Below, in pieces: positions 1 through 64,000 of a stretch of DNA of 64,000 nucleotides (the first letter of the stretch is position 1; each line of letters begins with the position of its first letter). Below the pieces are notes generated by a model, which was not told where the DNA came from, searched no databases, and saw only the letters and a program-made list of their open reading frames with translations. The DNA lies in contig CP051243.1 in NCBI GenBank assembly GCA_017795025.1, positions 2,442,897 through 2,506,896 on the forward strand. The letters run 5' to 3'. The position numbers were made by a program, and so were the translations under genes. This DNA comes from Flavobacteriales bacterium. Its GTDB lineage: Bacteria > Bacteroidota > Bacteroidia > Flavobacteriales > Schleiferiaceae.

Positions 1-1
1 G

Positions 2-73
2 AAGTATCGCTACCAGTTTATCAGTCGTTTAGAGCAAGACCTGGAAGCCACCAAAAAACGGGTCTTAGGTTAA
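2..73 (+). CDS. 3' end of an unidentified gene (cut by window edge)
   Basis: An open frame enters from the left edge and ends with TAA at 71-73, giving about 23 residues that finish in KKRVLG. The tail is charged and looks helical, and I cannot assign a family. Its stop codon shares one base with the ATG of the following WYL-domain ORF, so the two are probably translationally coupled. It could be the N-terminal part of a regulator whose WYL domain is the next ORF, or an unrelated protein. Confidence 0.5.
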   Translation, partial: KYRYQFISRLEQDLEATKKRVLG

Positions 74-339
74 TGAAAACTTTAGCTACACTCGAAGCGC
101 TCTGCCAAGAATATCAAAGTGCCCAAATTCGCTACCTAAGCGGTGAGGGAATTCTCAGTGAACGTAAAGTCAATCCCTTAGCCCTTTGTTTTCAAAACGG
201 CGAATGGTCTTTAATTGCCTATTGCCATCTGCGCCAAGCAGACCGGGAGTTTAAATTAGAGCGCATTAAGTCCCTAAAAACTTTAGACGAATTTTTTGCT
301 CCGCGCACCGAGGTGCTCTACCGTTTCTTTAGTCGCTAG
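73..339 (+). CDS. WYL-domain protein (short, possibly a split regulator)
   Basis: 88 residues with the core of a WYL domain: an N-terminal helix, IRYLSGEG, then RKVNPLALCFQNGEWSLIAY followed by CHLRQADREFKLERI. That run matches the ligand-sensing fold found at the C-terminus of YafY/DeoR-type regulators. There is no helix-turn-helix in this ORF, and its ATG overlaps the stop of the upstream frame (TAATG). YafY regulators usually run to more than 200 residues in one chain, so this is either a stand-alone WYL protein or the detached C-terminal part of a broken regulator. The same frame stays open back to the window edge, so an indel upstream is possible. Confidence 0.7.
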   Translation: MKTLATLEALCQEYQSAQIRYLSGEGILSERKVNPLALCFQNGEWSLIAYCHLRQADREFKLERIKSLKTLDEFFAPRTEVLYRFFSR

Positions 340-398
340 ATTTAGGTTTTTTATAAGTTTCAAAAAAGGAGAATTCTTGCAACTTTGAAAAAAAGCAA

Positions 399-1523
399 AT
401 GCCTAGGTTTCTATTCCTCTTTCTCCTTGCCCCCCTTTTGGTTAGCGCTCAAAGCCTAACCACCCCTGAAGCACAAATTTCCTTTGCTAAGGAAAAGCGC
501 AGTATCGAGTACTATGTTGCCCAGGCCGACCTCTGGTGGCAGGTCTTGGAAAAAGATAAGGGAAACTCCATGGCTTGGTGGAATTACTACCGCGCTTGTC
601 GCAATGTTCAAGGGAGCTATAACTGGTCGGACGATTTTGTGAAACTTGGACCCAATCTGCGGTTTGGGCACGAAATTGTCGACTTAATGGAAAGGCACAT
701 TCCCAACACTTTTGTGCACCACTTTGCCAAAGGGAGCACTGGCGGCGTTGATTCCGAAAACGGAGCGCATTTGCTCAAGGCCTACCAGATGCAAGCCGAC
801 TTTCCGGGCCTCCTCGCCAGTGTAGTGACCTACGCTATTAGCACCGGAAACGATAGTTTAAGGCAAGAAGCCAATAAGCGTTGGTTTAAAAATAGGGGCT
901 TTAATGCCAACTGGATGGACTTTGCCTATAACCTGTTGCAATCGGTTGCTCCTAATGGCATTCTTTTTACTCAAGGTGATAACGACAGTTACCCCCTATG
1001 GATGCTGCAAGATGCCTTAGGTATTCGCCGGGATGTATTAGTCATTAACATCGATTTCCTAGTTTTTGAAGCTTACCAGAAACCGATTTTTAACCGTTTG
1101 GGCTTAGCGCCTTATTCCTTTGAAGAAGTAGACCCCGACATTTATGAAAAAAACTGGACCAGCGTTTGTCATTACTTCCTAGAGGAATATCAGGGTCCTA
1201 GGCCCATTCATCTCTCTTTTACTTTAAATCGCCGCTTTTACCAAGAAATTCCAGCGTCCCAACTTTACCCGCGTGGATTGTGCTATGCCTTTGCGGCAGA
1301 TGGTATCCCGGCCAATAACAATATCCAACTCTATAAATCCGTGTTTCGCCTCAATAGCTTGGAGCAGAGTTTAGTTTATGACTCATCTGCCGAAAGGCTC
1401 GACGAACTAAATGCCCATTACCTGAAGTTTTTTACGGCACTAATGCAGTCCAAAGACTTTGGACCTACCGCAGCGGAATTAAAGCAGATTGACAGTATTA
1501 AAAAAAACCTTAAGGCCTTGTAA
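399..1523 (+). CDS. Secreted protein with DUF2723-type C-terminal motif
   Basis: 374 residues starting with a clear Sec signal peptide (MPRFLFLFLLAPLLVSAQ). From residue 185 the sequence runs PNGILFTQGDNDSYPLWMLQ and then a GIRRDVLVIN segment. This is the signature seen in the soluble C-terminal part of the large DUF2723 membrane proteins (protein O-mannosyltransferase-like), which read GDNDT-P-WY-Q..G.R.DV. Here the multi-pass membrane half is absent. The rest is rich in aromatic residues and helical, perhaps TPR-like. Role unknown; location is probably periplasmic. It lies 62 bp before the A2M gene on the same strand. Confidence 0.65.
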   Translation: MPRFLFLFLLAPLLVSAQSLTTPEAQISFAKEKRSIEYYVAQADLWWQVLEKDKGNSMAWWNYYRACRNVQGSYNWSDDFVKLGPNLRFGHEIVDLMERHIPNTFVHHFAKGSTGGVDSENGAHLLKAYQMQADFPGLLASVVTYAISTGNDSLRQEANKRWFKNRGFNANWMDFAYNLLQSVAPNGILFTQGDNDSYPLWMLQDALGIRRDVLVINIDFLVFEAYQKPIFNRLGLAPYSFEEVDPDIYEKNWTSVCHYFLEEYQGPRPIHLSFTLNRRFYQEIPASQLYPRGLCYAFAADGIPANNNIQLYKSVFRLNSLEQSLVYDSSAERLDELNAHYLKFFTALMQSKDFGPTAAELKQIDSIKKNLKAL

Positions 1524-1585
1524 TCACCTCTGGACTACACTAACTTGGGAGGGTTCTTCGTTGCATTACAAAGCCCCTTCATTTT

Positions 1586-4500
1586 ATGACCAGCCAACGC
1601 CTTTCCCTACTGTTATTAAGCCTCCTTTTTATTGCCTGTAATCGCCAGCCCAGCATCCCCGAAAATGACCCCGGTTTTGCTGATTTCATCAGCGCCCACA
1701 CCTCGGGTATCATTTCCAGGTATTCCGAAATCGAAATTCACCTCACTCAGGATTTAAACCCTGGAGTAAAGCCCGGCACTCCAATTGAGGCGGAGCTCTT
1801 CGACTTTAGTCCAAACCTAGAAGGCCAAGCCGTTTGGGAAGCAAGTAACCTCATTAAATTTATTCCCGAACAGCCCCTCGAACAAGGGGAAATCTATCAA
1901 GCCGAATTCGAGCTTGCCGCCATCGCCACCGTAGATCCTAAACTTCGGAGCTTTGAGTTTAGTTTTCAAGCCATTGAGCAAGACTTTAGCCTGCAACAGT
2001 TTAAAATTCAACCTTACCAAACCAAGGACCTTATTTGGAATAGCCTCCAGGGCGAAATACGCTCGGCCGACCTAAGCAATGAAACCGAGCTCCAAGAGGC
2101 CTTAAGCTTTGGAGATTTAAAAGCCTCACAAATTAAATGGTCTACCGGACCGAGCGAACACCGCTGGAACTTTAAAATAGACTCGGTAGAAAGGAAGGAG
2201 GAAGCTTACGAAATTCCGATTTTCTTTGGCGACAAACAGCTAGGGCAGTTAAGGGTGCCAAGTCTTTCCGACTTTGAAGTGATTGCCGTGTATGTGCAAC
2301 AAACACCGGTTCAAAAGGTAAGTGTCTCCTTTTCCGATCCCCTCAGTGAAAAGCAAAGTGCTACCGGTATGTTTCAAATCGATGGACAAGATGTTGCCTC
2401 CTTCGAAATTGAAGGCTCGGTCGTGCATTTATACCCTAAAAAACGGCTTAGTGGTGCTGTTCCTCTAAAAATATACCCGGGCATTAAGAATATCTTGGGC
2501 TATAAATTTCCCAAGGAATACATAGGACAAGTAAGCTTTGAAGCACGTAAGCCCGAAATTCGATTTGTAAACGAGGGCACTATTGTACCCACCAAAGGTT
2601 CGGTAAACATTCCATTTGAGGCGGTTAGTTTACGCGCTGTCGACATCAAGGTTTATCAGATTTATGCCGAAAATGTACATCAGTTTTTACAGGTAAATAA
2701 ACTCTCGGGAGAAGATGAACTGCGCAGGGTGGCAAGACCCATTCACCAAGAGCGAATTCCTTTGCAGGGCGAAGGCCTAAACCTCTTGCAATGGAATAAC
2801 TATGCCCTTGACCTCGATAAAATAATTGAACGAGAGCCCGGCGCGATTTACCGCATCGAACTGAGTTTCCGGAAATCCTATTCCCTTTACCCCTGTGAAG
2901 GGGATGCCAATCAAGAGCTATCGAGCTTAGCAGAAGCCACCTGGGAAGAGGAAGAGGAAGACTTTAGCTCGTATTACTACGAACCCTACTATTTTGAAGG
3001 TTATGATTACAAGGAGCGGGATAACCCTTGTCATATATCTTATTATAACCGTCGCCGTAAAATAGAGCGAAATGTATTGGCCTCCGACATTGGCTTAGTG
3101 GTTAAAGGCAACGATGCCCAATGGTATACCTACGCCCAAAGTATTAGCACCGCCAAACCATTATCCGGCTTAAAGATTAAGTTTTACAATTATCAGGGAC
3201 AGCTAATTTCGGAAGGCAATACCGATGGCTCGGGATACTTAAAGCTGAAGCTCGATACACGCCCTTACCTGGCTGTAGCCGAAAATGGCGCCGAAAAAGC
3301 GTACCGCAGTCTCGAAAATAGCAGCAGCTTATCCATTTCCAGCTTTGCGGTTGGTGGTAGAGATATGAGTACTGGGATAGAAGGCTTTATTTATACGGAG
3401 CGCGGAATTTGGCGTCCCGGGGATACCATCTTTTTAGATTACATCTTAAATGATGCTAAAAGTCCGCTTCCCGAAGGTCACCCCATCGTTTTAAGCCTTA
3501 AGGACCCTAAAGGACAAGAAATTTACCGAACGGTTAAATCGCGGGGAAAAAATCAAATCTTCAATTTCCCAATCACCACCTCCAAAGATGCCCTTACCGG
3601 AAATTACTCGGCGCAGGTGAAGGTGGGAGGAAAAACCTTTTATAAAAACCTTTCGGTAGAAACCATCCAGCCCAATAGGTTGGATATCACAGTGGAGAGT
3701 CCGAATAAAGTGATTGACGGAAGTGCCGAAGGAAAGGCCCTAATTAGCATGGATGCCGAATGGCTTACGGGGGCAATGGCATCCGAGCTCAATGCTGAAT
3801 TAAAAGCTCGCATTGTCGCGAACCCAAATGCTTTTAAAGAACAACACCCCCTCTTCGATTTTTTTGATGAAACACGATCTTCTCCTAGCTTGCCAAATCC
3901 TTTGCTTTTTGAGGGGCAACTAGATGCTTCGGGTCATGTCGACATAGAGGCAGACCTAGGTTATCTTAAGAACAGTCCGGGGATGCTACGCTTAAATTTA
4001 GGAAGCAAGGTTTTTGAACCTGGTGGTCGTTTCAGTATAAATAGCACGAGCCTCGATTTGGCGCCATTCTCCTCCTTTGCGGGTATCCAAATGCCCGAAA
4101 CCAATCAATATGGTTACCTCGAAACGGAGAAGGATCACCCGGTAGGCTTATTACGAGTTAACCAAGCTGGAGAACCCATAGCAGGTTCCGTGAGGGTAAC
4201 CGTATACAAAGTGCATTGGTCGTGGTGGTGGTCGGCCCAAAGAGGTCAGGCAACTTACCTAAACAATGAAGTGAGTAATCGCATTCACTCGGAAGTAGTT
4301 AAACTCGAAAATGGCCGGGGCCGTTACAATCTAAATATTCCGGATAACCACTGGGGACGCATGTACATTGTGGTAGAAGACCTCGAAAGCGGACACCGCA
4401 GCTCCTCCTTGGCCTACATCGATTGGGGTTGGGGTCGTGATCGGAGCGGCAGAGCTGGCGGAGAGTCGGTAAGCGTGCTTAATGTCCAAACCGATAAGGA

Positions 4501-7063
4501 ATCCTACCAAGTTGGTGAAACTGCTAAAATTAGCGTTCCCAGTGCTGCGGGGGGTCGACTTATTTTGAGCTATGAAAACGGTCAGGGACAAGTAAGCCAA
4601 ACCGTTCTTAATACACAGGCTGGTAGCACGGTGCACGAGCTTAAAATCACGCCGGAGATGGCACCGAACTGTTATGCCCACGCCATGATTCTACAACCGC
4701 ATAGCGCCAAGGGCAACGACCTTCCATTGCGCTTATACGGTATCATCCCCATTATGGTGGTAAACCCCGAAACGGATTTAAAGCCCATCATAGAAGCGCC
4801 GGCAGAAATTAGACCCAATAGTGAGTATACCATTAAGGTGCACGAAGAAAGCGGCCAGGAAATGGAATACACTTTAGCCGTGGTGGATGAAGGTCTACTC
4901 GGTCTCAATAATTTCAAAACCCCTGATCCGTGGTCGCACTTTTACAGCAAGGTAGCCCTTGGCCTTCGCACTTGGGATATTTACGATGAGGTGATCGGCG
5001 GCTTTAGTGGTGAGATCGCTAAGATGCTGGCTATTGGTGGAGATGCTGCCCTCCTAGAACGTAATGAAGAAGATGCCGATCGGTTTATACCGGTGGTACG
5101 GCATTTAGGCCCCTTTAAATTAGCAGCTAGCGAAACGGCGGAGCATAAATTGCAAATGCCGAATTACCTGGGTCGGGTAAGGCTTATGGTAGTAGCCGCC
5201 AATTCTAAAGAAGCCTTTGGTTCGGCCGATACCAACATTCGCGTAAAGCAACCTTTAATGGTACAAATGACCTTGCCACGGGTTTTAGGACCTGAGGAAG
5301 AAGTTAAAATTCCGGTAACGGTCTTTGCCATGAAGGAAGGCATCAAAACGGTTAAGCTCAATTTAAGCGCCAGCGGAAAAGTTGACCTTATTGATAAAAC
5401 GAAGGAAGTGAGCTTCCCTCAAACCGGGCAAAAAACAGTGTACTTTAAAGCGAAGGTTCAACGAGCCTTGGGCAAGGCGAAGCTTAGGATCACTGCCACT
5501 TCCGGTTCTGAAAAGAGCTTTGAGGAAATTGAAATTGCGGTACGTAGCCCCATGCAAGCTCAAAGGCAAACACACTATGAAGTAATCGATGGCAACACGG
5601 CCTCCTATGAGGCGGAGCCCTTTGGCATCAGCGGAAGCAATCGATTAACGATTACCATAAGTAGTCTACCAAAGCTGGGCTTGAGCAAGCATATGGAATA
5701 TCTTATCCAGTATCCACATGGTTGTTTAGAGCAAACAACTTCAAAATGCTTTGCCCAGCTTAATTTGGAAAATTGGATGGAGCTCGAGGCGGACCAAAAA
5801 GACGCTATCCAAGCATACATTAATGCGGGAATCACCAAAATTCGTGGACTGCAATTGAGCAATGGTGGATTTGGCTATTGGCCTGGCCGAAGCTATGCAG
5901 ATGCCTGGGCCAGCACCTATGTGGGCCACTTCCTAATTTCTGCCGAAGCTGCGGGGTATAAATTACCCGCCGGCATGAAAGATGCTTACCTGCGTTATGT
6001 CCGCAACGAAGCTCGGATTTGGGGCGGCAGCAGTATTTACCGAAATAACAACGATCTCAATCAGGCCTATCGCCTGTACGTTTTAGCCTTAGCAGGAAAT
6101 CCCGAAATGGGGGCCATGACTCGTCTTCGAAATCGCGGAAACCTATCGCGCTCGGCGGCATTCCGCTTGGCCAGCGCCTATGTTTTAATCGGGGAGACCG
6201 AAGCGGCCAAAACCCTCATTCAAAATCAAGATTGGTTAGTCCCTGAGTCTCGATATTACTACTATTGCTACGGTAGCGCTTTACGCGATAAGGTCATGCA
6301 GATGGAAACCTATTATGCCATTGGCGATCGAGCGGAAGCATTAAACCTCGCTCAGGAAATTGCCGAAACCCTTGGTGAAGGCTGGCATAGCACCCAAACT
6401 ATCGCTTATACCCTTCAGGCCATGAGCCGTGTATTTGGAGAGGGCTCCGAAAAAATGGAAGCGACCATCACCATAAATGGTAAAAGCAAAAGAATTAGCA
6501 GCGACCTAAGTGTATACCAGATGGAAATCGAAAACTTTGAAACAGATCAAAGTATTACGCTTAAAAGCGATAACGGCAAGCCTTTATACCTCAACATCCT
6601 GCGCGAAGGTTTACCGGTGTATGGATCCGAGGAAGCCCAAAGTAATCGATTGGAAATAAGCCTCAGTTACACCGATCAAGCGGGCCGTAGCCTCGACCCA
6701 AGTCGATTAAAAATAGGCACGCCCATTATTGCCATGGTTACCATCACCCGACCTAGCTTGTCTAAAGACTACGAGAACTTAGCCGTTAGCCAGATGTTCC
6801 CAAGCGGTTGGGAAATTACCAATAGCCGAGTTTTAGCGGCTTCCGAAGCAAGTGATATTGGACTCGATTACCAGGATATTCGCGATGATCGTGTTTTATC
6901 CTATTACAATGGCTACCGATATGGCAGTAAAACCATTAAGGTAGAATTAACGGCGAGCTATCCGGGAAAATGGTATTTACCACCTACCTGGGTAGAAGCA
7001 ATGTATGAGGGCTCAGTGAGTGCAAATAGCAAAGGACAATGGGTAGAAGTCGTGGTCGACTAA
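1586..7063 (+). CDS. Alpha-2-macroglobulin family lipoprotein (YfhM-like)
   Basis: 1825 residues. The N-terminus is a lipoprotein signal with lipobox LFIAC (Cys18). The body has the long array of beta-sandwich (MG) domains of bacterial alpha-2-macroglobulins. The thioester motif GCLEQ is intact (Cys1380 to Gln1383), followed by the helical thioester domain (QLSNGGFGYWPG region) and a C-terminal receptor-like domain. These proteins trap and inhibit proteases in the periplasm and are thought to protect a damaged envelope. As in many bacteria it is paired with PBP1C: pbpC starts 25 bp before this gene ends. An acidic, tyrosine-rich insert lies around residues 450-500. Confidence 0.95.
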   Translation: MTSQRLSLLLLSLLFIACNRQPSIPENDPGFADFISAHTSGIISRYSEIEIHLTQDLNPGVKPGTPIEAELFDFSPNLEGQAVWEASNLIKFIPEQPLEQGEIYQAEFELAAIATVDPKLRSFEFSFQAIEQDFSLQQFKIQPYQTKDLIWNSLQGEIRSADLSNETELQEALSFGDLKASQIKWSTGPSEHRWNFKIDSVERKEEAYEIPIFFGDKQLGQLRVPSLSDFEVIAVYVQQTPVQKVSVSFSDPLSEKQSATGMFQIDGQDVASFEIEGSVVHLYPKKRLSGAVPLKIYPGIKNILGYKFPKEYIGQVSFEARKPEIRFVNEGTIVPTKGSVNIPFEAVSLRAVDIKVYQIYAENVHQFLQVNKLSGEDELRRVARPIHQERIPLQGEGLNLLQWNNYALDLDKIIEREPGAIYRIELSFRKSYSLYPCEGDANQELSSLAEATWEEEEEDFSSYYYEPYYFEGYDYKERDNPCHISYYNRRRKIERNVLASDIGLVVKGNDAQWYTYAQSISTAKPLSGLKIKFYNYQGQLISEGNTDGSGYLKLKLDTRPYLAVAENGAEKAYRSLENSSSLSISSFAVGGRDMSTGIEGFIYTERGIWRPGDTIFLDYILNDAKSPLPEGHPIVLSLKDPKGQEIYRTVKSRGKNQIFNFPITTSKDALTGNYSAQVKVGGKTFYKNLSVETIQPNRLDITVESPNKVIDGSAEGKALISMDAEWLTGAMASELNAELKARIVANPNAFKEQHPLFDFFDETRSSPSLPNPLLFEGQLDASGHVDIEADLGYLKNSPGMLRLNLGSKVFEPGGRFSINSTSLDLAPFSSFAGIQMPETNQYGYLETEKDHPVGLLRVNQAGEPIAGSVRVTVYKVHWSWWWSAQRGQATYLNNEVSNRIHSEVVKLENGRGRYNLNIPDNHWGRMYIVVEDLESGHRSSSLAYIDWGWGRDRSGRAGGESVSVLNVQTDKESYQVGETAKISVPSAAGGRLILSYENGQGQVSQTVLNTQAGSTVHELKITPEMAPNCYAHAMILQPHSAKGNDLPLRLYGIIPIMVVNPETDLKPIIEAPAEIRPNSEYTIKVHEESGQEMEYTLAVVDEGLLGLNNFKTPDPWSHFYSKVALGLRTWDIYDEVIGGFSGEIAKMLAIGGDAALLERNEEDADRFIPVVRHLGPFKLAASETAEHKLQMPNYLGRVRLMVVAANSKEAFGSADTNIRVKQPLMVQMTLPRVLGPEEEVKIPVTVFAMKEGIKTVKLNLSASGKVDLIDKTKEVSFPQTGQKTVYFKAKVQRALGKAKLRITATSGSEKSFEEIEIAVRSPMQAQRQTHYEVIDGNTASYEAEPFGISGSNRLTITISSLPKLGLSKHMEYLIQYPHGCLEQTTSKCFAQLNLENWMELEADQKDAIQAYINAGITKIRGLQLSNGGFGYWPGRSYADAWASTYVGHFLISAEAAGYKLPAGMKDAYLRYVRNEARIWGGSSIYRNNNDLNQAYRLYVLALAGNPEMGAMTRLRNRGNLSRSAAFRLASAYVLIGETEAAKTLIQNQDWLVPESRYYYYCYGSALRDKVMQMETYYAIGDRAEALNLAQEIAETLGEGWHSTQTIAYTLQAMSRVFGEGSEKMEATITINGKSKRISSDLSVYQMEIENFETDQSITLKSDNGKPLYLNILREGLPVYGSEEAQSNRLEISLSYTDQAGRSLDPSRLKIGTPIIAMVTITRPSLSKDYENLAVSQMFPSGWEITNSRVLAASEASDIGLDYQDIRDDRVLSYYNGYRYGSKTIKVELTASYPGKWYLPPTWVEAMYEGSVSANSKGQWVEVVVD

Positions 7064-9327
7064 TCCGGCGGCGAATTTACCTCCTCACCTTCCTCCTATT
7101 TTTGGTGTGGTGGTGGAACTGTTTGCCAGAGCCTCTTTTTAGGGCGCCCTATAGCACGGTTACGGAATCGAACGCTGGACACCTGCTTGGGGCCCGAATC
7201 GCCAAAGATGAACAATGGAGATTTCCGCCCGGAGATTCCGTTCCTAAACGGTTCCAGGAAGCTATAATCCTGTTTGAAGATGCTCATTTTCGCTACCACC
7301 CGGGGGTCGACCCGCTAGCTATTCTTCGAGCCCTATGGCAAAATTGGGAAGCAGGCTCCATCGTATCGGGGGGCTCCACCATTAGCATGCAAGTGATTCG
7401 TTTATCCCGTGCCAACCCTCCACGCACCTATTGGGAGAAAGTGACTGAAATTTTAAGGGCTATGCGTTTAGAACTGCGCTACAGTAAGGATGAAATTTTA
7501 GCGCTTTATGCGGCTCATGCTCCATTTGGTGGTAATGTGGTTGGCCTCGATGCTGCTGCTTGGCGCTATTTCGGCTTAGCGGCCCATCAATTATCATGGT
7601 CCGAAATGGCTTCCTTAGCGGTGCTTCCCAATGCGCCGGGAGTCATTCACCCAGGACGCAACCGACAACGTTTTGCCGAAAAACGAAACCGTTTGCTTCA
7701 AGAGCTATTGCAAGAAGGACACTTCGATTCCCTGGCTTATCGCCTAGCCCTAAAAGAGCCTCTTCCCCTCGAGCCTTACGCTCTGCCCGATTTAGCACAT
7801 CATCTTACCGATATGCAGGCCAAAGAACTTCCGGAGCAGCGCATCCAAACCAGCTTAAACCGCAGCTGGCAAATGCGCGTAGAAGAAATGCTGGATCAAC
7901 ACCTGCTCCGATGGCGAGGAAATTCGGTGCACAATGCCGCAGCCTTAGTAATGGATTTAAATGATGGCGCTATTAAAGTGTATGTGGCCAATACCAGTCG
8001 GCGTACTACAGATGGGGCCGAAATTAATATGCTCCATAAACCGCGCAGTACGGGAAGCATTTTAAAGCCGATGCTCTATGCTGATGCCTTTGCCAGCGGG
8101 CAACTAAGCCCATACGCTCTCGTTCCTGATATCCCAACGCGTTTTGGTGATTTTACCCCTAAAAACTTCGACTTAAAATACCGGGGAGCCACCCCAGCAT
8201 ATACGGCCCTACAGCAATCCTTAAATGTTCCGGCCGCCTGGGTTTTAAAGGATATGGGAGTACCCATTTTCCTGCATCGCCTGCAGGCATATGGCCTCCA
8301 AGGTTTAAGTGCAGACCCCGATCATTACGGACTGTCCTTAATTTTGGGGGGAGCCGAGGTACCTGCCGAGCAGATTGCCCAATTCTACCGTCGGTGGTTA
8401 TGGGCGATGGAAGAGAAAGAGGAACGCACTGTTTACGATCCTTTAGGTCGGCCCCTAAAATTTGACGCCTTACCCAAGTCTGACCCCGCAGCGATTTATG
8501 CCAGCTTAGAAATAATGGAAGGACTAAACCGACCTAAAGAATGGCAAAACTGGGGTTCCGAGCGACGAATGGCCTGGAAAACGGGAACCTCTTACGGCTT
8601 TAGAGATGCCTGGGCGTTAGGTACCGATGGGCGTTGGTTAGTAGTTTGCTGGACCGGCAATGCCAATTACGAAGGAAGGCCCGGTGTAATTGGAGTGGAG
8701 ACCTCCGCACCCCTTCTATTCCGAATCATGGACTACCTCCCAGCCGGCGCCTTTTTTGAGCCTCCCTACGACTGGCAGGTTCAACAGGTAATCTGCGCCG
8801 AAAGTGGCTTTTTAGCCCAGGAGCATTGCCGAGAGCACGATACCATCTACGGAAGTAAAGCGCCCCTAAAAACTTGTGGGTATTGCAAACCCATCTTACT
8901 GGATCAAGATTTAAATCGCGTACATAAAGACTGTGGTCAAGGGCCATTTATCGATAGCTCATGGATGATCCTTAGCCCCGCAATGACATGGTATGCCCAA
9001 CGATCTAGTTTAAACTATGAAGCCCCACCTGCTTGGAGCGCCTTATGCGAAGCGGCCAACGAAGAAACCTTGGAGTTTATTTACCCCGAAAAGTTCGAGG
9101 TCGTCCGACGCTCACGAGATTTTGAAGGCCATCTAGGCACCGTGATCCTCGAGGCCGGCCACCGCCTGGGGGAGGTTCCTGTTTACTGGTATGTTGATGA
9201 AGAATACCTCGGTACCACCGAGCATCATCATCGGATGGAAGTGGCCTTAGAGCCTGGGCTACATCAGCTTCTTATTATGGATGAAGCCGGGAATACCGCC
9301 CACTCTCGTATCAAAGTTGTCCGCTAA
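7039..9327 (+). CDS. pbpC: Penicillin-binding protein 1C
   Basis: 762 residues, a bifunctional class A PBP. An N-terminal membrane anchor (residues about 12-28) is followed by a GT51 glycosyltransferase domain with catalytic Glu80 in the EDAHFRYHPG motif and GGSTISMQ. The transpeptidase domain has the SxxK motif GSILKP (Ser340, Lys343), SLN and KTG (Lys514-Gly516). A C-terminal BiPBP_C domain (YWYVDEEYLGTT region) is characteristic of PBP1C. It makes and cross-links peptidoglycan, probably at damage sites. The ATG lies inside the A2M gene with a 25-bp overlap in another frame, so the pair is very likely one transcript with coupled translation. Confidence 0.95.
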   Translation: MGRSRGRLIRRRIYLLTFLLFLVWWWNCLPEPLFRAPYSTVTESNAGHLLGARIAKDEQWRFPPGDSVPKRFQEAIILFEDAHFRYHPGVDPLAILRALWQNWEAGSIVSGGSTISMQVIRLSRANPPRTYWEKVTEILRAMRLELRYSKDEILALYAAHAPFGGNVVGLDAAAWRYFGLAAHQLSWSEMASLAVLPNAPGVIHPGRNRQRFAEKRNRLLQELLQEGHFDSLAYRLALKEPLPLEPYALPDLAHHLTDMQAKELPEQRIQTSLNRSWQMRVEEMLDQHLLRWRGNSVHNAAALVMDLNDGAIKVYVANTSRRTTDGAEINMLHKPRSTGSILKPMLYADAFASGQLSPYALVPDIPTRFGDFTPKNFDLKYRGATPAYTALQQSLNVPAAWVLKDMGVPIFLHRLQAYGLQGLSADPDHYGLSLILGGAEVPAEQIAQFYRRWLWAMEEKEERTVYDPLGRPLKFDALPKSDPAAIYASLEIMEGLNRPKEWQNWGSERRMAWKTGTSYGFRDAWALGTDGRWLVVCWTGNANYEGRPGVIGVETSAPLLFRIMDYLPAGAFFEPPYDWQVQQVICAESGFLAQEHCREHDTIYGSKAPLKTCGYCKPILLDQDLNRVHKDCGQGPFIDSSWMILSPAMTWYAQRSSLNYEAPPAWSALCEAANEETLEFIYPEKFEVVRRSRDFEGHLGTVILEAGHRLGEVPVYWYVDEEYLGTTEHHHRMEVALEPGLHQLLIMDEAGNTAHSRIKVVR

Positions 9328-9382
9328 GCACATGTCTGCCGAAAGGGAATAATAACTACCTTCATAGGCCCCTTTGCTTTTG

Positions 9383-10354
9383 ATGAAAGCCTTAGTCAGA
9401 AAAAAATACGGTCCCTACGATTCCCTGCATTGGATGGAGGTCCCTAAGCCCGAGATCGGTCCCAAGGAGCTCCTCATTAAGGTTCATTGCAATACCATAT
9501 CCCGCACCGATTGTGGCCTATTAGAAGGCAAACCTTATCTGCTGCGGTTTTTCAGCGGTTGGCCACGTCCACGAAAAAAAATATTAGGCAGTGATTTTGC
9601 CGGAGAAATTATCGATATCGGAAGCGAGGTAAGTAAATTTCGTCGCGGGGAAAAGGTCTTTGGATTTAATGATATTGGCTTGGGCTCTCAAGCGGAGTAT
9701 CTCGCCCTATCGGAAGACGCTCCCATCGAACACATTCCTGGTCAGCATAGCTATCGCGAAGCGGTAAGCAGTATTGAAGGTGGACACTATGCCTTAAATA
9801 TGCTGAGGCCCTTAAAGCTGCAAAAAGGCAGTAAGGTTTTAGTGATTGGCGCCACTGGGGCCATCGGCTCTGCGGCTATTCAAATCCTGCGTGCCCGAGG
9901 CATCCGTGTCGACGCGGTGGGCCCCGAAGCCTATCGCGACTATTGGCAAGTGCGCGGCGTAGAAAGCTACTGGGATTATAAAAAACAGGATTTCTGCAAG
10001 GCCAAAAGAAAATACGCGCATGTAATCGATGCCGTGGGGAAAAGCCATTTCTTTAAATGTCGCAAACTCTTGCTCCAAAATGGGGTTTACGTCTCTTCAG
10101 AGTTAGGTCCATTTGCCTCAAATGTTTGGCTTTCTTGGTTTGGCTTTTTTATGCCGAAGGGCAAGGTGGCCTTTCCCATCCCTAAAAACATTCCGGCTAG
10201 TTTAAAAGAAATGCAAAGCCTAATGGGCTCCGGTAAATTTGAGGGGCTCATAGATCCTACTAAAATTAATCCGCGCCAAGCAAAAAGTGCCTACCAATAT
10301 GCCGGCTCGGGCACCAAAATCGGGAACCTTCTTTTAGAGTGGCACCAAGACTAA
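9383..10354 (+). CDS. MDR-family NAD(P)H-dependent oxidoreductase
   Basis: About 323 residues of the zinc-independent quinone-oxidoreductase branch of medium-chain dehydrogenases. The N-terminal GroES-like domain has the LGSDFAGEI and GEKVFGF motifs. The Rossmann domain has the nucleotide loop VIGATGAIGSAAIQI around residues 150-165. The catalytic zinc ligands of alcohol dehydrogenases are absent. An upstream in-frame TTG (9374) exists, but the ATG at 9383 is preferred because MKALVRKKYG is the typical family start. A TACCTTCA box lies 18 nt upstream. Substrate unknown. Confidence 0.85.
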   Translation: MKALVRKKYGPYDSLHWMEVPKPEIGPKELLIKVHCNTISRTDCGLLEGKPYLLRFFSGWPRPRKKILGSDFAGEIIDIGSEVSKFRRGEKVFGFNDIGLGSQAEYLALSEDAPIEHIPGQHSYREAVSSIEGGHYALNMLRPLKLQKGSKVLVIGATGAIGSAAIQILRARGIRVDAVGPEAYRDYWQVRGVESYWDYKKQDFCKAKRKYAHVIDAVGKSHFFKCRKLLLQNGVYVSSELGPFASNVWLSWFGFFMPKGKVAFPIPKNIPASLKEMQSLMGSGKFEGLIDPTKINPRQAKSAYQYAGSGTKIGNLLLEWHQD

Positions 10355-10364
10355 TCGCAATGCC

Positions 10365-10372
10365 TACCTTCG
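10365..10372 (+). promoter_or_regulatory. Promoter-like box of the TRIC gene
   Basis: TACCTTCG ends 4 nt before the ATG at 10377. The same octamer with the same spacing precedes the DUF1853 gene. A variant of the TAnnTTTG -7 element is inferred. Confidence 0.5.
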
Positions 10373-10376
10373 CGGC

Positions 10377-11018
10377 ATGCCGCTAGAAGACCTCATTTAT
10401 GTACTCGACCTCCTGGGGACCTTGGTGTTCGCCATTTCTGGAGTTATCGCTGCGGTAGAGCAAAAGTTTGATTTAGTTGGGGCCTTTATTATTGGCTTTG
10501 TAACCGCTTTGGGTGGAGGCACCACGCGTGATTTACTAATGGGTGCTACCCCGGTAGCCTGGATGCATAATTTGGATTACCTCCTTATTGTTTCCTTGGC
10601 CATGATTCTTTGCTATCTCTTTTATCCGCGGCTCAGTAAAATTCGCCGAAGCCTCTTTATTTTCGATTCCATCGGCTTGGGCCTCTTTAGCATCCTTGGC
10701 TTTCAAAAGGCCTTGATTGCCGAATTAGACATTCCCATCGCTCTTATTTTAGGAATCGTATCCGCCGTTTTTGGCGGCGTTATCCGCGATGTACTTACCA
10801 ACCAAGTCCCCTTAATTTTTAGAAAAGAAATCTATGCCCTAGCCGCATTGGCGGGAGCGGTTTTGTATTGGTTGGGAGGACTACTGGGTTTATCCGCAGG
10901 GATCGATGCGGTAGTGTCCATTTCCTTAGTTGTGCTCATCCGCAGCTTGGCGGTGGCCCGAGGTTGGCAAAGTCCCTTTTTACCACTCGGGAGTAATTCG
11001 AATTCGAAGGAGGACTAA
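10377..11018 (+). CDS. TRIC-type cation channel (YicG/UPF0126 family)
   Basis: 213 residues, almost entirely membrane-spanning (about seven helices) with the internal duplication of UPF0126. The first half has a glycine-rich TALGGGTTRDLLMG motif and the second half repeats it as SAVFGGVIRDVL. These proteins form trimeric potassium-selective pores related to eukaryotic TRIC channels. The gene starts 22 bp after the oxidoreductase stop, yet a TACCTTCG box sits only 4 nt before its ATG, so it probably also has its own promoter and a leaderless message. Confidence 0.9.
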   Translation: MPLEDLIYVLDLLGTLVFAISGVIAAVEQKFDLVGAFIIGFVTALGGGTTRDLLMGATPVAWMHNLDYLLIVSLAMILCYLFYPRLSKIRRSLFIFDSIGLGLFSILGFQKALIAELDIPIALILGIVSAVFGGVIRDVLTNQVPLIFRKEIYALAALAGAVLYWLGGLLGLSAGIDAVVSISLVVLIRSLAVARGWQSPFLPLGSNSNSKED

Positions 11019-11033
11019 TCCATTTTAGCGGCG

Positions 11034-11041
11034 TACCTTCG
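11034..11041 (+). promoter_or_regulatory. Promoter-like box of the DUF1853 gene
   Basis: TACCTTCG ends 4 nt before ATG 11046 and touches an out-of-frame ATG at 11042. The identical box and spacing occur before the TRIC gene. Confidence 0.5.
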
Positions 11042-11045
11042 ATGC

Positions 11046-11945
11046 ATGTCCCTTCCTCTGTTTAGCAGTATTCATTTAAACCGACTGTGGTTTTGCCTAA
11101 ATCAAAGCTCCTTTTTAGAGCTTCCCGAAACGGTAAACTACTTTTTAGATGATGGGCACCGAATGGATTTTTTGAAGCGCTTAAAAGAGGCTGATCAAAA
11201 CCCTGAAGCCCTTGAGACTCACTTCGCAAGCTTGGGACCAATGCCCATGGGAAGGTACTTCGAACAACTTTTAATTTATGGATTAAAACAAGATCCGAAT
11301 TACCGTCTTTTAGCCGCCAATGAGCAAATTATTGTCGACAAAAAAACCCTAGGCGAGATAGACCTCATCTTAGAAAATACCCGCAGTGGTGAACGGCAAC
11401 ATTGGGAAGTGGCCTTAAAGTTTTACTTGCAAACTGCCCCTAAAAGCGATTATAAATATTTCTTGGGGCCGAGTGAAAAAGATCATCTCGCGCGCAAAAT
11501 GAAGGCGCTCTTCAAGCGGCAATTAGCCCTAGGGGAACACCCTCAAATTAGCCAGCAGTTCGGTAAGTTAAGTCCTAAATTGTTCTTAAAAGGACAGCTC
11601 TTCTATACCATTGGACGAGAGAAAATTCGAGCCCAAAACTGGAATCCCAAAGCCCAGGCCGGAACCTGGTTGAATATTAAAGCCCTTGAATCCAGTCCTC
11701 TTTCGGAGGCTCGCTATTTCCACATTTTGCAAAAACCGGAGTGGATGGCTCCCTATTATTGTTCTTCCAAGGCGGGGCTCCTTTCCCCGTCCACCTTAAT
11801 CCCTTCCCTAGTCGATAAGTTTGCCGAAACCCGCAGACCTCAATTAGTGGTCATCCTCGAGAAGGAAGCCGAGGTCTACCTCGAAAAAGAACGCTTTTTT
11901 GTAAGCCCCCAAAATTGGCCATCTTCAATAGTGTCAAATAACTAA
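11046..11945 (+). CDS. DUF1853 family protein
   Basis: 299 residues matching the DUF1853 pattern: a GRYFEQLLIYGL helix near residue 75, a TLGEIDLILEN segment, then HWEVALKFYLQ. The conserved E/D and ExxxK residues (GEIDLIL, HWEVALKFYL) resemble a PD-(D/E)XK nuclease core, which is my inference; no activity is established as far as I know. No signal peptide. A second ATG at 11042 is out of frame and abuts the promoter-like TACCTTCG. The chosen ATG at 11046 is 4 nt from that box. Confidence 0.8.
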   Translation: MSLPLFSSIHLNRLWFCLNQSSFLELPETVNYFLDDGHRMDFLKRLKEADQNPEALETHFASLGPMPMGRYFEQLLIYGLKQDPNYRLLAANEQIIVDKKTLGEIDLILENTRSGERQHWEVALKFYLQTAPKSDYKYFLGPSEKDHLARKMKALFKRQLALGEHPQISQQFGKLSPKLFLKGQLFYTIGREKIRAQNWNPKAQAGTWLNIKALESSPLSEARYFHILQKPEWMAPYYCSSKAGLLSPSTLIPSLVDKFAETRRPQLVVILEKEAEVYLEKERFFVSPQNWPSSIVSNN

Positions 11946-11963
11946 ATTCGCTAAAAAGCTGAT

Positions 11964-12455
11964 TTGTACCCCCTCCGCTCCATACTCGTTTTGCTACTCT
12001 TTTTCTTTGGCCTTCATTTCATTGGAGAGTTTATCGTAGGGCCTTTGATGGGCGATGATATTCCCACTTGGAAAATTGCGGCCGTAAGTTTGATTTCGGC
12101 TTTAAGCGCGGCCATTCCCATGCAAAAGCGCGGATTAAAACCGGGCGACATCCTAAAGTATTTTAAGCGTAGCTACTTTGTTCCGGAGCTTGAACTGAGC
12201 AGTATTTTCCCAGCGGTAGCCGCACAGTTTCCCAGTCCAAAGTTTAAACTCAAACTCGATGAATCGAAAAACCAATTAGTGATTATTCGCAAAGCCAATA
12301 TGCGAAGCTTTGGCGAGGTGCTTAGCCTACGTCGTAAAGGGGCGGAGCTCGTGGTTAGGGTACGACCAAAGTTTTATATCGACGTTTTTGATCAGGGCCA
12401 AGCTTACGAAAGCCTATTGCGCATGGAACAGATAATTCAAGGTCATGAAAAATAA
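11964..12455 (+). CDS. Small membrane-anchored hypothetical protein (TTG start)
   Basis: 163 residues beginning with TTG; no in-frame ATG precedes the first hydrophobic stretch. Two membrane segments (about residues 5-25 and 38-52) are followed by a soluble basic domain of about 105 residues rich in K/R and beta-branched residues. I do not recognise the family. It overlaps the start of the PqqB-like gene by 11 bp, so the two are co-transcribed. Confidence 0.65.
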   Translation: MYPLRSILVLLLFFFGLHFIGEFIVGPLMGDDIPTWKIAAVSLISALSAAIPMQKRGLKPGDILKYFKRSYFVPELELSSIFPAVAAQFPSPKFKLKLDESKNQLVIIRKANMRSFGEVLSLRRKGAELVVRVRPKFYIDVFDQGQAYESLLRMEQIIQGHEK

Positions 12456-13350
12456 GACCCTAGTCCTTCTTTCCTTTCTTTGGAGCCTCAGTGTTTCGGC
12501 CCAGGAGCTTCTCATTTTAGGGGTGGCCCAGGATGCTGGTAAGCCGCAACTAGGCTGCGAAAAGTCCTGTTGTAAAGGAGATAGTAATCGAGGTCTGGTA
12601 GTGTCTATGGCCATTTTGGAGCCCGAAACAAAGAAGTATATCCTGCTTGAAGCTACTCCTGATATTACCGAACAATTGGCGATGGTTCCCGCGGAATACG
12701 ATCGCCTGCCTTATTCCGTATACCTCACCCATGCGCATATTGGTCATTACACCGGACTCATGTACTTTGGTCGCGAAGCCGCCAATAGCCATAATATTAG
12801 CCTAAGTTGCGGAGAGCGTATGGCCGATTTTTTAGTCCAAAACGGACCATGGTCACAACTCTTTCAACTAAACAACCTTAGGCTATTGCCCATTAAGCCC
12901 CAAGGAAATTTAGAGCAGCTCCCGAAAGCGGATAGTGGGGTCCTTATTATTCCCTTCTTAGTTCCTCATCGGGATGAGTTTTCCGAAACCTTAGGCTATT
13001 ACATCTCTGGTCCTAACAAAAGCCTGCTCTTTATTCCCGATATCGATAAATGGGAGGCCTGGTCGCAAGATTTGAAAGAGCTCTTACCTGCGGTTGATTA
13101 CGCCTTTATTGATGGTACTTTTTTCGATAATCAGGAGTTACCGGGCCGGGATATGAGTGAAATCCCACATCCCTTTGTGGTAGAAAGCATGAAGCGATTT
13201 GATCATTTACCCGCCAATCTTAAAGACAAAATTTACTTTATCCACTTCAACCATACCAATCCGCTCTGGAATCCTAATTCGGAAGAAAGCAAAAGGGTAC
13301 AAGCCGCGGGTTACCATATTGCGCGACGAGGCCTAAATTTTAAGTTATGA
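12445..13350 (+). CDS. PqqB-like metallo-beta-lactamase-fold hydrolase, exported
   Basis: 301 residues with a Sec signal peptide ending SVSAQ. The body follows the PqqB branch of the MBL fold: LILGVAQDAGKPQLGC near the mature N-terminus, then the metal loop THAHIGHYTGLMYFG (His96, His98, His101). The aspartate of the classic HxHxDH motif is replaced by Gly100. More conserved segments follow (FLVPHRDEFSETLGYYI, and HFNHTNPLW near the C-terminus). No other PQQ-biosynthesis gene is present in the window, so a role in PQQ synthesis is unlikely; an exported hydrolase is more probable. It overlaps its neighbours by 11 and 4 bp. Confidence 0.8.
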   Translation: MKNKTLVLLSFLWSLSVSAQELLILGVAQDAGKPQLGCEKSCCKGDSNRGLVVSMAILEPETKKYILLEATPDITEQLAMVPAEYDRLPYSVYLTHAHIGHYTGLMYFGREAANSHNISLSCGERMADFLVQNGPWSQLFQLNNLRLLPIKPQGNLEQLPKADSGVLIIPFLVPHRDEFSETLGYYISGPNKSLLFIPDIDKWEAWSQDLKELLPAVDYAFIDGTFFDNQELPGRDMSEIPHPFVVESMKRFDHLPANLKDKIYFIHFNHTNPLWNPNSEESKRVQAAGYHIARRGLNFKL

Positions 13351-15047
13351 GAAGAATACTTAAAGGGATAGGCATAAGTCTTTTAATTCTAAGTGGCTTA
13401 GGCGCTTTAAGTGGCTACCTATGGCTCAAACAGAAACATCCTGCCTATGCTAAAGATTTTTACATTCCTCACGGTTGGTTCGAGTCGGAGGAAGAGGTCC
13501 TCGCCTTAGTGGAGCTTTCTGATTATCAACAATACCAGTATGCCCCCAAAGCGAGCCATCGCGTATTGCGCCTTAATCAAAGTGGCGATTGGGAGGTCCC
13601 GACTTCTTTAGTCGAAGATCTGCCGGAAGGCCAGTCGCTCATCATAAGCTTAGAATGTTGGGGCAGTAGGTACTGGCCGGTTTACCGCAGTGCGCCCCTA
13701 ATTGCTGTTGCAGAGGGTGTGTACGACCAAAAAATCACGGCGCTAGCGAAAATGCTGGATCAAGAAAACCGTCCCATATACTTGCGCTTCAACCCGCAAA
13801 TGGAAGTGCCGGGACGTTACTATCCCTGGCAAGAATATCCTTCCATCTACATCGAGGCCTATCGCCATGTTTATCAATTACTGAAGTCCCTGGCCCCCAA
13901 AGTGCAAATGGTTTGGGCCCCCGCAGGCTACCCCGGATTGGAAGAATTTTATCCAGGTGATGCCTTTGTTGATGCCATCAGCATTAATTTGATTGGGGAC
14001 TCGGAAAGCATTTTAAACGTTTACCCCAAGCAGGAAAGTGCCGTAGAACTGCGGAGGCGATTACACCGCTTGCGCTTTTTCAATAAGCCTTGTTTCATCC
14101 TCAGCGGTCAGGCGGCGAATATCTCGGAGCCAGACTTAACAGCGCTTGTGCGCTATCAAAAAGAGAATGACCATTTATATGGCCCCTCCTACTATACTAG
14201 GAGCGAGAAGCCGGTGCCAAGCAAGGACAGTTTAATCATCGGCGTTTACGACCCCGATAAGAAGCTCCAAGCTTTATCCGCTATTGATTGTGAGCATCTG
14301 TTTATCAATCTAGCCACCTTTGAGGAAGAAGGGTTTTTTGAAGCCTATAAAGCGATTAAACGAGGGGATCGTGATTTAATCATTACCCTAGAGATCATTG
14401 CTGATCGACAGTTTAATCGCGATGATCAGTGTTTGGAAAACTTCTTGGCCGGTGAATACGATTCCGATCTTAAAGAACTCCTCGACACCTTAAAAACCTT
14501 TCCTCGGCAGCTGTATTTGCGCTTTTCTCAAGAAATGGAAATCCCCATTCATCGCTACCCTTGGCAAAGCAAGGAGCCGAAGCTGTACATAGATGCTTAT
14601 CGTTACCTGATGGAAAGAGCGGATACTGCCTTAAAAGAAGTAAAGATGGTGTGGGGTCCAGCTGGCGATCGGGGCTCTTTAGAATGGTACCCGGGCGAGG
14701 ATGTGGTGGACTACATTAGTATTGCGATATATGGTTTGCCCGATAAAAACATTACCGACCCAAACCTGCAGGAGCGTTTTGCGCAAATTTACCGTCGGAA
14801 ATCCTGGCGGATGCGTCAGGCCCAAAAGCCCATTTTCATCACCGAATTTGGCGTAAAAGGTCCCGAGGACTACCAGGAAGCCTGGCTGCTGGAAGCCAGC
14901 GAAACCATAAAAAATGCCCCAGAACTAGTTGGAATCTGCTATTTCAATATGCATGATGTTCCAAAGGCATGGGGCGATATTGCTCCCCCCGATTGGAGTG
15001 TAGAAGCCGAAACTTTTGAAAGGTTTATGCAGTCTCTACGTCCATAA
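13347..15047 (+). CDS. Doubled GH26-like glycosidase, first domain catalytically degenerate
   Basis: 566 residues with an N-terminal membrane anchor (about 5-27) and two related TIM-barrel halves. Each has RF..(Q/E)ME..RYPW, a Y-x-Y/MVW-PAG segment and WYPG/FYPG. In GH26 mannanases the acid/base Glu sits in the HEM motif and the nucleophile in a late TEFG motif. The second half keeps both (Glu396 in RFSQEME, Glu500 in ITEFGVKG). The first half has Gln151 and Ser253 at these places. The first domain is therefore probably non-catalytic, perhaps substrate-binding. The start overlaps the PqqB-like stop by 4 bp (ATGA). Confidence 0.8.
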   Translation: MRRILKGIGISLLILSGLGALSGYLWLKQKHPAYAKDFYIPHGWFESEEEVLALVELSDYQQYQYAPKASHRVLRLNQSGDWEVPTSLVEDLPEGQSLIISLECWGSRYWPVYRSAPLIAVAEGVYDQKITALAKMLDQENRPIYLRFNPQMEVPGRYYPWQEYPSIYIEAYRHVYQLLKSLAPKVQMVWAPAGYPGLEEFYPGDAFVDAISINLIGDSESILNVYPKQESAVELRRRLHRLRFFNKPCFILSGQAANISEPDLTALVRYQKENDHLYGPSYYTRSEKPVPSKDSLIIGVYDPDKKLQALSAIDCEHLFINLATFEEEGFFEAYKAIKRGDRDLIITLEIIADRQFNRDDQCLENFLAGEYDSDLKELLDTLKTFPRQLYLRFSQEMEIPIHRYPWQSKEPKLYIDAYRYLMERADTALKEVKMVWGPAGDRGSLEWYPGEDVVDYISIAIYGLPDKNITDPNLQERFAQIYRRKSWRMRQAQKPIFITEFGVKGPEDYQEAWLLEASETIKNAPELVGICYFNMHDVPKAWGDIAPPDWSVEAETFERFMQSLRP

Positions 15048-15118
15048 CATGCGGCCTTATAGTCATATTTAGAATCTATAATTTCTCATGTATATTGGGA
15101 CGCCCTAATTTTTGCAAT

Positions 15119-18100
15119 ATGAATGTACGATTGACCTTGGTTGGCCTAATGCTTTTAGGCGCCTTTTTGGGTTATGCTCAAAGTGGAAGTAATGCAGATT
15201 TAAAAGAGTTAGAAGTAGAAGGTTGGTTTCAATATACCGGAAGCGAATCTCTTAGTGCCGAAGCTTTCTTGCAACAATTCCATTCCGATTTAGGACTGGG
15301 TATTCACGACGCTTTAGTTTTAAAGCGCACGAGCCATGGAACCGATGGCTCTGTCCACAAACACTATCAACAAACGCATAAAGGAATTCCCGTTGAAGCG
15401 GGCGAACTCATTGTTCACCTAAGAGATGGCGCCGTTTACCTTGCGAATGGAGAAATTATTCCAAATTTAGACCAAGCCAATAGTGCCGACCTCGATGAGC
15501 TTGCCGCCTTTCGTCAGGCCCTTAGCTATTTCCCTGCCGACCTCTACCGCTGGGAAGCAGAAGGCAAAGCTCGTCCGCAAGGGGAACTTATTTACATAGA
15601 CCGCAATTTTAGCAAGGATGCTCAAAAGTATCGCCTTAGCTATAAGTTCGACATTTTTAGTCTGGCCCCCGAAGATCGGAACTGGGTGTATATCGACGCT
15701 CAAAATGGGGCTTTAGCTTTAGCATTAAGCCGCATTCATACTGGTGACACCGGCACAGCACGAACCAAATACTCGGGCACCCATACTATATACACCAGTT
15801 ATTTTGCCGATTCGGCCCAGTACATTTTACACGATAGCCTAACCGGTGGCGGCATCTTCACTTACAATATGGAAAAGCGCACCAATAAAAATACCGCCGT
15901 CGATTTTTATGATGCGGATAACTATTGGGCGAACTTCAATGCGAATTTTGACGAGGTAGCTGGAGACGCACATTGGGGCACCGAACGCGTGTATCACTTC
16001 TTTAAAAATCACTATAACTTTTTAAGTTACGATAATCAAAACTCCCCCATGTATTCCTATGTGCATTACGATTCGAACTACGTAAATGCCTTTTGGAATG
16101 GACAGGAAATGACCTATGGAGATGGCAATGGGATTGCAACCACGCCTTTAATTAGTTTGGATGTGGTTGCGCATGAAATTGCTCATGGAGTTACGGAGTT
16201 TACCGCTAATCTCATCTATCAAGGCGAAGCGGGAGCCCTCAATGAATCCTTCAGCGACATTTTTGGTGCCGCGATTGAATTCGCTTACGATTCGGCCGGA
16301 GGTGATTGGAAAGTGGGGGAAGACTTTTTTAATACTGGTGCTGGTATCCGGAATATGAAAAATCCCGCCCTCTTTAATGACCCCCATACCTATCGGGGTA
16401 ACAATTGGGGCGTTGGACTTTTTGTAGACTATGGCTACGTGCATAGCAATTCTGGGGTCCAAAACTTTTGGTACTACCTCCTTTCGGATGGAGATACGGG
16501 GGTAAATGACAACTCCGACAATTACGATGTTCAAGGACTAGGCTTCCAGCCTGCGGCCAATATCGCCTTCCACAATCTTAACAATTACCTCACGCGTTTC
16601 TCCGACCATATGGATGCGCGTATGGGAAGCATGCAGTCGGCCATTGATTTGTTTGGCAGCTGCTCTAACGAGTACATTCAAACCACCAATGCCTGGCACG
16701 CGGTTGGCCTTGGGGAACCGACTGGTACGATTGATCTTAGTTTAGATGGAATTGAATTACCCAGACGTGCTTGTGGTTTAGGAAGCAGCGAAGATGTAAT
16801 TTTTGCCATCCGCAATAACAGCTGCTCTAACAGCATTCCAGCCGGAGCTAGTATCAACCTCAGCTTTAGCGTAAATAATGGGGCCCTACAGACCATGAGC
16901 ACGACCTTAAGCAATGCGCTGCCTGCCGACAGTGTGGTTTACATTGTGCACAACGCCAGTGCCGACTTAAGCAACCTGGGTAACAACGATATTTTTGCCT
17001 CCATTTCTTATGCGGCCGACACCCTCAACGGGAATAATTTCGTGGAGCAACGTGTTCGTCACGAAAATTACCAGAATGCCGAATGGAAGTTATTGCAAAT
17101 TGTGAGTCCTAGCTCTAGCTGTGAACTTTCCGATAGCACGGCAATCACTGTAAGAGCGGTCTTTTTAGGTTGCGATAGTTTAGACCCCGCGACCACCATT
17201 GATTTGGATTATAGCTTAGCTGGAAACGCTCAAACCACCAGCCTTAGCTTGGGTCAAACGGTTCACTATGGAGATACCTTGGATCTCACCTTCCCGGCCA
17301 GTCTAAATTTAGATGCTCGTGGTCGTTACTCCATGAACTTCACCTTACAGTTCCCCAATGACCCTAGTCCAGCTAATAACCGCATCTTCAATTACTCTGT
17401 GTTAAAACCCTATGAGCTTTTAGGCGGCAAAATCAGCTTCGAAGATTTTAGCTACACCGACTCGCTAATTGTTAGTGCCGGTATTAACAACGGCAACCGT
17501 AGGAATAATGTATCCAGCGTGGGTAACAGAGGACTGGAAATTGTAGGTGGACCTCTAATTAATTACGATGGTCCCTTTACTGTACCCCGCATCGACAGCT
17601 TGGTTTGGAAAAGTAATCCCAGCTTCCGTTCTACTTTTTGCACTTGCGTAGATGCAAGTAGCGAGGGTGCATTGGAACTAAATTTTGATTTGAAACAAGC
17701 TTATACCCGCGTTATCCGCCGCTTACGCACCGAGCCAAGTAATAGTGATTTTACTTCTAGCTTAAGAGTTTTAGCCAATGGACAGCAGGTTAGTCCAACC
17801 TTCACCCCACTTAGTCAAAATAGTGACCCCTTCCGCACCCAAACGGTTAACCTAGATGCTTTTGCGGGTCAGTACTTCGAACTGTGTTTCGAAACGCATT
17901 TATTGGTTGATGAGCGTGCTAATTTTATTACCAATGATGGGGATATCATTAACCTCGACAACATCTACTTAAATAGCAGTGGCATTGGCCTCAAGGAAAC
18001 TGAGCTAAGCAAAGTGGGCTTCAGTATTTTCCCGAACCCTAATAATGGTAATTTCCGTTTAGAATGGAATGAAGCCGATAAGGGCGACTATCGCCTTTGG

Positions 18101-18262
18101 ATTCAGGATGCACAAGGAAGAATCGTTTTCCGTCGCAATATTGCTACTCAAGCCGGTGATCAGCGTTGGGAGTTTAGTAGCGCTTTAAGCTCTGGAATCT
18201 ACTTTATTCAGGTGCAAGCCCCTGGCGGTACGGTGTACAGCGAGCAGTTTATTGTTGACTAA
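15119..18262 (+). CDS. M4 (thermolysin-like) metalloprotease with T9SS type A sorting domain
   Basis: 1047 residues. A signal peptide (LLGAFLGYAQ) is followed by an FTP-type propeptide (to about residue 200). The peptidase domain has HEIAH (His352, Glu353, His356) and a downstream NESFSD glutamate as third zinc ligand. CARDB-like beta-sandwiches and a MAM-like/adhesive segment follow. The C-terminus is the Por-secretion type A signal (FSIFPNPNNGNF ... GIYFIQV). It should be exported and attached to the surface or released by T9SS. The ATG at 15119 is preferred over an upstream TTG (15095) because it gives a normal signal peptide. A TAATTTTTG box lies 4 nt before it. Confidence 0.95.
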   Translation: MNVRLTLVGLMLLGAFLGYAQSGSNADLKELEVEGWFQYTGSESLSAEAFLQQFHSDLGLGIHDALVLKRTSHGTDGSVHKHYQQTHKGIPVEAGELIVHLRDGAVYLANGEIIPNLDQANSADLDELAAFRQALSYFPADLYRWEAEGKARPQGELIYIDRNFSKDAQKYRLSYKFDIFSLAPEDRNWVYIDAQNGALALALSRIHTGDTGTARTKYSGTHTIYTSYFADSAQYILHDSLTGGGIFTYNMEKRTNKNTAVDFYDADNYWANFNANFDEVAGDAHWGTERVYHFFKNHYNFLSYDNQNSPMYSYVHYDSNYVNAFWNGQEMTYGDGNGIATTPLISLDVVAHEIAHGVTEFTANLIYQGEAGALNESFSDIFGAAIEFAYDSAGGDWKVGEDFFNTGAGIRNMKNPALFNDPHTYRGNNWGVGLFVDYGYVHSNSGVQNFWYYLLSDGDTGVNDNSDNYDVQGLGFQPAANIAFHNLNNYLTRFSDHMDARMGSMQSAIDLFGSCSNEYIQTTNAWHAVGLGEPTGTIDLSLDGIELPRRACGLGSSEDVIFAIRNNSCSNSIPAGASINLSFSVNNGALQTMSTTLSNALPADSVVYIVHNASADLSNLGNNDIFASISYAADTLNGNNFVEQRVRHENYQNAEWKLLQIVSPSSSCELSDSTAITVRAVFLGCDSLDPATTIDLDYSLAGNAQTTSLSLGQTVHYGDTLDLTFPASLNLDARGRYSMNFTLQFPNDPSPANNRIFNYSVLKPYELLGGKISFEDFSYTDSLIVSAGINNGNRRNNVSSVGNRGLEIVGGPLINYDGPFTVPRIDSLVWKSNPSFRSTFCTCVDASSEGALELNFDLKQAYTRVIRRLRTEPSNSDFTSSLRVLANGQQVSPTFTPLSQNSDPFRTQTVNLDAFAGQYFELCFETHLLVDERANFITNDGDIINLDNIYLNSSGIGLKETELSKVGFSIFPNPNNGNFRLEWNEADKGDYRLWIQDAQGRIVFRRNIATQAGDQRWEFSSALSSGIYFIQVQAPGGTVYSEQFIVD

Positions 18263-18271
18263 GACCAAGCA

Positions 18272-18679
18272 TTAATTTAAAATACGACTTAAGCGGCCAA
18301 AGCTCTCATTGAGGGTTTTGGCCGTTTTGCTTGTATCCTCCAGCGACCAATAAAACTGTAGGCTATCTCCTTTTATATAAAGGTCCATACTGCGCATCAC
18401 ATTGCCCTCGACTCCTTCGTAAGAAGGCAAGTTTTGTACCTCTAAGGCAATGGCTTCCGCAGCCTTCCATTCTTGAGGTGATAAAGTATCTGCAACCAGC
18501 CCTTGGGTATTAAGGACCGTTCCATCAGCCCGAAGTTTTATCGGCCCAAAGCCACCAGTAAAACCACCGGCCTCCTGAATTTTAAGAGCTTGTAAATCCT
18601 TACTGCTAGCCCCTTGAGGAGGAGCGGAAGCCTTACAGGCAGCGACCATAAACAGTATGAGAAACGACTTTTTTAGCAT
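18272..18679 (-). CDS. Small lipoprotein, hypothetical
   Basis: 135 residues with a lipoprotein signal peptide (FMVAAC, Cys15). The mature part contains GGFTGGFGPIKLRADGTV, suggesting a small beta-structured periplasmic domain. I do not recognise the family beyond it being a short Bacteroidota lipoprotein. It is convergent with the M4 protease gene (9 bp apart), and the protease terminator hairpin lies inside its last codons. Confidence 0.7.
   Translation of the reverse strand: MLKKSFLILFMVAACKASAPPQGASSKDLQALKIQEAGGFTGGFGPIKLRADGTVLNTQGLVADTLSPQEWKAAEAIALEVQNLPSYEGVEGNVMRSMDLYIKGDSLQFYWSLEDTSKTAKTLNESFGRLSRILN
18294..18328 (+). terminator. Terminator of the M4 protease gene, inside the opposing gene
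   Basis: CGGCCAAA (18294-18301) pairs with TTTGGCCG (18317-18324) and is followed by TTTT. It lies 31 bp after the protease stop, within the coding 3' end of the minus-strand lipoprotein gene. Confidence 0.65.
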
Positions 18680-18756
18680 GCCTTAAATTTAAGGATTGGA
18701 AGTACTTCTCAAACAAATTGAGCTCGCCCTCCTTTTTATAACTAAACACCAAACAA

Positions 18757-20442
18757 ATGCGTACTAATTTTATCATCCTGAGCTTCACATTATGTAGCTT
18801 CTTCGGCTTTAGCCAAGATCGGATTACAGGAGCCTCCTTCGCCACACGTTCCGAAGTAATCGCCACCGAAGGCATGGCTTGCACCAGTCACCCTTTGGCC
18901 AGCCAAATTGCCATCGATATTCTTAAAAAAGGGGGGAATGCGATAGACGCCGCCATTGCCGCCAATGCCGCTTTAGGATTAATGGAACCTACCGGCTGCG
19001 GAGTGGGCGGCGACTTGTTTGCCATTGTTTGGAGTGCCGAGGATCAAAAGCTTTATGGTTTAAATGGCAGTGGTCGCTCTCCAAAGAACTTAAGCCTCGA
19101 ATATTTTAAAGAACAAGGCTATACCAAAATCCCGGCCTTTGGTCCACTTCCGGTAAGCGTACCTGGGGCGGTTGACGGCTGGTTTAGTTTGCATGAAAAG
19201 TTTGGTCGCCTGGAAATGGAGGAGCTACTAAATCCCGCCATTCAGTACGCAGAGAAGGGGTTTCCCCTTAGTGAGTTAATTGCTTATTACTTGGAGCGCT
19301 CGGCCCAATATTTTGGAGAATACCCCAATTTTAAAGAAACCTTTCAATATCAAGGTCAGGCCCTAAAGAAAGGAGCGATTTATAAAAACCCAGCCTTAGC
19401 AAAAACCTATCGCGCTTTAGCCAAGGGCGGCCGGGATGCTTTTTATGAGGGGGAAATCGCGGCGACCATCGCCAACTTTATTCAGGCCCAAGGCGGCTTT
19501 CTTTCAGTGGAGGATTTGGCCGCGCATCGCTCCGAATGGGTGGAGCCACTATCTATCGATTATCGGGGTTACGAAGTATGGGAACTTCCACCAAATGGAC
19601 AGGGGATTGCGGCCCTGCAAATTTTAAAAATTTTAGAGGCTTATGATTTAGCGAGTATGGGTTTTGGATCGGCCGATTACATTCATCATTTTGTAGAAGC
19701 CAAGAAATTGGCCTTCGAAGACCGTGCAAAATACTATGCGGACCCTGCTTTCAACCAGCTCGATTATCGAGACCTTTTGAGCGAGGAATATGCCGCTCAG
19801 CGCAGGGCCCTTATCGGAGAACGTGCTGCCCGTCGCTATGATGCTGGTAAATTGGAACAAGGCAATACGATCTACCTCACGGTGGCTGATGCCGATGGAA
19901 ATATGGTCTCCTTAATTCAAAGTAATTACCGTGGTATGGGCAGCGGCATGGTTCCTCCGGGCCTGGGATTTATGTTGCAAGATCGGGGAGAGCTCTTTTC
20001 CTTAGAAGAAGGGCATTACAATGTGTACGCACCCGCCAAGCGCCCCTTTCATACCATTATCCCTGCCTTTATCAGTAAAGATGGAAAGCCCTATATCAGC
20101 TTTGGCCTAATGGGGGGCGCCATGCAACCACAAGGTCATGCCCAGATTGTAATTAACCTCATAGACTTTGGGATGAATTTACAAGAAGCCGGTGACGCCC
20201 CAAGAATTCAGCATGAAGGGTCTTCGGAACCTACCGGCGGAGAAATGACTGATGGCGGCACCGTATTATTAGAAAGCGGTATCGACTATCCGGTAATTCG
20301 GGCCCTCATGAAACGAGGACATAAGGTGGCCTTCAGTTTAGGTTCTTACGGTGGTTATCAAGCTATTCTTTGGGATGAAGAATACGGTGTTTACTATGGC
20401 GCCAGCGAGTCGCGTAAGGATGGAATGGCCATAGGTTTTTAG
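18757..20442 (+). CDS. ggt: Gamma-glutamyltransferase (glutathione hydrolase)
   Basis: 561 residues with an N-terminal signal peptide. The family hallmarks are present: GGNAIDAAIAANAALGLMEP near the start, GCGVGGDLFAIVW, NGSGRSP, and the maturation/catalytic site GNTIYLTVADADGNMVS, in which Thr371 is the expected autocleavage nucleophile that becomes the N-terminus of the small subunit. The GSGMVPPGLGFMLQDRG motif follows. It cleaves gamma-glutamyl bonds in the periplasm, for example in glutathione. Standalone gene; the product should process into about 370- and 190-residue subunits. Confidence 0.95.
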   Translation: MRTNFIILSFTLCSFFGFSQDRITGASFATRSEVIATEGMACTSHPLASQIAIDILKKGGNAIDAAIAANAALGLMEPTGCGVGGDLFAIVWSAEDQKLYGLNGSGRSPKNLSLEYFKEQGYTKIPAFGPLPVSVPGAVDGWFSLHEKFGRLEMEELLNPAIQYAEKGFPLSELIAYYLERSAQYFGEYPNFKETFQYQGQALKKGAIYKNPALAKTYRALAKGGRDAFYEGEIAATIANFIQAQGGFLSVEDLAAHRSEWVEPLSIDYRGYEVWELPPNGQGIAALQILKILEAYDLASMGFGSADYIHHFVEAKKLAFEDRAKYYADPAFNQLDYRDLLSEEYAAQRRALIGERAARRYDAGKLEQGNTIYLTVADADGNMVSLIQSNYRGMGSGMVPPGLGFMLQDRGELFSLEEGHYNVYAPAKRPFHTIIPAFISKDGKPYISFGLMGGAMQPQGHAQIVINLIDFGMNLQEAGDAPRIQHEGSSEPTGGEMTDGGTVLLESGIDYPVIRALMKRGHKVAFSLGSYGGYQAILWDEEYGVYYGASESRKDGMAIGF

Positions 20443-20505
20443 CTTATTTAGATTGCCTCTAGGCCTATGTATTTCGTAACTTAGAGCTTTAACCAAGCCT
20501 ATTTT

Positions 20506-21354
20506 ATGTACACACGCGAAGACCTCTTAAAGGTTAAACAGCGTAAAGACCTTATTTCCATTTCAGAGGAAAAAGGAATTGATTTGCGAAAAACCATTCG
20601 TAATCAACGCTACGAAGAAGAATTACATCTCTTACAAACCGAATTGGTTAACCTTCAGCGCTGGGTAGCCAAGAAAAAACTGCGGGTTGCCGTTTTATTT
20701 GAAGGTCGGGATGCCGCGGGAAAAGGCGGCGCCATAAAACGCTTTGTGGAGCATTTAAACCCCCGTTCGATGAGGGTTGTAGCATTATCTAAACCTACTG
20801 AAGTCGAAAGTGGACAATGGTATTTTCGCCGTTATATTAAGGAACTTCCCAACCCTGGTGAAATTGTGTTTTTCGACCGTTCTTGGTACAACCGGGCGGT
20901 GGTAGAGCCCGTGATGGGTTTTTGCTCTTCGGAGCAGTACGACCGGTTCATGGTTCAAGTGCCAGGCTTCGAGCATATGCTTTATGAGGATGGGGTGATT
21001 CTGATAAAATTTTGGTTCTCCATTAGTAAATCCGAGCAAAAGAAGCGCTTTAAATCCCGCATGGCTAACCCTTTAAAGCAGTGGAAGTTTTCACCGGTCG
21101 ATATGAAAGGGCAAGAATTATGGGATCGGTATACCTACTATAAGGAGCAAATGTTCTCTAAAACCCATACCACCTTTAGTCCGTGGATTATTGTAAAAAC
21201 CAATAATAAGCGGGAAGCTCGCTTGGAAAGCATTCGCTATGTGCTCTCCAAATTTCCTTATCAGGATAATCGCAGCAAAAGCAAAACCACCATTTTACCC
21301 GATCCCAATGTTGTGGCTCGGTATTATCGGCATATTGAACAAATTGACATCTAA
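20506..21354 (+). CDS. ppk2: Polyphosphate kinase 2 family protein (first of two)
   Basis: 282 residues of the single-domain PPK2 class: Walker A GRDAAGKGG (residues 67-75), a KPTE lid-side motif, GQWYFRRY, and Walker B VFFDRSWYNR (Asp124). These enzymes transfer phosphate between polyphosphate and nucleotides, most often making ATP or GTP from the diphosphates. Its stop shares one base with the ATG of a second PPK2 gene, so the two are co-translated. N-terminal 35 residues are basic. Confidence 0.92.
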   Translation: MYTREDLLKVKQRKDLISISEEKGIDLRKTIRNQRYEEELHLLQTELVNLQRWVAKKKLRVAVLFEGRDAAGKGGAIKRFVEHLNPRSMRVVALSKPTEVESGQWYFRRYIKELPNPGEIVFFDRSWYNRAVVEPVMGFCSSEQYDRFMVQVPGFEHMLYEDGVILIKFWFSISKSEQKKRFKSRMANPLKQWKFSPVDMKGQELWDRYTYYKEQMFSKTHTTFSPWIIVKTNNKREARLESIRYVLSKFPYQDNRSKSKTTILPDPNVVARYYRHIEQIDI

Positions 21355-22139
21355 TGAAAGCGGAAGTAATTAAAAACTTAAGTGATGCCGATTTGGAGCT
21401 ATTAAACAGCCCGCTCGGACTTAAATACCTTTTTGCCGACAAAAAAACGGATGTGGCTAAGGCCCTACGCCTGGCAAATTATGAAACCCGTCTGCGTGAC
21501 TTACAGGCTGAGCTTATTAAACTACAAGAATGGGTTATCAGTGGTAATCGCAAAGTAGTTGTCCTTTTTGAGGGACGAGATGCGGCTGGTAAGGGCGGCG
21601 CTATTCGTCGGATTACGGCACATATCAATCCCCGGCAATACAAAATTGTGGCCCTTCCAAAACCTACGGAGGAAGAAGCTGGTCAGTGGTATTTCCAACG
21701 CTATGTGAACCGCCTGCCTAAGCCGGGCGAAATGGTCTTTTTTGATCGTTCCTGGTACAACCGAGCGGTCGTTGAACCCGTGAATGGCTTTTGTACCGAG
21801 GCACAGTATCAAACCTTTATGTCGGAGGTAAACGACTTTGAGCGTATGATTCAAAATGCCGATACCTATCTCATTAAATTCTACTTTTCCATTTCGAAGG
21901 AGGAGCAGGCACGCCGTTTTGCAGATATCAAAAGCAGTCCTCTAAAACGCTGGAAGATGACCCCGGTAGACGAAGCTGCGCAAGGCCTTTGGGATGAGTA
22001 TACGCGTTACAAAGAGGCCATGTTTACCAAAACAAACACCGATAATGCTCCTTGGAAGATTATTCAGGCCGATCAAAAAACAAGCGCCCGATTGGAGGCG
22101 CTAGAGCATGTGTTGGAAGTTTTGCCTTATGACAAATAG
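21354..22139 (+). CDS. ppk2: Polyphosphate kinase 2 family protein (second of two)
   Basis: 261 residues, paralogous to the preceding gene and sharing all motifs: Walker A GRDAAGKGG from Gly74, KPTEEEAGQWYFQRY, VFFDRSWYNRAVVEPV. The paralogues differ mainly at the N-terminus and in the C-terminal lid region, so they may differ in nucleotide preference (ADP versus GDP or AMP) or form a hetero-oligomer. Both functions are inferred. It starts on the last base of the first gene's stop codon. A hairpin follows the stop and separates it from convergent pth. Confidence 0.92.
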   Translation: MKAEVIKNLSDADLELLNSPLGLKYLFADKKTDVAKALRLANYETRLRDLQAELIKLQEWVISGNRKVVVLFEGRDAAGKGGAIRRITAHINPRQYKIVALPKPTEEEAGQWYFQRYVNRLPKPGEMVFFDRSWYNRAVVEPVNGFCTEAQYQTFMSEVNDFERMIQNADTYLIKFYFSISKEEQARRFADIKSSPLKRWKMTPVDEAAQGLWDEYTRYKEAMFTKTNTDNAPWKIIQADQKTSARLEALEHVLEVLPYDK

Positions 22140-22159
22140 AAGTCCCTTAAATGGGACTT
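22140..22159. terminator. Hairpin between convergent ppk2 and pth
   Basis: AAGTCCC-TTAAAT-GGGACTT, a perfect 7-bp stem with a 6-nt loop starting 1 bp after the ppk2 stop and overlapping the pth stop. No strong T-run on either side; it may terminate both directions weakly. Confidence 0.55.
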
Positions 22160-22721
22160 AACCATTGAATTGATTCATGGTGATATCAGGTCCCGCCAAA
22201 GCAAAGCTCTTAATGGCCTCGGCGGCTTTATCCATTTTGGGATCTACCACATCCCATTGGGATGGACTCCATCGGCCCAAGACATAATCAACTTGTTTTC
22301 CTCTGGGAAAGTCGCTTCCAATACCAAAACGCAAACGGGCATAATCCTGCCGACCTAAAACCTGATTGATGTTTTTAAGTCCGTTTTGACCGCCATCACT
22401 ACCCTTCAGTTTTAAGCGTAAAACTCCGGGATCTAAGGCCAAATCGTCGACCACCACCAATAATTGTCGCAGGGGAATTTTTTCTTGTTGAAGCCAGTAA
22501 TTTACGGCCTTGCCACTCAAATTCATATAAGTGGTAGGCTTGATGAGAATAAGCTTCTTATTCTTCACCTTTAATTCCGCGCGACTGGCATAGCGCTCGG
22601 TAGAAAAAGAAGTGCCGGAGCCAGCAATAAGCCGGTCCAGCACATCAAATCCTATATTATGACGCGTTCCCTCGTACTCAGGGCCGATATTTCCTAATCC
22701 GGCTATGAGGTATGAGTTCAC
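22158..22721 (-). CDS. pth: Peptidyl-tRNA hydrolase
   Basis: 187 residues with the Pth signature: LIAGLGNIGPEYEGTRHNIGFDV (catalytic His in RHNIGF), KPTTYMNLSGKAV, and the VVVDDLALDPG and KGSDGGQNGLK motifs. It releases peptides from peptidyl-tRNA that falls off ribosomes. It is the last gene of prs-rplY-pth; only 11 bp separate it from rplY, the usual bacterial arrangement. Confidence 0.97.
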   Translation of the reverse strand: MNSYLIAGLGNIGPEYEGTRHNIGFDVLDRLIAGSGTSFSTERYASRAELKVKNKKLILIKPTTYMNLSGKAVNYWLQQEKIPLRQLLVVVDDLALDPGVLRLKLKGSDGGQNGLKNINQVLGRQDYARLRFGIGSDFPRGKQVDYVLGRWSPSQWDVVDPKMDKAAEAIKSFALAGPDITMNQFNG

Positions 22722-22732
22722 AGCGAAAGTAT

Positions 22733-23359
22733 TTAAGCTTCTGCAGTCTCTTCAGCAGCTGCTTCAGTACCCTCTTCGCCTTCGCCTTCTTCCTCTTCAT
22801 CGGCATCATCAACCGCATTACGAGAAGTACGAACAGCTACAATAGTACGAGTAGGCTCACCGAGAATTTCATAACCTTCGGTATTGAGGTCTTTAATACG
22901 CAAGGTTTGTCCAATACGTAAGTTCTCAATGTTCAGGTCAATCATTCCAGGCATGTTTTCCTCAGTACCTAAAACCTTAACACGACGCAAGGTGAATTTC
23001 AATTTACCACCATTACGAACCCCGCGAGAGTTACCTACTAAGTTAACAGGTACGATTGCTTCGAAAGGCTTTCCGTCGGTAATTTGGAAAAAGTCCACGT
23101 GCTCAACCTCGCTGCTTACAGGGTGGAATTGACTGTCGCGAACCACACACTTGTATTCGGTGCCATCAATATTTACCACAACCAACAAAGCTTCGGCAGT
23201 GTAGAGTATATCCTTGAAGTTACGGCTGTCGGTGTAGAAATGAATATTCTGACCCGCTCCATAGATTACACAAGGAACCATTCCCTCGCGACGCAAGTTT
23301 TTAGCGCTCTTGGTACCGAGCTCCTCTCTTGATTTACCCTCGATGCTAATTGATCTCAT
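22733..23359 (-). CDS. rplY: Ribosomal protein bL25, CTC/TL5 form
   Basis: 208 residues, the long two-domain form: an N-terminal 5S rRNA-binding L25 domain (REELGTKSAKNLRREGMVPCVIYG), then the TL5/CTC C-terminal beta domain. A very acidic tail (DDADEEEEGEGEE) is typical of Bacteroidota copies. It lies 14 bp after prs and 11 bp before pth in one operon. Confidence 0.96.
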   Translation of the reverse strand: MRSISIEGKSREELGTKSAKNLRREGMVPCVIYGAGQNIHFYTDSRNFKDILYTAEALLVVVNIDGTEYKCVVRDSQFHPVSSEVEHVDFFQITDGKPFEAIVPVNLVGNSRGVRNGGKLKFTLRRVKVLGTEENMPGMIDLNIENLRIGQTLRIKDLNTEGYEILGEPTRTIVAVRTSRNAVDDADEEEEGEGEEGTEAAAEETAEA

Positions 23360-23373
23360 TGTATCTGGGATTT

Positions 23374-24309
23374 TTAATTTTCTAAAAAGTGTGAACTAAT
23401 TGATTCGTGATAATGCACTTTACGCATTACCGCCGCAAATAAGTCAGCCGTTGAGATAATCTCAATCTTATCTGATTTATGATTTTGCGGAATAGTATCG
23501 GTAATTACCAAGCGGTCAAGCTTGGATTTTTCGATTCGTTCAATGGCTTTTCCAGAAAGCACCCCGTGGGTACAATAGGCTTGTACACTTTTGGCGCCTT
23601 TCTCTAAAAGCATGTCGGCCGCTTTGGTTAAAGTTCCGGCGGTATCAACCATATCATCGATTAATACTACGTTCCGTCCCTCTACATCACCAATTACCGT
23701 CATCTTATCAATAACATTGGCCTTTTTGCGCTGCTTGTAGCAAATTACTACCTCGCTTTCCAACCACTTAGCATAATTGTTGGCGCGCTTGGAACCACCC
23801 ATGTCTGGAGAAGCAATGGTTAAGTCCTCTAATTTTTGCTGACGGATGTGATCCACAAAAATGCTGGAAGCAAAAACGTGATCTACGGGGACTTCAAAAA
23901 ATCCTTGAATTTGATCCGCATGCAGGTCCATAGTCATAATGCGGGTGGCGCCAGCTGCGGTTAGCATCTTAGCGACCATCTTCGCTCCAATGGGAACCCG
24001 TGGTTTATCCTTACGGTCTTGACGAGCCCAACCGAAGTAAGGCATCACTACCGTAATATGCTTTGCAGATGCCCGCTTTGCAGCGTCACACATTAAGCAC
24101 AATTCCATTAAATTATCGGTAGGCTGCATGGTAGAGCCTACTAAAAACACCCGACCACCGCGCACGGTCTCTTCAAATGAGGGTTGAAACTCCCCATCAC
24201 TGAATTCATTAATTTCCACTTTACCTAAAGGCATTCCATAAGCATCGGCCATTTTCTGGGCGATTCCCATAGAACTGCGCGTGGCAAAAATTTTCGCTTG
24301 TGGTGTCAA
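23374..24309 (-). CDS. prs: Ribose-phosphate pyrophosphokinase
   Basis: 311 residues making PRPP from ribose 5-phosphate and ATP for purine, pyrimidine, histidine and NAD synthesis. Visible motifs: KIFATRSSMGIAQKMA, DGEFQPSFEETVRG, VMPYFGWARQDRK, the MDLHADQIQGFF segment, and the PRPP loop VVLIDDMVDTAGTL. The frame has no ATG or GTG upstream of KIFATRS, so the start is taken as TTG (24309). The next ATG would cut into the conserved N-terminal strand. A TTG-N21-TACATTTG promoter lies upstream. Confidence 0.95.
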   Translation of the reverse strand: MTPQAKIFATRSSMGIAQKMADAYGMPLGKVEINEFSDGEFQPSFEETVRGGRVFLVGSTMQPTDNLMELCLMCDAAKRASAKHITVVMPYFGWARQDRKDKPRVPIGAKMVAKMLTAAGATRIMTMDLHADQIQGFFEVPVDHVFASSIFVDHIRQQKLEDLTIASPDMGGSKRANNYAKWLESEVVICYKQRKKANVIDKMTVIGDVEGRNVVLIDDMVDTAGTLTKAADMLLEKGAKSVQAYCTHGVLSGKAIERIEKSKLDRLVITDTIPQNHKSDKIEIISTADLFAAVMRKVHYHESISSHFLEN

Positions 24310-24360
24310 GTGTCTAAAACTTTGGAATTGACTATTTTATGCTTCCCTAAAAAAGGGCTG

Positions 24361-24392
24361 CAAATGTAACTAATTATACATTAAGTTATCAA
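24361..24392 (-). promoter_or_regulatory. Promoter of prs-rplY-pth
   Basis: On the minus strand TTG (24390-24392), 21 nt, TACATTTG (24361-24368), giving a leader of about 45 nt before the TTG start of prs. Confidence 0.65.
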
Positions 24393-24450
24393 CATGTATC
24401 TAGAAATATCTGTCAACAAATATAAGTTCGTCTCGAGCGACTGAAAATTT

Positions 24451-24458
24451 TAAATTTG
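24451..24458 (+). promoter_or_regulatory. Promoter -7 box of the ACMSD-like gene
   Basis: TAAATTTG ends 4 nt before the ATG at 24463, predicting a leaderless transcript. No clear -33 TTG at standard spacing. Confidence 0.5.
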
Positions 24459-24462
24459 GGCC

Positions 24463-25515
24463 ATGCTGAAAATCGATATGCACACTCACATTCTCCCCGA
24501 AAAGCTTCCCAATTTTGCGGATAAATTCGGCTATGGAGACTTCATTTATTTAATGCACAACCAAGACGGTTCTGCCAATATGATGCAAGGAGATAAATTC
24601 TTCCGACGTATCCAGGCAAACTGCTGGGATGGGGACCTTCGGATAAAGGAATATGAACAGCACAATACCCAGGTTCAGGTAGTTTGCACCATTCCGGTGA
24701 TGTTCTCCTATTGGGCAAAAGCCAAGGACACCAAGGCCCTCAGCGAGTATTTAAATGATGATATAGCGGCGCTTTGCGAGCGTTACCCTCAAAACTACCT
24801 AGGGCTAGGGACCTTGCCTATGCAGGATGCCGACCTTGCGATTAAGGAGCTGGAGCGTTGCAAAGAAATCGGCTTATTGGGAGTGCAGATCGGCTCCAAC
24901 ATTAACGATAAAAACCTAAGTGAGCCGGAGTTCTTCCCCATCTTCGAAGCCGCTCAAGAATTGGATATGGCTATCATGATTCATCCTTGGCAGATGATGG
25001 GCATGGATAGTATGCGCAAGTATTGGCTGCCTTGGTTGGTTGGGATGCCGGCCGAAACCTCACGTGCGGCCTGTTCGCTCATATTTGGTGGCGTATTGGA
25101 GCGATTACCTCATTTACGCGTATGCTTCTCTCACGCTGGTGGTTCCTTTTTACCCACCTTAGGTCGAATTGAGCATGGTTTTAACTGTCGGCCCGACTTA
25201 GTAGCTATTCACAACAATGTGAACCCAAGACAGTACGTCGGCGAATTTTGGGTAGACAGTATTACCCACGATCCGAAACTACTCGAATACATTCTAAGTA
25301 TGCAAGGCTCCAAACGCGTGATGCTGGGCAGCGACTATCCTTTCCCTCTGGGGGATTTAGAAATAGGTGCCTTTATCGAAGAAATGGATTTAGAGCAGCA
25401 AGTGGTGGAAGATATTTTCGCTAACGCCGCTTTAGAATGGCTAAATATTGATAGTAGTAGATTCGAGATAGGCGGACCCAATAAAGATAAGCTTGCAGTT
25501 GATGAAAAGGGCTAA
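24463..25515 (+). CDS. ACMSD-like amidohydrolase
   Basis: 350 residues of the aminocarboxymuconate-semialdehyde decarboxylase branch of the amidohydrolase superfamily. The N-terminal metal motif is DMHTH (His7, His9), with IHPW, FSHAGGSF and LGSDYPFPLG carrying the later metal and catalytic residues. ACMSD removes a carboxyl group from the kynurenine-pathway semialdehyde, diverting it from NAD synthesis. No other kynurenine-pathway gene is in the window. TAAATTTG ends 4 nt before the ATG, so the mRNA is probably leaderless. Confidence 0.88.
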   Translation: MLKIDMHTHILPEKLPNFADKFGYGDFIYLMHNQDGSANMMQGDKFFRRIQANCWDGDLRIKEYEQHNTQVQVVCTIPVMFSYWAKAKDTKALSEYLNDDIAALCERYPQNYLGLGTLPMQDADLAIKELERCKEIGLLGVQIGSNINDKNLSEPEFFPIFEAAQELDMAIMIHPWQMMGMDSMRKYWLPWLVGMPAETSRAACSLIFGGVLERLPHLRVCFSHAGGSFLPTLGRIEHGFNCRPDLVAIHNNVNPRQYVGEFWVDSITHDPKLLEYILSMQGSKRVMLGSDYPFPLGDLEIGAFIEEMDLEQQVVEDIFANAALEWLNIDSSRFEIGGPNKDKLAVDEKG

Positions 25516-25520
25516 ATTTG
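25493..25520 (+). promoter_or_regulatory. Promoter of purF
   Basis: TTG (25493-25495), 17 nt, TAAATTTG (25513-25520), 20 nt before the ATG. The TAA of the box is the stop codon of the preceding amidohydrolase gene. Confidence 0.55.
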
Positions 25521-25540
25521 CAGCCTCTTAAAGACCCGTC

Positions 25541-27439
25541 ATGAGCGATGCAATTACTCACGAATGCGGCATTGCGCTGGTTCGTTTAAAAAAACCCCTC
25601 TCCTACTATCACGAAAAGTACGGTTCGGCCCTCTACGGCGTGAATAAAATGTATGTGCTGATGGAAAAGCAGCACAACCGTGGTCAGGATGGTGCAGGCT
25701 TAGCCAACATCAAATTGGATATGCCTCCGGGGAAGCGCTACATCAGCCGCTACCGCTCTATCGATAAAACCCCAATCCAGGATTTATTTGAGCGAATTAA
25801 TCAACGGGTGGCCGAAGGTTTACAAGGCGATGATTCTAAAATTCACGATGCGGAGTGGTTAAAACAAAATGTGCCTTTTATTGGTGAACTCTATCTAGGT
25901 CACCTGCGCTATGGCACCTATGGCGGACAAAGCATTGAAAACATACACCCCTTTTTACGTCAGAATAATTGGTTAACCCGTAACCTTATTTTGGCCGGTA
26001 ACTTCAACATGACTAATGTTGATGAGCTTTTTGGCAACCTGGTAGAACTAGGACAACATCCTAAAGAAAAAGCGGATACGGTAACCATTTTGGAAAAAAT
26101 TGGTCACTTCCTCGACGAGCAAAATGAAAAGCTCTACCGGAAATACAAAAAGGCTGGACTTAGCAAAATTGATATCAGCCCTAAAATTGCCGAGGAGCTC
26201 GATATTCCCAAGATATTACGGAAAAGTGCCAAGCGTTGGGACGGAGGCTATGCGATGGCCGGCTTATTCGGACATGGTGATGCCTTTGTATTGCGAGACC
26301 CCAACGGAATACGTCCGGCATTTTATTATGATGACGATGAAGTTTGCGTGGTAGCCAGCGAAAGGCCCGTAATTCAAACTGCATTTAATGTGCCCTTTAA
26401 GGAGATTAAGGAAATTGACCCTGGTCATGCTTTAATCATTAAAAAATCGGGAGAAGCATCCCTCAAGGTAATTCGTGAACCCGGCGAGCGAAAGGCCTGC
26501 TCTTTTGAGCGTATTTACTTTAGCCGCGGTAATGATGCCGATATCTACCGGGAGCGCATTGAATTGGGCCGACGTGTTTGTCCGGCCATCTTAAACGAGG
26601 TAGACAAAGACCTTAAGCATACCGTATTTTCCTTTATTCCCAACACCGCCGAAATTAGTTTTTACGGAATGGTGAAAGGCATGGAGGAATACCTCAATGA
26701 GGTAAAGCGCGATAAGATTTTGAAGTTTGAAGGCAAGCTTGATGGAGAGAAACTCGAATCCCTGCTTTCAATTCGCCCACGGGTCGAAAAGTCTCTCTGG
26801 AAGGATGTTAAAATGCGCACCTTCATTACGCAGGACAACAGTCGTGATGAGCTTGTAAGCCATGTTTATGATATTACCTACGAAACGGTAAAGTCCGACG
26901 ATAACCTGGTGGTTATTGATGATAGCATCGTTAGAGGCACCACCCTTAAGCAGAGTATTCTAAGTATTCTTGATCGCTTAAACCCCAAGAAAATCATCGT
27001 GGTGAGCTCTGCTCCGCAAATTCGCTATCCCGATTGTTACGGTATCAATATGTCTTTATTGGAAGACTTCGCTGCCTTCCGCGCGGCAATCGAATTATTG
27101 AAGGAGCGCAATATGGCGCATGTGATTGAAGAGACTTACCAAAAGTGCCTTTCCCAAAAAGAGCTTCCAGAAGACGAAGTGCAAAATTTTGTAAAGAATA
27201 TTTATGCTCCTTTCAGCCCTCAGGAAATCTCGGATAAAATTGCCGAGATGCTCACACCTAAGGGTATGAAAGCGGAGGTAAAAATCCTTTTTCAAAAAAT
27301 CGAAGACTTACATGCCGCTGCGCCAAACAATACTGGGGATTGGTATTTCACCGGTGATTTCCCAACGCCTGGAGGGATGCGTGTGGTAAACAAGGCCTTC
27401 CTTAATTACTACGAAGGCAAGCGGGAGCGCGCCTATTAG
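25541..27439 (+). CDS. purF: Amidophosphoribosyltransferase-like protein (Bacteroidota PurF form)
   Basis: 632 residues. An N-terminal class II glutamine amidotransferase domain starts CGIALVRL with nucleophile Cys9, so eight residues must be removed. KQHNRGQDGAG, GHLRYGTYG and GNFNMTN follow. The C-terminal phosphoribosyltransferase half has the PRPP loop VVIDDSIVRGTT. It is about 150 residues longer than E. coli PurF, as is usual for this phylum's long form. Its role is to make phosphoribosylamine, the first purine step. purD, the next enzyme, is elsewhere in the window (57.3 kb). The promoter box TAAATTTG overlaps the previous stop codon. Confidence 0.85.
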   Translation: MSDAITHECGIALVRLKKPLSYYHEKYGSALYGVNKMYVLMEKQHNRGQDGAGLANIKLDMPPGKRYISRYRSIDKTPIQDLFERINQRVAEGLQGDDSKIHDAEWLKQNVPFIGELYLGHLRYGTYGGQSIENIHPFLRQNNWLTRNLILAGNFNMTNVDELFGNLVELGQHPKEKADTVTILEKIGHFLDEQNEKLYRKYKKAGLSKIDISPKIAEELDIPKILRKSAKRWDGGYAMAGLFGHGDAFVLRDPNGIRPAFYYDDDEVCVVASERPVIQTAFNVPFKEIKEIDPGHALIIKKSGEASLKVIREPGERKACSFERIYFSRGNDADIYRERIELGRRVCPAILNEVDKDLKHTVFSFIPNTAEISFYGMVKGMEEYLNEVKRDKILKFEGKLDGEKLESLLSIRPRVEKSLWKDVKMRTFITQDNSRDELVSHVYDITYETVKSDDNLVVIDDSIVRGTTLKQSILSILDRLNPKKIIVVSSAPQIRYPDCYGINMSLLEDFAAFRAAIELLKERNMAHVIEETYQKCLSQKELPEDEVQNFVKNIYAPFSPQEISDKIAEMLTPKGMKAEVKILFQKIEDLHAAAPNNTGDWYFTGDFPTPGGMRVVNKAFLNYYEGKRERAY

Positions 27440-27470
27440 AACAATTTAGCGCCTGCTTCCTTAAAAGTAA

Positions 27471-29069
27471 ATGCAGCGCTTTACTCAGCTTTTTCTTCAA
27501 CTCGATCAAAGCAATAAGACCAAAGAAAAGGTTCAGGCCTTGGTGCGCTATTTTGAAGAGGCCGAAGATCAAGATAAAGTTTGGGCGATTGCTTTGTTGA
27601 GTGGTAAACGACCTAAGCGCAGCATCCGCACCAGCGATTTACGAGAATGGGCCTGCGACTTAAGCGGCTTGCCTGCCTGGCTGTTTGAGGAAACCTATCA
27701 TATTGTGGGTGACCTTGCCGAAACTTTAGCCAAGGTGCTGCATTTCGAGGGAAAGGAAAGCACCAAAAGTTTAAGTGAATGGATGCAGGCCATCCTAAAA
27801 CTGAAGGATTTAGAACCGGAAGCTAAGAAAGCCTTTATTCTCCAGTCTTGGAGTGAAATGGATGAATGGCAGCGTTTCGTTTTTAATAAAATGCTGATGG
27901 GAGGCTTTCGGATGGGAGTCTCTCAAAAACTTACCGCGCGAGCTTTAGCCCTGTACACCCAAAAAGAAGAAAGTGAAATTGCCCACCGCCTAACCGGCAA
28001 TTGGCAGGCTCAAAATACCAGCTTTCAAAAACTCATTTTAGAAGAAAAAGCCGCCGACGATTACAGTAAACCTTATCCCTTTTACCTGGCTTATGCTTTA
28101 GAAGACAAGCCGGAGGAACTTGGTGATATCCAAAATTGGCAAGCGGAATGGAAATGGGACGGCATTAGGGGGCAAATCATTTTTAGAGGAGGCCACTTTT
28201 ATTTGTGGAGTCGCGGAGAGGAGCTGATCAGTGAAAAGTTTCCCGAGTTTGAAGAGCTGGTTTCCCTTATTCCCGATGGCACGGTGATCGATGGAGAAAT
28301 CCTCACATATAAGGATGGGCAAATTCTTCCCTTCCAGGATTTACAAACCCGGATTGGTCGAAAAAAGCTGAGTCCGAAATTACTCAAAGAACATCCTGCA
28401 GTATTAAGGGCTTACGACCTATTGGAATGGGAGGGAAAAGATCTGAGAGGCTATCCCTTACAAAAGCGTCGTGCCCTTTTGGAAGCCCTTTGCAGGCAAA
28501 ACCATCTGCACGAAAGTGCCTTACAACTAAGCACGGTACTACAAGCAAAGAGCTGGGAAGAACTAGCCGAGCATCGAGCTACTGCCCGCGAACAACGCAG
28601 TGAAGGCCTAATGCTAAAGCGACTGGACAGCATTTACCAGCATGGCCGTAAAAAAGGAGATTGGTGGAAATGGAAATTAGAACCCCTTACGATTGATGCC
28701 GTTTTGATCTACGGAATGCGTGGGCATGGTCGAAGAACTAACCTTTACACTGATTACACCTTCGCCGTGTGGGATGGTGCTAAGCTCGTGCCGTTTACCA
28801 AAGCTTACAGTGGTTTAAGCGATGCTGAGTTCCGGGAAGTGGATCGCTTTATAAAACAAAATACTTTAGAGCGATTTGGCCCAGTGCGCAGTGTAAAGCC
28901 CGAACTGGTTTTTGAAATTGCCTTTGAAGGTATCCAGGCTTCTAAACGACATAAAAGCGGCATTGCCTTGCGCTTTCCACGGATGAAGCGTTGGCGAAAA
29001 GACAAACCTAAAGAAGAAGCGAATAGCCTGCAGGATTTAAAAGATATGCTGGAAATTTACGGGAGCTAA
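27471..29069 (+). CDS. ATP-dependent DNA ligase
   Basis: 532 residues: an N-terminal helical DNA-binding domain (to about 200), the adenylation domain with nucleophile Lys228 in EWKWDGIRG, GEILTYKDGQILPF, RAYDLLEWEG, EGLMLKR and WWKWK, then an OB-fold C-terminus. This is the architecture of the bacterial cisplatin-damage-response ligase group, which in many genomes sits beside a ligase-associated DEXH helicase and an MBL-type nuclease. Neither partner is present here. It lies 31 bp after purF and may be co-transcribed. Confidence 0.92.
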   Translation: MQRFTQLFLQLDQSNKTKEKVQALVRYFEEAEDQDKVWAIALLSGKRPKRSIRTSDLREWACDLSGLPAWLFEETYHIVGDLAETLAKVLHFEGKESTKSLSEWMQAILKLKDLEPEAKKAFILQSWSEMDEWQRFVFNKMLMGGFRMGVSQKLTARALALYTQKEESEIAHRLTGNWQAQNTSFQKLILEEKAADDYSKPYPFYLAYALEDKPEELGDIQNWQAEWKWDGIRGQIIFRGGHFYLWSRGEELISEKFPEFEELVSLIPDGTVIDGEILTYKDGQILPFQDLQTRIGRKKLSPKLLKEHPAVLRAYDLLEWEGKDLRGYPLQKRRALLEALCRQNHLHESALQLSTVLQAKSWEELAEHRATAREQRSEGLMLKRLDSIYQHGRKKGDWWKWKLEPLTIDAVLIYGMRGHGRRTNLYTDYTFAVWDGAKLVPFTKAYSGLSDAEFREVDRFIKQNTLERFGPVRSVKPELVFEIAFEGIQASKRHKSGIALRFPRMKRWRKDKPKEEANSLQDLKDMLEIYGS

Positions 29070-29094
29070 AGGCTTTTTTTCGACCTTTAGAAGC

Positions 29095-29844
29095 ATGAAA
29101 AAAGGGCTCTTCATTTTCCTGTTCCTAGCCGTGGCTTGTCAAGGTGGCGGTGAAGCCCCGGCTTCCTCCGAGAGCTCTAAAAGTTTGCCAAGCCGGCAAG
29201 CGCCCAAAGTAGTTTCGAAAGATCCACCTGCTCCCGATACCCTGAGGTCCTTTAGTGGGCTCGTAGATCTAGAAGATAGCCTAGGGAGCACTTATCTTGA
29301 TTTTGGTTCGGCGGCTTTAATCCTTCAAGGACAGTTTCCCCTGGAAAGAAATTCGGATACCCTGCAAATTCGGGAATTACCCATGAGGTTTGTTTACCAA
29401 AAACTGTTGCGCTCTGAAGTTTTGGATCCCAAGCTGGAGCTTAAGGCCTACCTCAGCGTTTTAGAGCAAGTAAATCAAATTTATCCCTACGCTCCCGACG
29501 ACCCCAATCGGGAAGACTTTGAAAGCTGGAAAGAGACCCAACAACATTGGCAGGCCTGGTCTGATTTTAAATACCTTCCCTTAGAATCGGGTCATTATCG
29601 CCTACCCATGTTAAACCGCGGAAGTAATGAAGATCCTCCCGCTGCTTTATTTAAGTCCTTGGCTTTAAAAGACACCCTCATTGAATACCCAGGTGATATG
29701 GGAGGCAACAAGGCCGAGTTCCTCTTTATTGGAAAACCAGCAGCCTATTTTATTCCCCGGGCGCTAATCAAAGTCGAGCTTTATGATGGGGAAGTGCTGA
29801 AGTCCGAACGTTACCTCTCTATAATCTTTAGTTATGGTTGTTAA
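29095..29844 (+). CDS. Lipoprotein, hypothetical
   Basis: 249 residues with a lipoprotein signal (AVAC, Cys15), then a Gly/Ser/Pro-rich linker of about 30 residues and a mixed alpha/beta domain. No recognised motif. A 7-bp inverted repeat (CTAAAGG / CCTTTAG, 29066-29090) with a T-run in its loop lies between the ligase stop and this ATG. It overlaps the next lipoprotein gene by 11 bp. Confidence 0.65.
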   Translation: MKKGLFIFLFLAVACQGGGEAPASSESSKSLPSRQAPKVVSKDPPAPDTLRSFSGLVDLEDSLGSTYLDFGSAALILQGQFPLERNSDTLQIRELPMRFVYQKLLRSEVLDPKLELKAYLSVLEQVNQIYPYAPDDPNREDFESWKETQQHWQAWSDFKYLPLESGHYRLPMLNRGSNEDPPAALFKSLALKDTLIEYPGDMGGNKAEFLFIGKPAAYFIPRALIKVELYDGEVLKSERYLSIIFSYGC

Positions 29845-30328
29845 GGGGTTTAAGAAATGGATTCTTCTTATTGGCGTAATTGGTCTCACCGCTTGTTCTT
29901 GGGAGTACCACCGTAGTCATTATAAAACCCCATTTCACAATCCGCAGCCTGGAACTTTTTACACTGCATTCGATTCTATTGTAAACTCGGAACATGGAAA
30001 CTGTTCTCGTAAACGGTTTTACATTAAGGATGGCGATTGGCTCCATATGTCGAGTTGTGAGTGCGAAGACCTCTGGTTAGTGGATTCGGCCTTCGATGAA
30101 AGGGGTCGACTTTATATAAGCTTTAACCGCCATTTGGTGAAGAGTAAGCAATACCTCTATGACAGCAGTGCCACTGTATACTACGACCGTAAAGGGCGCC
30201 CTTTAAAACGGTATATTGATATTAACCAAGCGGATACGACTTATGAGTATTGGCATTATTACGATGCCCTTGGAAATCCAGAAGCGGAGAAACGACCGGT
30301 AATTTATTCAATCCTTGAAGGTGAATAA
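29834..30328 (+). CDS. Lipoprotein, hypothetical
   Basis: 164 residues with lipobox LTAC (Cys21). The C-terminal half contains VYYDRKGRPLKRYIDI and YWHYYDALGNPEA, two short repeats resembling the toxin/antitoxin-type MORN-like beta strands seen in Bacteroidota lipoproteins. Four cysteines lie in the mature protein, two of them in SSCECED. Function unknown. It overlaps the upstream lipoprotein by 11 bp and the downstream DUF3820 gene by about 14 bp, so three genes form one operon. Confidence 0.6.
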   Translation: MVVKGFKKWILLIGVIGLTACSWEYHRSHYKTPFHNPQPGTFYTAFDSIVNSEHGNCSRKRFYIKDGDWLHMSSCECEDLWLVDSAFDERGRLYISFNRHLVKSKQYLYDSSATVYYDRKGRPLKRYIDINQADTTYEYWHYYDALGNPEAEKRPVIYSILEGE

Positions 30329-30560
30329 TCCGATTGGCGACAAACGTATTTTAATCGAAATCGTCCAAAAAGAAATGCCTTTCGGTAAATATGCCGGCAG
30401 AAAGCTTTGCGATTTACCCACCTATTACTTGGAATGGTTTTATGCCCAAGGATGGCCTAAGGGACGATTGGGCGCCCAGCTCGAAACCCTTTTTGTGATT
30501 CGGACGGAGGGATTACAAGATATTTTGGAGGAACTGAAAAGAAGGTACGGAAGTCAATAG
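30315..30560 (+). CDS. DUF3820 family protein
   Basis: 81 residues with the DUF3820 core: MPFGKYAGRKLCDLPTYYLEWF followed by AQGWPKGRLGAQLET. The start is TTG at 30315 or GTG at 30321; both overlap the preceding lipoprotein. An ATG at 30375 would begin at the conserved core but lose the helix before it. The family is small, cytoplasmic and of unknown function. The 3' end overlaps the convergent yoeB gene by 7 bp. Confidence 0.75.
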   Translation: MKVNNPIGDKRILIEIVQKEMPFGKYAGRKLCDLPTYYLEWFYAQGWPKGRLGAQLETLFVIRTEGLQDILEELKRRYGSQ

Positions 30561-30808
30561 TGGTATCTGCATTGAACGATTCGGATTTGATTATCCACTA
30601 CCCGATATACCAATCTGTGTTCTAAACTTATTCTGCGAGACCAGTAGCCCGAAAGCGCATATCGCAAAGGCTCTGGCGAACCTAATCCCTGAAAGGGAGT
30701 GCGCATGATATCTTTAATAATTAAATTTATTCTCTTTAAAACTTTGGGGTCTGTCTTTTGCCAATACCCATAATCTTCCCAAGCTTCTTTACTAAAAAGC
30801 AAGTCCAT
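30554..30808 (-). CDS. yoeB: YoeB-type mRNA interferase toxin
   Basis: 84 residues with the complete Txe/YoeB pattern: an early AWEDYGYWQ motif, K..L.RIN.LI.DI, PFQGLGSPEPLRY, WSRRISLEHRLVYRV, and the C-terminal CRYHY with His83-Tyr84 at the end, as in E. coli YoeB. The catalytic Glu, Arg, His and Tyr positions are all present, so the toxin looks active. It cleaves mRNA at the ribosomal A site. It is encoded 2 bp after its antitoxin, as is usual. Confidence 0.95.
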   Translation of the reverse strand: MDLLFSKEAWEDYGYWQKTDPKVLKRINLIIKDIMRTPFQGLGSPEPLRYALSGYWSRRISLEHRLVYRVVDNQIRIVQCRYHY

Positions 30809-30810
30809 TG

Positions 30811-31062
30811 CTAGTCTTGAAAATTGTGCTCCTTTAAAGCTCCACTTTTATCAGATTCAATTGACTTTAAAAGTCGTTCTGCATTTTTAGGACTCTTTAG
30901 CAAATGGAAAGTCTCTTGCATGCTATTGTATTCACTCTTGCTCATTAAGACTAAATCAAGGCCTTTGGGTCTTGAAATAAATAGGGGTTTACCCATTTCC
31001 AACACCTTATCAAAATAAGACTTCATGTTGCGACGGAATTGCGAAAGTGTGGTGATTTCCAT
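30811..31062 (-). CDS. yefM: YefM-type antitoxin
   Basis: 83 residues of the Phd/YefM fold: an N-terminal DNA-binding domain (MEITTLSQFRRNMKSYFDKV, PLFISRPKGLDLVLMSKSEY), then the helical toxin-wrapping tail (NAERLLKSIE). It neutralises YoeB and, in a complex with it, represses the operon. Two TGTACA half-palindromes occur 28-45 bp upstream of the start, matching the core of the E. coli YefM operator. Confidence 0.95.
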   Translation of the reverse strand: MEITTLSQFRRNMKSYFDKVLEMGKPLFISRPKGLDLVLMSKSEYNSMQETFHLLKSPKNAERLLKSIESDKSGALKEHNFQD

Positions 31063-31077
31063 GCTAATTGCTTTTTA

Positions 31078-31085
31078 CAAATATA
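31078..31085 (-). promoter_or_regulatory. Promoter -7 box of yefM-yoeB
   Basis: On the minus strand this reads TATATTTG, a match to the Bacteroidota TAnnTTTG element. It ends 15 nt before the yefM ATG. The two TGTACA sites lie immediately upstream, so the repressor would cover the region between the -7 and -33 elements. Confidence 0.6.
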
Positions 31086-31089
31086 CAAA

Positions 31090-31107
31090 TGTACATGTTG
31101 GTGTACA
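31090..31107. promoter_or_regulatory. Putative YefM-YoeB operator (two TGTACA cores)
   Basis: TGTACA occurs at 31090-31095 and 31102-31107, centre-to-centre 12 bp. The E. coli yefM operator is known to consist of two palindromes with TGTACA cores, and I recall the same one-turn spacing. The position just upstream of the -7 box fits autorepression. Binding itself is inferred. Confidence 0.75.
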
Positions 31108-31230
31108 TGCTTAAAAACGTTTAAAACAGGCTTGTAATTATACGCTAGCTTCTTAGCTATATTCCTTATAATCGCTGCAAATAGACGCGCATTCTATGGA
31201 TTATTTCTCCACTTTTGCCCTCACATTGCT

Positions 31231-32136
31231 ATGGAGAACTCAGACAAAATAAAAGCCCATTTAGCCTTAATCGCCGTTGCCTTGATTTATGGGCTTAATT
31301 ACTCTATTGCTAAAGACGTTATGCCCGACTTCGTGCAGCCGCGGGCCTTTATTTTGCTGCGCGTTTCGGGGGCGGTAATTCTCTTTTTCGCCTTGGGTCT
31401 CAATATGAAAAAGGAAGTTGTGGCAAAATCGGATTGGTTGCGCATCATTGCCGCGGGCTTTTTCGGTGTGGCCGCCAATCAACTGCTCTTTTTTGAAGGT
31501 TTAAATATTACGACCCCCATCTCTGCAGCAGTAATCATGACTACAAACCCCATTATGGTTTTAAGTCTTTCCGCGATTTTTTTAAAGGCTCCCCTCACCT
31601 GGCCTCGGATTGGAGGTATCCTATTGGGGATCAGTGGTGCCCTCTATTTAATTACCAAAGGAGGCGATTTTCAGAATATTTTTCATGCCGGCGAATCCTT
31701 GGGTAATACCCTCGTAATGCTTAACGCCCTTTCTTACGCCTCATACCTCGTAGTAGTAAAACCCCTAATGGCTCGATACCGGCCCTATACCGTAATCAAA
31801 TGGGTATTTTTAGCCGGCTTGGCCTTTGTTATTCCCTTTGGAATTGGTCAAGTCCCCGCCATAAACTGGGCCGATATGCCCCTTAAGATTTATTGGGAAA
31901 TCGCTTTTGTGATTGTGGGCACAACCTTCCTCGCCTACTTACTCAACATCTTCGCCCTAAAAACGGTGAGCTCTACTACGGTAAGTTTCTATATCTACCT
32001 CCAACCCTTGGTAGCCACCTTAGCCGCCATTGCCCTTGGTAGCGACCAACCCGAATACCATATGCTCGTATCGGCAGCCTTAATTTTTATGGGCGTATAT
32101 CTCGTGTCCTTCTACAAACGCAAGAACTTGCAATAA
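31231..32136 (+). CDS. EamA/DMT-family transporter
   Basis: 301 residues with ten hydrophobic segments arranged as two EamA repeats (residues about 10-140 and 150-295). The typical early LIYGLNYSIAKDV and the N-repeat end SGALYLITKGG are visible. It exports or imports a small metabolite of unknown identity across the inner membrane. A CACTTTTG box lies 13 nt before the ATG. It is followed by yicC with a 16-bp gap. Confidence 0.9.
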   Translation: MENSDKIKAHLALIAVALIYGLNYSIAKDVMPDFVQPRAFILLRVSGAVILFFALGLNMKKEVVAKSDWLRIIAAGFFGVAANQLLFFEGLNITTPISAAVIMTTNPIMVLSLSAIFLKAPLTWPRIGGILLGISGALYLITKGGDFQNIFHAGESLGNTLVMLNALSYASYLVVVKPLMARYRPYTVIKWVFLAGLAFVIPFGIGQVPAINWADMPLKIYWEIAFVIVGTTFLAYLLNIFALKTVSSTTVSFYIYLQPLVATLAAIALGSDQPEYHMLVSAALIFMGVYLVSFYKRKNLQ

Positions 32137-32152
32137 CTTAACTTTGCCGCCT

Positions 32153-33022
32153 ATGACTTCCTTGTACTCCATGACCGGCTTTGGTAAAAAGGTTTTGCAG
32201 CTGCCCGGTAAAAAAATTAGTATTGAAATCAAAAGCCTGAACAGTAAGCAGGCGGATATTAACCTTCGATTACCTTCTCTATACCGCAGCAAGGAAGGCG
32301 ACATTCGTCAGATGATAGCCCAAAACCTAGTGCGGGGCAAGATAGATTGCAATATCAATGTAGAGATTACGGGCCTTGAAAGCGCTCCTCAAATAAACAT
32401 GGACCTTGCCGAAGGCTATTTGAACCAATTGAAAACATTAAGCGAAAAAACGGGCCTAGAAGGCGACTTTTTAGGTTCGGTGATGCGCTTAACGGATGTT
32501 TGGCAAAGTGGGCAGGACGAAATTTCGGACGAGGAATGGGATCAGCTTAAGTCGGGTATGCAAGAAGCCATCGATGCGTTGATGAATTTCCGGGCCACAG
32601 AAGGTGGTCGACTAGCTGAAGACCTAGAATTACGCTTGGCCAATATCGAAGCCGCACAAGCTAAAATTGAGCCCCTGGAAGAAGAACGCCGCCAACGCGT
32701 AAAAGATAAATTACAGCGCAGTTTAGATCAGTTAAAGGCCGAAATTGACCAAGATCGCTTTGAACAAGAGTTGATTTATTATCTCGAGAAGTACGATGTA
32801 ACCGAGGAAAAAGTGCGCCTAAGTACCCATATCCGTTACTTCCGCGAATTGATGCAAGAAGGGAAGATGGTGGGCAAAAAATTAGGCTTTGTGAGTCAAG
32901 AAATTGGCCGCGAAATAAACACTTTAGGCAGCAAAGCGAACCATGCGGAAATGCAGCGGTTAGTAGTAGAAATGAAGGATGAACTTGAGAAAATTAAAGA
33001 GCAATCTTTAAACATCCTTTAA
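32153..33022 (+). CDS. yicC: YicC/YloC family endoribonuclease
   Basis: About 289 residues. The family start SMTGFGKK is present, with SLNSKQADINLRLP, RGKIDCNINVE, and a conserved C-terminal block (RELMQEGKMVGKKLGFVSQEIGREINTLGSKAN). YicC proteins are endoribonucleases linked to RNA turnover. An in-frame TTG at 32144 is part of the TAACTTTG promoter box, so the ATG at 32153, 6 nt after the box, is preferred. It is followed by gmk and nadD, a common Bacteroidota order. Confidence 0.93.
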   Translation: MTSLYSMTGFGKKVLQLPGKKISIEIKSLNSKQADINLRLPSLYRSKEGDIRQMIAQNLVRGKIDCNINVEITGLESAPQINMDLAEGYLNQLKTLSEKTGLEGDFLGSVMRLTDVWQSGQDEISDEEWDQLKSGMQEAIDALMNFRATEGGRLAEDLELRLANIEAAQAKIEPLEEERRQRVKDKLQRSLDQLKAEIDQDRFEQELIYYLEKYDVTEEKVRLSTHIRYFRELMQEGKMVGKKLGFVSQEIGREINTLGSKANHAEMQRLVVEMKDELEKIKEQSLNIL

Positions 33023-33034
33023 ACCAATAAGGCC

Positions 33035-33610
33035 ATGTCGGGCACCCCTAAAATGATCATCTTTTCGGCTCCTTCTGGAGCAGGAAAAACCACCATTGTA
33101 AGACATCTACTGAATCAAGAAGAGCTAAACTTGGCTTTTAGCATTTCGGCCACCAGTCGGGAGCCGAGGGGCAAAGAGGTGCACGGAAAAGACTATTACT
33201 TCTTTAGTAATGATGACTTTAACAAAAAGGTGGAAGCCGGTGCTTTCTTGGAATGGGAAGAAGTGTACTCTGGTACTAAATACGGAACCCTCCGCTCGGA
33301 AATTGAACGGCTTTGGGATGAAGGCAAAAATGTAATTTTTGATATCGATGTGGTAGGAGGCTTAAACCTTAAAAGTCTTTATGGCGAGCGTGCCCTGGCC
33401 GTTTTTGTAATGCCTCCCGATGAAGAGGAATTAGAGCGTCGCCTGCGCGGAAGAGCTACCGATAGTGAGGATAAAATTCGCCAGCGTATGGCAAAGGCCC
33501 GTAAGGAGATTGGTCGCGCCGATCGGTTTGATCACATCCTCATGAATCGAGACCTTGAAACCGCCAAGCTCGAAGCCCAAAACCTGATTAAAATCTTCCT
33601 TGGTAAATGA
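33035..33610 (+). CDS. gmk: Guanylate kinase
   Basis: 191 residues with P-loop SAPSGAGKTTIV near the start, SATSREPRGKEVHGKDYYF (GMP binding), FLEWEEVYSGTKYGT, and FDIDVVGGLNLK. It phosphorylates GMP to GDP. It is the second gene of yicC-gmk-nadD; its stop overlaps the nadD ATG by 4 bp. Confidence 0.97.
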   Translation: MSGTPKMIIFSAPSGAGKTTIVRHLLNQEELNLAFSISATSREPRGKEVHGKDYYFFSNDDFNKKVEAGAFLEWEEVYSGTKYGTLRSEIERLWDEGKNVIFDIDVVGGLNLKSLYGERALAVFVMPPDEEELERRLRGRATDSEDKIRQRMAKARKEIGRADRFDHILMNRDLETAKLEAQNLIKIFLGK

Positions 33611-34188
33611 TGAAAAAGGTTGGCCTCTACTTCGGAACCTTCAATCCTATACATGTTGGGCATTGCATCATCGCTCAATACATGTTGGAGTTTACCAACT
33701 TGGATGAAGTATGGTTTGTAGTTACACCCCACAATCCTCATAAAAAGAAAAGTAGCCTACTTGATGATCGCCAACGTTTACATATGGTAAACCTAGCCAT
33801 TGGCGAACATTATAAGTTAAGGGTGAGCGATGTGGAGTTTAGTTTGAATCAACCTTCTTATACGGCTGTTACCCTGGCACATCTTCAAGAACAGCATCCG
33901 GAGTTTCATTTTAACCTAATTATGGGGGAGGACAACCTCGAAAGTTTTCCGCGTTGGCGCAATTACGAAGCTATTCTCGCTAACCACGAGCTTTACGTTT
34001 ACCCTCGCATTGGCAGCGATGGCGGTCCTTTAGCGGACCATCCAAAGGTTCACATTACGCAAGCGCCCATTATTGAGATTGCTTCTACCGATATCCGCAT
34101 GGCTATTAAGGAAGGCAAGGATGTGAGCTATATGCTACCCCCCCGAGTTTGGGAGTATATTGATGAAGAGCTTTTTTATCGAGAATAA
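33607..34188 (+). CDS. nadD: Nicotinate-nucleotide adenylyltransferase
   Basis: 193 residues with the nucleotidyltransferase motif GTFNPIHVGHCIIAQ (HxGH), TPHNPHKKKSSLLDD, LIMGEDNLESFPRW, and the C-terminal ISSTD-like EIASTDIR. It adenylates nicotinate mononucleotide in NAD synthesis. Overlaps gmk by 4 bp and is followed by a strong hairpin terminator. Confidence 0.96.
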   Translation: MMKKVGLYFGTFNPIHVGHCIIAQYMLEFTNLDEVWFVVTPHNPHKKKSSLLDDRQRLHMVNLAIGEHYKLRVSDVEFSLNQPSYTAVTLAHLQEQHPEFHFNLIMGEDNLESFPRWRNYEAILANHELYVYPRIGSDGGPLADHPKVHITQAPIIEIASTDIRMAIKEGKDVSYMLPPRVWEYIDEELFYRE

Positions 34189-34192
34189 AAAA

Positions 34193-34220
34193 TCCCGATC
34201 TAAGCGAACTTAAATCGGGA
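34193..34220. terminator. Hairpin terminator after nadD
   Basis: A 12-bp stem with one mismatch (TCCCGATCTAAG / CTTAAATCGGGA) around a CGAA tetraloop. A-run on the left and AAAATTTT on the right suit bidirectional termination. It lies 4 bp after the nadD stop. Confidence 0.85.
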
Positions 34221-34318
34221 AAATTTTGTGATGACCGGGTCCCTAGTGTTAATACGCCCTAAGCCATCAACTATCCTATTTCAAGTCAAATGTAGGGCGA
34301 GGTAAAAGGCTTGCCTTG

Positions 34319-34870
34319 TCAGGCCTTGCGCAATTTTACTAGGTATCGGCTTTTAACAATTTCTTGATGATGTTTGTCGTGGCCTGGCAAAACAAAGGCC
34401 AAGGCCGCAACACTTAGGGGACCCGCCTCAGTGCGTCCTTTAGCCTCCCACTGCTCTATGTTTAAGCCCGCAAAGAAGTCGAGGCTCGCTTGCTTCACTT
34501 GCTGATACTCCTGTAAAATGGAAGCCCAAGCCCGCGCGTTTGCCCCACTATTTGCGACATAGGCATTGTGATCAAAACCAGGCAGCGTCTTCTCTTCCCC
34601 GCGGGAAATACAAAGGGCGCGGTACACAAATACGCGTTCGGTATCGCAAATATGGCTAAGCATCTCCTTTAAGGTCCATTTCCCTTGCTCATAGGCAAAG
34701 CTGGCTTCTTCCTCAGCGATATCATGCCAAAATGCAAGCGCATCCTGCATCTGATATTGTAAGGCCTCTAGTATGGGACGCTCGAAATCCGACCACCGAA
34801 AATAATTCTCGTAATAATCAGGATAATCTCCTTTGGCGGGCCGTTCTAAACAAAAATTTAAGGGATCCAC
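34319..34870 (-). CDS. DinB family protein
   Basis: 183 residues of the DinB/YfiT four-helix metal-binding fold. The expected histidines are seen in EMLSHICDTERVFVYRAL and in the C-terminal PGHDKHHQEIVKSRYL. These proteins are often thiol transferases or damage-inducible proteins of unknown substrate. The start overlaps the end of menB by 13 bp, so it is co-transcribed with menB. Confidence 0.88.
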   Translation of the reverse strand: MDPLNFCLERPAKGDYPDYYENYFRWSDFERPILEALQYQMQDALAFWHDIAEEEASFAYEQGKWTLKEMLSHICDTERVFVYRALCISRGEEKTLPGFDHNAYVANSGANARAWASILQEYQQVKQASLDFFAGLNIEQWEAKGRTEAGPLSVAALAFVLPGHDKHHQEIVKSRYLVKLRKA

Positions 34871-35700
34871 TTGATGTCTTTAAAGTTTGGTTTACGCTTC
34901 TCCAAGAAAGCATTACGCCCTTCCTTAGCCTCCTCGGTCATATAAGCTAAGCGCGTAGCCTCCCCGGCAAATACCTGCTGTCCTACCATGCCATCATCCG
35001 TAAGGTTAAAGGCAAACTTGAGCATCTTGATAGAAGTAGGCGACTTGGCTAAAATTTCTTGGGCCCACTGATAGGCTTCGTCCTCCAATTGATCGTGCGG
35101 AATGGAAGCATTTACCATTCCCATCGCCTCTGCCTCATCAGCGGAGTAATTACGACCTAAAAAGAAAATTTCCCTGGCCTTCTTCTGACCAATCATTTTA
35201 GCGAGATAGGCTGATCCATAGCCACCATCGAAGCTGGTTACATCGGCATCAGTTTGTTTAAAGATGGCGTGCTCTTTACTGGCTAAGGTTAAATCGCAGA
35301 CCACATGTAAACTATGACCTCCGCCAACAGCCCAGCCAGGAACAACGGCAATAACCACCTTAGGCATAAACCGGATCAAGCGCTGCACCTCCAAAATATT
35401 GAGGCGGGGCATGCCATCATCATCCACATAACCTTGATGACCTCTCGCGTTTTGATCGCCTCCGCTGCAAAAAGAATATACGCCGTCTTTGGGAGAAGGG
35501 CCCTCTGCACTAAAAAGCACTACGCCAATTGACGTGTCTTCTCTGGCATCTAAGAAAGCTTCGTACAATTCCGCTACGGTTTTGGGACGAAAAGCATTGC
35601 GTACTTCCGGACGATTAAAAGCGATTCGAGCCACGCCATCGCCAGATTTTTTATAGGTAATGTCCTCGTATTCTTTAACTGTAGTCCAGTTTGCCGCCAT
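34858..35700 (-). CDS. menB: 1,4-dihydroxy-2-naphthoyl-CoA synthase
   Basis: 280 residues of the crotonase fold. MenB-specific motifs are visible: ITYKKSGDGVARIAFNRPEVRNAFRP at the N-terminus, FCSGGDQNARG, VPGWAVGGGHSLHVVCDLTLAS (oxyanion hole), and DGGYGSAYLAK. It closes the naphthoate ring in menaquinone synthesis. Other men genes are not in the window. A TATCTTTG promoter box is 15 nt before the ATG; the DinB gene overlaps its 3' end. Confidence 0.96.
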   Translation of the reverse strand: MAANWTTVKEYEDITYKKSGDGVARIAFNRPEVRNAFRPKTVAELYEAFLDAREDTSIGVVLFSAEGPSPKDGVYSFCSGGDQNARGHQGYVDDDGMPRLNILEVQRLIRFMPKVVIAVVPGWAVGGGHSLHVVCDLTLASKEHAIFKQTDADVTSFDGGYGSAYLAKMIGQKKAREIFFLGRNYSADEAEAMGMVNASIPHDQLEDEAYQWAQEILAKSPTSIKMLKFAFNLTDDGMVGQQVFAGEATRLAYMTEEAKEGRNAFLEKRKPNFKDIKWIP

Positions 35701-35715
35701 AATTCAAATTTTGCG

Positions 35716-35723
35716 CAAAGATA
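35716..35723 (-). promoter_or_regulatory. Promoter -7 box of menB
   Basis: Minus-strand TATCTTTG, a TAnnTTTG match ending 15 nt before the menB ATG. No clear -33 TTG is seen at the usual spacing. Confidence 0.55.
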
Positions 35724-35799
35724 AGCGCTAGGCCCAGAAAGGGGACGACATCTGCTTCTGAGTTTAAAAGTGAAGTTTGAACCTAAAGTCGAATTAAAA

Positions 35800-35840
35800 G
35801 CCGCCCCCTTTAGGAGCGACTTTCAAAAGCACTAGGCGGC
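35800..35840 (-). terminator. Probable terminator after ssb
   Basis: On the minus strand, GCCGCC (overlapping the last ssb codons) pairs with GGCGGC 29 nt further on and is followed by TTTTAATT. A longer stem can form if flanking bases are included. The large loop makes this only moderately convincing. Confidence 0.45.
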
Positions 35841-36179
35841 CTCAGGATTAGAGCCTAGGAAATTAAAGCTGTTGGCTACGATTTCGGTGAGGTAGCGCTT
35901 CTCTCCCTCCTTGGTGGAATAAGAACGGTTTACAATTTTCCCTTCCAAGATGATGAATCGCCCTTTTTTCAGATGCTTTTCCATCACCTCTGCTAGTCCG
36001 TTCCAGGCCACTACATTATGCCATTGCGTTTCGGTGATGCGCTCCCCTTTTCCATTTTGATAGGTCTCATTAGTAGCCAATGAAAACCTGGCCAGCTTTC
36101 CCTTGGAATCGAAGCTCTTAACTTCTGGGTCACCACCAACATGACCAATTAAGCTAACACGATTTCGTAAATCACTCAT
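35832..36179 (-). CDS. ssb: Single-stranded DNA-binding protein (short form)
   Basis: 115 residues comprising one OB-fold: NRVSLIGHVGGDPEVK, ARFSLATNETY, TQWHNVVAWNGLAEVMEKHLKKG, and LEGKIVNRSY. It ends at SNPEAA immediately after the OB-fold and lacks the linker and the acidic DDDIPF-type tip that recruits repair proteins. It may therefore be a secondary SSB. TATTTTTG lies 25 nt upstream. Confidence 0.93.
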   Translation of the reverse strand: MSDLRNRVSLIGHVGGDPEVKSFDSKGKLARFSLATNETYQNGKGERITETQWHNVVAWNGLAEVMEKHLKKGRFIILEGKIVNRSYSTKEGEKRYLTEIVANSFNFLGSNPEAA

Positions 36180-36204
36180 AATAAAAGGTTTTAAAATTAT
36201 TGGT

Positions 36205-36212
36205 CAAAAATA
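36205..36212 (-). promoter_or_regulatory. Promoter -7 box of ssb
   Basis: Minus-strand TATTTTTG, a TAnnTTTG match ending 25 nt before the ssb start codon. Confidence 0.5.
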
Positions 36213-36306
36213 ACGTTTAGCTAATGGCTAGTCCTACAATAAGCGTTTGGTAAATGCTTTGTACAGACAACCATTTAGCCTAGGTCGGTCTAAAAAGAAA
36301 TGCCTT

Positions 36307-37101
36307 ATGCAAATCCAGATTAAATTTCAGTGCTCCGAAAATTGGGATAAAATGCCCCTGCTTTCCCAAGGTAGATTTTGCGACTCTTGTGAAAAGGAAA
36401 TACACGACTTCAGCACTTGGAGCGACGCTGAACTTGCGAAACGATTGCAAAGTGGTGAAAAGCTTTGTGGGCGAATCTCAAAAGACCGGCTAAACCGTGG
36501 TTTGCATTACAAGCAGCCCAAAAGGAGCCCTATCATGACTTTAAGCGTATTAACTGCAATGGCAGCCTCGGGAAGCTTGATGGCTCAAGAAAAGCCCCAG
36601 CCTAGTTCACAACAGGCAGAGTTAAGGGCCCAGGGCTTTACGGCTTTGGAACATGCGGAGTTTGCCAACCCCACTAACTTAGAAGAAATCGTGCTCACTG
36701 GTTATGTAACTGATGCCGAACTAGGTGACTCCCTTCCCTTTGTGAATATAATTGTTAAGCAAGGGGAGCAGGTGATTGCCGGAGCAAGCACCGATTTTCA
36801 AGGGAAGTTTAGCTTACAAATAAAAGATTACCAGCCCGATGAGTTAATCGAAATTCAATACCGCTTTATTGGTTATCGGGATACCATAGTTCGTAAAATG
36901 TCAGGGGAATTACTCGAGCAAATGAAACTGCAACCCACCGCAGAAGTTAGTGGTTCGCATATTCGAATGGAGATGAAAGAAGAGTCCTACATTTTGGGGA
37001 TTATGATTCCCCTGGAAAGTGAATACTACAATGCAAATGGAGAAGCCCGAAATTGGTTCGGACGAAATGCCTATCGCCTCAAGCGGTTTTTCTGGAAATA
37101 A
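36307..37101 (+). CDS. Cys-motif / internal signal / carboxypeptidase-regulatory domain protein
   Basis: 264 residues from the ATG at 36307; a 20-residue TTG extension exists but adds no homology-like sequence. Layout: an N-terminal domain with four cysteines (FQCSENWDKM ... GRFCDSCEKEIHDFS ... KLCG), then a basic KQPKRSP stretch and a hydrophobic TLSVLTAMAASGSLMAQ segment that looks like an internal signal or anchor, then a CarboxypepD_reg-like beta-sandwich (GYVTDAELGDSLPFVNIIVK). The N-domain occurs in other Bacteroidota membrane proteins and may bind zinc in the cytoplasm. Function unknown. Confidence 0.7.
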   Translation: MQIQIKFQCSENWDKMPLLSQGRFCDSCEKEIHDFSTWSDAELAKRLQSGEKLCGRISKDRLNRGLHYKQPKRSPIMTLSVLTAMAASGSLMAQEKPQPSSQQAELRAQGFTALEHAEFANPTNLEEIVLTGYVTDAELGDSLPFVNIIVKQGEQVIAGASTDFQGKFSLQIKDYQPDELIEIQYRFIGYRDTIVRKMSGELLEQMKLQPTAEVSGSHIRMEMKEESYILGIMIPLESEYYNANGEARNWFGRNAYRLKRFFWK

Positions 37102-37165
37102 AGATTCCCCCTAGAAAGCGCCCTTAATTGGCCCTTCTCCTTAAAGGATTTTTACCTTTACCCCC

Positions 37166-37636
37166 ATGACAAGGATCGTCTTGATTGTAATACTTTGGAC
37201 GAGCTGCTTCAGCCTAGCAGCTCAATCGGACTCACAAGCCGCCCTGCGCATTGAGTCTGGGTTTTGGAAGCAAGACTTCTACCAAGACAGCCTGCATTAT
37301 GATTTGGCCGATCTGATTGATTTATTCGAAATTGACGCTCAGGCCCACGAGCTAATTCGTAAGGCCAATAATCAACATGACCTTGCTTTGTTTTGTCAAA
37401 TTTCGGGCGGATTCCTTGCCTTATATCCCCTATTTAATGATGCTATTGGTCGAGAGCCAAATTACAATATGACCTATATCGGCTTAGGCCTGATTGGTGT
37501 TTCAGTACCTTTAGAAATTAGCTCTCGACATAAAGCCACTCAGGCCGTTATGCGCTACAACCAAAGACAAATGAGCTCCTTAAAGGCTTCTTTAAAGCTT
37601 AGCCCAAATGGATTAGGTTTGAGTTTACGATTTTAG
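37166..37636 (+). CDS. Exported small membrane protein, hypothetical
   Basis: 156 residues with a signal peptide (ILWTSCFSLAAQ) and two further hydrophobic segments (about 75-92 and 102-120) separated by REPNYNMTY, then EISSRHKATQAVMRYNQ. This layout recurs in Bacteroidota proteins of unknown function. TACCTTTA ends 5 nt before the ATG. The next gene starts 5 bp after its stop. Confidence 0.65.
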   Translation: MTRIVLIVILWTSCFSLAAQSDSQAALRIESGFWKQDFYQDSLHYDLADLIDLFEIDAQAHELIRKANNQHDLALFCQISGGFLALYPLFNDAIGREPNYNMTYIGLGLIGVSVPLEISSRHKATQAVMRYNQRQMSSLKASLKLSPNGLGLSLRF

Positions 37637-37641
37637 ATCCG

Positions 37642-38691
37642 GTGGAAAAAGTTGCCTTAATTGAATTCGGCTCATCGCATGATGAGGTCATTTACCCACA
37701 ATATCAATTTATTGCTCAGGACTCCCGCTTAGAGGCCCACCTGTTTATCTCCGAAGCTTTAAAGCCACGCTTGTTTGATTATCCGGCGGATCGCTTAAAC
37801 TTTATCCCTGAAAAGCCCACCTTTAAAGACTATCGCCATCTGCATCGGGAACTAAAACGCCGCGGTTTTTCCAAGGTTGTTATTAATACGGCTAGCGGTA
37901 AAAAAGTCCGCAACTTCGTTTGGGCGCGCCTTCAAACTAAATTTGAACTTATTGGCATTCTACACCATCTGCGAAAGCTTGAAAAAAGTACTACCCAAAA
38001 GCTGATTAGCTTTAAACTAAAGAAGTATTTCTTTTTGGCGGAGTACCTACAAAAGAAAGCTCTAGCACTTGGAACCGAAAACCAATTGGCCTTCTTCTAC
38101 GCTGGCTTCTTGCCTCCGTTTCCCATACCCGACTCGTTTCGAAAACCGGCCGGTGAAACCTGGGTGGTGATTCCAGGGCAATTGGAGTATAAGCGTCGCG
38201 ATTACCTAAGTCTATTGGATAGTCTCGCCAATATAGACCCAAATACGCCCCTGCGGTTTATCGCCCTCGGTAAGTCGAAACACGCTCACGGTGACGGACT
38301 CCATTTTGAAAGGGAACTTAAGGCCCGAGGTTTGGAAAAGTATTTTTTGACTTGGGATAATTTTGTACCTAATGAGGCTTTTTACGCCTATTTGCAGCAG
38401 GCCGATTTTGTGTTGCCCCTTATTCATGCCAATAGCCCAGGTGGACGTCTTTACGAAAAGCAAATTTCCGGAGCCTGGAATATGGCGATGGCCTACCGGG
38501 TGCCGCTCTTAATGGAGGCCCAATCGGTAGCCGCGGAGGAATGGAAAGATGCCGCTCATTTTTATCAGCCTCAGGAACTAGCTGCGCTTTGGCCCAAGCT
38601 GGAGGAGCTTAAGCAGTTAAAGCGCTATCAATCCCCTAAATGGGAACTAAGCCATCAGGCGAAAGCCTATTTTAGCTTTCTCCAAAAATAA
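37642..38691 (+). CDS. Putative GT-B-fold glycosyltransferase
   Basis: 349 residues beginning with GTG. No signal or membrane segment. The N-terminal half (VALIEFGSSHDEVIYPQYQF) and C-terminal half (WVVIPGQLEYKRRDYLSLL, LRFIALGKS, NEAFYAYLQQADFVLPLIH) resemble the two Rossmann lobes of GT-B enzymes, with the C-lobe similar to group 1 transferases. The classic EX7E motif is not obvious. Donor and acceptor unknown. It may share a transcript with the upstream small membrane protein. Confidence 0.55.
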   Translation: MEKVALIEFGSSHDEVIYPQYQFIAQDSRLEAHLFISEALKPRLFDYPADRLNFIPEKPTFKDYRHLHRELKRRGFSKVVINTASGKKVRNFVWARLQTKFELIGILHHLRKLEKSTTQKLISFKLKKYFFLAEYLQKKALALGTENQLAFFYAGFLPPFPIPDSFRKPAGETWVVIPGQLEYKRRDYLSLLDSLANIDPNTPLRFIALGKSKHAHGDGLHFERELKARGLEKYFLTWDNFVPNEAFYAYLQQADFVLPLIHANSPGGRLYEKQISGAWNMAMAYRVPLLMEAQSVAAEEWKDAAHFYQPQELAALWPKLEELKQLKRYQSPKWELSHQAKAYFSFLQK

Positions 38692-38721
38692 AGGGCCAAA
38701 TGCCTTTCGGCAGATGACCCT
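38692..38721. terminator. Hairpin between convergent genes
   Basis: AGGG / CCCT outer arms enclose TGCC-TTTC-GGCA, giving a bulged hairpin between the GT-like stop and the T9SS protein stop. No long T-run, so termination is plausible but weak. Confidence 0.4.
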
Positions 38722-38741
38722 ATTAAAATTGCTTTCAATGC

Positions 38742-40763
38742 TTACTTTTTAATCGTAAGCTTTACTGTTTTTGGCGCTTGATCGGCGTTTTCAATAACCA
38801 AATTATAGATACCATTGCTTAAATGCTCGAAGTTCAAGTTGATTTTCTCATTAGCATTGGCGGTAATCGTTTGCTCATATACCAAAGCACCAGCAGCACT
38901 CCATACCTTAAGTTGATATTTACCGGGCTGGCTTAATTCCAAGGTTCCCTTTCCGGTGGTTGGATTAGGGTATACCGAAAAGCGCTCTAAATCTTCTTCC
39001 ACTAAGGAGATGTTTTTCGGCTTAGTCACAATTAGGCGATAATGGGGCGCCTCGTAAGTGGTGCTATTCGAAAATCCACTAAACCAACTGCCATTGGAAT
39101 TCTGGAATACCGAAGCGTAAGAGGGCTGACTCCAATTCGCGCTATTGGCAAAACGAATAACCCCGTTCGCCGCATTGGGGAACATGCTCGTGATGATGTA
39201 ATAAGTACCGGCAGATAACTCCAAAGGTCGGCCTTGGGCGTCTTCGAAAGAGTAGTTAACTAGGTTACAAGGCACGCTGCCATCGAGCGTAAACACTCTA
39301 CGGAATTCGGCCTGCGTTCCAGAGGGAAATCCGGCATTAAAGGCAAAACCAGCCGAGTCGTAAATGGCAATTTCCATGTCGGCGGTGGAGTCTGTTAAAC
39401 AACTCATTTGCATTTCTATCCCTTGCAAATAAACCATACCTGGGCTAGCATTAGGATCTTGATCTGGGTCTTCCAAATTGTACAATACTCCGAAGGCAAT
39501 CATGCCATTAGTACCGGTATTGGTTCCAAAGTAGTTATCGGCAACCTTATCGTCGAGGGAGTATTCTGCTCCTACACTTAGGTTAAAAGTATCGGCTGTT
39601 GCGGTGCTGGAAATTGCTATACTATCGGAAATAGCCTTGTATACTATTCTAAAGTCACCATCAAAGGGCGCCGTCCAAGCAGCGGTAGTTAAAGTGGTAT
39701 AATAGGCCGTATCAAATGGTGCTAAAGAAGCCACTGTCGGTGAAAGTACGGTTCCAACAACGGCATCATTGGAATCCAAAATTTCAACTGCCAAGCCAAC
39801 ATTGGTTTGGGTATTGGTCCCGTAATTGTAGATGTTACTATCGAAGGAAATGGGCACCGATTGTTTGGAGGCCAGGTGCATGTATTTTGGATAAGAACCA
39901 TCCCCATCAAAAATAACATCATGAGCAGGTGCCTCTCCGGTGGTACCGGGAGCGGTAGCCCTAGTAAATACCAATAGGTTTTCGGGAGGCGTAACCAACT
40001 CAATATCATCAATCATCCAATAATAGCGACCTGAGCCATTGCTATTACTTACTGTTCCATCAAACACGAACTCTAAAACCACATTGGGTTCATTGGCCAC
40101 ATAGCTCGAAATATTGGCTCGGAAATAAGCATTAGTAGCGGTAGATGAGTTTACGGGTAATTCGCTGGCGGGGAATACTTCAACCGAATCAGGGAAGGTT
40201 ACACCTCCATCTCTACTGATGGCAACATACCAGGCAGCTTGAAACCGTCGGGCGTACATGTAAAATCCAATCTCGGCCCCAGCTTGATTGCTTAAGTCGA
40301 TGGTATCGGTTCTTAAGCGACCCACGTGTGGCGCGGGAACGGCACCTTGACCATTGGTGGCTCTATCGCCATCCGAGTGTAAATAATCGGAGTCGAATAT
40401 CATAAAACCATTGCTCCGACTGGGAGAATTAATGGGTGTCCCTAAGTTTCCAGATTGGTTTGGACCGGCCCAACAGCCTCTCGAACCTACGGTATCTGGT
40501 GGAGCGGTGTTGGGTCCGCGGTATTCCCAAAGGGCTTGCGCGGGCGTTCCATTTTGGGACCAACCCATCGGTATGCCATTGGCAAAATCTTCGGACCAAA
40601 TCACGGTTTTACCGCGTAAATCTTGCTTATATGGCGCAGCTACCGTGCGGGGCTTGGCCTCCTGATATTCTTCTGAAGGTTCTAACTTTGGTAAGCCTTG
40701 ACTTTGGGCACTAAGTCCAAAACTTAGGCCTGCCATTAAGCTGAAGAGTATTGGTTTTTTCAT
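38742..40763 (-). CDS. Secreted choice-of-anchor-J protein with T9SS type A sorting domain
   Basis: 673 residues. Signal peptide (SLMAGLSFGLSAQ), then a choice-of-anchor J/MAM-like jelly roll (WSEDFANGIPMGWSQNG ... RYYWMIDDIELV) to about residue 250. Immunoglobulin-like beta domains follow, and then a C-terminal Por-secretion type A domain (FSVYPNPTTGKGTLELSQPG ... NGIYNLVIEN ... TVKLTIKK). It should be exported by T9SS and act at or beyond the cell surface as an adhesin or binding protein. No catalytic motif seen. Confidence 0.9.
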   Translation of the reverse strand: MKKPILFSLMAGLSFGLSAQSQGLPKLEPSEEYQEAKPRTVAAPYKQDLRGKTVIWSEDFANGIPMGWSQNGTPAQALWEYRGPNTAPPDTVGSRGCWAGPNQSGNLGTPINSPSRSNGFMIFDSDYLHSDGDRATNGQGAVPAPHVGRLRTDTIDLSNQAGAEIGFYMYARRFQAAWYVAISRDGGVTFPDSVEVFPASELPVNSSTATNAYFRANISSYVANEPNVVLEFVFDGTVSNSNGSGRYYWMIDDIELVTPPENLLVFTRATAPGTTGEAPAHDVIFDGDGSYPKYMHLASKQSVPISFDSNIYNYGTNTQTNVGLAVEILDSNDAVVGTVLSPTVASLAPFDTAYYTTLTTAAWTAPFDGDFRIVYKAISDSIAISSTATADTFNLSVGAEYSLDDKVADNYFGTNTGTNGMIAFGVLYNLEDPDQDPNASPGMVYLQGIEMQMSCLTDSTADMEIAIYDSAGFAFNAGFPSGTQAEFRRVFTLDGSVPCNLVNYSFEDAQGRPLELSAGTYYIITSMFPNAANGVIRFANSANWSQPSYASVFQNSNGSWFSGFSNSTTYEAPHYRLIVTKPKNISLVEEDLERFSVYPNPTTGKGTLELSQPGKYQLKVWSAAGALVYEQTITANANEKINLNFEHLSNGIYNLVIENADQAPKTVKLTIKK

Positions 40764-40909
40764 AAAGTAGGATTTGATTTAATGCAGGAAATTAGTTTAT
40801 TCTTGCTTCACTTTCAGTAAGCTAGCCAATTTTAACATCTTGAGCAATAGAAAATGAGTTGGCGCATATTGCCGTTTCAAACTTTAGGCGATGGTCTGAA
40901 TATATTAGC

Positions 40910-40917
40910 TAGCTTCG
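40910..40917 (+). promoter_or_regulatory. Promoter-like box of the ECF sigma gene
   Basis: TAGCTTCG, a TAnnTTCG variant of the -7 box also seen before two other genes in the window, ends 16 nt before the TTG start of the sigma factor gene. Confidence 0.4.
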
Positions 40918-40933
40918 CTGGCAAAACTCCCCC

Positions 40934-41494
40934 TTGGCGAAGTCGGACTTAGAAATATGGATTGACCAATACAGCGACGAATTGTTGCGCTGGGCCGAAT
41001 ATCGTTTGGGTGATCATGATCTCGCTCAGGACTTAGTGCAAGAAACTTTCTTAGCGGCCTACGAAAAATTCGACACCTTTAAGGGCGATAGCTCCCCTAA
41101 AACCTGGCTCTCCCGGATTTTACGCAATAAGATTACCGACTATTTCCGCTCGGCTTATTACAAACGTAATGTCTTCGAAAAGGAGCAAGGTGAGGATGAA
41201 GGGGAAAGTCAATTTTTTACCCCCAAAGGCCATTGGCACACCGAGGATTTTGAAATGGGTTGGGAGTCTCAAAATCAATTAATGGATCGAGAAGACTTTC
41301 AAGTATTGTTTAAACGGTGTATGGATAATCTTCCCCAAACTTGGCGGGATATTCTCGCGGCTAAATTTTTTGCCAAAGAAAGTGGAGAAGCGATAAGTCA
41401 GGAGTTTGAGATTAGTACGTCCAACTATTGGCAAATTATTCATCGCGCCAAGCTGTCGCTTAAAAATTGTCTTGAAGTTTATTGGAAATCATGA
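40934..41494 (+). CDS. ECF sigma factor (TIGR02943-like family)
   Basis: 186 residues starting at TTG; no ATG is available before region 2. Region 2 is clear (RWAEYRLGDHDLAQDLVQETFLAAYEKF, then TWLSRILRNKITDYFR). A middle linker rich in W/E/D follows, then region 4 (DNLPQTWRDILAAKFF ... EISTSNYWQIIHRAKLSLKNCL). The SNYW-HRAKL signature is that of a Bacteroidota sigma-70 subgroup. It directs RNA polymerase to a special regulon. Its stop overlaps the anti-sigma ATG by 4 bp. Confidence 0.93.
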   Translation: MAKSDLEIWIDQYSDELLRWAEYRLGDHDLAQDLVQETFLAAYEKFDTFKGDSSPKTWLSRILRNKITDYFRSAYYKRNVFEKEQGEDEGESQFFTPKGHWHTEDFEMGWESQNQLMDREDFQVLFKRCMDNLPQTWRDILAAKFFAKESGEAISQEFEISTSNYWQIIHRAKLSLKNCLEVYWKS

Positions 41495-41754
41495 AAGCTT
41501 TTCCCTCCATACTCATCACTTGCAAAGAAGCAGGTACCTATATTCAGCAAAAAGAGCAGGGCAATCTTAATGCCTGGGGGCGCTTTCAATTGAAGCTACA
41601 CCTATGGTACTGTAAGTTCTGTCGTGCCTATGCCAAGCAAAGTGCCAAAATTAATCAGTTCCTAGAGCGGCATTTCCAAGAAAAGACAAGCCCTCAGAAT
41701 GAAGCCTTCAAACAAAAGTTAAAGGCGGAAATTCAAAAAAAAGCAAATCAATAG
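41491..41754 (+). CDS. ZAS-type zinc anti-sigma factor (zf-HC2)
   Basis: 87 residues, soluble, from the ATG at 41491 that overlaps the sigma stop (ATGA). It contains ITCKEAGTYI with Cys11 and LKLHLWYCKFCRAY with His37, Cys41, Cys44: the HxxxCxxC zinc anti-sigma motif plus the upstream cysteine. By my count C11, H37, C41 and C44 have the same numbers as the key residues of Streptomyces RsrA, a redox-sensing anti-sigma factor. The C-terminus is helical and basic with no membrane segment. It should hold the adjacent sigma factor inactive. Confidence 0.85.
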   Translation: MKAFPSILITCKEAGTYIQQKEQGNLNAWGRFQLKLHLWYCKFCRAYAKQSAKINQFLERHFQEKTSPQNEAFKQKLKAEIQKKANQ

Positions 41755-41780
41755 TGTAAGGGATAAAAGGCCCTCTCGTC

Positions 41781-41810
41781 CATAGTACGAATTAATAACA
41801 CTGTACTATG
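41781..41810. promoter_or_regulatory. 8-bp inverted repeat overlapping the start codon of the Trx-like gene
   Basis: CATAGTAC (41781-41788) and GTACTATG (41803-41810) are perfect inverted repeats with a 14-nt spacer. The right arm contains the ATG at 41808. It could be an operator, or an RNA hairpin that hides the start codon; a G-U pair extends the RNA stem to 9 bp. Confidence 0.6.
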
Positions 41811-42218
41811 TCACACCTATTCCTTAGTTTATTTCTCCTCCTTAGCGCGCCGGCCGCAATGGAAAACCCGGCCCCACTGCCCGCATCCCAAAGTTTAATT
41901 GTAGTGGTGAATACCGCCGATTGGTGCCCTGTTTGTCAAAAAAATGGTCCCCGCGTCGAAAAAGAGCTCCTAAGCGAGTTTATGAAAGATGATGCCTACA
42001 CGATTGTTATCAATAACCTCAGCACCGACGACACTAAGGCTATGGCTCAGGAAAAGTTAGCGGCTTTAGGATTAGCTACATTTAGCGAAGAGCATAAAGG
42101 AACGGGTAAGATTTACTTTATTCACCCCGAGAGCAAAGAAATCATTGAAGATATCAGTGTTCGAAAGAGCACCGAAAAAATTAGAGCTGCTTTTGAAGAA
42201 GCCCTAGCCACCCTATAA
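41808..42218 (+). CDS. Exported thioredoxin-fold protein (CPVC)
   Basis: 136 residues with a signal peptide (FLSLFLLLSAPAA) and a thioredoxin fold whose active site is ADWCPVCQKNGP (Cys40, Cys43). A helix KAMAQEKLAALGLA and strand KIYFIHPESKEIIEDI follow. The usual cis-Pro loop is not obvious. Probably a periplasmic thiol oxidoreductase. It lies 53 bp after the anti-sigma gene, and its start codon is part of an inverted repeat, so it may belong to the sigma factor's regulon. Confidence 0.78.
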   Translation: MSHLFLSLFLLLSAPAAMENPAPLPASQSLIVVVNTADWCPVCQKNGPRVEKELLSEFMKDDAYTIVINNLSTDDTKAMAQEKLAALGLATFSEEHKGTGKIYFIHPESKEIIEDISVRKSTEKIRAAFEEALATL

Positions 42219-42232
42219 ATGTGGGAAGGATG

Positions 42233-42280
42233 GAGTCGGGTACTTTTGGTTCTTCTAGGCCCGACTCTCTCCTCTTCCAT
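42233..42280 (+). terminator. Rho-independent terminator after the Trx-like gene
   Basis: GAGTCGGG (42233-42240) pairs with CCCGACTC (42260-42267); flanking GGAAGGA and TCCTCTTCC can extend the stem, and TTTTT follows at the end. The loop is 19 nt. Confidence 0.7.
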
Positions 42281-42314
42281 TTTTCTTAGCTTTTAAAACC
42301 TATTTCCCGCGCTT

Positions 42315-42923
42315 ATGAAAAGTATATTCCTCGGTTTAAGTCTCCTCCTCAGCACCGCTTACAATGCTCAATCCTTAGATAGTATCCATGGACTGCCCGT
42401 TGGCACCAAGGCCCCTCTTTACACCCTCCAAAACCTATCTGGAGATAAACTGGACCTTAAAGAACTTAATGCCCAAGGGCCACTTCTCTTGGTTTTTTAC
42501 CGTGGTCATTGGTGTCCTTATTGTAATCGTCACCTTTCGGAACTGCAGGAAATTGCCGACAGCCTAAATGAGCTCGGAGTAAGCCTTGTTGCCATCGCAC
42601 CCGAAAAACCGGAATACCTGGCCGAAATGAAAAATGAAACCGGTGCGAGCTTTACCTTTCTCTATGATGAATCTTATCGCATGATCAAGGCTTACGACCT
42701 GGCCTTTTTACCCTCTGAGGCTACGCGCTTGAAGTACAAAACCCTTTTAGGAGCGGACCTTAGTGAACTATCAGGCGACAGCCGAGAGTGGCTGCCTGTA
42801 CCTGCTACCTTTTTAATTGATAGTGAGGGCATTATCCGCTGGCGACATTTTAATCCCGATTATAAGGAGCGCTCCGAGCTTGCAGAAATATTGGAAGCTT
42901 TGGCCAAGCTTAACCTGAATTAA
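42315..42923 (+). CDS. Exported peroxiredoxin-like (AhpC/TSA) protein
   Basis: 202 residues with a signal peptide (LSLLLSTAYNAQS). The AhpC/TSA core is present: APLYTLQNLSGDKLDL, LLLVFYRGHWCPYCNRHLSEL (Cys67, Cys70), VAIAPEKPEYL, and the C-terminal VPATFLIDSEGIIRWRHFN. The CPYC site is that of the peroxiredoxin-like family rather than classical 2-Cys Prx. It probably reduces peroxides or disulfides in the periplasm. A terminator separates it from the Trx-like gene. Confidence 0.88.
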   Translation: MKSIFLGLSLLLSTAYNAQSLDSIHGLPVGTKAPLYTLQNLSGDKLDLKELNAQGPLLLVFYRGHWCPYCNRHLSELQEIADSLNELGVSLVAIAPEKPEYLAEMKNETGASFTFLYDESYRMIKAYDLAFLPSEATRLKYKTLLGADLSELSGDSREWLPVPATFLIDSEGIIRWRHFNPDYKERSELAEILEALAKLNLN

Positions 42924-42957
42924 ACTAAGATTGAGCATCTTAAACAAGAGAGAATAA

Positions 42958-42965
42958 TATCTTTG
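42958..42965 (+). promoter_or_regulatory. Promoter -7 box abutting the LamG gene
   Basis: TATCTTTG, a TAnnTTTG match. It directly touches an out-of-frame ATG at 42966. If used as a promoter, transcription would begin about 5-7 nt downstream, past that ATG and inside the LamG signal-peptide frame. Confidence 0.5.
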
Positions 42966-42966
42966 A

Positions 42967-45027
42967 TGCAAAATCTTTGCTATCAAACCTTTCGCCTGCC
43001 TCCTTCTCTGTCTTTCTGTTCTGTTTTCTTATGCCCAATCGGCTAATAATGTAGGCTCGGGGAATGCCCTAGTTTTTGATGATGTTGATGACATTGTTAG
43101 TCTGGGATCGGTTTACAACAACGTAAGCCTACCCGTAACCATGATGGCCTGGGTTAAGGTAGGCACCTCCAATTACAATCCTATTTTTTCTTCTTCTCAG
43201 CACCCCAGCTCCTACCATGGCTTTTGGATGAACTGCGGTCCCAGCAGGGTTACTGGTGCTTTTGGGGATGGAACCGGAGGCTTCACGCCTGCTGCACGAA
43301 ATAGCAAATTTGCCAATCTCAGTTTTACCTTTAATCCTAATGAATGGTATCACATTTGCGTGGTGATTCGTGGCGCGGGAGACATGGACATTTACGTAAA
43401 TGGAATCGATGTTGGTGGTAGCTACAGCGGCAGTGCGAGCAGCATGGTAAACAACCCTTCCGGAGATGCCAATATCGGGTATCACCGACGGCAAACGCAA
43501 GAGTTTTACGAAGGCACTATTGATGAGCTCAAGGTTTTTGACGCCGGCTTAAGCGCTACCGAGGTACGTACTGAAATGTGCAGGAAAGCTGATCCCAATA
43601 ACCCAAATTTACTCGGAGCTTGGGACTTCAACGAACCATTCAATGCCCCTCAGTTTGATGATCTTTCGACTAATGGAAACGACGGCAACCGCTCCGGGGG
43701 TGCCTTAAGTGTTATATCCGGCGCCGCGGTAGGCGACACCTCCGTATTTATCTATCCATTAACTATTAATGGCACCTTAGACTTAGGGCTAAGCAATATC
43801 GACATGGTTTCGCTTAGCGTAGCCTCTACTGTTGATGGCATGCAACTTTACCGGGTGGATAATCTACCGGTTGATCAAGATAGTATTCAAGTGGCGCCAG
43901 GCATTAACCATTATTACGGGGCTTACAGCACGGGAGCAGGCGACCTATACCAATTAGACTATCTCGCTCAGCCCGGATTTTACCAAGCCAACACCTACAA
44001 AGTAGCCTATCGCAAGCAAAATGACAGCCCTTATTGGACTGAATTTAATGGCTTTTTAAGCCCCTCTTATTCCAGCAGCCCAAACCGTGTGCATCGCGAG
44101 GAATATGTATTAGTAGGGGAGCCCCCCTGCACTGGACCAAGTCAATTACCAGCATTTTATACCGATTGCGATAGCCTGGTGATTAGTTTACCCGCAACTT
44201 TTAATAATCCGCAATGGTCTGATGGCTCCACGGCCAGTAACCGAACTTTTTACCAAAACGGTTCATTTATTATTACTGGCACCGATGATAATGGCTGTTT
44301 GATTAGTGATACTATTGCCATTCAAGTTAACACGGCTGGTTTTAGTCCTATTCCCGACCAAGACTTTTGCGATAGTATTACGATTAACCTTGACCCTAAT
44401 TTGCAGGCGGTGCAATGGTTCGATGGATCCCTTAATCGTCAACGTCAATTTTTTACCGCTGGCACTTATTGGTATCGAGCCCAAGACCCCTTAAACGGCT
44501 GTGCTTTTAGCGACACCTTCGAACTCAGCCTTTCGAGTAATGGTGTAGTTTGGAACGAAGTGTTTTCGGACCTGGATGTATTTTGTTTAGGCGATACCAT
44601 CAAACTTTTTCCGCCGCAAGGCACCCAGATTGTATGGCCCAATAGTTCCGATAGCAGCTTCACAGTTTACGGACCCTCAACCATTACTGTTGATCTTTCG
44701 GCAGGCTGTAGTGACACAACCTTAAGCATAGATGTCGATTTTACCGATTGCGATTGCCGAGTGCATATCCCCAATGCCTTTACGCCAAATGGTGATGGAT
44801 TAAACGAAAAGTTTCGTCCACAATCGGCCTGTGAATTCCTTAGCTACCACCTTATCATTTTTAATCGCTGGGGGATTAAGGTTTTTGAAACAAGCGATCC
44901 TCAGCAAGCTTTTGACGGGACTTATCGCGGGCAGCCCGTACCGCAAAGTAGCTTAGTTTATCAGCTAACTTATACTTCAGCTCGAACGCAGCGTTCTGTG
45001 CAAGGGATTGTTAACTTGCTGCGATAA
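42967..45027 (+). CDS. LamG-domain protein with T9SS type B sorting domain; no standard start codon
   Basis: About 686 codons open from the TGA at 42964-42966. The frame encodes a good signal peptide (KIFAIKPFACLLLC then LSVLFSYAQ), a LamG_3 concanavalin-like domain (about residues 35-200), Ig-like/PKD-like repeats, and a gliding-motility-associated type B C-terminus (IPNAFTPNGDGLNEKFRP ... IFNRWGIKVFE ... GIVNLLR). There is no ATG, GTG or TTG in frame before ATG 43141, which is inside the LamG domain. ATG 42966 is out of frame by one base (ATG-C-AAAATC). Either a 1-nt indel or an unusual start (ATC 42973) is involved. Likely a surface adhesin or glycan-binding protein. Confidence 0.8.
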   Translation, partial: CKIFAIKPFACLLLCLSVLFSYAQSANNVGSGNALVFDDVDDIVSLGSVYNNVSLPVTMMAWVKVGTSNYNPIFSSSQHPSSYHGFWMNCGPSRVTGAFGDGTGGFTPAARNSKFANLSFTFNPNEWYHICVVIRGAGDMDIYVNGIDVGGSYSGSASSMVNNPSGDANIGYHRRQTQEFYEGTIDELKVFDAGLSATEVRTEMCRKADPNNPNLLGAWDFNEPFNAPQFDDLSTNGNDGNRSGGALSVISGAAVGDTSVFIYPLTINGTLDLGLSNIDMVSLSVASTVDGMQLYRVDNLPVDQDSIQVAPGINHYYGAYSTGAGDLYQLDYLAQPGFYQANTYKVAYRKQNDSPYWTEFNGFLSPSYSSSPNRVHREEYVLVGEPPCTGPSQLPAFYTDCDSLVISLPATFNNPQWSDGSTASNRTFYQNGSFIITGTDDNGCLISDTIAIQVNTAGFSPIPDQDFCDSITINLDPNLQAVQWFDGSLNRQRQFFTAGTYWYRAQDPLNGCAFSDTFELSLSSNGVVWNEVFSDLDVFCLGDTIKLFPPQGTQIVWPNSSDSSFTVYGPSTITVDLSAGCSDTTLSIDVDFTDCDCRVHIPNAFTPNGDGLNEKFRPQSACEFLSYHLIIFNRWGIKVFETSDPQQAFDGTYRGQPVPQSSLVYQLTYTSARTQRSVQGIVNLLR

Positions 45028-45038
45028 ACGCAGTCCTT

Positions 45039-47810
45039 TTGAAAAGCTTTCTTTCTTCCGTTGCTGAGTTTTTACTGCAACAAGACCATCCATTACACGA
45101 GCAAACGGTAGTGCTTCCCAGTCGGCGTGCGGCCATCTTTTTGCAAAGAGAACTTATAAAGCAGTGTGATCGACCGCTTCTGGCTCCGCGGATGATGAGC
45201 ATTGAAGACCTCATTTTTGAAAGTACCGGACTACAGCGTATTTCTCGACCCGAACTTTATTTTCAGGTATTTGAATGCCTCAAGAAAAACGGGCGGGCCG
45301 ATCTCCAATTTGAAGAATTCAACCGCTGGGGAAAAGCACTCATCCAAGACTTTAATGAAGTGGATCGCTACCTAGTTGATCCCCAAGAAATATTTAGCTA
45401 TTTAGGCGATTTAAAGCGAATTGAAAGCTGGAACCTTGAAGCTGGAGAACATACCAGAATGCTGGACGACTATCTGAAGTTTTGGCCTAGCCTTGCCAAG
45501 GTACATACCGCCCTTCAGGCGAATTTAAAAGCAAATGGAAAGGCCTATCAGGGTATGGCTTACCGCGCTTTCGCAGATGCGAGCTCAAGGGAGGTAGATC
45601 GATTAAAAGAAGCATACGGCCATTTCTACTTTATTGGCTTTAATGCTTTAAATGCCGCGGAAGAAAAGGGACTTTTAAATTTGTATGAAGTGGGTATTGC
45701 CAGCTTTTATTGGGATGTAGATCCCTATTACTTTAAGGACCCAAAACAGGAAGCTGGTTTATTTTTACGACAGTCTAATTTGCTGCGTCAATTGCAAAAG
45801 AACGGCGCCTATTATGGTTTAGAAGATAGCTTAAGCAAAGACCCCCGTAGTTTAGAAACTTATGCCATTGCCGGGCACAATTTGCAGGCCGTTGTATCGG
45901 CTCAAATTCTAAGTGAGCTAGATGCCGATGCTTTGGAAAGTACCGCGGTTATCTTAAGTAATGAAGGGCTTTTACCCGCCTTTTTAAACAACTTTCATCC
46001 CAAGTTCCCAAAGCTGAATTTAAGTATGGGGCTCAGCTTGCAAAACAGTCCTATGGCCGGCTTCTTTGAAATCCTCCTGGATTTCCCACTCGATGCCGAA
46101 AGACATGCCCGCAAGGATAAAGCAAATTGGAGCCGGTATCATTATAAACGCTGGGAAGCGCTACTTCGGCATCCCCTGAGTGTAAAGCTCACGGCCGATC
46201 AGCCCCAAGCCCTTCGCGATAGTTTGGCCGAAATAAAAAGACGAAACCTACTCTATCCAAGCTGGAAGGATTTAGGCCTCTCCAGATTAGGAGCCTTAAG
46301 CTTAGATTATTTTAAGGTTGAGCAGCCGCCCGTGGAGCAATACCGTCGATTAGTCGATTTTTGTGAGCAGTCCTTAGCTATTTTGGCCAATCAGAGCAGT
46401 TTGCAGGAGGCCTTATTTGGCTTTCATCAATTGTTTAAGCAAACCGCCGAACTTTTGGAGCAATATCCCTATGTCGAAAAGTTTGAAACAAGCCTACAGT
46501 TTTACCGGGAGATGCTACCCGAATTAAGTATCGACCTGAGGGGAGAACCGCTCCAAGGAATGCAATTAATGGGTTGGTTGGAAACCCGCTGTTTGGATTT
46601 CGAGAATTTAGTGGTACTCAGTTTAAACGAGGGAATATTGCCTAAAGGACGCAGTGAAAGCTCCCTCATTCCTTTTGATGTAAAGCGAAAATTTAAGCTA
46701 CCTACCTATCTCGAAAAGGATGCCGTGTTTGCTTATCACTTTTACCGCTTAATGCAACGCGCAAAAAACATTCATCTCCTTTATAGTACTGCCGAAGCGG
46801 CCCTCGGGGTGGTGGAGCCTTCCCGCTTTTTGCGACAACTAAGTTCCGAATGGCCCGAAAAAAACCGGAGGCTGGAAATTAAAAATCACAATGTAACTGG
46901 CTATTCCGACACCAATCGCCGACCCGAAAAAGTTTCTAAATCGCCAGCCGTTTTGGAGCGTTTGGCAGAAATGGCCGAACGAGGATTTTCACCGAGTAGT
47001 TTGATTAAATACTTACGAGATCCCCTCGAATTTTATTATGAAAAAGTGCTAGGCTTAAAGCCGGAAGAAGACCTACAAGAAGAGTTGGACCTGCCTACCC
47101 AAGGCTCTGCCGTCCACCGCTATTTAGAACTGCTCTTTAGCACAGAACACCCCGAGAACCCAGAGGATCGTTTAGCCCGCACCCCCAACCCAGAAGACCC
47201 TATATTTAGTCAATCTAGAGAGGCTATAAAGCACTCACTTAAAGAACTAATGCAGCAGGAAAGCCCAGGCTTAATTCTCGATCAAGGACCGAATTTATTA
47301 CACCTCGAGTCGATGAGTAGCATGCTTCAAAACTTTTTAAACGAGGAGCAAAAGCGCATTCGTAAAATTGCTGCAGACTGGAAGGTATTAGCTACCGAAA
47401 AAGATCTTGAGGGTAAAATCACCTTGGATGATGGACGTGAAATTAAGCTCTTGGGGAATGCCGATCGTATTGATAGTGAAGCGGGTGTAATTCATATCAT
47501 CGACTATAAAACTGGTGGGGCAGCAGCAAATAAGTATAATGTTTCCAACTGTGATTTAGAGAGTTACATTAAAAAACCGGAAGCCCTGCAGTTGCCCGTT
47601 TACGCACTGATGTACGCGCAAGCGCAAGCTGAACTCGACATTCGTGCTTCCATCTTTTCCCTGCGCAAAGTGAAGCAAAACCCCATTGCTATGAAGTTTG
47701 GTAAAGAGCGGGTTTTAAGTATTGAAAAAAAGGAAGAAATTACCACAGTCCTAAAGGAACTCATAACCGAGCTTATGGACCCCGAAATACCCTTTCAAAG
47801 CAGAGAATGA
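45039..47810 (+). CDS. PD-(D/E)XK nuclease, AddB-like
   Basis: 923 residues from a TTG start, 11 bp after the LamG gene. The N-terminal helicase-like part (QTVVLPSRRAAIFLQREL) and the central region (FENLVVLSLNEGILPKG) follow AddB/RexB of double-strand-break resection complexes. The C-terminal nuclease has SPSSLIKYLRDPLEFYYEKVLGL, a GSAVHRYLE helix and the core GNADRID ... IIDYKTGG (Asp822, Lys824). The cysteines that bind an iron-sulfur cluster in classical AddB are not seen (Asp replaces Cys in YLRDP). An AddA helicase gene is not adjacent. Confidence 0.85.
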   Translation: MKSFLSSVAEFLLQQDHPLHEQTVVLPSRRAAIFLQRELIKQCDRPLLAPRMMSIEDLIFESTGLQRISRPELYFQVFECLKKNGRADLQFEEFNRWGKALIQDFNEVDRYLVDPQEIFSYLGDLKRIESWNLEAGEHTRMLDDYLKFWPSLAKVHTALQANLKANGKAYQGMAYRAFADASSREVDRLKEAYGHFYFIGFNALNAAEEKGLLNLYEVGIASFYWDVDPYYFKDPKQEAGLFLRQSNLLRQLQKNGAYYGLEDSLSKDPRSLETYAIAGHNLQAVVSAQILSELDADALESTAVILSNEGLLPAFLNNFHPKFPKLNLSMGLSLQNSPMAGFFEILLDFPLDAERHARKDKANWSRYHYKRWEALLRHPLSVKLTADQPQALRDSLAEIKRRNLLYPSWKDLGLSRLGALSLDYFKVEQPPVEQYRRLVDFCEQSLAILANQSSLQEALFGFHQLFKQTAELLEQYPYVEKFETSLQFYREMLPELSIDLRGEPLQGMQLMGWLETRCLDFENLVVLSLNEGILPKGRSESSLIPFDVKRKFKLPTYLEKDAVFAYHFYRLMQRAKNIHLLYSTAEAALGVVEPSRFLRQLSSEWPEKNRRLEIKNHNVTGYSDTNRRPEKVSKSPAVLERLAEMAERGFSPSSLIKYLRDPLEFYYEKVLGLKPEEDLQEELDLPTQGSAVHRYLELLFSTEHPENPEDRLARTPNPEDPIFSQSREAIKHSLKELMQQESPGLILDQGPNLLHLESMSSMLQNFLNEEQKRIRKIAADWKVLATEKDLEGKITLDDGREIKLLGNADRIDSEAGVIHIIDYKTGGAAANKYNVSNCDLESYIKKPEALQLPVYALMYAQAQAELDIRASIFSLRKVKQNPIAMKFGKERVLSIEKKEEITTVLKELITELMDPEIPFQSRE

Positions 47811-47811
47811 T

Positions 47812-48756
47812 ATGGAAGCTTTTAGTCCTGAAATTATCTTGGCCGCAAGAAAACGAATTGCCCCCTACCTGCATCGAACCCCTGTTTTAAGCAGTAGCCA
47901 AATCAATGAAAGGCTAGGGGCAGAATTGTACTTTAAATGTGAGAACTTTCAAAAAACGGGGTCCTTTAAAGCACGCGGGGCCACCAATGCGATTTTACAG
48001 CTTGAGGCCAGTGAACGAGAAAGAGGCGTGGCTACGCACAGCTCTGGCAATCATGGTCAGGCCTTAGCTTGGGCTGCCGCTCGATTAAAAGTTCCTTGCC
48101 ACGTAATTATGCCTTCCAATGCTCCAAAGGTGAAGGTGGCTGCGGTAAAAGGATATGGTGCCAAGGTGCATTTTTGCGAACCCAATTTGACCGCTCGGGA
48201 GGCTGGCCTTAAGGAGGTGCAGGAGCGTTATGGCTTAAGCTTTATTCCCCCTTTTGATCACGTAAATATTATTGCCGGCCAAAGTTCAGCTGCCGCTGAG
48301 TTGATTGAGGACCACCCAAACCTCGACGCGATTTTTGCGCCGATTGGCGGCGGAGGCCTCATGGCGGGGACTGCGCTATCGGCACACTACTTTTCGCCAC
48401 GAACCAAGGTGTATGCCGGAGAGCCGGAAGGAGCCGATGATGCCTTCCGCTCCTTCTACAGTGGAGAGCTGGTAACTGAACTACAAGCCGATACTATTTC
48501 GGATGGATTACGAACCTGCGTGGGTAAAGTTAACTTTCCGATTATTCAAGCTTTGCTAAGTGATATCATCACCGTTACGGATGCGGAAACCATCGCTGCT
48601 ATGCGTTTGATTTACGAGCGTTTGAAGATTGTAATTGAGCCCAGTTGCGCCGTTCCCCTAGCCGCAGTAATACAGCAAAAGGAGCGTTTTAATAAGCAAA
48701 GGATAGGCATCATCCTTAGCGGTGGAAATGTTGATTTGGAGCAACTTCCTTTTTAA
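47812..48756 (+). CDS. Threonine dehydratase / serine racemase family PLP enzyme
   Basis: 314 residues, fold type II PLP enzyme. Key motifs: KCENFQKTGSFKARGA (PLP lysine in SFKARG), HSSGNHGQALA, the glycine loop IGGGGLMAGTA, and the C-terminal ILSGGNVD. At this length it lacks the ACT-like regulatory domain of biosynthetic IlvA, so it fits the catabolic dehydratase/serine racemase group. It lies 1 bp after the AddB-like gene and ends convergently with the outer-membrane barrel gene (4-bp overlap). Confidence 0.92.
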   Translation: MEAFSPEIILAARKRIAPYLHRTPVLSSSQINERLGAELYFKCENFQKTGSFKARGATNAILQLEASERERGVATHSSGNHGQALAWAAARLKVPCHVIMPSNAPKVKVAAVKGYGAKVHFCEPNLTAREAGLKEVQERYGLSFIPPFDHVNIIAGQSSAAAELIEDHPNLDAIFAPIGGGGLMAGTALSAHYFSPRTKVYAGEPEGADDAFRSFYSGELVTELQADTISDGLRTCVGKVNFPIIQALLSDIITVTDAETIAAMRLIYERLKIVIEPSCAVPLAAVIQQKERFNKQRIGIILSGGNVDLEQLPF

Positions 48757-51440
48757 AGGTCGTATCGAACGCCAAGGAGTAAGAACCTGGGTAAAACAGT
48801 GTAGGATGTGGTGCTAATTAAGTTTGCACTTAAAGCATCTTCGCGAATAAATGTGGTGTTCAACAGGTTTAAAGCCTCAATGCTAAAGAGCCACTTACTG
48901 TCCTTTTTCTGATACTCTAAACTGGCATTTAAAAAGTCGTAGACCGTTCGCGTTCCTCCAGGGTTTCCGTAATTGTTGTAGCTGTATTCGGACCTAAAAA
49001 CAAAATCATCCCAAAGTACCGCGGTAAGCTCAATCCCCGGACTGTGATTGGTAAATACGCTATTGTTAACCGCCCCAGAGTAATCGTTACGGCTAAAACC
49101 ATATTGCAGTTCGACATTGGGCCATTTGGAAAAATTGGTACCAATTTCCCCGCGATAGCTTTGCGAAAAAGTATTGTTGCTATTCTGCCGGCCATTTACC
49201 TCGGTGTTAACCGTGCTGTAATTAGCATTGGCCCTCGCCTCTAATCGGATGTATTTAAACTTTTTTGACCAAGAACCAAAGCCACTTATGTTTTCATTAT
49301 AGCCGATAGCATTTATTGGACTAAAAATTTGCTGTAAGCCAATGTATTGAACCGCATTGTTTATGGGGTCTAAGGAGCGTGAATAATTAATCCCAGCAAA
49401 AAAGGTGGTAAAGTTAAAGAGGTTAAAATCGCGATAGAAGAGACTCACATTATGCAAGCGGGCAAAATTGAGACTGTCGTTTCCCGTAAATAAACTGTTG
49501 TAGGATCGTACGATAATACCATCCATAATTTGGTTAACATCATTAAACTGGGCCGACATATTATACCGAAAATCCAAGCCGCGGCTACTGCTAAACTCAT
49601 AACGCAGTAAAGCATCAGGCAAGACTACCTGATAATCGCGAACATCCTCAACAGAAGCTTGGAGGTCGCGCACTTGATAATAGTGATAGTTTAATCCAGG
49701 ACGGAAGGTGAATTTACCAAACTTGGTTTTATAGTGTAAACCCGCAAAGCCATCTAACAAACTAAAGTCCACTTCATTTTGCAAGCGTGGGTCATTAAAC
49801 GGATTGGCATCCGATACATCCCCCTCAGCTAATCGATTGCTGTAATCTTGCGTATTGTAAACCGAACCGAGGTTGAACTCAAAGTGGTTACTTCCGTTTA
49901 ACACCCAGTAGTAACTGGCCCGCCCTTCGATACTTTCACTAAGCACTTCTCTGGTTTGAACCAAGCGATAAGCATTGCTATCATTAAAGATAAAAGGAAG
50001 ACCAAAAGGCTGTTGCGCCGATTGCATCGCAAAGCTAGGATCTTGGAATTTTCTTAGGTGTTGGAGCTCCACGGCAAATACATTATCGCCCTGGTTTTTA
50101 AAGAACTCCAAGCTTTGTTGAATGGACCAAGGGCGTTTAGCTTCTTGGCTCGACAAGTTATTACTAAAGCCAAAGTCACTGAAATTGGAAAATAAACGCG
50201 AAGTACTCAGCTGGTCGGAGATTTTAAGAAAAACATCATAATTAAGATACATCTCCTTGCCGGGTTCATAGGTAGCAGAAAACTTAGCCAAGGCCGCCGT
50301 CGAATGCTGGTAGCTTTCGTTGCTTAACTCCTCAACGCCTCCGCCGATGCTATCTAAACCAATATAGGTTCGGGTGGTGGTGTAGGGACTGCTTAATACA
50401 TTATCGCTGCCAATCACAAAGCCCGATAGCGTTAAATCCTTACGTGGGTTATAGCTAAAGTTCGCCGCCCCAAAGCGACCAATAACCTCATCGGCGCGAT
50501 TATTTTGACCAAGAGGAATTCCCAAGTCATCTTGGGCAAAGTTGAAGTTGAAACCAGAACGGCTGCTTAATTGGCGGAAGCCGCCGCTGAACCGGAAATA
50601 ATCACGAGCGGTAAATGCCGCTTGACCAATGTTGTTTAAGTCGCCGATAAAATTAAAGCTAGCCTTCGGGCTGTAGTAAAAGGCATTTCCGTGGGCAAAA
50701 TAACGCTCTGGATCCCCGGCCTTTAATTCGGCATCGCCAAACCACAAGTTTTTCTTCCCCTCTTTTAGTTTGATGTTCAATGCAATTCGATCGTCCGAGC
50801 TGAGACCTTTTAGAGGAGATATCTCTTCATAATTGCGTAAGACTTGTACCTTATCGATGGCATCGGCAGGGATGTTTTTGGTCGCTACTTTCGAGTCACC
50901 ATCAAAAAACTCCTTGCCTTCCACCAATACCTTTTCAACCGTTTTGCCTTCGACCTTAACTTGGCCATCATCGTCAATTTCGAAACCTGGTAGCTTCTCA
51001 ATTACGTCTTCCAACTTCTTTTCCTCCCCATTGGTGAAGGCGTCGGCCTTATAGCTAATGGTATCGCCGCTCACCATAATGGGCATCTCTTCTACCACTT
51101 CCACTTGCTCCAGCAACTGCTGATCTTCCTCTAGTTTAATTTTCCCTAAGTCTCGATCTTCCGTACCAAGCACCACTTGCATTTCCAAGGCTTTGTAGCC
51201 GAGGTAGCTGAATTTTAAGATGTAGGACTTGCCACCCTCGACCCTAAAACGGAACTGCCCATCACTATTGGTAAAACCATAGGTTACCATGTTACTATCA
51301 CTGGCCTCTAATACTAATACATTGGCCATTTCGAGACCGGCATCATCACTGCCAATTAGGGAACCTCGTAAATCAATTTTCTGAGCCGAAGCCAATAAAC
51401 TGATGCTGCTAATGGCGATAAGAAAGACTAACTTTTTCAA
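48753..51440 (-). CDS. Outer-membrane beta-barrel protein with carboxypeptidase-regulatory N-domain
   Basis: 895 residues. Signal peptide (ISSISLLASAQ), then a CarboxypepD_reg-like domain (residues about 24-100: DLRGSLIGSDDAGLEMANV) and a plug-like domain (EKLPGFEIDDDGQVKVEGKT, VEKVLVEGKEFFDGD, IDKVQVLRNYEE). A long series of amphipathic strands ends RFLLLGVRYDL. This is the OMP_b-brl_3/TonB-receptor-like architecture. Substrate unknown. It lies 16 bp after the GLPGLI gene and is probably co-transcribed with it. Confidence 0.9.
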   Translation of the reverse strand: MKKLVFLIAISSISLLASAQKIDLRGSLIGSDDAGLEMANVLVLEASDSNMVTYGFTNSDGQFRFRVEGGKSYILKFSYLGYKALEMQVVLGTEDRDLGKIKLEEDQQLLEQVEVVEEMPIMVSGDTISYKADAFTNGEEKKLEDVIEKLPGFEIDDDGQVKVEGKTVEKVLVEGKEFFDGDSKVATKNIPADAIDKVQVLRNYEEISPLKGLSSDDRIALNIKLKEGKKNLWFGDAELKAGDPERYFAHGNAFYYSPKASFNFIGDLNNIGQAAFTARDYFRFSGGFRQLSSRSGFNFNFAQDDLGIPLGQNNRADEVIGRFGAANFSYNPRKDLTLSGFVIGSDNVLSSPYTTTRTYIGLDSIGGGVEELSNESYQHSTAALAKFSATYEPGKEMYLNYDVFLKISDQLSTSRLFSNFSDFGFSNNLSSQEAKRPWSIQQSLEFFKNQGDNVFAVELQHLRKFQDPSFAMQSAQQPFGLPFIFNDSNAYRLVQTREVLSESIEGRASYYWVLNGSNHFEFNLGSVYNTQDYSNRLAEGDVSDANPFNDPRLQNEVDFSLLDGFAGLHYKTKFGKFTFRPGLNYHYYQVRDLQASVEDVRDYQVVLPDALLRYEFSSSRGLDFRYNMSAQFNDVNQIMDGIIVRSYNSLFTGNDSLNFARLHNVSLFYRDFNLFNFTTFFAGINYSRSLDPINNAVQYIGLQQIFSPINAIGYNENISGFGSWSKKFKYIRLEARANANYSTVNTEVNGRQNSNNTFSQSYRGEIGTNFSKWPNVELQYGFSRNDYSGAVNNSVFTNHSPGIELTAVLWDDFVFRSEYSYNNYGNPGGTRTVYDFLNASLEYQKKDSKWLFSIEALNLLNTTFIREDALSANLISTTSYTVLPRFLLLGVRYDL

Positions 51441-51456
51441 GCGGGAAAATTTAGGA

Positions 51457-52287
51457 TTAGCGACCGATTGTTATTTGGAAACTTCGATTACCGCCCCGCC
51501 CTCTTTGACCATTGCCAAAGTTTTGTTGCATCTCTTCCAGTTTCTTTTGGGTAATTTCTTCAAACTCTTCACTCGAAACTTCCTCGCCATCATTAGGCTC
51601 TTTTATTTCCGTTTCGGTGTTGGTATTGAGGCTAACCTTAGTACACAGAATGGTATTCATGCCATCGTTAAGCTCGAGGATGAGTCCCGGTAAACCGAAA
51701 TACTGGCCAGGACCGTGTGATACTGGGATCTGCATAGTGAACCAAGCGGTAATAAAAACTGTATCCACCATAACCGAGTCGGTAAATCCTTCTCCGCTGT
51801 TAGCGGTAATTTGGGACACTTCACGAATACGCATGGCCGTTGCCTTTTGGCAGATGTAATTTCCGATGGACTTGGTTTCTTTCTCAATCTTCCATTCGAG
51901 CTGAACCAAGCTGTCTTTAATAAGAAAAGGCTTACCAAAAAATTCGGTAGCCTCCGTGTAACGTTCTTCTTTGAGGTTCTTATAGTAGGTGCCGGTTCCG
52001 CCAGTCATCATCGCTAAAAAGCGCATGCCCCGCTGCCCTTCCTTTTCCATCTCCACTACCTCTTCATAAAGGGATTCGTTGCGGTTAAAGTTTAAGGTAA
52101 ACTCCTTCTGCATCGCCTTAGCCATGCGAGCTTCAATCATCTTACGTTGATCGGGACTCATTTGATCGAAGTCCATCTCAAAATTGAGCTTACCGGCCGT
52201 TTTATAGGTTGCGGTACCGCCAACGTTTTGGGCAGTTAAGGAAGTGGTGAAAAATGCTACTAATAGAAGGAAAAGGATTCTTTTCAT
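51457..52287 (-). CDS. GLPGLI family protein
   Basis: 276 residues with a signal peptide (AFFTTSLTAQ). It contains the family signature GPGQYFGLPGLILELND near residue 205, preceded by ICQKATAMRI and AWFTMQIPVSHG. The C-terminus is Gly/Arg/Asn-rich (NFGNGQRGRGGN). GLPGLI proteins are periplasmic or surface proteins of Bacteroidota, often next to a TonB-like barrel, with unknown function. It is first in an operon with the barrel gene. Confidence 0.92.
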   Translation of the reverse strand: MKRILFLLLVAFFTTSLTAQNVGGTATYKTAGKLNFEMDFDQMSPDQRKMIEARMAKAMQKEFTLNFNRNESLYEEVVEMEKEGQRGMRFLAMMTGGTGTYYKNLKEERYTEATEFFGKPFLIKDSLVQLEWKIEKETKSIGNYICQKATAMRIREVSQITANSGEGFTDSVMVDTVFITAWFTMQIPVSHGPGQYFGLPGLILELNDGMNTILCTKVSLNTNTETEIKEPNDGEEVSSEEFEEITQKKLEEMQQNFGNGQRGRGGNRSFQITIGR

Positions 52288-52396
52288 GGGAAAATTGGAA
52301 ATTAAGGCTCAAATATCTTGCATCATGAGCGAATGCTCTGTTAGAGGCAAGTTAAAAGAGATGGTTTAATCCCAATCCAAAAAAGCTTGCAAAAAT

Positions 52397-52765
52397 TTAA
52401 GTGAACTTGGCAATCAGATTCTTGAGTGCGGCAACGTCGATAGGCTTGGTGAGGTAATCGGCCATTCCGGAATCCATGAAACGTTCGCGGTCGCCTTCCA
52501 TCGCGTGAGCAGTTAAAGCAATAATAGGTGGTGCAGAATCGCCCAATTCTGCCTGAATTTTTTGGGTGGCCTCCAGACCTCCCATAACTGGCATTTCAAT
52601 ATCCATGAATACCAAGTTATAATCGGTGGACCTTGTCTTTTCCAGCGCTACAGCGCCATTTTCAGCAAAATCGAGATTTAATCCTTGACGCTTGAACAAG
52701 AGGTCCGCCAACTTGCGGTTTATCTCATTATCCTCCGCCATCAGGAGTTTAAAATTTTCCCCCAT
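52397..52765 (-). CDS. Single-domain response regulator (CheY-like)
   Basis: 122 residues making a single receiver domain: LLMAEDNEINRKLADLLF (acidic pocket), phospho-acceptor Asp55 in VFMDIEMPVMGG, IIALTAHAM, and LTKPID lysine. It resembles the receiver domains of hybrid histidine kinases. No kinase or output domain is next to it, so it is an orphan that relays phosphate or binds a partner. Confidence 0.93.
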   Translation of the reverse strand: MGENFKLLMAEDNEINRKLADLLFKRQGLNLDFAENGAVALEKTRSTDYNLVFMDIEMPVMGGLEATQKIQAELGDSAPPIIALTAHAMEGDRERFMDSGMADYLTKPIDVAALKNLIAKFT

Positions 52766-52811
52766 GAAAATTGTTCTTCAATCGGGCAAAACTAACAATA
52801 ATTCCTTGACA

Positions 52812-53930
52812 TTAACTTCTTAGTCTAAAGCGAGAACCCGGTAAAGACTCAATTATTCCTTTCAATTCAATTTGCATTAAAACTCTTAATAATTGCGCAT
52901 TGGGTAAACCGGTGTTATGTTGAATTAAATCGAGTTGCATGGCTTCCCGGCTCTTCCCTAAATAGCGTACTACCTTTTGTTCCTCGGGCAGCAAATCCTC
53001 AAATATTTGCAACTGTAGGCCTGGCTTCTCTTGATCTAGTAATTCCCAGCGCATGGTATATTCAAGGTCCTTAAGGCCGGCCAGTAAATGGGCCCGGTGA
53101 CTTTTAATCAGATTGTTACAACCCTCGCTTAAAGGATCATCAAACCTTCCTGGAAGGGCAAAAACATCTCTGTTGTATTGATTGGCCAGGTCTGCCGTGA
53201 TTAAAGCTCCTCCCTTTCGAGCGGCCTCCACCACTAAAACCGCATCACAAAGACCAGCCACTATTCGATTTCGTTTGGGAAAATTTTCACGATCCGGATT
53301 TGTTTGGCAAGGAAACTCCGTAAGCATGGCACCGCCATTTTGAACAATATCCTGCGCTAAGCTGCGATGTAAACCGGGATATACTCGATCGAGCCCATGG
53401 GCCAAAACCGCGGCATTTACAATTCCATTCTCATTACACATTCGATGTGCCCAGGCATCAACGCCGTAGGCTAAGCCGCTCACCACTAAAACTCCGTAGG
53501 GCACTAAGTCCCGAACAAAGTTTTCTAAAAAGTGCTTTCCATAGTCACTCATATTTCGACTACCCACTATTGCTAAAACCCGCGAAGCATTTAGCGGCAT
53601 ATTCCCCTTTTGGAATAAGATTAGTGGAGCGTCTTCGCAATGATGTAAGCGTCGCGGATAAGCACTATCCTGAAAGTAATGAATCTGCCAAGCTTCCTTT
53701 TCGGCACGTTCCAATTCACGATCCGCTTTCACCAGGTAATCCTGGTTCTTTAGGAGTTTAATTAGACCTTCAGCAAAGCCCGATAGACCCATTAAATCCT
53801 TATTAGAAGCTCGAAATACCGATTCTGGATCACCAAAGTGTTGGATTAATTTTTTTGCGCGAATAGGGCCAATGCCTTCCGCGAAGCTTAGAGCCAGCGC
53901 ATACCGCATGGCTTCTTGAGAAATTTTCAT
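52812..53930 (-). CDS. dprA: DNA-processing protein DprA
   Basis: 372 residues with an N-terminal helix-hairpin-helix/SAM part (AEGIGPIRAKKLIQHFG). The Rossmann-like core has VLAIVGSRNMSDYGK, VVSGLAYGVDAWAHR, LAHGLDRVYP, FPKRNRIVAGLCDAVLVVEA, and KGGALITADLA. A C-terminal winged helix (residues about 305-370) completes it. It loads RecA on incoming single-stranded DNA during natural transformation. It is divergent from the HU-SPOR gene. Confidence 0.96.
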   Translation of the reverse strand: MKISQEAMRYALALSFAEGIGPIRAKKLIQHFGDPESVFRASNKDLMGLSGFAEGLIKLLKNQDYLVKADRELERAEKEAWQIHYFQDSAYPRRLHHCEDAPLILFQKGNMPLNASRVLAIVGSRNMSDYGKHFLENFVRDLVPYGVLVVSGLAYGVDAWAHRMCNENGIVNAAVLAHGLDRVYPGLHRSLAQDIVQNGGAMLTEFPCQTNPDRENFPKRNRIVAGLCDAVLVVEAARKGGALITADLANQYNRDVFALPGRFDDPLSEGCNNLIKSHRAHLLAGLKDLEYTMRWELLDQEKPGLQLQIFEDLLPEEQKVVRYLGKSREAMQLDLIQHNTGLPNAQLLRVLMQIELKGIIESLPGSRFRLRS

Positions 53931-54019
53931 AATTCAGATTAAGGTCGTTGAAAAGGTACTGAAAATCGAAAAATATCAGGGTGGTATTGAGATTCCTTTA
54001 ATTTGCGCAGGCATTTTAC

Positions 54020-54027
54020 TACTTTTG
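54020..54027 (+). promoter_or_regulatory. Promoter -7 box of the HU-SPOR gene
   Basis: TACTTTTG, a TAnnTTTG match 26 nt before the ATG at 54054, in the 123-bp space between divergent dprA and this gene. Confidence 0.5.
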
Positions 54028-54053
54028 GATTTGCGGAATTAAGATAGTCAGCA

Positions 54054-55616
54054 ATGGTTAAGCATACCATAGATCATTACATCAGCAACTTATTGTACTA
54101 CAACGAATGTGTTGTTGTACCGGGCTTTGGTGCCTTTTTAACCCGCTATTACTCGGCTGAGATCAACGCCGCTACTCATATGTTCCGCCCACCTTCCAAA
54201 CGAGTGGCCTTCAATGCCCGTATTCAGGAAAACGACGGTTTATTGGCCCAACACATCGCCAAAACCGAAGGTGTGAGCTTCGAAAAAGCCATGGAAAGTA
54301 TTGACATTTCTGTCCGTAGTTGGAAGAAAGTTTTGCGTTCCGGTAAAAAAGTGAACCTCACCGGCATCGGTCGCCTATACATGAGCGACACCGGTAAGCT
54401 TCAGTTTAACCCTGCTCACGATATCAATTATGATATTAATTCCTACGGCTTAAACATCTTTAGAGCCAACGCCATGGATCGAGAACAAGAAATTAAGCGC
54501 AGCGTCAATAAGGCGATTGAGAAGCATCAAAACAAAAAAAGCAGTCCTGCTAAAAGACGGGAAAAGCAAAAAAACAGCGGTACCGAGCGTAGTATTAGCC
54601 TCCGTCCTTGGGTAGGAGTATTGGGTCCCGTTGCTGCTTTAATCTTAGTAGGCGCATACATCTACATCAATCCAGGAACCGCTAACACGGTAAAGGAACA
54701 AGTGAGTGGTATCTTTCGCTTAGACAGCATTGCTCAAAGTTCTGATGAATTTCAATCCATTGCCAGTAGCGAATCTTCCATTGGATTTAGTGAAGGAGAA
54801 CGATTAAATGGTGACTTTGGCCCCGAAGACGATGTTCTTTCTGAAGAGGAGGCCAATACCGATTTTTCCGAAGAGAGCAGCTTAGCAGCTGAGACCGCTG
54901 AAGATGCAGCGAACGATACTGAAAACGAGCCCTTGGCCACCTCAGATGAGGCTATTAATGAAGTAGACTCAGAGGATATTCCTGCTTTTAGGGATGCCGA
55001 CGAAACTTTTGCTGATAATGCTATGACCACGCCTGTTGTGGCTGAGCCTCAGGAAAATCCTCAAAATTCAGGGCCTTCGATTTCGGAGATGCTCGAAGAT
55101 GATTTCTACTTACCCGAAAAACCGCTCTATAACGTTAAAAAGCGCCCGGAGGAACAAGCCTCGAGCCATACTCCTTCTCAGGCTAAAATGACTTATCAGT
55201 CTTACGAGTCTACAAGCAGTAAAGGCCTGGTTGACTATCAAAAGGAAGAAAGTCCGGCGACCACGAATACGGCAAGTACGCCTAAATCTCAAAAGAGCTC
55301 CCTTAAAGAAAGTAGCTCACCAGCGGCCAAACCAACAGTAAACCCTCGCTCAAGCCTTAATGAACAAAAGACCACCGCTAATTCAGTTGCGCCTAGTGCT
55401 GGTTATCAAGTGGTAGTTGGAGCCTTCTCCAGTTTAGAGAATGCCAACAACTACGTGCAGCGTTTAAAAAGTGAAGGTTGGAGCGCTTACACGTATCGCT
55501 CTGGAAATTTAAACCGGGTGGCGATTGGCAGTTTACAGGATGAGCAACAAGTGCAAAAGCTTTTAAAAGAAGTTAAGCAGCTTGTTAATGCGAATGCCTG
55601 GGTGAACCAACTCTAA
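54054..55616 (+). CDS. HU-CCDC81-type DNA-binding / transmembrane / SPOR protein
   Basis: 520 residues. Residues 1-140 match the tandem HU-like (CCDC81-type) domains of Bacteroidota (DHYISNLLYYNECVVVPGFG, PPSKRVAFNARIQENDGLL, then KKVNLTGIGRLYMSDTGKL). A basic stretch (KSSPAKRREKQK) precedes a single transmembrane helix at about 186-206. A very acidic Ser/Glu-rich linker of some 200 residues follows, and then a C-terminal SPOR domain from residue 450 (GYQVVVGAFSSLENANNYVQ) that should bind denuded peptidoglycan at division sites. The layout places the HU part in the cytoplasm and SPOR in the periplasm. Confidence 0.9.
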   Translation: MVKHTIDHYISNLLYYNECVVVPGFGAFLTRYYSAEINAATHMFRPPSKRVAFNARIQENDGLLAQHIAKTEGVSFEKAMESIDISVRSWKKVLRSGKKVNLTGIGRLYMSDTGKLQFNPAHDINYDINSYGLNIFRANAMDREQEIKRSVNKAIEKHQNKKSSPAKRREKQKNSGTERSISLRPWVGVLGPVAALILVGAYIYINPGTANTVKEQVSGIFRLDSIAQSSDEFQSIASSESSIGFSEGERLNGDFGPEDDVLSEEEANTDFSEESSLAAETAEDAANDTENEPLATSDEAINEVDSEDIPAFRDADETFADNAMTTPVVAEPQENPQNSGPSISEMLEDDFYLPEKPLYNVKKRPEEQASSHTPSQAKMTYQSYESTSSKGLVDYQKEESPATTNTASTPKSQKSSLKESSSPAAKPTVNPRSSLNEQKTTANSVAPSAGYQVVVGAFSSLENANNYVQRLKSEGWSAYTYRSGNLNRVAIGSLQDEQQVQKLLKEVKQLVNANAWVNQL

Positions 55617-55621
55617 TAGTT

Positions 55622-55629
55622 TACTTTTG
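55622..55629 (+). promoter_or_regulatory. Promoter -7 box of the thioesterase gene
   Basis: TACTTTTG, TAnnTTTG match, 14 nt before the ATG. It is followed at once by a 15-nt perfect inverted repeat, GCCGAAA-A-TTTCGGC (55629-55643), that fills the rest of the leader and could be an operator. Confidence 0.55.
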
Positions 55630-55643
55630 CCGAAAATTTCGGC

Positions 55644-56174
55644 ATGAAAGCGAAAACCCCTGCAGAGTCTTTAACGGTAATGACCGAGATCGTTCTTCCG
55701 AACGATACGAACAACCTTAAAAATCTTTTTGGTGGCCAATTGTTAAGCTGGATGGACCGTTGTGCGGCCATTGCAGCGCATCGCCACTGCCGTAGAATTG
55801 TAGTTACCGCCTCAGTAAATAATGTTTCCTTTAATCAAGCTATTCCTCAGGGAGCCATTGTAACCTTGGAAGCGAAGGTTTCACGAGCATTTAGTTCCAG
55901 TATGGAGGTCTTCGTGGATGTTTATATTGAGGATCAAACTATTTCCGGTAAAAAAACACGAGCTAATGAGGCGATCTACACCTTTGTTGCGGTTGACCAG
56001 CTAGGGAACCCCATCAATATCCCAGCGATTAGCCCCGAAACTGATTTGGAGAAAGAGCGTTTTGAAGGCGCTCTACGAAGACGACAATTATCGCTAATCC
56101 TAAGCGGAAAAATGGAGCCCTCAGAAGCTAGTGAGCTAAAGGCCCTCTTCCTAGGGGAAGAAGAAAAAGCTTAG
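55644..56174 (+). CDS. Acyl-CoA thioesterase (hotdog fold, YciA/BACH type)
   Basis: 176 residues of a single hotdog domain: MTEIVLPNDTNNLKNLFGGQ then LLSWMDRCAAIAAHRHC, with VVTASVNNVSFNQAI and VDVYIEDQTISGKKTRANEAIYTFVAVD. The catalytic Asp/Asn position in the LFGGQLLSWMD helix is kept. It hydrolyses acyl-CoA to free fatty acid and CoA. The 3' end overlaps the convergent DUF6427 gene by 24 bp. Confidence 0.92.
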   Translation: MKAKTPAESLTVMTEIVLPNDTNNLKNLFGGQLLSWMDRCAAIAAHRHCRRIVVTASVNNVSFNQAIPQGAIVTLEAKVSRAFSSSMEVFVDVYIEDQTISGKKTRANEAIYTFVAVDQLGNPINIPAISPETDLEKERFEGALRRRQLSLILSGKMEPSEASELKALFLGEEEKA

Positions 56175-57107
56175 GTAAGCCAAAAGCGGCAAAAGCAATA
56201 AACTGTCTTTTAACCAAGGATTTTGGATTTGTTGAATGGCTTGTGCGCCAAGATTTGCCGCTGGAAATAGGATTAGGCCCAGCCAGAAATCGGCATTGTC
56301 GAACAACAAAAAACCCGCAGACCCCACCAGGGCAAAGTAAATCCAAAAGTTAAGGTGTTGGCGTTGCTCGCTATTTAGGTGATGTCCTTGAGAGGCGTTT
56401 ATCAAAATGGATAAGGCTAAGAATAGGGCTAAAAGCACCAAAGGAACAAGCCTTTGATAATCTCTTTGAAACACAAACAAATCAAGGCTGGAAAAATTGG
56501 TTGTCCACCTCGAAATTAAGTCCGTTTCAAAAAAGTAATCGAGACTAAAAGCTAGGTAAAGACAGGCGCCATATCCTAAGATCAATGCCATAAGGCTTCG
56601 CCCGTTAAAACTGCGCATCGCTAAACTTAAGCCTATCGGCAAGAGTAAAAGGAAAATAGCGTTCCCGTGAATAAAACCGGCAATAGCCACTAGAAAGCCA
56701 CTGGGAAAGTTTCGTCCAGCATGGCGTGCTTTGGGTTCTAAGAGTGGCAGTAAATGCAAGGTGAAAAAGGCAAAGAGCGGCATGCTCCAAAGCTCGGTAG
56801 CGGCATCTAAGGGGTAAAGCCAAACCCAAAAAAGGACTCCTGCAATTAAAAGGCTTAGGTATTGCCCTTCGAAAACATGGCGCCGATTTATGGACTCTGC
56901 AAATAGTAAGGAGGCCCCAATAGCCACTACGCTAAAGCTGATAAAAGTCCCCCAGCTATTAAGCAGCGGCCAGTTTAAGTCTGAAACCGGATACCATAAA
57001 GTGTCCGCGCTCGGGTAAACCCAAAAGCTCAAGCCCAAAAGGAAAATGAACGCTAAGGCATTCAATAATTTTCGTGGGCTGATATTGTCGAACAGTTTTG
57101 CGAACAT
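56151..57107 (-). CDS. DUF6427-like integral membrane protein
   Basis: 318 residues with about ten membrane helices and short loops (LFDNISPRKLLNALAFIFLLG; GFIHGNAIFLLLLPIGLSLAM). Sequence style and its place beside a small DUF6341-like gene and purD match the flavobacterial DUF6427 family. Function unknown. It is divergent from the DUF6341-like gene, 43 bp apart. Confidence 0.75.
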   Translation of the reverse strand: MFAKLFDNISPRKLLNALAFIFLLGLSFWVYPSADTLWYPVSDLNWPLLNSWGTFISFSVVAIGASLLFAESINRRHVFEGQYLSLLIAGVLFWVWLYPLDAATELWSMPLFAFFTLHLLPLLEPKARHAGRNFPSGFLVAIAGFIHGNAIFLLLLPIGLSLAMRSFNGRSLMALILGYGACLYLAFSLDYFFETDLISRWTTNFSSLDLFVFQRDYQRLVPLVLLALFLALSILINASQGHHLNSEQRQHLNFWIYFALVGSAGFLLFDNADFWLGLILFPAANLGAQAIQQIQNPWLKDSLLLLPLLAYLSFFFFP

Positions 57108-57121
57108 CAGAGCTTTTTAGC

Positions 57122-57129
57122 TATTTTTG
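57122..57129 (+). promoter_or_regulatory. Promoter of the DUF6341-like gene
   Basis: TATTTTTG with an upstream TTTTG (TTG at 57098-57100) and 21-nt spacing, a full TTG-N21-TAnnTTTG promoter. It is 21 nt before the ATG. An upstream in-frame TTG start call falls inside this box and is rejected. Confidence 0.65.
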
Positions 57130-57150
57130 GGCCAGAAAAAAATTAGAGAC

Positions 57151-57321
57151 ATGCAATTTAAAGAAGTTGTATACGGCTTAGGTGAATTTTTAACTTGGAC
57201 CTTTGGTCTTTTAACCGAAGCGAAAAATATACCTAACATTTTCTTCTCCGCAGTGATTGCCATTCTTTTCCTTTATTGGATGCGCGAAATGGCAGGCCAC
57301 GCCAAAGCCGGTGAAAAGTAA
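57151..57321 (+). CDS. DUF6341-like small membrane protein
   Basis: 56 residues: an amphipathic N-terminus (MQFKEVVYGLGEFLTWTFGLL), a transmembrane helix (IFFSAVIAILFLYWM) and a short basic tail. This is the shape of the small DUF6341 protein encoded beside purD in flavobacteria. Function unknown. The stop codon is 1 bp from the end of convergent purD. Confidence 0.7.
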   Translation: MQFKEVVYGLGEFLTWTFGLLTEAKNIPNIFFSAVIAILFLYWMREMAGHAKAGEK

Positions 57322-57322
57322 A

Positions 57323-58594
57323 TTACTTTAGGTCAAATCCAATATCCTTGCGGTACTGGATTCCCTCAAAACATATTGTTTTTGCAGCCGCATAGCTTTT
57401 TGCTAGAGCGGCTTCTTTGTTGGCCCCCATGGCACTTAAGGCAATAACACGACCACCATTACTTAGCACCTTATCGCCTTCCAAGCGCGTTCCAGCATGA
57501 AAAGGAATACAGTTCTCAAGGTTTTCTAAACCGCTGATCGCTTTGCCTTTTTCATACGAGCCGGGATAGCCTTCCGAAACCGCCATTACCGTTGTACAAT
57601 ACTGGGAATCGATTTCCGCTTTCTCTTCGTTTAAACGTCCCTGGACAGCGGCGGATAAGTGTTGCAGTAAATCGCTTTTCAACCGGGGCATTACCACTTC
57701 GGTTTCTGGATCACCCATTCGAACGTTGTACTCTATGACCTTTGGTTCACCCTTAACCTCAATGAGTCCAAAAAACACAAATCCTGTGTAATCAAATTTT
57801 TCAAGGCCAATACCTTTAATGGTGGGCTTAATGATTTGCTCGATGGTTTTAGTCCAAAGAGCGTCATCAACAAAACTAACCGGTGAAATAGCTCCCATGC
57901 CACCCGTATTAGGTCCAGTATCGCCCTCGCCCACACGCTTATAGTCTTTTGCAACGGGTAAAATGATTTCCGATTTGCCATCGGTTAAGGCAAAAACAGA
58001 AAACTCCAGACCCTCTAAAAACTCTTCTATAACCAAGGTCTCGCTAGCGGCTCCAAATTTTCCACCAAGCATGGATCGTACTTCCGCTTTGGCCTCGCTT
58101 AAGTCTTGTAAAATCAAAACTCCCTTGCCGGCAGCTAAGCCATCTGCTTTAAGCACATAGGGAGCTTGCAGCGTTTCCAAAAAAGCCTCCGCCTCTGCCT
58201 CTTGTCCGGTAGAAAAGCTTTGATACGCGGCCGTTGGAATTTGATACTTTTCCATAAACTCTTTGGCAAACTTCTTACTGCCTTCGAGTTCCGCTGCCGC
58301 CTTATCAGGACCAATAATACCGATGTGCTGAAGGTCGACATCCGCTTTGAAAAAGTCCACAATTCCCGCTACTAATGGTGCCTCCGGGCCTACCACCACC
58401 AGGTTAATTTCTGATTCCAAACAAAAGGATTTTACCGCGTCAAAATCTTCGGGAGATAAAGCTACATTTTGCGCCATAGCACCGGTTCCAGCGTTTCCTG
58501 GAGCCACATATAACTGTTTGCAAAGAGGGCTTTGGGCAATTTTCCAAGCTAAGGCATGTTCACGTCCGCCTGATCCTAAAATTAAAACGTTCAT
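57323..58594 (-). CDS. purD: Phosphoribosylamine-glycine ligase
   Basis: 423 residues from ATG 58594 (MNVLILGSGGREHALAWK); an upstream start at 58615 would add seven residues that lie in the leader. ATP-grasp motifs are intact: VVGPEAPLVAGIVDFF, GSKKFAKEFM, YVLKADGLAAGKGVLI, EEFLEGLEFSVFAL, NTGGMGAISP, and YNVRMGDPETEVVMPRL. It performs the second step of purine synthesis, following PurF. A full promoter (TTG-N20-TACTTTTG) lies upstream. Confidence 0.97.
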   Translation of the reverse strand: MNVLILGSGGREHALAWKIAQSPLCKQLYVAPGNAGTGAMAQNVALSPEDFDAVKSFCLESEINLVVVGPEAPLVAGIVDFFKADVDLQHIGIIGPDKAAAELEGSKKFAKEFMEKYQIPTAAYQSFSTGQEAEAEAFLETLQAPYVLKADGLAAGKGVLILQDLSEAKAEVRSMLGGKFGAASETLVIEEFLEGLEFSVFALTDGKSEIILPVAKDYKRVGEGDTGPNTGGMGAISPVSFVDDALWTKTIEQIIKPTIKGIGLEKFDYTGFVFFGLIEVKGEPKVIEYNVRMGDPETEVVMPRLKSDLLQHLSAAVQGRLNEEKAEIDSQYCTTVMAVSEGYPGSYEKGKAISGLENLENCIPFHAGTRLEGDKVLSNGGRVIALSAMGANKEAALAKSYAAAKTICFEGIQYRKDIGFDLK

Positions 58595-58612
58595 GGTAAA
58601 AAATTTGGGCCT

Positions 58613-58643
58613 CAAAAGTACTATTTAAATACCGTTTGCTCAA
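58613..58643 (-). promoter_or_regulatory. Promoter of purD
   Basis: On the minus strand TTG (58641-58643), 20 nt, then TACTTTTG (58613-58620): a complete Bacteroidota promoter ending 18 nt before the purD ATG. It is back-to-back with the gdhA promoter. Confidence 0.7.
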
Positions 58644-58676
58644 TCTCTTGAAAAATTAGCAAAGCCTTAATGGTTG

Positions 58677-58708
58677 TTGAATTTGGAATAATAAAAATCC
58701 TACTTTTG
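58677..58708 (+). promoter_or_regulatory. Promoter of gdhA
   Basis: TTG (58677-58679), 21 nt, TACTTTTG (58701-58708), ending 22 nt before the gdhA ATG. Matches the TTG-N17-23-TAnnTTTG consensus of Bacteroidota. Confidence 0.7.
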
Positions 58709-58727
58709 CCCCATAATTAATGCATAA

Positions 58728-60086
<1,359 letters not shown>

Positions 60087-60111
60087 ACCATTTCAAATAC
60101 CTTTTAAAAAG

Positions 60112-60148
60112 AAGCCGTCTGGATGTACTATCTATGACGGCTTTTATT
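60112..60148 (+). terminator. Rho-independent terminator after gdhA
   Basis: AAGCCGTC (60112-60119) pairs with GACGGCTT (60136-60143), extended by A-U pairs, and is followed by a run of T (TTATTTTT). It lies 25 bp after the stop codon. Confidence 0.85.
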
Positions 60149-60197
60149 TTTATTGGGACAAAAGATGATAAGCCTGCCTCATTTGGGTTTAAACCAC

Positions 60198-61049
60198 TTA
60201 GAACTGATAACGATAACCTAACATCATGTTGGCGCTTAGCGGGCCCGGTAAAGGGCCTACGGCGGGAACAATACTCCCCAAGTTTACCTTGCCATAAAAC
60301 CGTCGGTAAAACAAGCTAAGATGGGCCGCTCCATTCACGTGGTACCCTGCCCAAAGGGCTGGTACTTCCTCGTATGAATAGGTAATGATACCCAACCCGA
60401 AAGTGAGGCCAAAGTCTCCTTGATGCACCGCAATTTCGGAATAGAGCTGAGTGCAACGAAAATCGGAGGAGCTCGGAATGGTAAAGTATTCAGATTCGAA
60501 AAAACTAGCATTATTACTATCAATAACAAACTGTCGGTAGTCGCTATACCGGCCCGACTCCAAGGCATAGGTGTATTGGAAATTAAGGATACGCCAGGCT
60601 ATCATACCATCATCAATGGGGTAATTTAAATCAAGGGAAAGGTTTAAACGTCCGCCAAATCCACTGTAAGCTTGTGTTCTACTTAAACCATAATCCAAGG
60701 TTTCTTCGGGACCAACTGCGCGGCCCGAGTATCCAAAACCACTAATACCGCCGCCAATGGCCGCCAGCCCGCCTTTGTTAAAGGGCCGCGAAAAGCTTAA
60801 TGCAGCTTCTCCAAAATAACTTCGCATAGCCAAACTATTCGCTAAGCCAGGAGTATCTCCGGTAAGCGGATCAACATCATAATAGGCCACCCCTCCAGTG
60901 ATAGGAACTAACCAAGCAATTGATTCGGTCCGCTTGGCGATTGGTTTTTCTATGGCATTGGCACCTAAAGGATGGGCGGAGTGGGGAATGGTAACGCATG
61001 CACTGAAAAGCAAGGAAATACCCCCGATTAGGAAAAGCTTTTTAATCAT
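60198..61049 (-). CDS. Outer-membrane lipoprotein, beta-rich, hypothetical
   Basis: 283 residues with lipobox LFSAC (Cys18). The mature part is Gly- and Tyr-rich with alternating hydrophobic strands (GFGGRLNLSLDLNYPI, WRILNFQYTYALESGRYSDY) and ends in LGYRYQF, an aromatic C-terminus typical of outer-membrane barrels. No recognised family. It is convergent with gdhA. Confidence 0.65.
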   Translation of the reverse strand: MIKKLFLIGGISLLFSACVTIPHSAHPLGANAIEKPIAKRTESIAWLVPITGGVAYYDVDPLTGDTPGLANSLAMRSYFGEAALSFSRPFNKGGLAAIGGGISGFGYSGRAVGPEETLDYGLSRTQAYSGFGGRLNLSLDLNYPIDDGMIAWRILNFQYTYALESGRYSDYRQFVIDSNNASFFESEYFTIPSSSDFRCTQLYSEIAVHQGDFGLTFGLGIITYSYEEVPALWAGYHVNGAAHLSLFYRRFYGKVNLGSIVPAVGPLPGPLSANMMLGYRYQF

Positions 61050-61183
61050 GGATTCTGGAAATAGTCGGTTAAGATAATCCTTTACTCAAATACAGGAAGT
61101 TAAACCTCAAATGGAAATTGATCCTATTTTAGGTGTTGGCTAAAGAAAGCCCTTATTTTAGAGGTTCTCAATTTTTGTATAAG

Positions 61184-61990
61184 ATGCGTGGACGCTTCCT
61201 ACTAATAGGGATTCTATTTTTCGTTTGGGCTTGCGGGCCGAAGCCATCGCGTAATGATTACGCCCCTAGAAGTTTGCATTTTGCCGATAGAGAGTGGTGG
61301 GTAAAAACAGGACCCGAAAAACAAGGGCCCGGAGACAATCTGTTCTATTTTCGTAATGCCTATGTCGACTGGCTTGGGCAGCTGCATCTCAAAATAAAAC
61401 GGCGTCGGGGAAATTGGACCTGTGCCGAGGTCTTTTCCAAAGATCGGATGGGCTATGGACGCTATCAAATGACCGTAAAAGCCGAGCTGGGCGATTTGGA
61501 CCCTAATTTAGTTTTTGGCTTTTTCACCTGGAGTCCATCTTCCTTTGAAAGTCAAGCAAATAGTGAAATTGACATTGAGTTTTCGCGGTGGGGATACCCC
61601 CTAGCACCGCGGGTCTTGCACTACTCGGTTCATCCCGTATCCTTGCAAAAGTTGTTCTTAGAACGCTTTCAGTCTTCCAACTCCAACCCTAAAAACTGGA
61701 ATGGCTTAAGCACCCATGTTATCGAATGGCGCGACACCTCGGTAAGTTTCTTTTCCTATCAAGGAGCTCATACCAAACAACCGCCTCTCGAAAGTTTTCA
61801 TTACAGCTTTAATAACCCCCCTCGAAAAAAGGGAAAAGAAGGCCAACACAGCGCCGCTATTACTGTTCCCAAGCCGGGAAAGGACAGTCAGGTAAGAATG
61901 AACTTTTGGATTTTCGGAGAGGCAGATGCCCCCTTAAATCAAAAAGGAACGGAGCTAATAATTAAAGATTTTCGGTTTGAGGCTTACTAA
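61184..61990 (+). CDS. Glycoside hydrolase family 16-like lipoprotein
   Basis: 268 residues from ATG 61184, which gives a lipoprotein signal (FFVWAC, Cys17); an upstream frame start at 61133 adds 17 residues that spoil it. The GH16 catalytic motif EIDIE is intact (Glu128, Asp130, Glu132) within SEIDIEFSRWG, preceded by YGRYQMTVKA and FGFFTWSP. GH16 enzymes cut beta-1,3/1,4-glucans or galactans. Since the signal is for lipidation, it probably acts in the periplasm or on the surface. The 3' end overlaps gatC by 4 bp. Confidence 0.85.
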   Translation: MRGRFLLIGILFFVWACGPKPSRNDYAPRSLHFADREWWVKTGPEKQGPGDNLFYFRNAYVDWLGQLHLKIKRRRGNWTCAEVFSKDRMGYGRYQMTVKAELGDLDPNLVFGFFTWSPSSFESQANSEIDIEFSRWGYPLAPRVLHYSVHPVSLQKLFLERFQSSNSNPKNWNGLSTHVIEWRDTSVSFFSYQGAHTKQPPLESFHYSFNNPPRKKGKEGQHSAAITVPKPGKDSQVRMNFWIFGEADAPLNQKGTELIIKDFRFEAY

Positions 61991-62286
61991 TCCTTCTCGC
62001 GCTGTAAGACCTTAGGAACCCGGAAGTAATCACTATCCTTATCCGGGGCATTTTTGAGGGCCTCATCTTTGGTTAAGAGGGTTTTTGAAGCGTCCTCGCG
62101 CAATACATTTCGCTCTTCACTTAAATAAACCAAGGGCTCCACCCCTTCGAGGTCTAACTCATTGATTTTTGCTACAAAACCCAGAATCTTATCCATATCC
62201 CCCTGCATTTCCTTCATCTCCTGTTCGGTAAACTCCAAACGGGCCAAATGGGCGAGATGACGGATTTCGTCGATGCTAATCTTCAT
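61987..62286 (-). CDS. gatC: Asp/Glu-tRNA amidotransferase subunit C
   Basis: 99 residues with the GatC pattern: IDEIRHLAHLARLEFTEQEM, MQGDMDKILGFVAKINELD, GVEPLVYLSEERNVLREDA, and a C-terminal DSDYFRVPKVL. It stabilises the GatAB complex that converts Glu-tRNA(Gln) and Asp-tRNA(Asn). gatA and gatB are not adjacent. Convergent 4-bp overlap with the GH16 gene. Confidence 0.96.
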   Translation of the reverse strand: MKISIDEIRHLAHLARLEFTEQEMKEMQGDMDKILGFVAKINELDLEGVEPLVYLSEERNVLREDASKTLLTKDEALKNAPDKDSDYFRVPKVLQREKD

Positions 62287-62422
62287 AGGTGCATTGCTTT
62301 TGAGATTGCAAATATGCTAAAATTAAAGTCCAGAATAAGGGTTTACTTTTTCTTCCCCAGCCCTTCTATGAGGCTTTGAAGGAAGCCTAGCCCGTTAATA
62401 CTATAATCACTAAAGATTAAGC

Positions 62423-63151
62423 CTATTTTTCCTTTTGCTTCAAACTGCTAAGAATGTTCTGATAGCAAGTTTCACGTAAGCGATCGATCTCTTCTTGACT
62501 ATCTTCTTGGGGCTGTAAAAAAGGTAAAACATCCACTCTTAACAAACCCGGCCTCCCTCTAAAGTTATCGTAGGGCAAAAGGCGCTTGCAATCGTGAAAA
62601 GCCGCCGGAATGATGGTTACTCCTCTAGAGGCCGAAAGCTTAAAAGCACCATTCTTAAAAGGGGCTAAGGTGATTTCTTCTCGAGGCGCCATGCCTTCGG
62701 GATAAATACAAACCCCCATTCCTTCATCTACCTTGGCCGCCGCTAGTTCATAGGTTAGTTTGCGACTGCTGTAACTCGAGCGGTCTACCAAGATATTGGT
62801 CCTTTTGTAGAAATAACCAAAGAGCGGTAGCTTGGTGAGCTCCTTCTTTCCAATAAACAAATAAGGCATCGGGAAAACCGCCAGGGTTAGCATGATGTCT
62901 AACATACTGGTATGGTTCGGACAAATCAAATATTGACCCTTAGGATCGGGCTTTTCGGCCCAATTTACCTTCCAGCGAAATCCACATAAAATCAAAACCA
63001 ATTTAGCCCATAAACGCTCGAAGTAAAAGAACTGTAAATAGGTCTTTGGACTTAGCGAAGTAAGGAAGATAAAAGGAAATAGGATCATAATCGCGATGAA
63101 GTTCGCGAGGTAAAACCATACTCTAAATAAAGGGGCCAGTACGTAACGCAT
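62423..63151 (-). CDS. plsC: 1-acyl-glycerol-3-phosphate acyltransferase
   Basis: 242 residues from ATG 63151 (MRYVLAPLFRVWFYLANF), giving an N-terminal membrane helix and a second at about 25-45. A frame extension to 63370 overlaps divergent trpS and is rejected. Acyltransferase motifs: NHTSMLDIM (H-x4-D), KKELTKLPLFGYF, FPEG-type YPEGMAPREE, and VTIIPAAFHD. It acylates lysophosphatidate in phospholipid synthesis at the inner membrane. TATTTTTG (63166-63173, minus) is 14 nt upstream. Confidence 0.94.
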   Translation of the reverse strand: MRYVLAPLFRVWFYLANFIAIMILFPFIFLTSLSPKTYLQFFYFERLWAKLVLILCGFRWKVNWAEKPDPKGQYLICPNHTSMLDIMLTLAVFPMPYLFIGKKELTKLPLFGYFYKRTNILVDRSSYSSRKLTYELAAAKVDEGMGVCIYPEGMAPREEITLAPFKNGAFKLSASRGVTIIPAAFHDCKRLLPYDNFRGRPGLLRVDVLPFLQPQEDSQEEIDRLRETCYQNILSSLKQKEK

Positions 63152-63165
63152 AATGGAAATCGCGG

Positions 63166-63173
63166 CAAAAATA
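63166..63173 (-). promoter_or_regulatory. Promoter -7 box of plsC
   Basis: Minus-strand TATTTTTG, TAnnTTTG match, 14 nt before the plsC ATG, back-to-back with the trpS box. Confidence 0.55.
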
Positions 63174-63205
63174 ACAGATTGCTCCGGTCTAGCCTTTGTG
63201 CTTCT

Positions 63206-63213
63206 TACATTTG
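63206..63213 (+). promoter_or_regulatory. Promoter -7 box of trpS
   Basis: TACATTTG, TAnnTTTG match, ending 22 nt before the trpS ATG. A TTG lies 24 nt upstream, slightly long for the consensus spacing. Confidence 0.55.
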
Positions 63214-63235
63214 TGGCCCAAAAGCTAATTAGACC

Positions 63236-64000
63236 ATGGCTCGAATCCTCACCGGAATTCAAAGTACAGGTGTTCCACATCTTGGTAATGCGCTGGGTGC
63301 GATTGAACCCGGCATTGAAATGTCGCAAGACCCCGGCAATGAATCTTTCTTTTTTATTGCCGACCTGCATTCTTTAACCGCCCTTAAAGACGCTGCAAAA
63401 CGTCGCGAAAATGTATATGCCGTGGCTGCTTCTTGGCTAGCCTTGGGCTTTGACGTGGAGAATAACTTTTTCTATCGGCAAAGTGATATTCCGGAGGTAA
63501 CGGAGTTAACCTGGTATTTAAGCTGCTTTACGCCCTACCCCATGCTGGCTAATGCGCATAGCTTTAAGGATAAAAGTGACCGCTTATCGGATGTAAACGC
63601 TGGCTTGTTCACCTATCCGGTTTTGATGGCCGCCGATATCTTGCTTTATGATGCCGACCAAGTACCGGTAGGAAAAGACCAGAAGCAACATTTGGAAATG
63701 ACCCGCGACATGGCCGGTGCCCTTAACAATGCCGTGGGCAAGGAAATTTTAAAGCTGCCGGAATCGGTAATTCGCGATTCGGTGAAAACCGTGCCCGGAA
63801 CTGATGGTCAGAAGATGAGTAAAAGCTATGGCAATACCATCGACATCTTTGCACCCGCGAAAGTTTTGAAAAAGCAGGTTATGGGGATTTTAACGGACAG
63901 CACTCCCCTGGAAGAGCCCAAGGATCCAGATACCTGTCATGTGTTTGCCCTTTACCAGCTCTTAGCCGATGAGGATCAAATTGCCGAAATGCGCCAAAAT
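63236..64000 (+). CDS. trpS: Tryptophanyl-tRNA synthetase (3' end outside window)
   Basis: The first 255 codons of an intact class I synthetase: MARILTGIQSTGVPHLGN carries the HIGH-type motif (PHLGN), followed by FFFIADLHSLT, VGKDQKQHLEMTRD, and KMSKS from Lys193 (GQKMSKSYGNTI). It charges tRNA(Trp). The gene continues past the right edge. Divergent from plsC. Confidence 0.97.
   Translation, partial: MARILTGIQSTGVPHLGNALGAIEPGIEMSQDPGNESFFFIADLHSLTALKDAAKRRENVYAVAASWLALGFDVENNFFYRQSDIPEVTELTWYLSCFTPYPMLANAHSFKDKSDRLSDVNAGLFTYPVLMAADILLYDADQVPVGKDQKQHLEMTRDMAGALNNAVGKEILKLPESVIRDSVKTVPGTDGQKMSKSYGNTIDIFAPAKVLKKQVMGILTDSTPLEEPKDPDTCHVFALYQLLADEDQIAEMRQN

Follow-up and report, generated by a model that had tools for sequence, protein, structure and literature searches.

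A Neisseria sigmaE-like sigma factor and zinc anti-sigma pair in Flavobacteriales with a conserved promoter-like element inside the sigma gene

Four genes in the window (the whole 64,000-nucleotide stretch of DNA that was analyzed) include those of a stress switch of a known kind, a sigma factor with its small zinc-binding inhibitor; the switch very probably activates the genes of exported thiol-protective proteins. Judged by sequence, the sigma/anti-sigma pair groups with sigmaE-MseR of Neisseria, both proteins lying just under the cut-offs of their families. Two conserved promoter-like elements, INT and DN (Table 1), match the GTMAGB / 15-16 nt / CGTC pattern of the Neisseria sigmaE kind. 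INT is embedded in the coding sequence of the sigma gene, where this copy of the promoter probably serves to make more of the inhibitor.

Table 1. Features of the locus, in window coordinates
Feature	Position	Strand	Evidence
ECF sigma factor gene, 186 aa, TTG start	40934..41494	+	ORF, TIGR02943 and PF04542 matches
Intragenic promoter-like element INT, AGTCAGG-N15-CGTC	41396..41421	+	inside sigma gene, codons 155-163
ZAS anti-sigma factor gene, 87 aa, C11/H37/C41/C44	41491..41754	+	motif, NF052368, predicted fold
Promoter-like element DN, TGTAAGG-N15-CGTC	41755..41780	+	immediately 3' of anti-sigma stop codon
Thioredoxin-fold protein gene, 136 aa, WCPVC, probably exported	41808..42218	+	CxxC, weak Pfam match
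RNA hairpin between the two thiol genes	42221..42280	+	conserved in 5 genomes
AhpC/TSA-fold (peroxiredoxin-like) protein gene, 202 aa, WCPYC, probably exported	42315..42923	+	AhpC-TSA Pfam match

Relationship of the pair to Neisseria sigmaE-MseR

Review of the open reading frames upheld all four genes of a preliminary description of this DNA, as well as the 4-bp overlap (ATGA) of the first two. The start that it gave, 40910, was corrected: an in-frame TAG is found there, and the ORF begins at 40934. Among the NCBIfam models, TIGR02943 matched the sigma factor best (150.2 bits; curated cut-off, 162.2) and NF052368 the anti-sigma factor (45 bits; curated cut-off, 50), the Neisseria gonorrhoeae pair scoring 284 and 76.9 bits, respectively. 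The sigma factor also matched PF04542 with 63.2 bits. In the tree, a 100/99 branch parted 37 sigma factors of the family, Neisseria included, from six other ECF sigma factors of the window's genome; these six paralogues were the only outgroup, and long branches were flagged.

Most relatives in the phylum stay under these cut-offs as well; that of TIGR02943 was passed in 13 of 395 genomes. The anti-sigma factor was matched in 11 of the 88 genomes of the bacterial family, its own genome counted. At E <= 0.001, the NF052368 profile matched 60 of 296 genomes in the order, with a single genome passing the curated cut-off. One scan of genome contigs returned a single relative, a Flavobacteriales MAG. 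Since the anti-sigma factor recurs in genomes of the family and NF052368 across the order, the locus is more than chance.

The Neisseria system (NMB2144-NMB2145) shares with the present one a homologous sigma factor and ZAS protein, the C-x25-H-x3-C-x2-C spacing, the promoter consensus and, as far as the published account describes it, a very small regulon (PMC2893595). Unlike here, its promoter stands upstream of the whole operon, and INT is absent. The cargo also differs, being DoxX, captophorin-type genes and MsrAB in Neisseria; in the genus of the window, the pair was met beside thioredoxin-fold and AhpC/TSA-fold genes, and no Neisseria-type cargo was found adjoining it. On plasmids of Acinetobacter portensis and Burkholderia glumae, a related sigma gene lies beside a thioredoxin-family gene with CcdA. 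The encoded thioredoxins are ~27% identical, over partial length, to the thioredoxin-fold protein of the window. The A. portensis locus additionally contains a peroxiredoxin-like gene and GTAAGG-N16-CGTC about 66 nt upstream of the thioredoxin gene; both sigma loci are without INT.

The zinc anti-sigma factor

The anti-sigma factor had been described as a soluble protein with a ZAS zinc motif, and both points held. The four ligand residues were confirmed, and the protein's only three cysteines all occupy zinc-ligand positions. Across 63 aligned relatives, C11 and C41 were invariant, H37 and C44 were conserved in 61 apiece, and 62 had a C-to-H distance of 26. Anti-sigma domains were the best match of the predicted fold (AF2 model; mean pLDDT, 86). 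A VIA fold search gave Z scores of 7.6 and 7.4 for AlgU-MucA entries and 7.1 for the zinc form of RsiW, as opposed to 4.0 for the next unrelated entry; a ChrR entry reached 3.5 with an rmsd of 11.4. Foldseek matched RsiW with a probability of 0.98 but an E value of 0.53, and no entry was found at E <= 0.001. Searches of PDB sequences with the single protein and with a profile returned no anti-sigma match. The protein is thus predicted to have the Class-I (ASD) helical-bundle fold of RsiW, MucA and ChrR, on scores that are modest for a helical protein; the motif and the gene position add to the fold match in this assignment.

The preliminary description had further likened the protein to RsrA of Streptomyces. 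The ligand numbers are indeed equal and, with all three cysteines serving as ligands, would suit a sensor of cytoplasmic disulfide stress in which diamide drives a Cys11-Cys44 disulfide that expels zinc and frees the sigma factor. Special kinship was not borne out. The score against the RsrA model TIGR03988 (15.5 versus 62.5 bits) is under the cut-off, and the promoter class, GTMAGG-N15-CGTC, is that of Neisseria sigmaE and not that of SigR (GGGAAT-16-GTTG; PMC3489674), so that membership was rejected. The fold search returned anti-sigma domains; RsrA itself was unlisted, which excludes nothing. The RsrA-like numbering reflects a spacing common to the whole family. It had been remarked on before for Neisseria MseR, whose ligand positions, as given in PMC2893595, correspond exactly to those here, shifted by 7. 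In the same account, peroxide, diamide and singlet oxygen were without effect on meningococcal MseR. Thioredoxin is among the SigR targets, as cited in PMC2893595, which is a point of likeness, whereas the downstream proteins of the window look exported rather than cytoplasmic. We therefore regard RsrA-like sensing as unlikely.

Downstream thiol genes and the DN element

The last two genes encode, as had been proposed, proteins of predicted thioredoxin fold with CPVC and CPYC, and signal-like N-terminal stretches, judged by eye, agree with the suggested export of both. The first matched the Pfam thioredoxin model weakly, with 19.8 bits (cut-off, 23.5), its WCPVC being clear, and its gene was present in five of the seven genomes of the genus. 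The second, with 88.5 bits against Pfam AhpC-TSA (cut-off, 26), is clearly of the AhpC/TSA fold by sequence and is predicted to be peroxiredoxin-like. The hairpin between these genes has an invariant loop, TGGTTCTTCT (the window copy, TTGGTTCTTCT, lies at 42246-42256), and for 7 of its 12 predicted pairs, one or more of the sequences from the five genomes differ at both partners. No Rfam family came near its gathering score, and the loop sequence was not enriched in the genus. This stable predicted hairpin could terminate the DN transcript ahead of the AhpC/TSA gene.

The published Neisseria sigmaE promoter reads GTMAGBWTT / 12-13 / CGTCTAAH (PMC2893595), and ahead of the gonococcal operon we found this element too, with a spacing of 15. 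The DN core was kept in all five loci of the genus that have the thioredoxin-fold gene. Overall, DN was found in 39 of 96 loci from 8 genera, 25 of these loci belonging to one genus. A recognized cargo gene, as counted by BLAST to reference proteins and by repeat pattern, was located near 37 of the 39, as opposed to 16 of the 52 loci that lack both DN and a promoter upstream. In relatives, a DN-equivalent site precedes MsrAB, DoxX, YHS or bufferin (copper-peptide) genes. A first scan, covering the flanks of 64 loci, found the pattern absent from the reverse strand and, in shuffles, present in about 0.01 loci. Because a conserved sigmaE-type promoter stands before it, the thioredoxin-fold gene is probably a direct target of the sigma factor. 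The earlier proposal that both thiol genes are targets is supported for this gene; the AhpC/TSA-fold gene is perhaps another.

A promoter-like element within the sigma gene

INT overlaps the codons for sigma region 4.2, the DNA-reading helix-turn-helix, and its 3' end lies 69 bases ahead of the anti-sigma gene. The strict form was present in 57 of 96 loci, or in 72 when a one-base AAT variant was counted, and INT was spread over 33 of 49 genera. Loci L113 and L114 (large, weakly scoring anti-sigma factors), L115-L117 (without a detected pair) and L075 (sigma gene truncated by the ORF caller) were dropped before counting. The case for INT rests on this wide sample because third-base conservation at the element was not striking among the five sigma genes of the genus.

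Such a pattern might arise by coincidence of protein and codon constraints, with no promoter involved. Part of the element does fall on conserved residues, and the same pattern recurs in at least five of the seven genomes of the genus at one other conserved coding site, in a protein that we take to be TilS-like. Yet simulation of 95 loci (L225 was further omitted for a gap) with background codons and the same proteins yielded 1.2 strict occurrences, and 1.7 with the AAT variant, compared with the 57 and 72 observed. Codon 162 was NCG in 79 of 85 loci versus 14.6 expected, although its residue varies (T, P, A or S); the next best of 20 codon columns reached 29%. With only the first locus per genus, NCG was found in 38 of 42 cases versus 7.1 expected (P = 2e-27), where P values for INT are only indicative, the loci being related by descent.

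The -10 box likewise argues against coincidence. Sigma region 4 is not known to contact the -10 box, and INT and DN agree in their -10 variant in 35 of 36 loci. The pairs with CGAC in both elements, 21 in all, are confined to one genus. On the other side, a single mixed locus, L062, has CGTC in INT and CGAC in DN, and in the genus of the window the -35 boxes differ (GTCAGG in INT and GTAAGG in DN).

INT was missing from 24 of the 96 loci, 19 lacking it wholly and 5 keeping only the -10 box, and from all six proteobacterial comparators, among which Neisseria retains only the -10 box. Six of the eight loci with a promoter upstream of the sigma gene are without INT, these six coming from just two genera. 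Two of them keep the CGTC box, as coincidence would allow, whereas four have lost it, two of the latter while still encoding A-S (GCT TCA and GCC TCC). We consider coincidence improbable. It is likely that, in much of Bacteroidota, the DNA encoding the helix-turn-helix of the sigma factor doubles as a promoter read by that same sigma factor, driving the anti-sigma gene as a shut-off timer, and that lineages in which the promoter moved upstream let the element decay.

A sigma-driven anti-sigma promoter within a sigma gene is already known from Corynebacterium glutamicum, where SigH-dependent PrshA inside sigH drives rshA, transcription starting 62 and 66 nt upstream of the rshA start codon (PMC3489674). 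PrshA differs in sequence, and family-wide overlap of coding and promoter functions is not described in the sections of that paper at hand. In the literature on anti-sigma promoters inside sigma genes, we noticed no report for a sigma factor of this kind.

A scan of the window's genome for the promoter motif with at most one mismatch gave 44 matches, fewer than the 66 of a reversed-pattern control, so no regulon is visible beyond INT and DN. A larger regulon was rejected; the sole other site common to most of the genus was the TilS-like coding sequence. Hits to sigma-70-type promoters and terminators were no commoner than in shuffles. Within 400 bases upstream of the sigma gene, no sigmaE-type promoter was found in the genus, so sigma synthesis is probably not autoactivated.

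Proposed switch and its signal

The reading that we favor, and consider reasonably likely as a whole, is as follows. The zinc-bound anti-sigma factor would hold the sigma factor until thiol-reactive stress, most likely from a strong oxidant (HOCl, for instance) or from copper or another soft metal, perturbs the zinc site at Cys11/Cys41/Cys44 and so releases the sigma factor. We infer that the freed sigma factor would then read the two near-identical promoters. DN would yield the thioredoxin-fold protein and perhaps also the AhpC/TSA-fold protein, and INT a transcript whose first whole gene encodes the anti-sigma factor, so that the response would reset itself.

By analogy, relatives point to HOCl or copper over diamide as the inducing signal. 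Haemophilus influenzae RpoE2-HrsE, described as closest to Neisseria SigE, combines a cytoplasmic ZAS inhibitor with periplasmic repair enzymes as targets, and rpoE2 is expressed more strongly under HOCl and H2O2 (PMC7907618). The resemblance is by description, and the cargo differs, consisting of MsrAB, a DMT transporter and a DoxX cluster (PMC7907618).

Alternatively, the switch may be one for copper, with Cu(I) or a similar soft metal displacing zinc and the thioredoxin- and AhpC-like proteins mending copper-driven disulfide damage, and with bufferin/captophorin peptides, which trap copper, under the control of the wider family. Pairs of this kind adjoin CG-repeat peptide, DUF692 and DUF2063 genes in 12, 11 and 12 of the 96 loci, respectively, and such neighbors occur in the same bacterial family, across the phylum and in Neisseria. 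Bufferin-type peptides are described as chelating copper and aiding growth under copper stress (PMC12452194; PMC13097082). Against a dedicated copper switch, DUF692 matches were found in none of the seven genomes of the genus, and the tree places the sigma factor of this genus in a different sub-clade from the bufferin-linked pairs of its family. In the portions available of the literature on ZAS members, no copper response was noticed. We hold this alternative to be possible but somewhat doubtful.

With the sigma/zinc anti-sigma switch and its intragenic element, one such stress sigma factor of Bacteroidota would gain a precise promoter rule (GTMAGG-N15-CGWC), and MsrAB, DoxX, the copper peptides and the exported thiol proteins would all be cargo of a single switch. 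INT would be a clean example of selection acting on the same DNA both as coding sequence and as promoter, and it predicts a negative feedback built into the sigma gene itself.

Gene organization of the locus

The genome is a single 3.44-Mb contig with 14 matches to sigma region 2. All members of the four-gene module named in the preliminary description (an ECF sigma gene, an overlapping zinc-binding [ZAS] anti-sigma gene and two thioredoxin-fold genes) are present at the locus, and the four ZAS residues of the anti-sigma factor have the positions assigned there. The earlier sigma start, at 40910, falls on a stop codon; the TTG start agrees with relatives.

Features of the locus (window coordinates)
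Feature	Position	Remarks
ECF sigma gene	40934-41494	TTG start
INT, DN-like pattern within the sigma gene	41396-41421	codons 155-163, region-4.2 helix-turn-helix
ZAS anti-sigma gene, 87 residues	41491-41754	overlaps sigma gene
Thioredoxin-fold protein gene	41808-42218	WCPVC; product probably exported
Conserved RNA hairpin	42221-42280	between thioredoxin and AhpC/TSA genes
Second thioredoxin-fold (AhpC/TSA) protein gene	42315-42923	WCPYC; product probably exported

The hairpin is common to five genomes of the organism's own genus, with an invariant 10-base loop, TGGTTCTTCT. The stem carries compensating changes, with both sides altered in at least one sequence at 7 of its 12 predicted pairs; 7 of the 12 were broken or gapped in one sequence. 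Rfam gave no match near threshold for the hairpin, and the loop was not enriched across the genus. Candidate roles for this structure are those of a terminator, attenuator or small RNA.

Relationship to Neisseria sigmaE and MseR

The best models were those of sigmaE for the sigma factor (TIGR02943; 150.2 bits, below the cutoff of 162.2) and of MseR-type proteins for the anti-sigma factor (NF052368; 45 bits, below the cutoff of 50). Against the same two models, sigmaE and MseR of N. gonorrhoeae scored 284 and 76.9, respectively. The anti-sigma factor had been likened to RsrA, a kinship not borne out by the RsrA model (15.5 bits versus a cutoff of 62.5). MseR Cys4, His30, Cys34 and Cys37 are described as exact equivalents of RsrA Cys11, His37, Cys41 and Cys44, and the same paper reports no response of MseR to peroxide, diamide or singlet oxygen (PMC2893595). 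Among 63 aligned proteins, Cys11 and Cys41 were invariant, and His37 and Cys44 were each found in 61.

The anti-sigma factor is predicted to adopt a helical-bundle fold (mean pLDDT, 86). Its best matches among solved structures, AlgU-MucA entries (Z 7.6 and 7.4) and the zinc form of RsiW (Z 7.1), were all anti-sigma domains and scored clearly higher than those that followed; ChrR matched weakly (Z 3.5, rmsd 11.4), and Foldseek returned no match at E 0.001. In a tree of 43 sigma factors, which carried long-branch warnings, a 100/99 branch divided 37 family members, Neisseria included, from six other ECFs of the same genome. The top match of P0002 in the plasmid collection was N. gonorrhoeae sigmaE (39%); the N. 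gonorrhoeae entry there (L126, NZ_CP119142.1; 2.17 Mb) looks, by its size, like a misfiled chromosome.

Genes neighboring the pair

We compared 96 loci from 49 genera: 61 from order and family searches, 33 from a phylum search, the window and one from Neisseria. Within the own genus, the anti-sigma factor was found in six of seven genomes and the thioredoxin-fold protein in five, with no DUF692 match in any of the seven. Across all loci, the genes near the pair (cargo) included MsrAB (25), DUF417 (23), AhpC/TSA, DUF2063 and CG-repeat bufferin-like peptides (12 each), DUF692 (11), DoxX (9), YHS (8) and thioredoxins of the window's type (5). Bufferins and captophorins are described as modified, copper-binding peptides (PMC12452194; PMC13097082). 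Within the bacterial family, bufferin-linked pairs and the window pair occupy separate subclades of the sigma tree, so the difference is no simple cargo swap at one orthologous locus.

Beyond the phylum, plasmid-borne related sigma genes adjoin a thioredoxin-family gene and CcdA in Burkholderia glumae, and these plus a peroxiredoxin-like gene in Acinetobacter portensis. One genus, g24, which from its gene content we take to be Chryseobacterium-like, has two paralogous pairs in each of four genomes (G092, G201, G146 and G299; L080/L081, L069/L082, L096/L097 and L108/L109). Paralogue A has CGAC promoters before DUF417 and MsrAB, and paralogue B has CGTC promoters before YHS, lipoprotein and DoxX-like genes. 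Another cargo type, a small membrane-anchored or exported protein, occurs in L055 (G016), L095 and L216; in the first two its gene precedes one we call YceI-like, with AhpC/TSA nearby.

A promoter-like element downstream of the anti-sigma gene

The intergenic stretch that separates the anti-sigma gene from the thioredoxin gene (53 bases in the window) has mostly diverged across five own-genus genomes, yet all five keep the core TGTAAGG-N15-CGTC of an element that we term DN. It agrees with the Neisseria sigmaE promoter as published (-35 GTMAGBWTT, -10 CGTCTAAH, spacer 12-13; PMC2893595), and the gonococcal operon is preceded by an element of this kind, GTCAGT-N15-CGTC. At the same place, g24 has GTAAGG..CGTCTAA in the YHS type and GTCAGGATT..CGAC in the DUF417-MsrAB type.

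A first scan of 64 loci found the pattern 3' of the anti-sigma gene in 27 (shuffle mean, 0.008) and never on the reverse strand; its requirement for four leading bases made it miss the window's site and those of three own-genus loci. Overall, DN occurs in 39 of the 96 loci (8 genera; 25 loci in g24). Recognized cargo accompanies 37 of these 39 loci, versus 16 of the 52 that lack both DN and a promoter upstream. Both thiol genes had been proposed as targets. Conservation of DN, its match to the consensus and the cargo counts make a good case for the thioredoxin-fold gene as a direct target; it is less sure that the AhpC/TSA gene shares its transcript, since the strong hairpin separates them.

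An 8-base inverted repeat, CATAGTAC...GTACTATG, spans 41781-41810 and ends at the thioredoxin start codon; none was seen in four own-genus relatives.

A promoter-like element inside the sigma gene

INT lies within the part of the sigma factor aligned to PF08281 (residues 126-175; 21.6 bits, below the cutoff of 25.7). Of the 96 loci, 57 have INT in its strict form and a further 15 have it with an AAT-variant -35 box; 5 retain just the -10 box, and 19 have no INT. The element is present in 33 of the 49 genera. When synonymous codons were drawn from local usage for the same proteins (95 loci), 1.2 strict elements were expected, or 1.7 with the AAT variant, versus 57 and 72 observed. The residue at codon 162 is T, P, A or S in most loci. 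Of the 85 loci with an NCN codon at this position, 79 use NCG, whereas the codon use of the individual loci predicts 14.6; when each genus is represented by its first locus, the figures are 38 of 42 and 7.1 (P = 2e-27). Among 20 columns tested, the next best reached 29% NCG, and the median was 14%.

In 35 of 36 loci, INT and DN agree in their -10 variant; the exception is L062. The 21 CGAC pairs are all from g24, whose other paralogue supplies four CGTC pairs. The -35 boxes are equal in 31 of the 36; the other five are own-genus loci, with GTCAGG in INT and GTAAGG in DN. Sigma region 4 contacts the -35 box, so a fit between protein and DNA would not explain the common -10 variant.

Eight loci have a promoter of this type upstream of the sigma gene, and six of them, from two genera, lack INT: the -35 box is gone in all six and the CGTC box in four, two keeping it. 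INT was not found in six proteobacterial comparators, Neisseria retaining only the -10 box, or in six other alignable ECFs of the same genome. By sequence, INT is a strongly conserved promoter-like element, of which we found no published report in the literature searched.

Proposed regulation

Placed by the Neisseria start position, predicted transcripts would begin ~60 nt before the anti-sigma gene (INT) and ~17 nt before the thioredoxin gene (DN). In Corynebacterium glutamicum, a SigH-dependent promoter within sigH is described for the anti-sigma gene rshA; its start points lie 62 and 66 nt ahead of that gene, and a role in shut-off has been proposed for it (PMC3489674). By analogy, an oxidant or metal would release the sigma factor, which would direct synthesis of protective proteins from DN and replenish the anti-sigma factor from INT, and we infer that the same shut-off logic applies to the window pair.

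Judging from the exported-looking cargo and from the copper peptides found in relatives, the likelier candidate signals are envelope-related, HOCl-like oxidants or copper, and a cytoplasmic stress of the diamide type is a less likely one. Haemophilus rpoE2 expression is reported to rise with HOCl and H2O2, and RpoE2 to govern periplasmic repair enzymes (PMC7907618). The regulon looks tiny, because no other recurring motif site was seen in the own genus outside conserved coding sequence; the meningococcal sigmaE regulon is also described as tiny (PMC2893595). The pair, which has its own cargo, is closely related to a known switch, and for the general logic, an anti-sigma promoter inside the sigma gene, one precedent is known.
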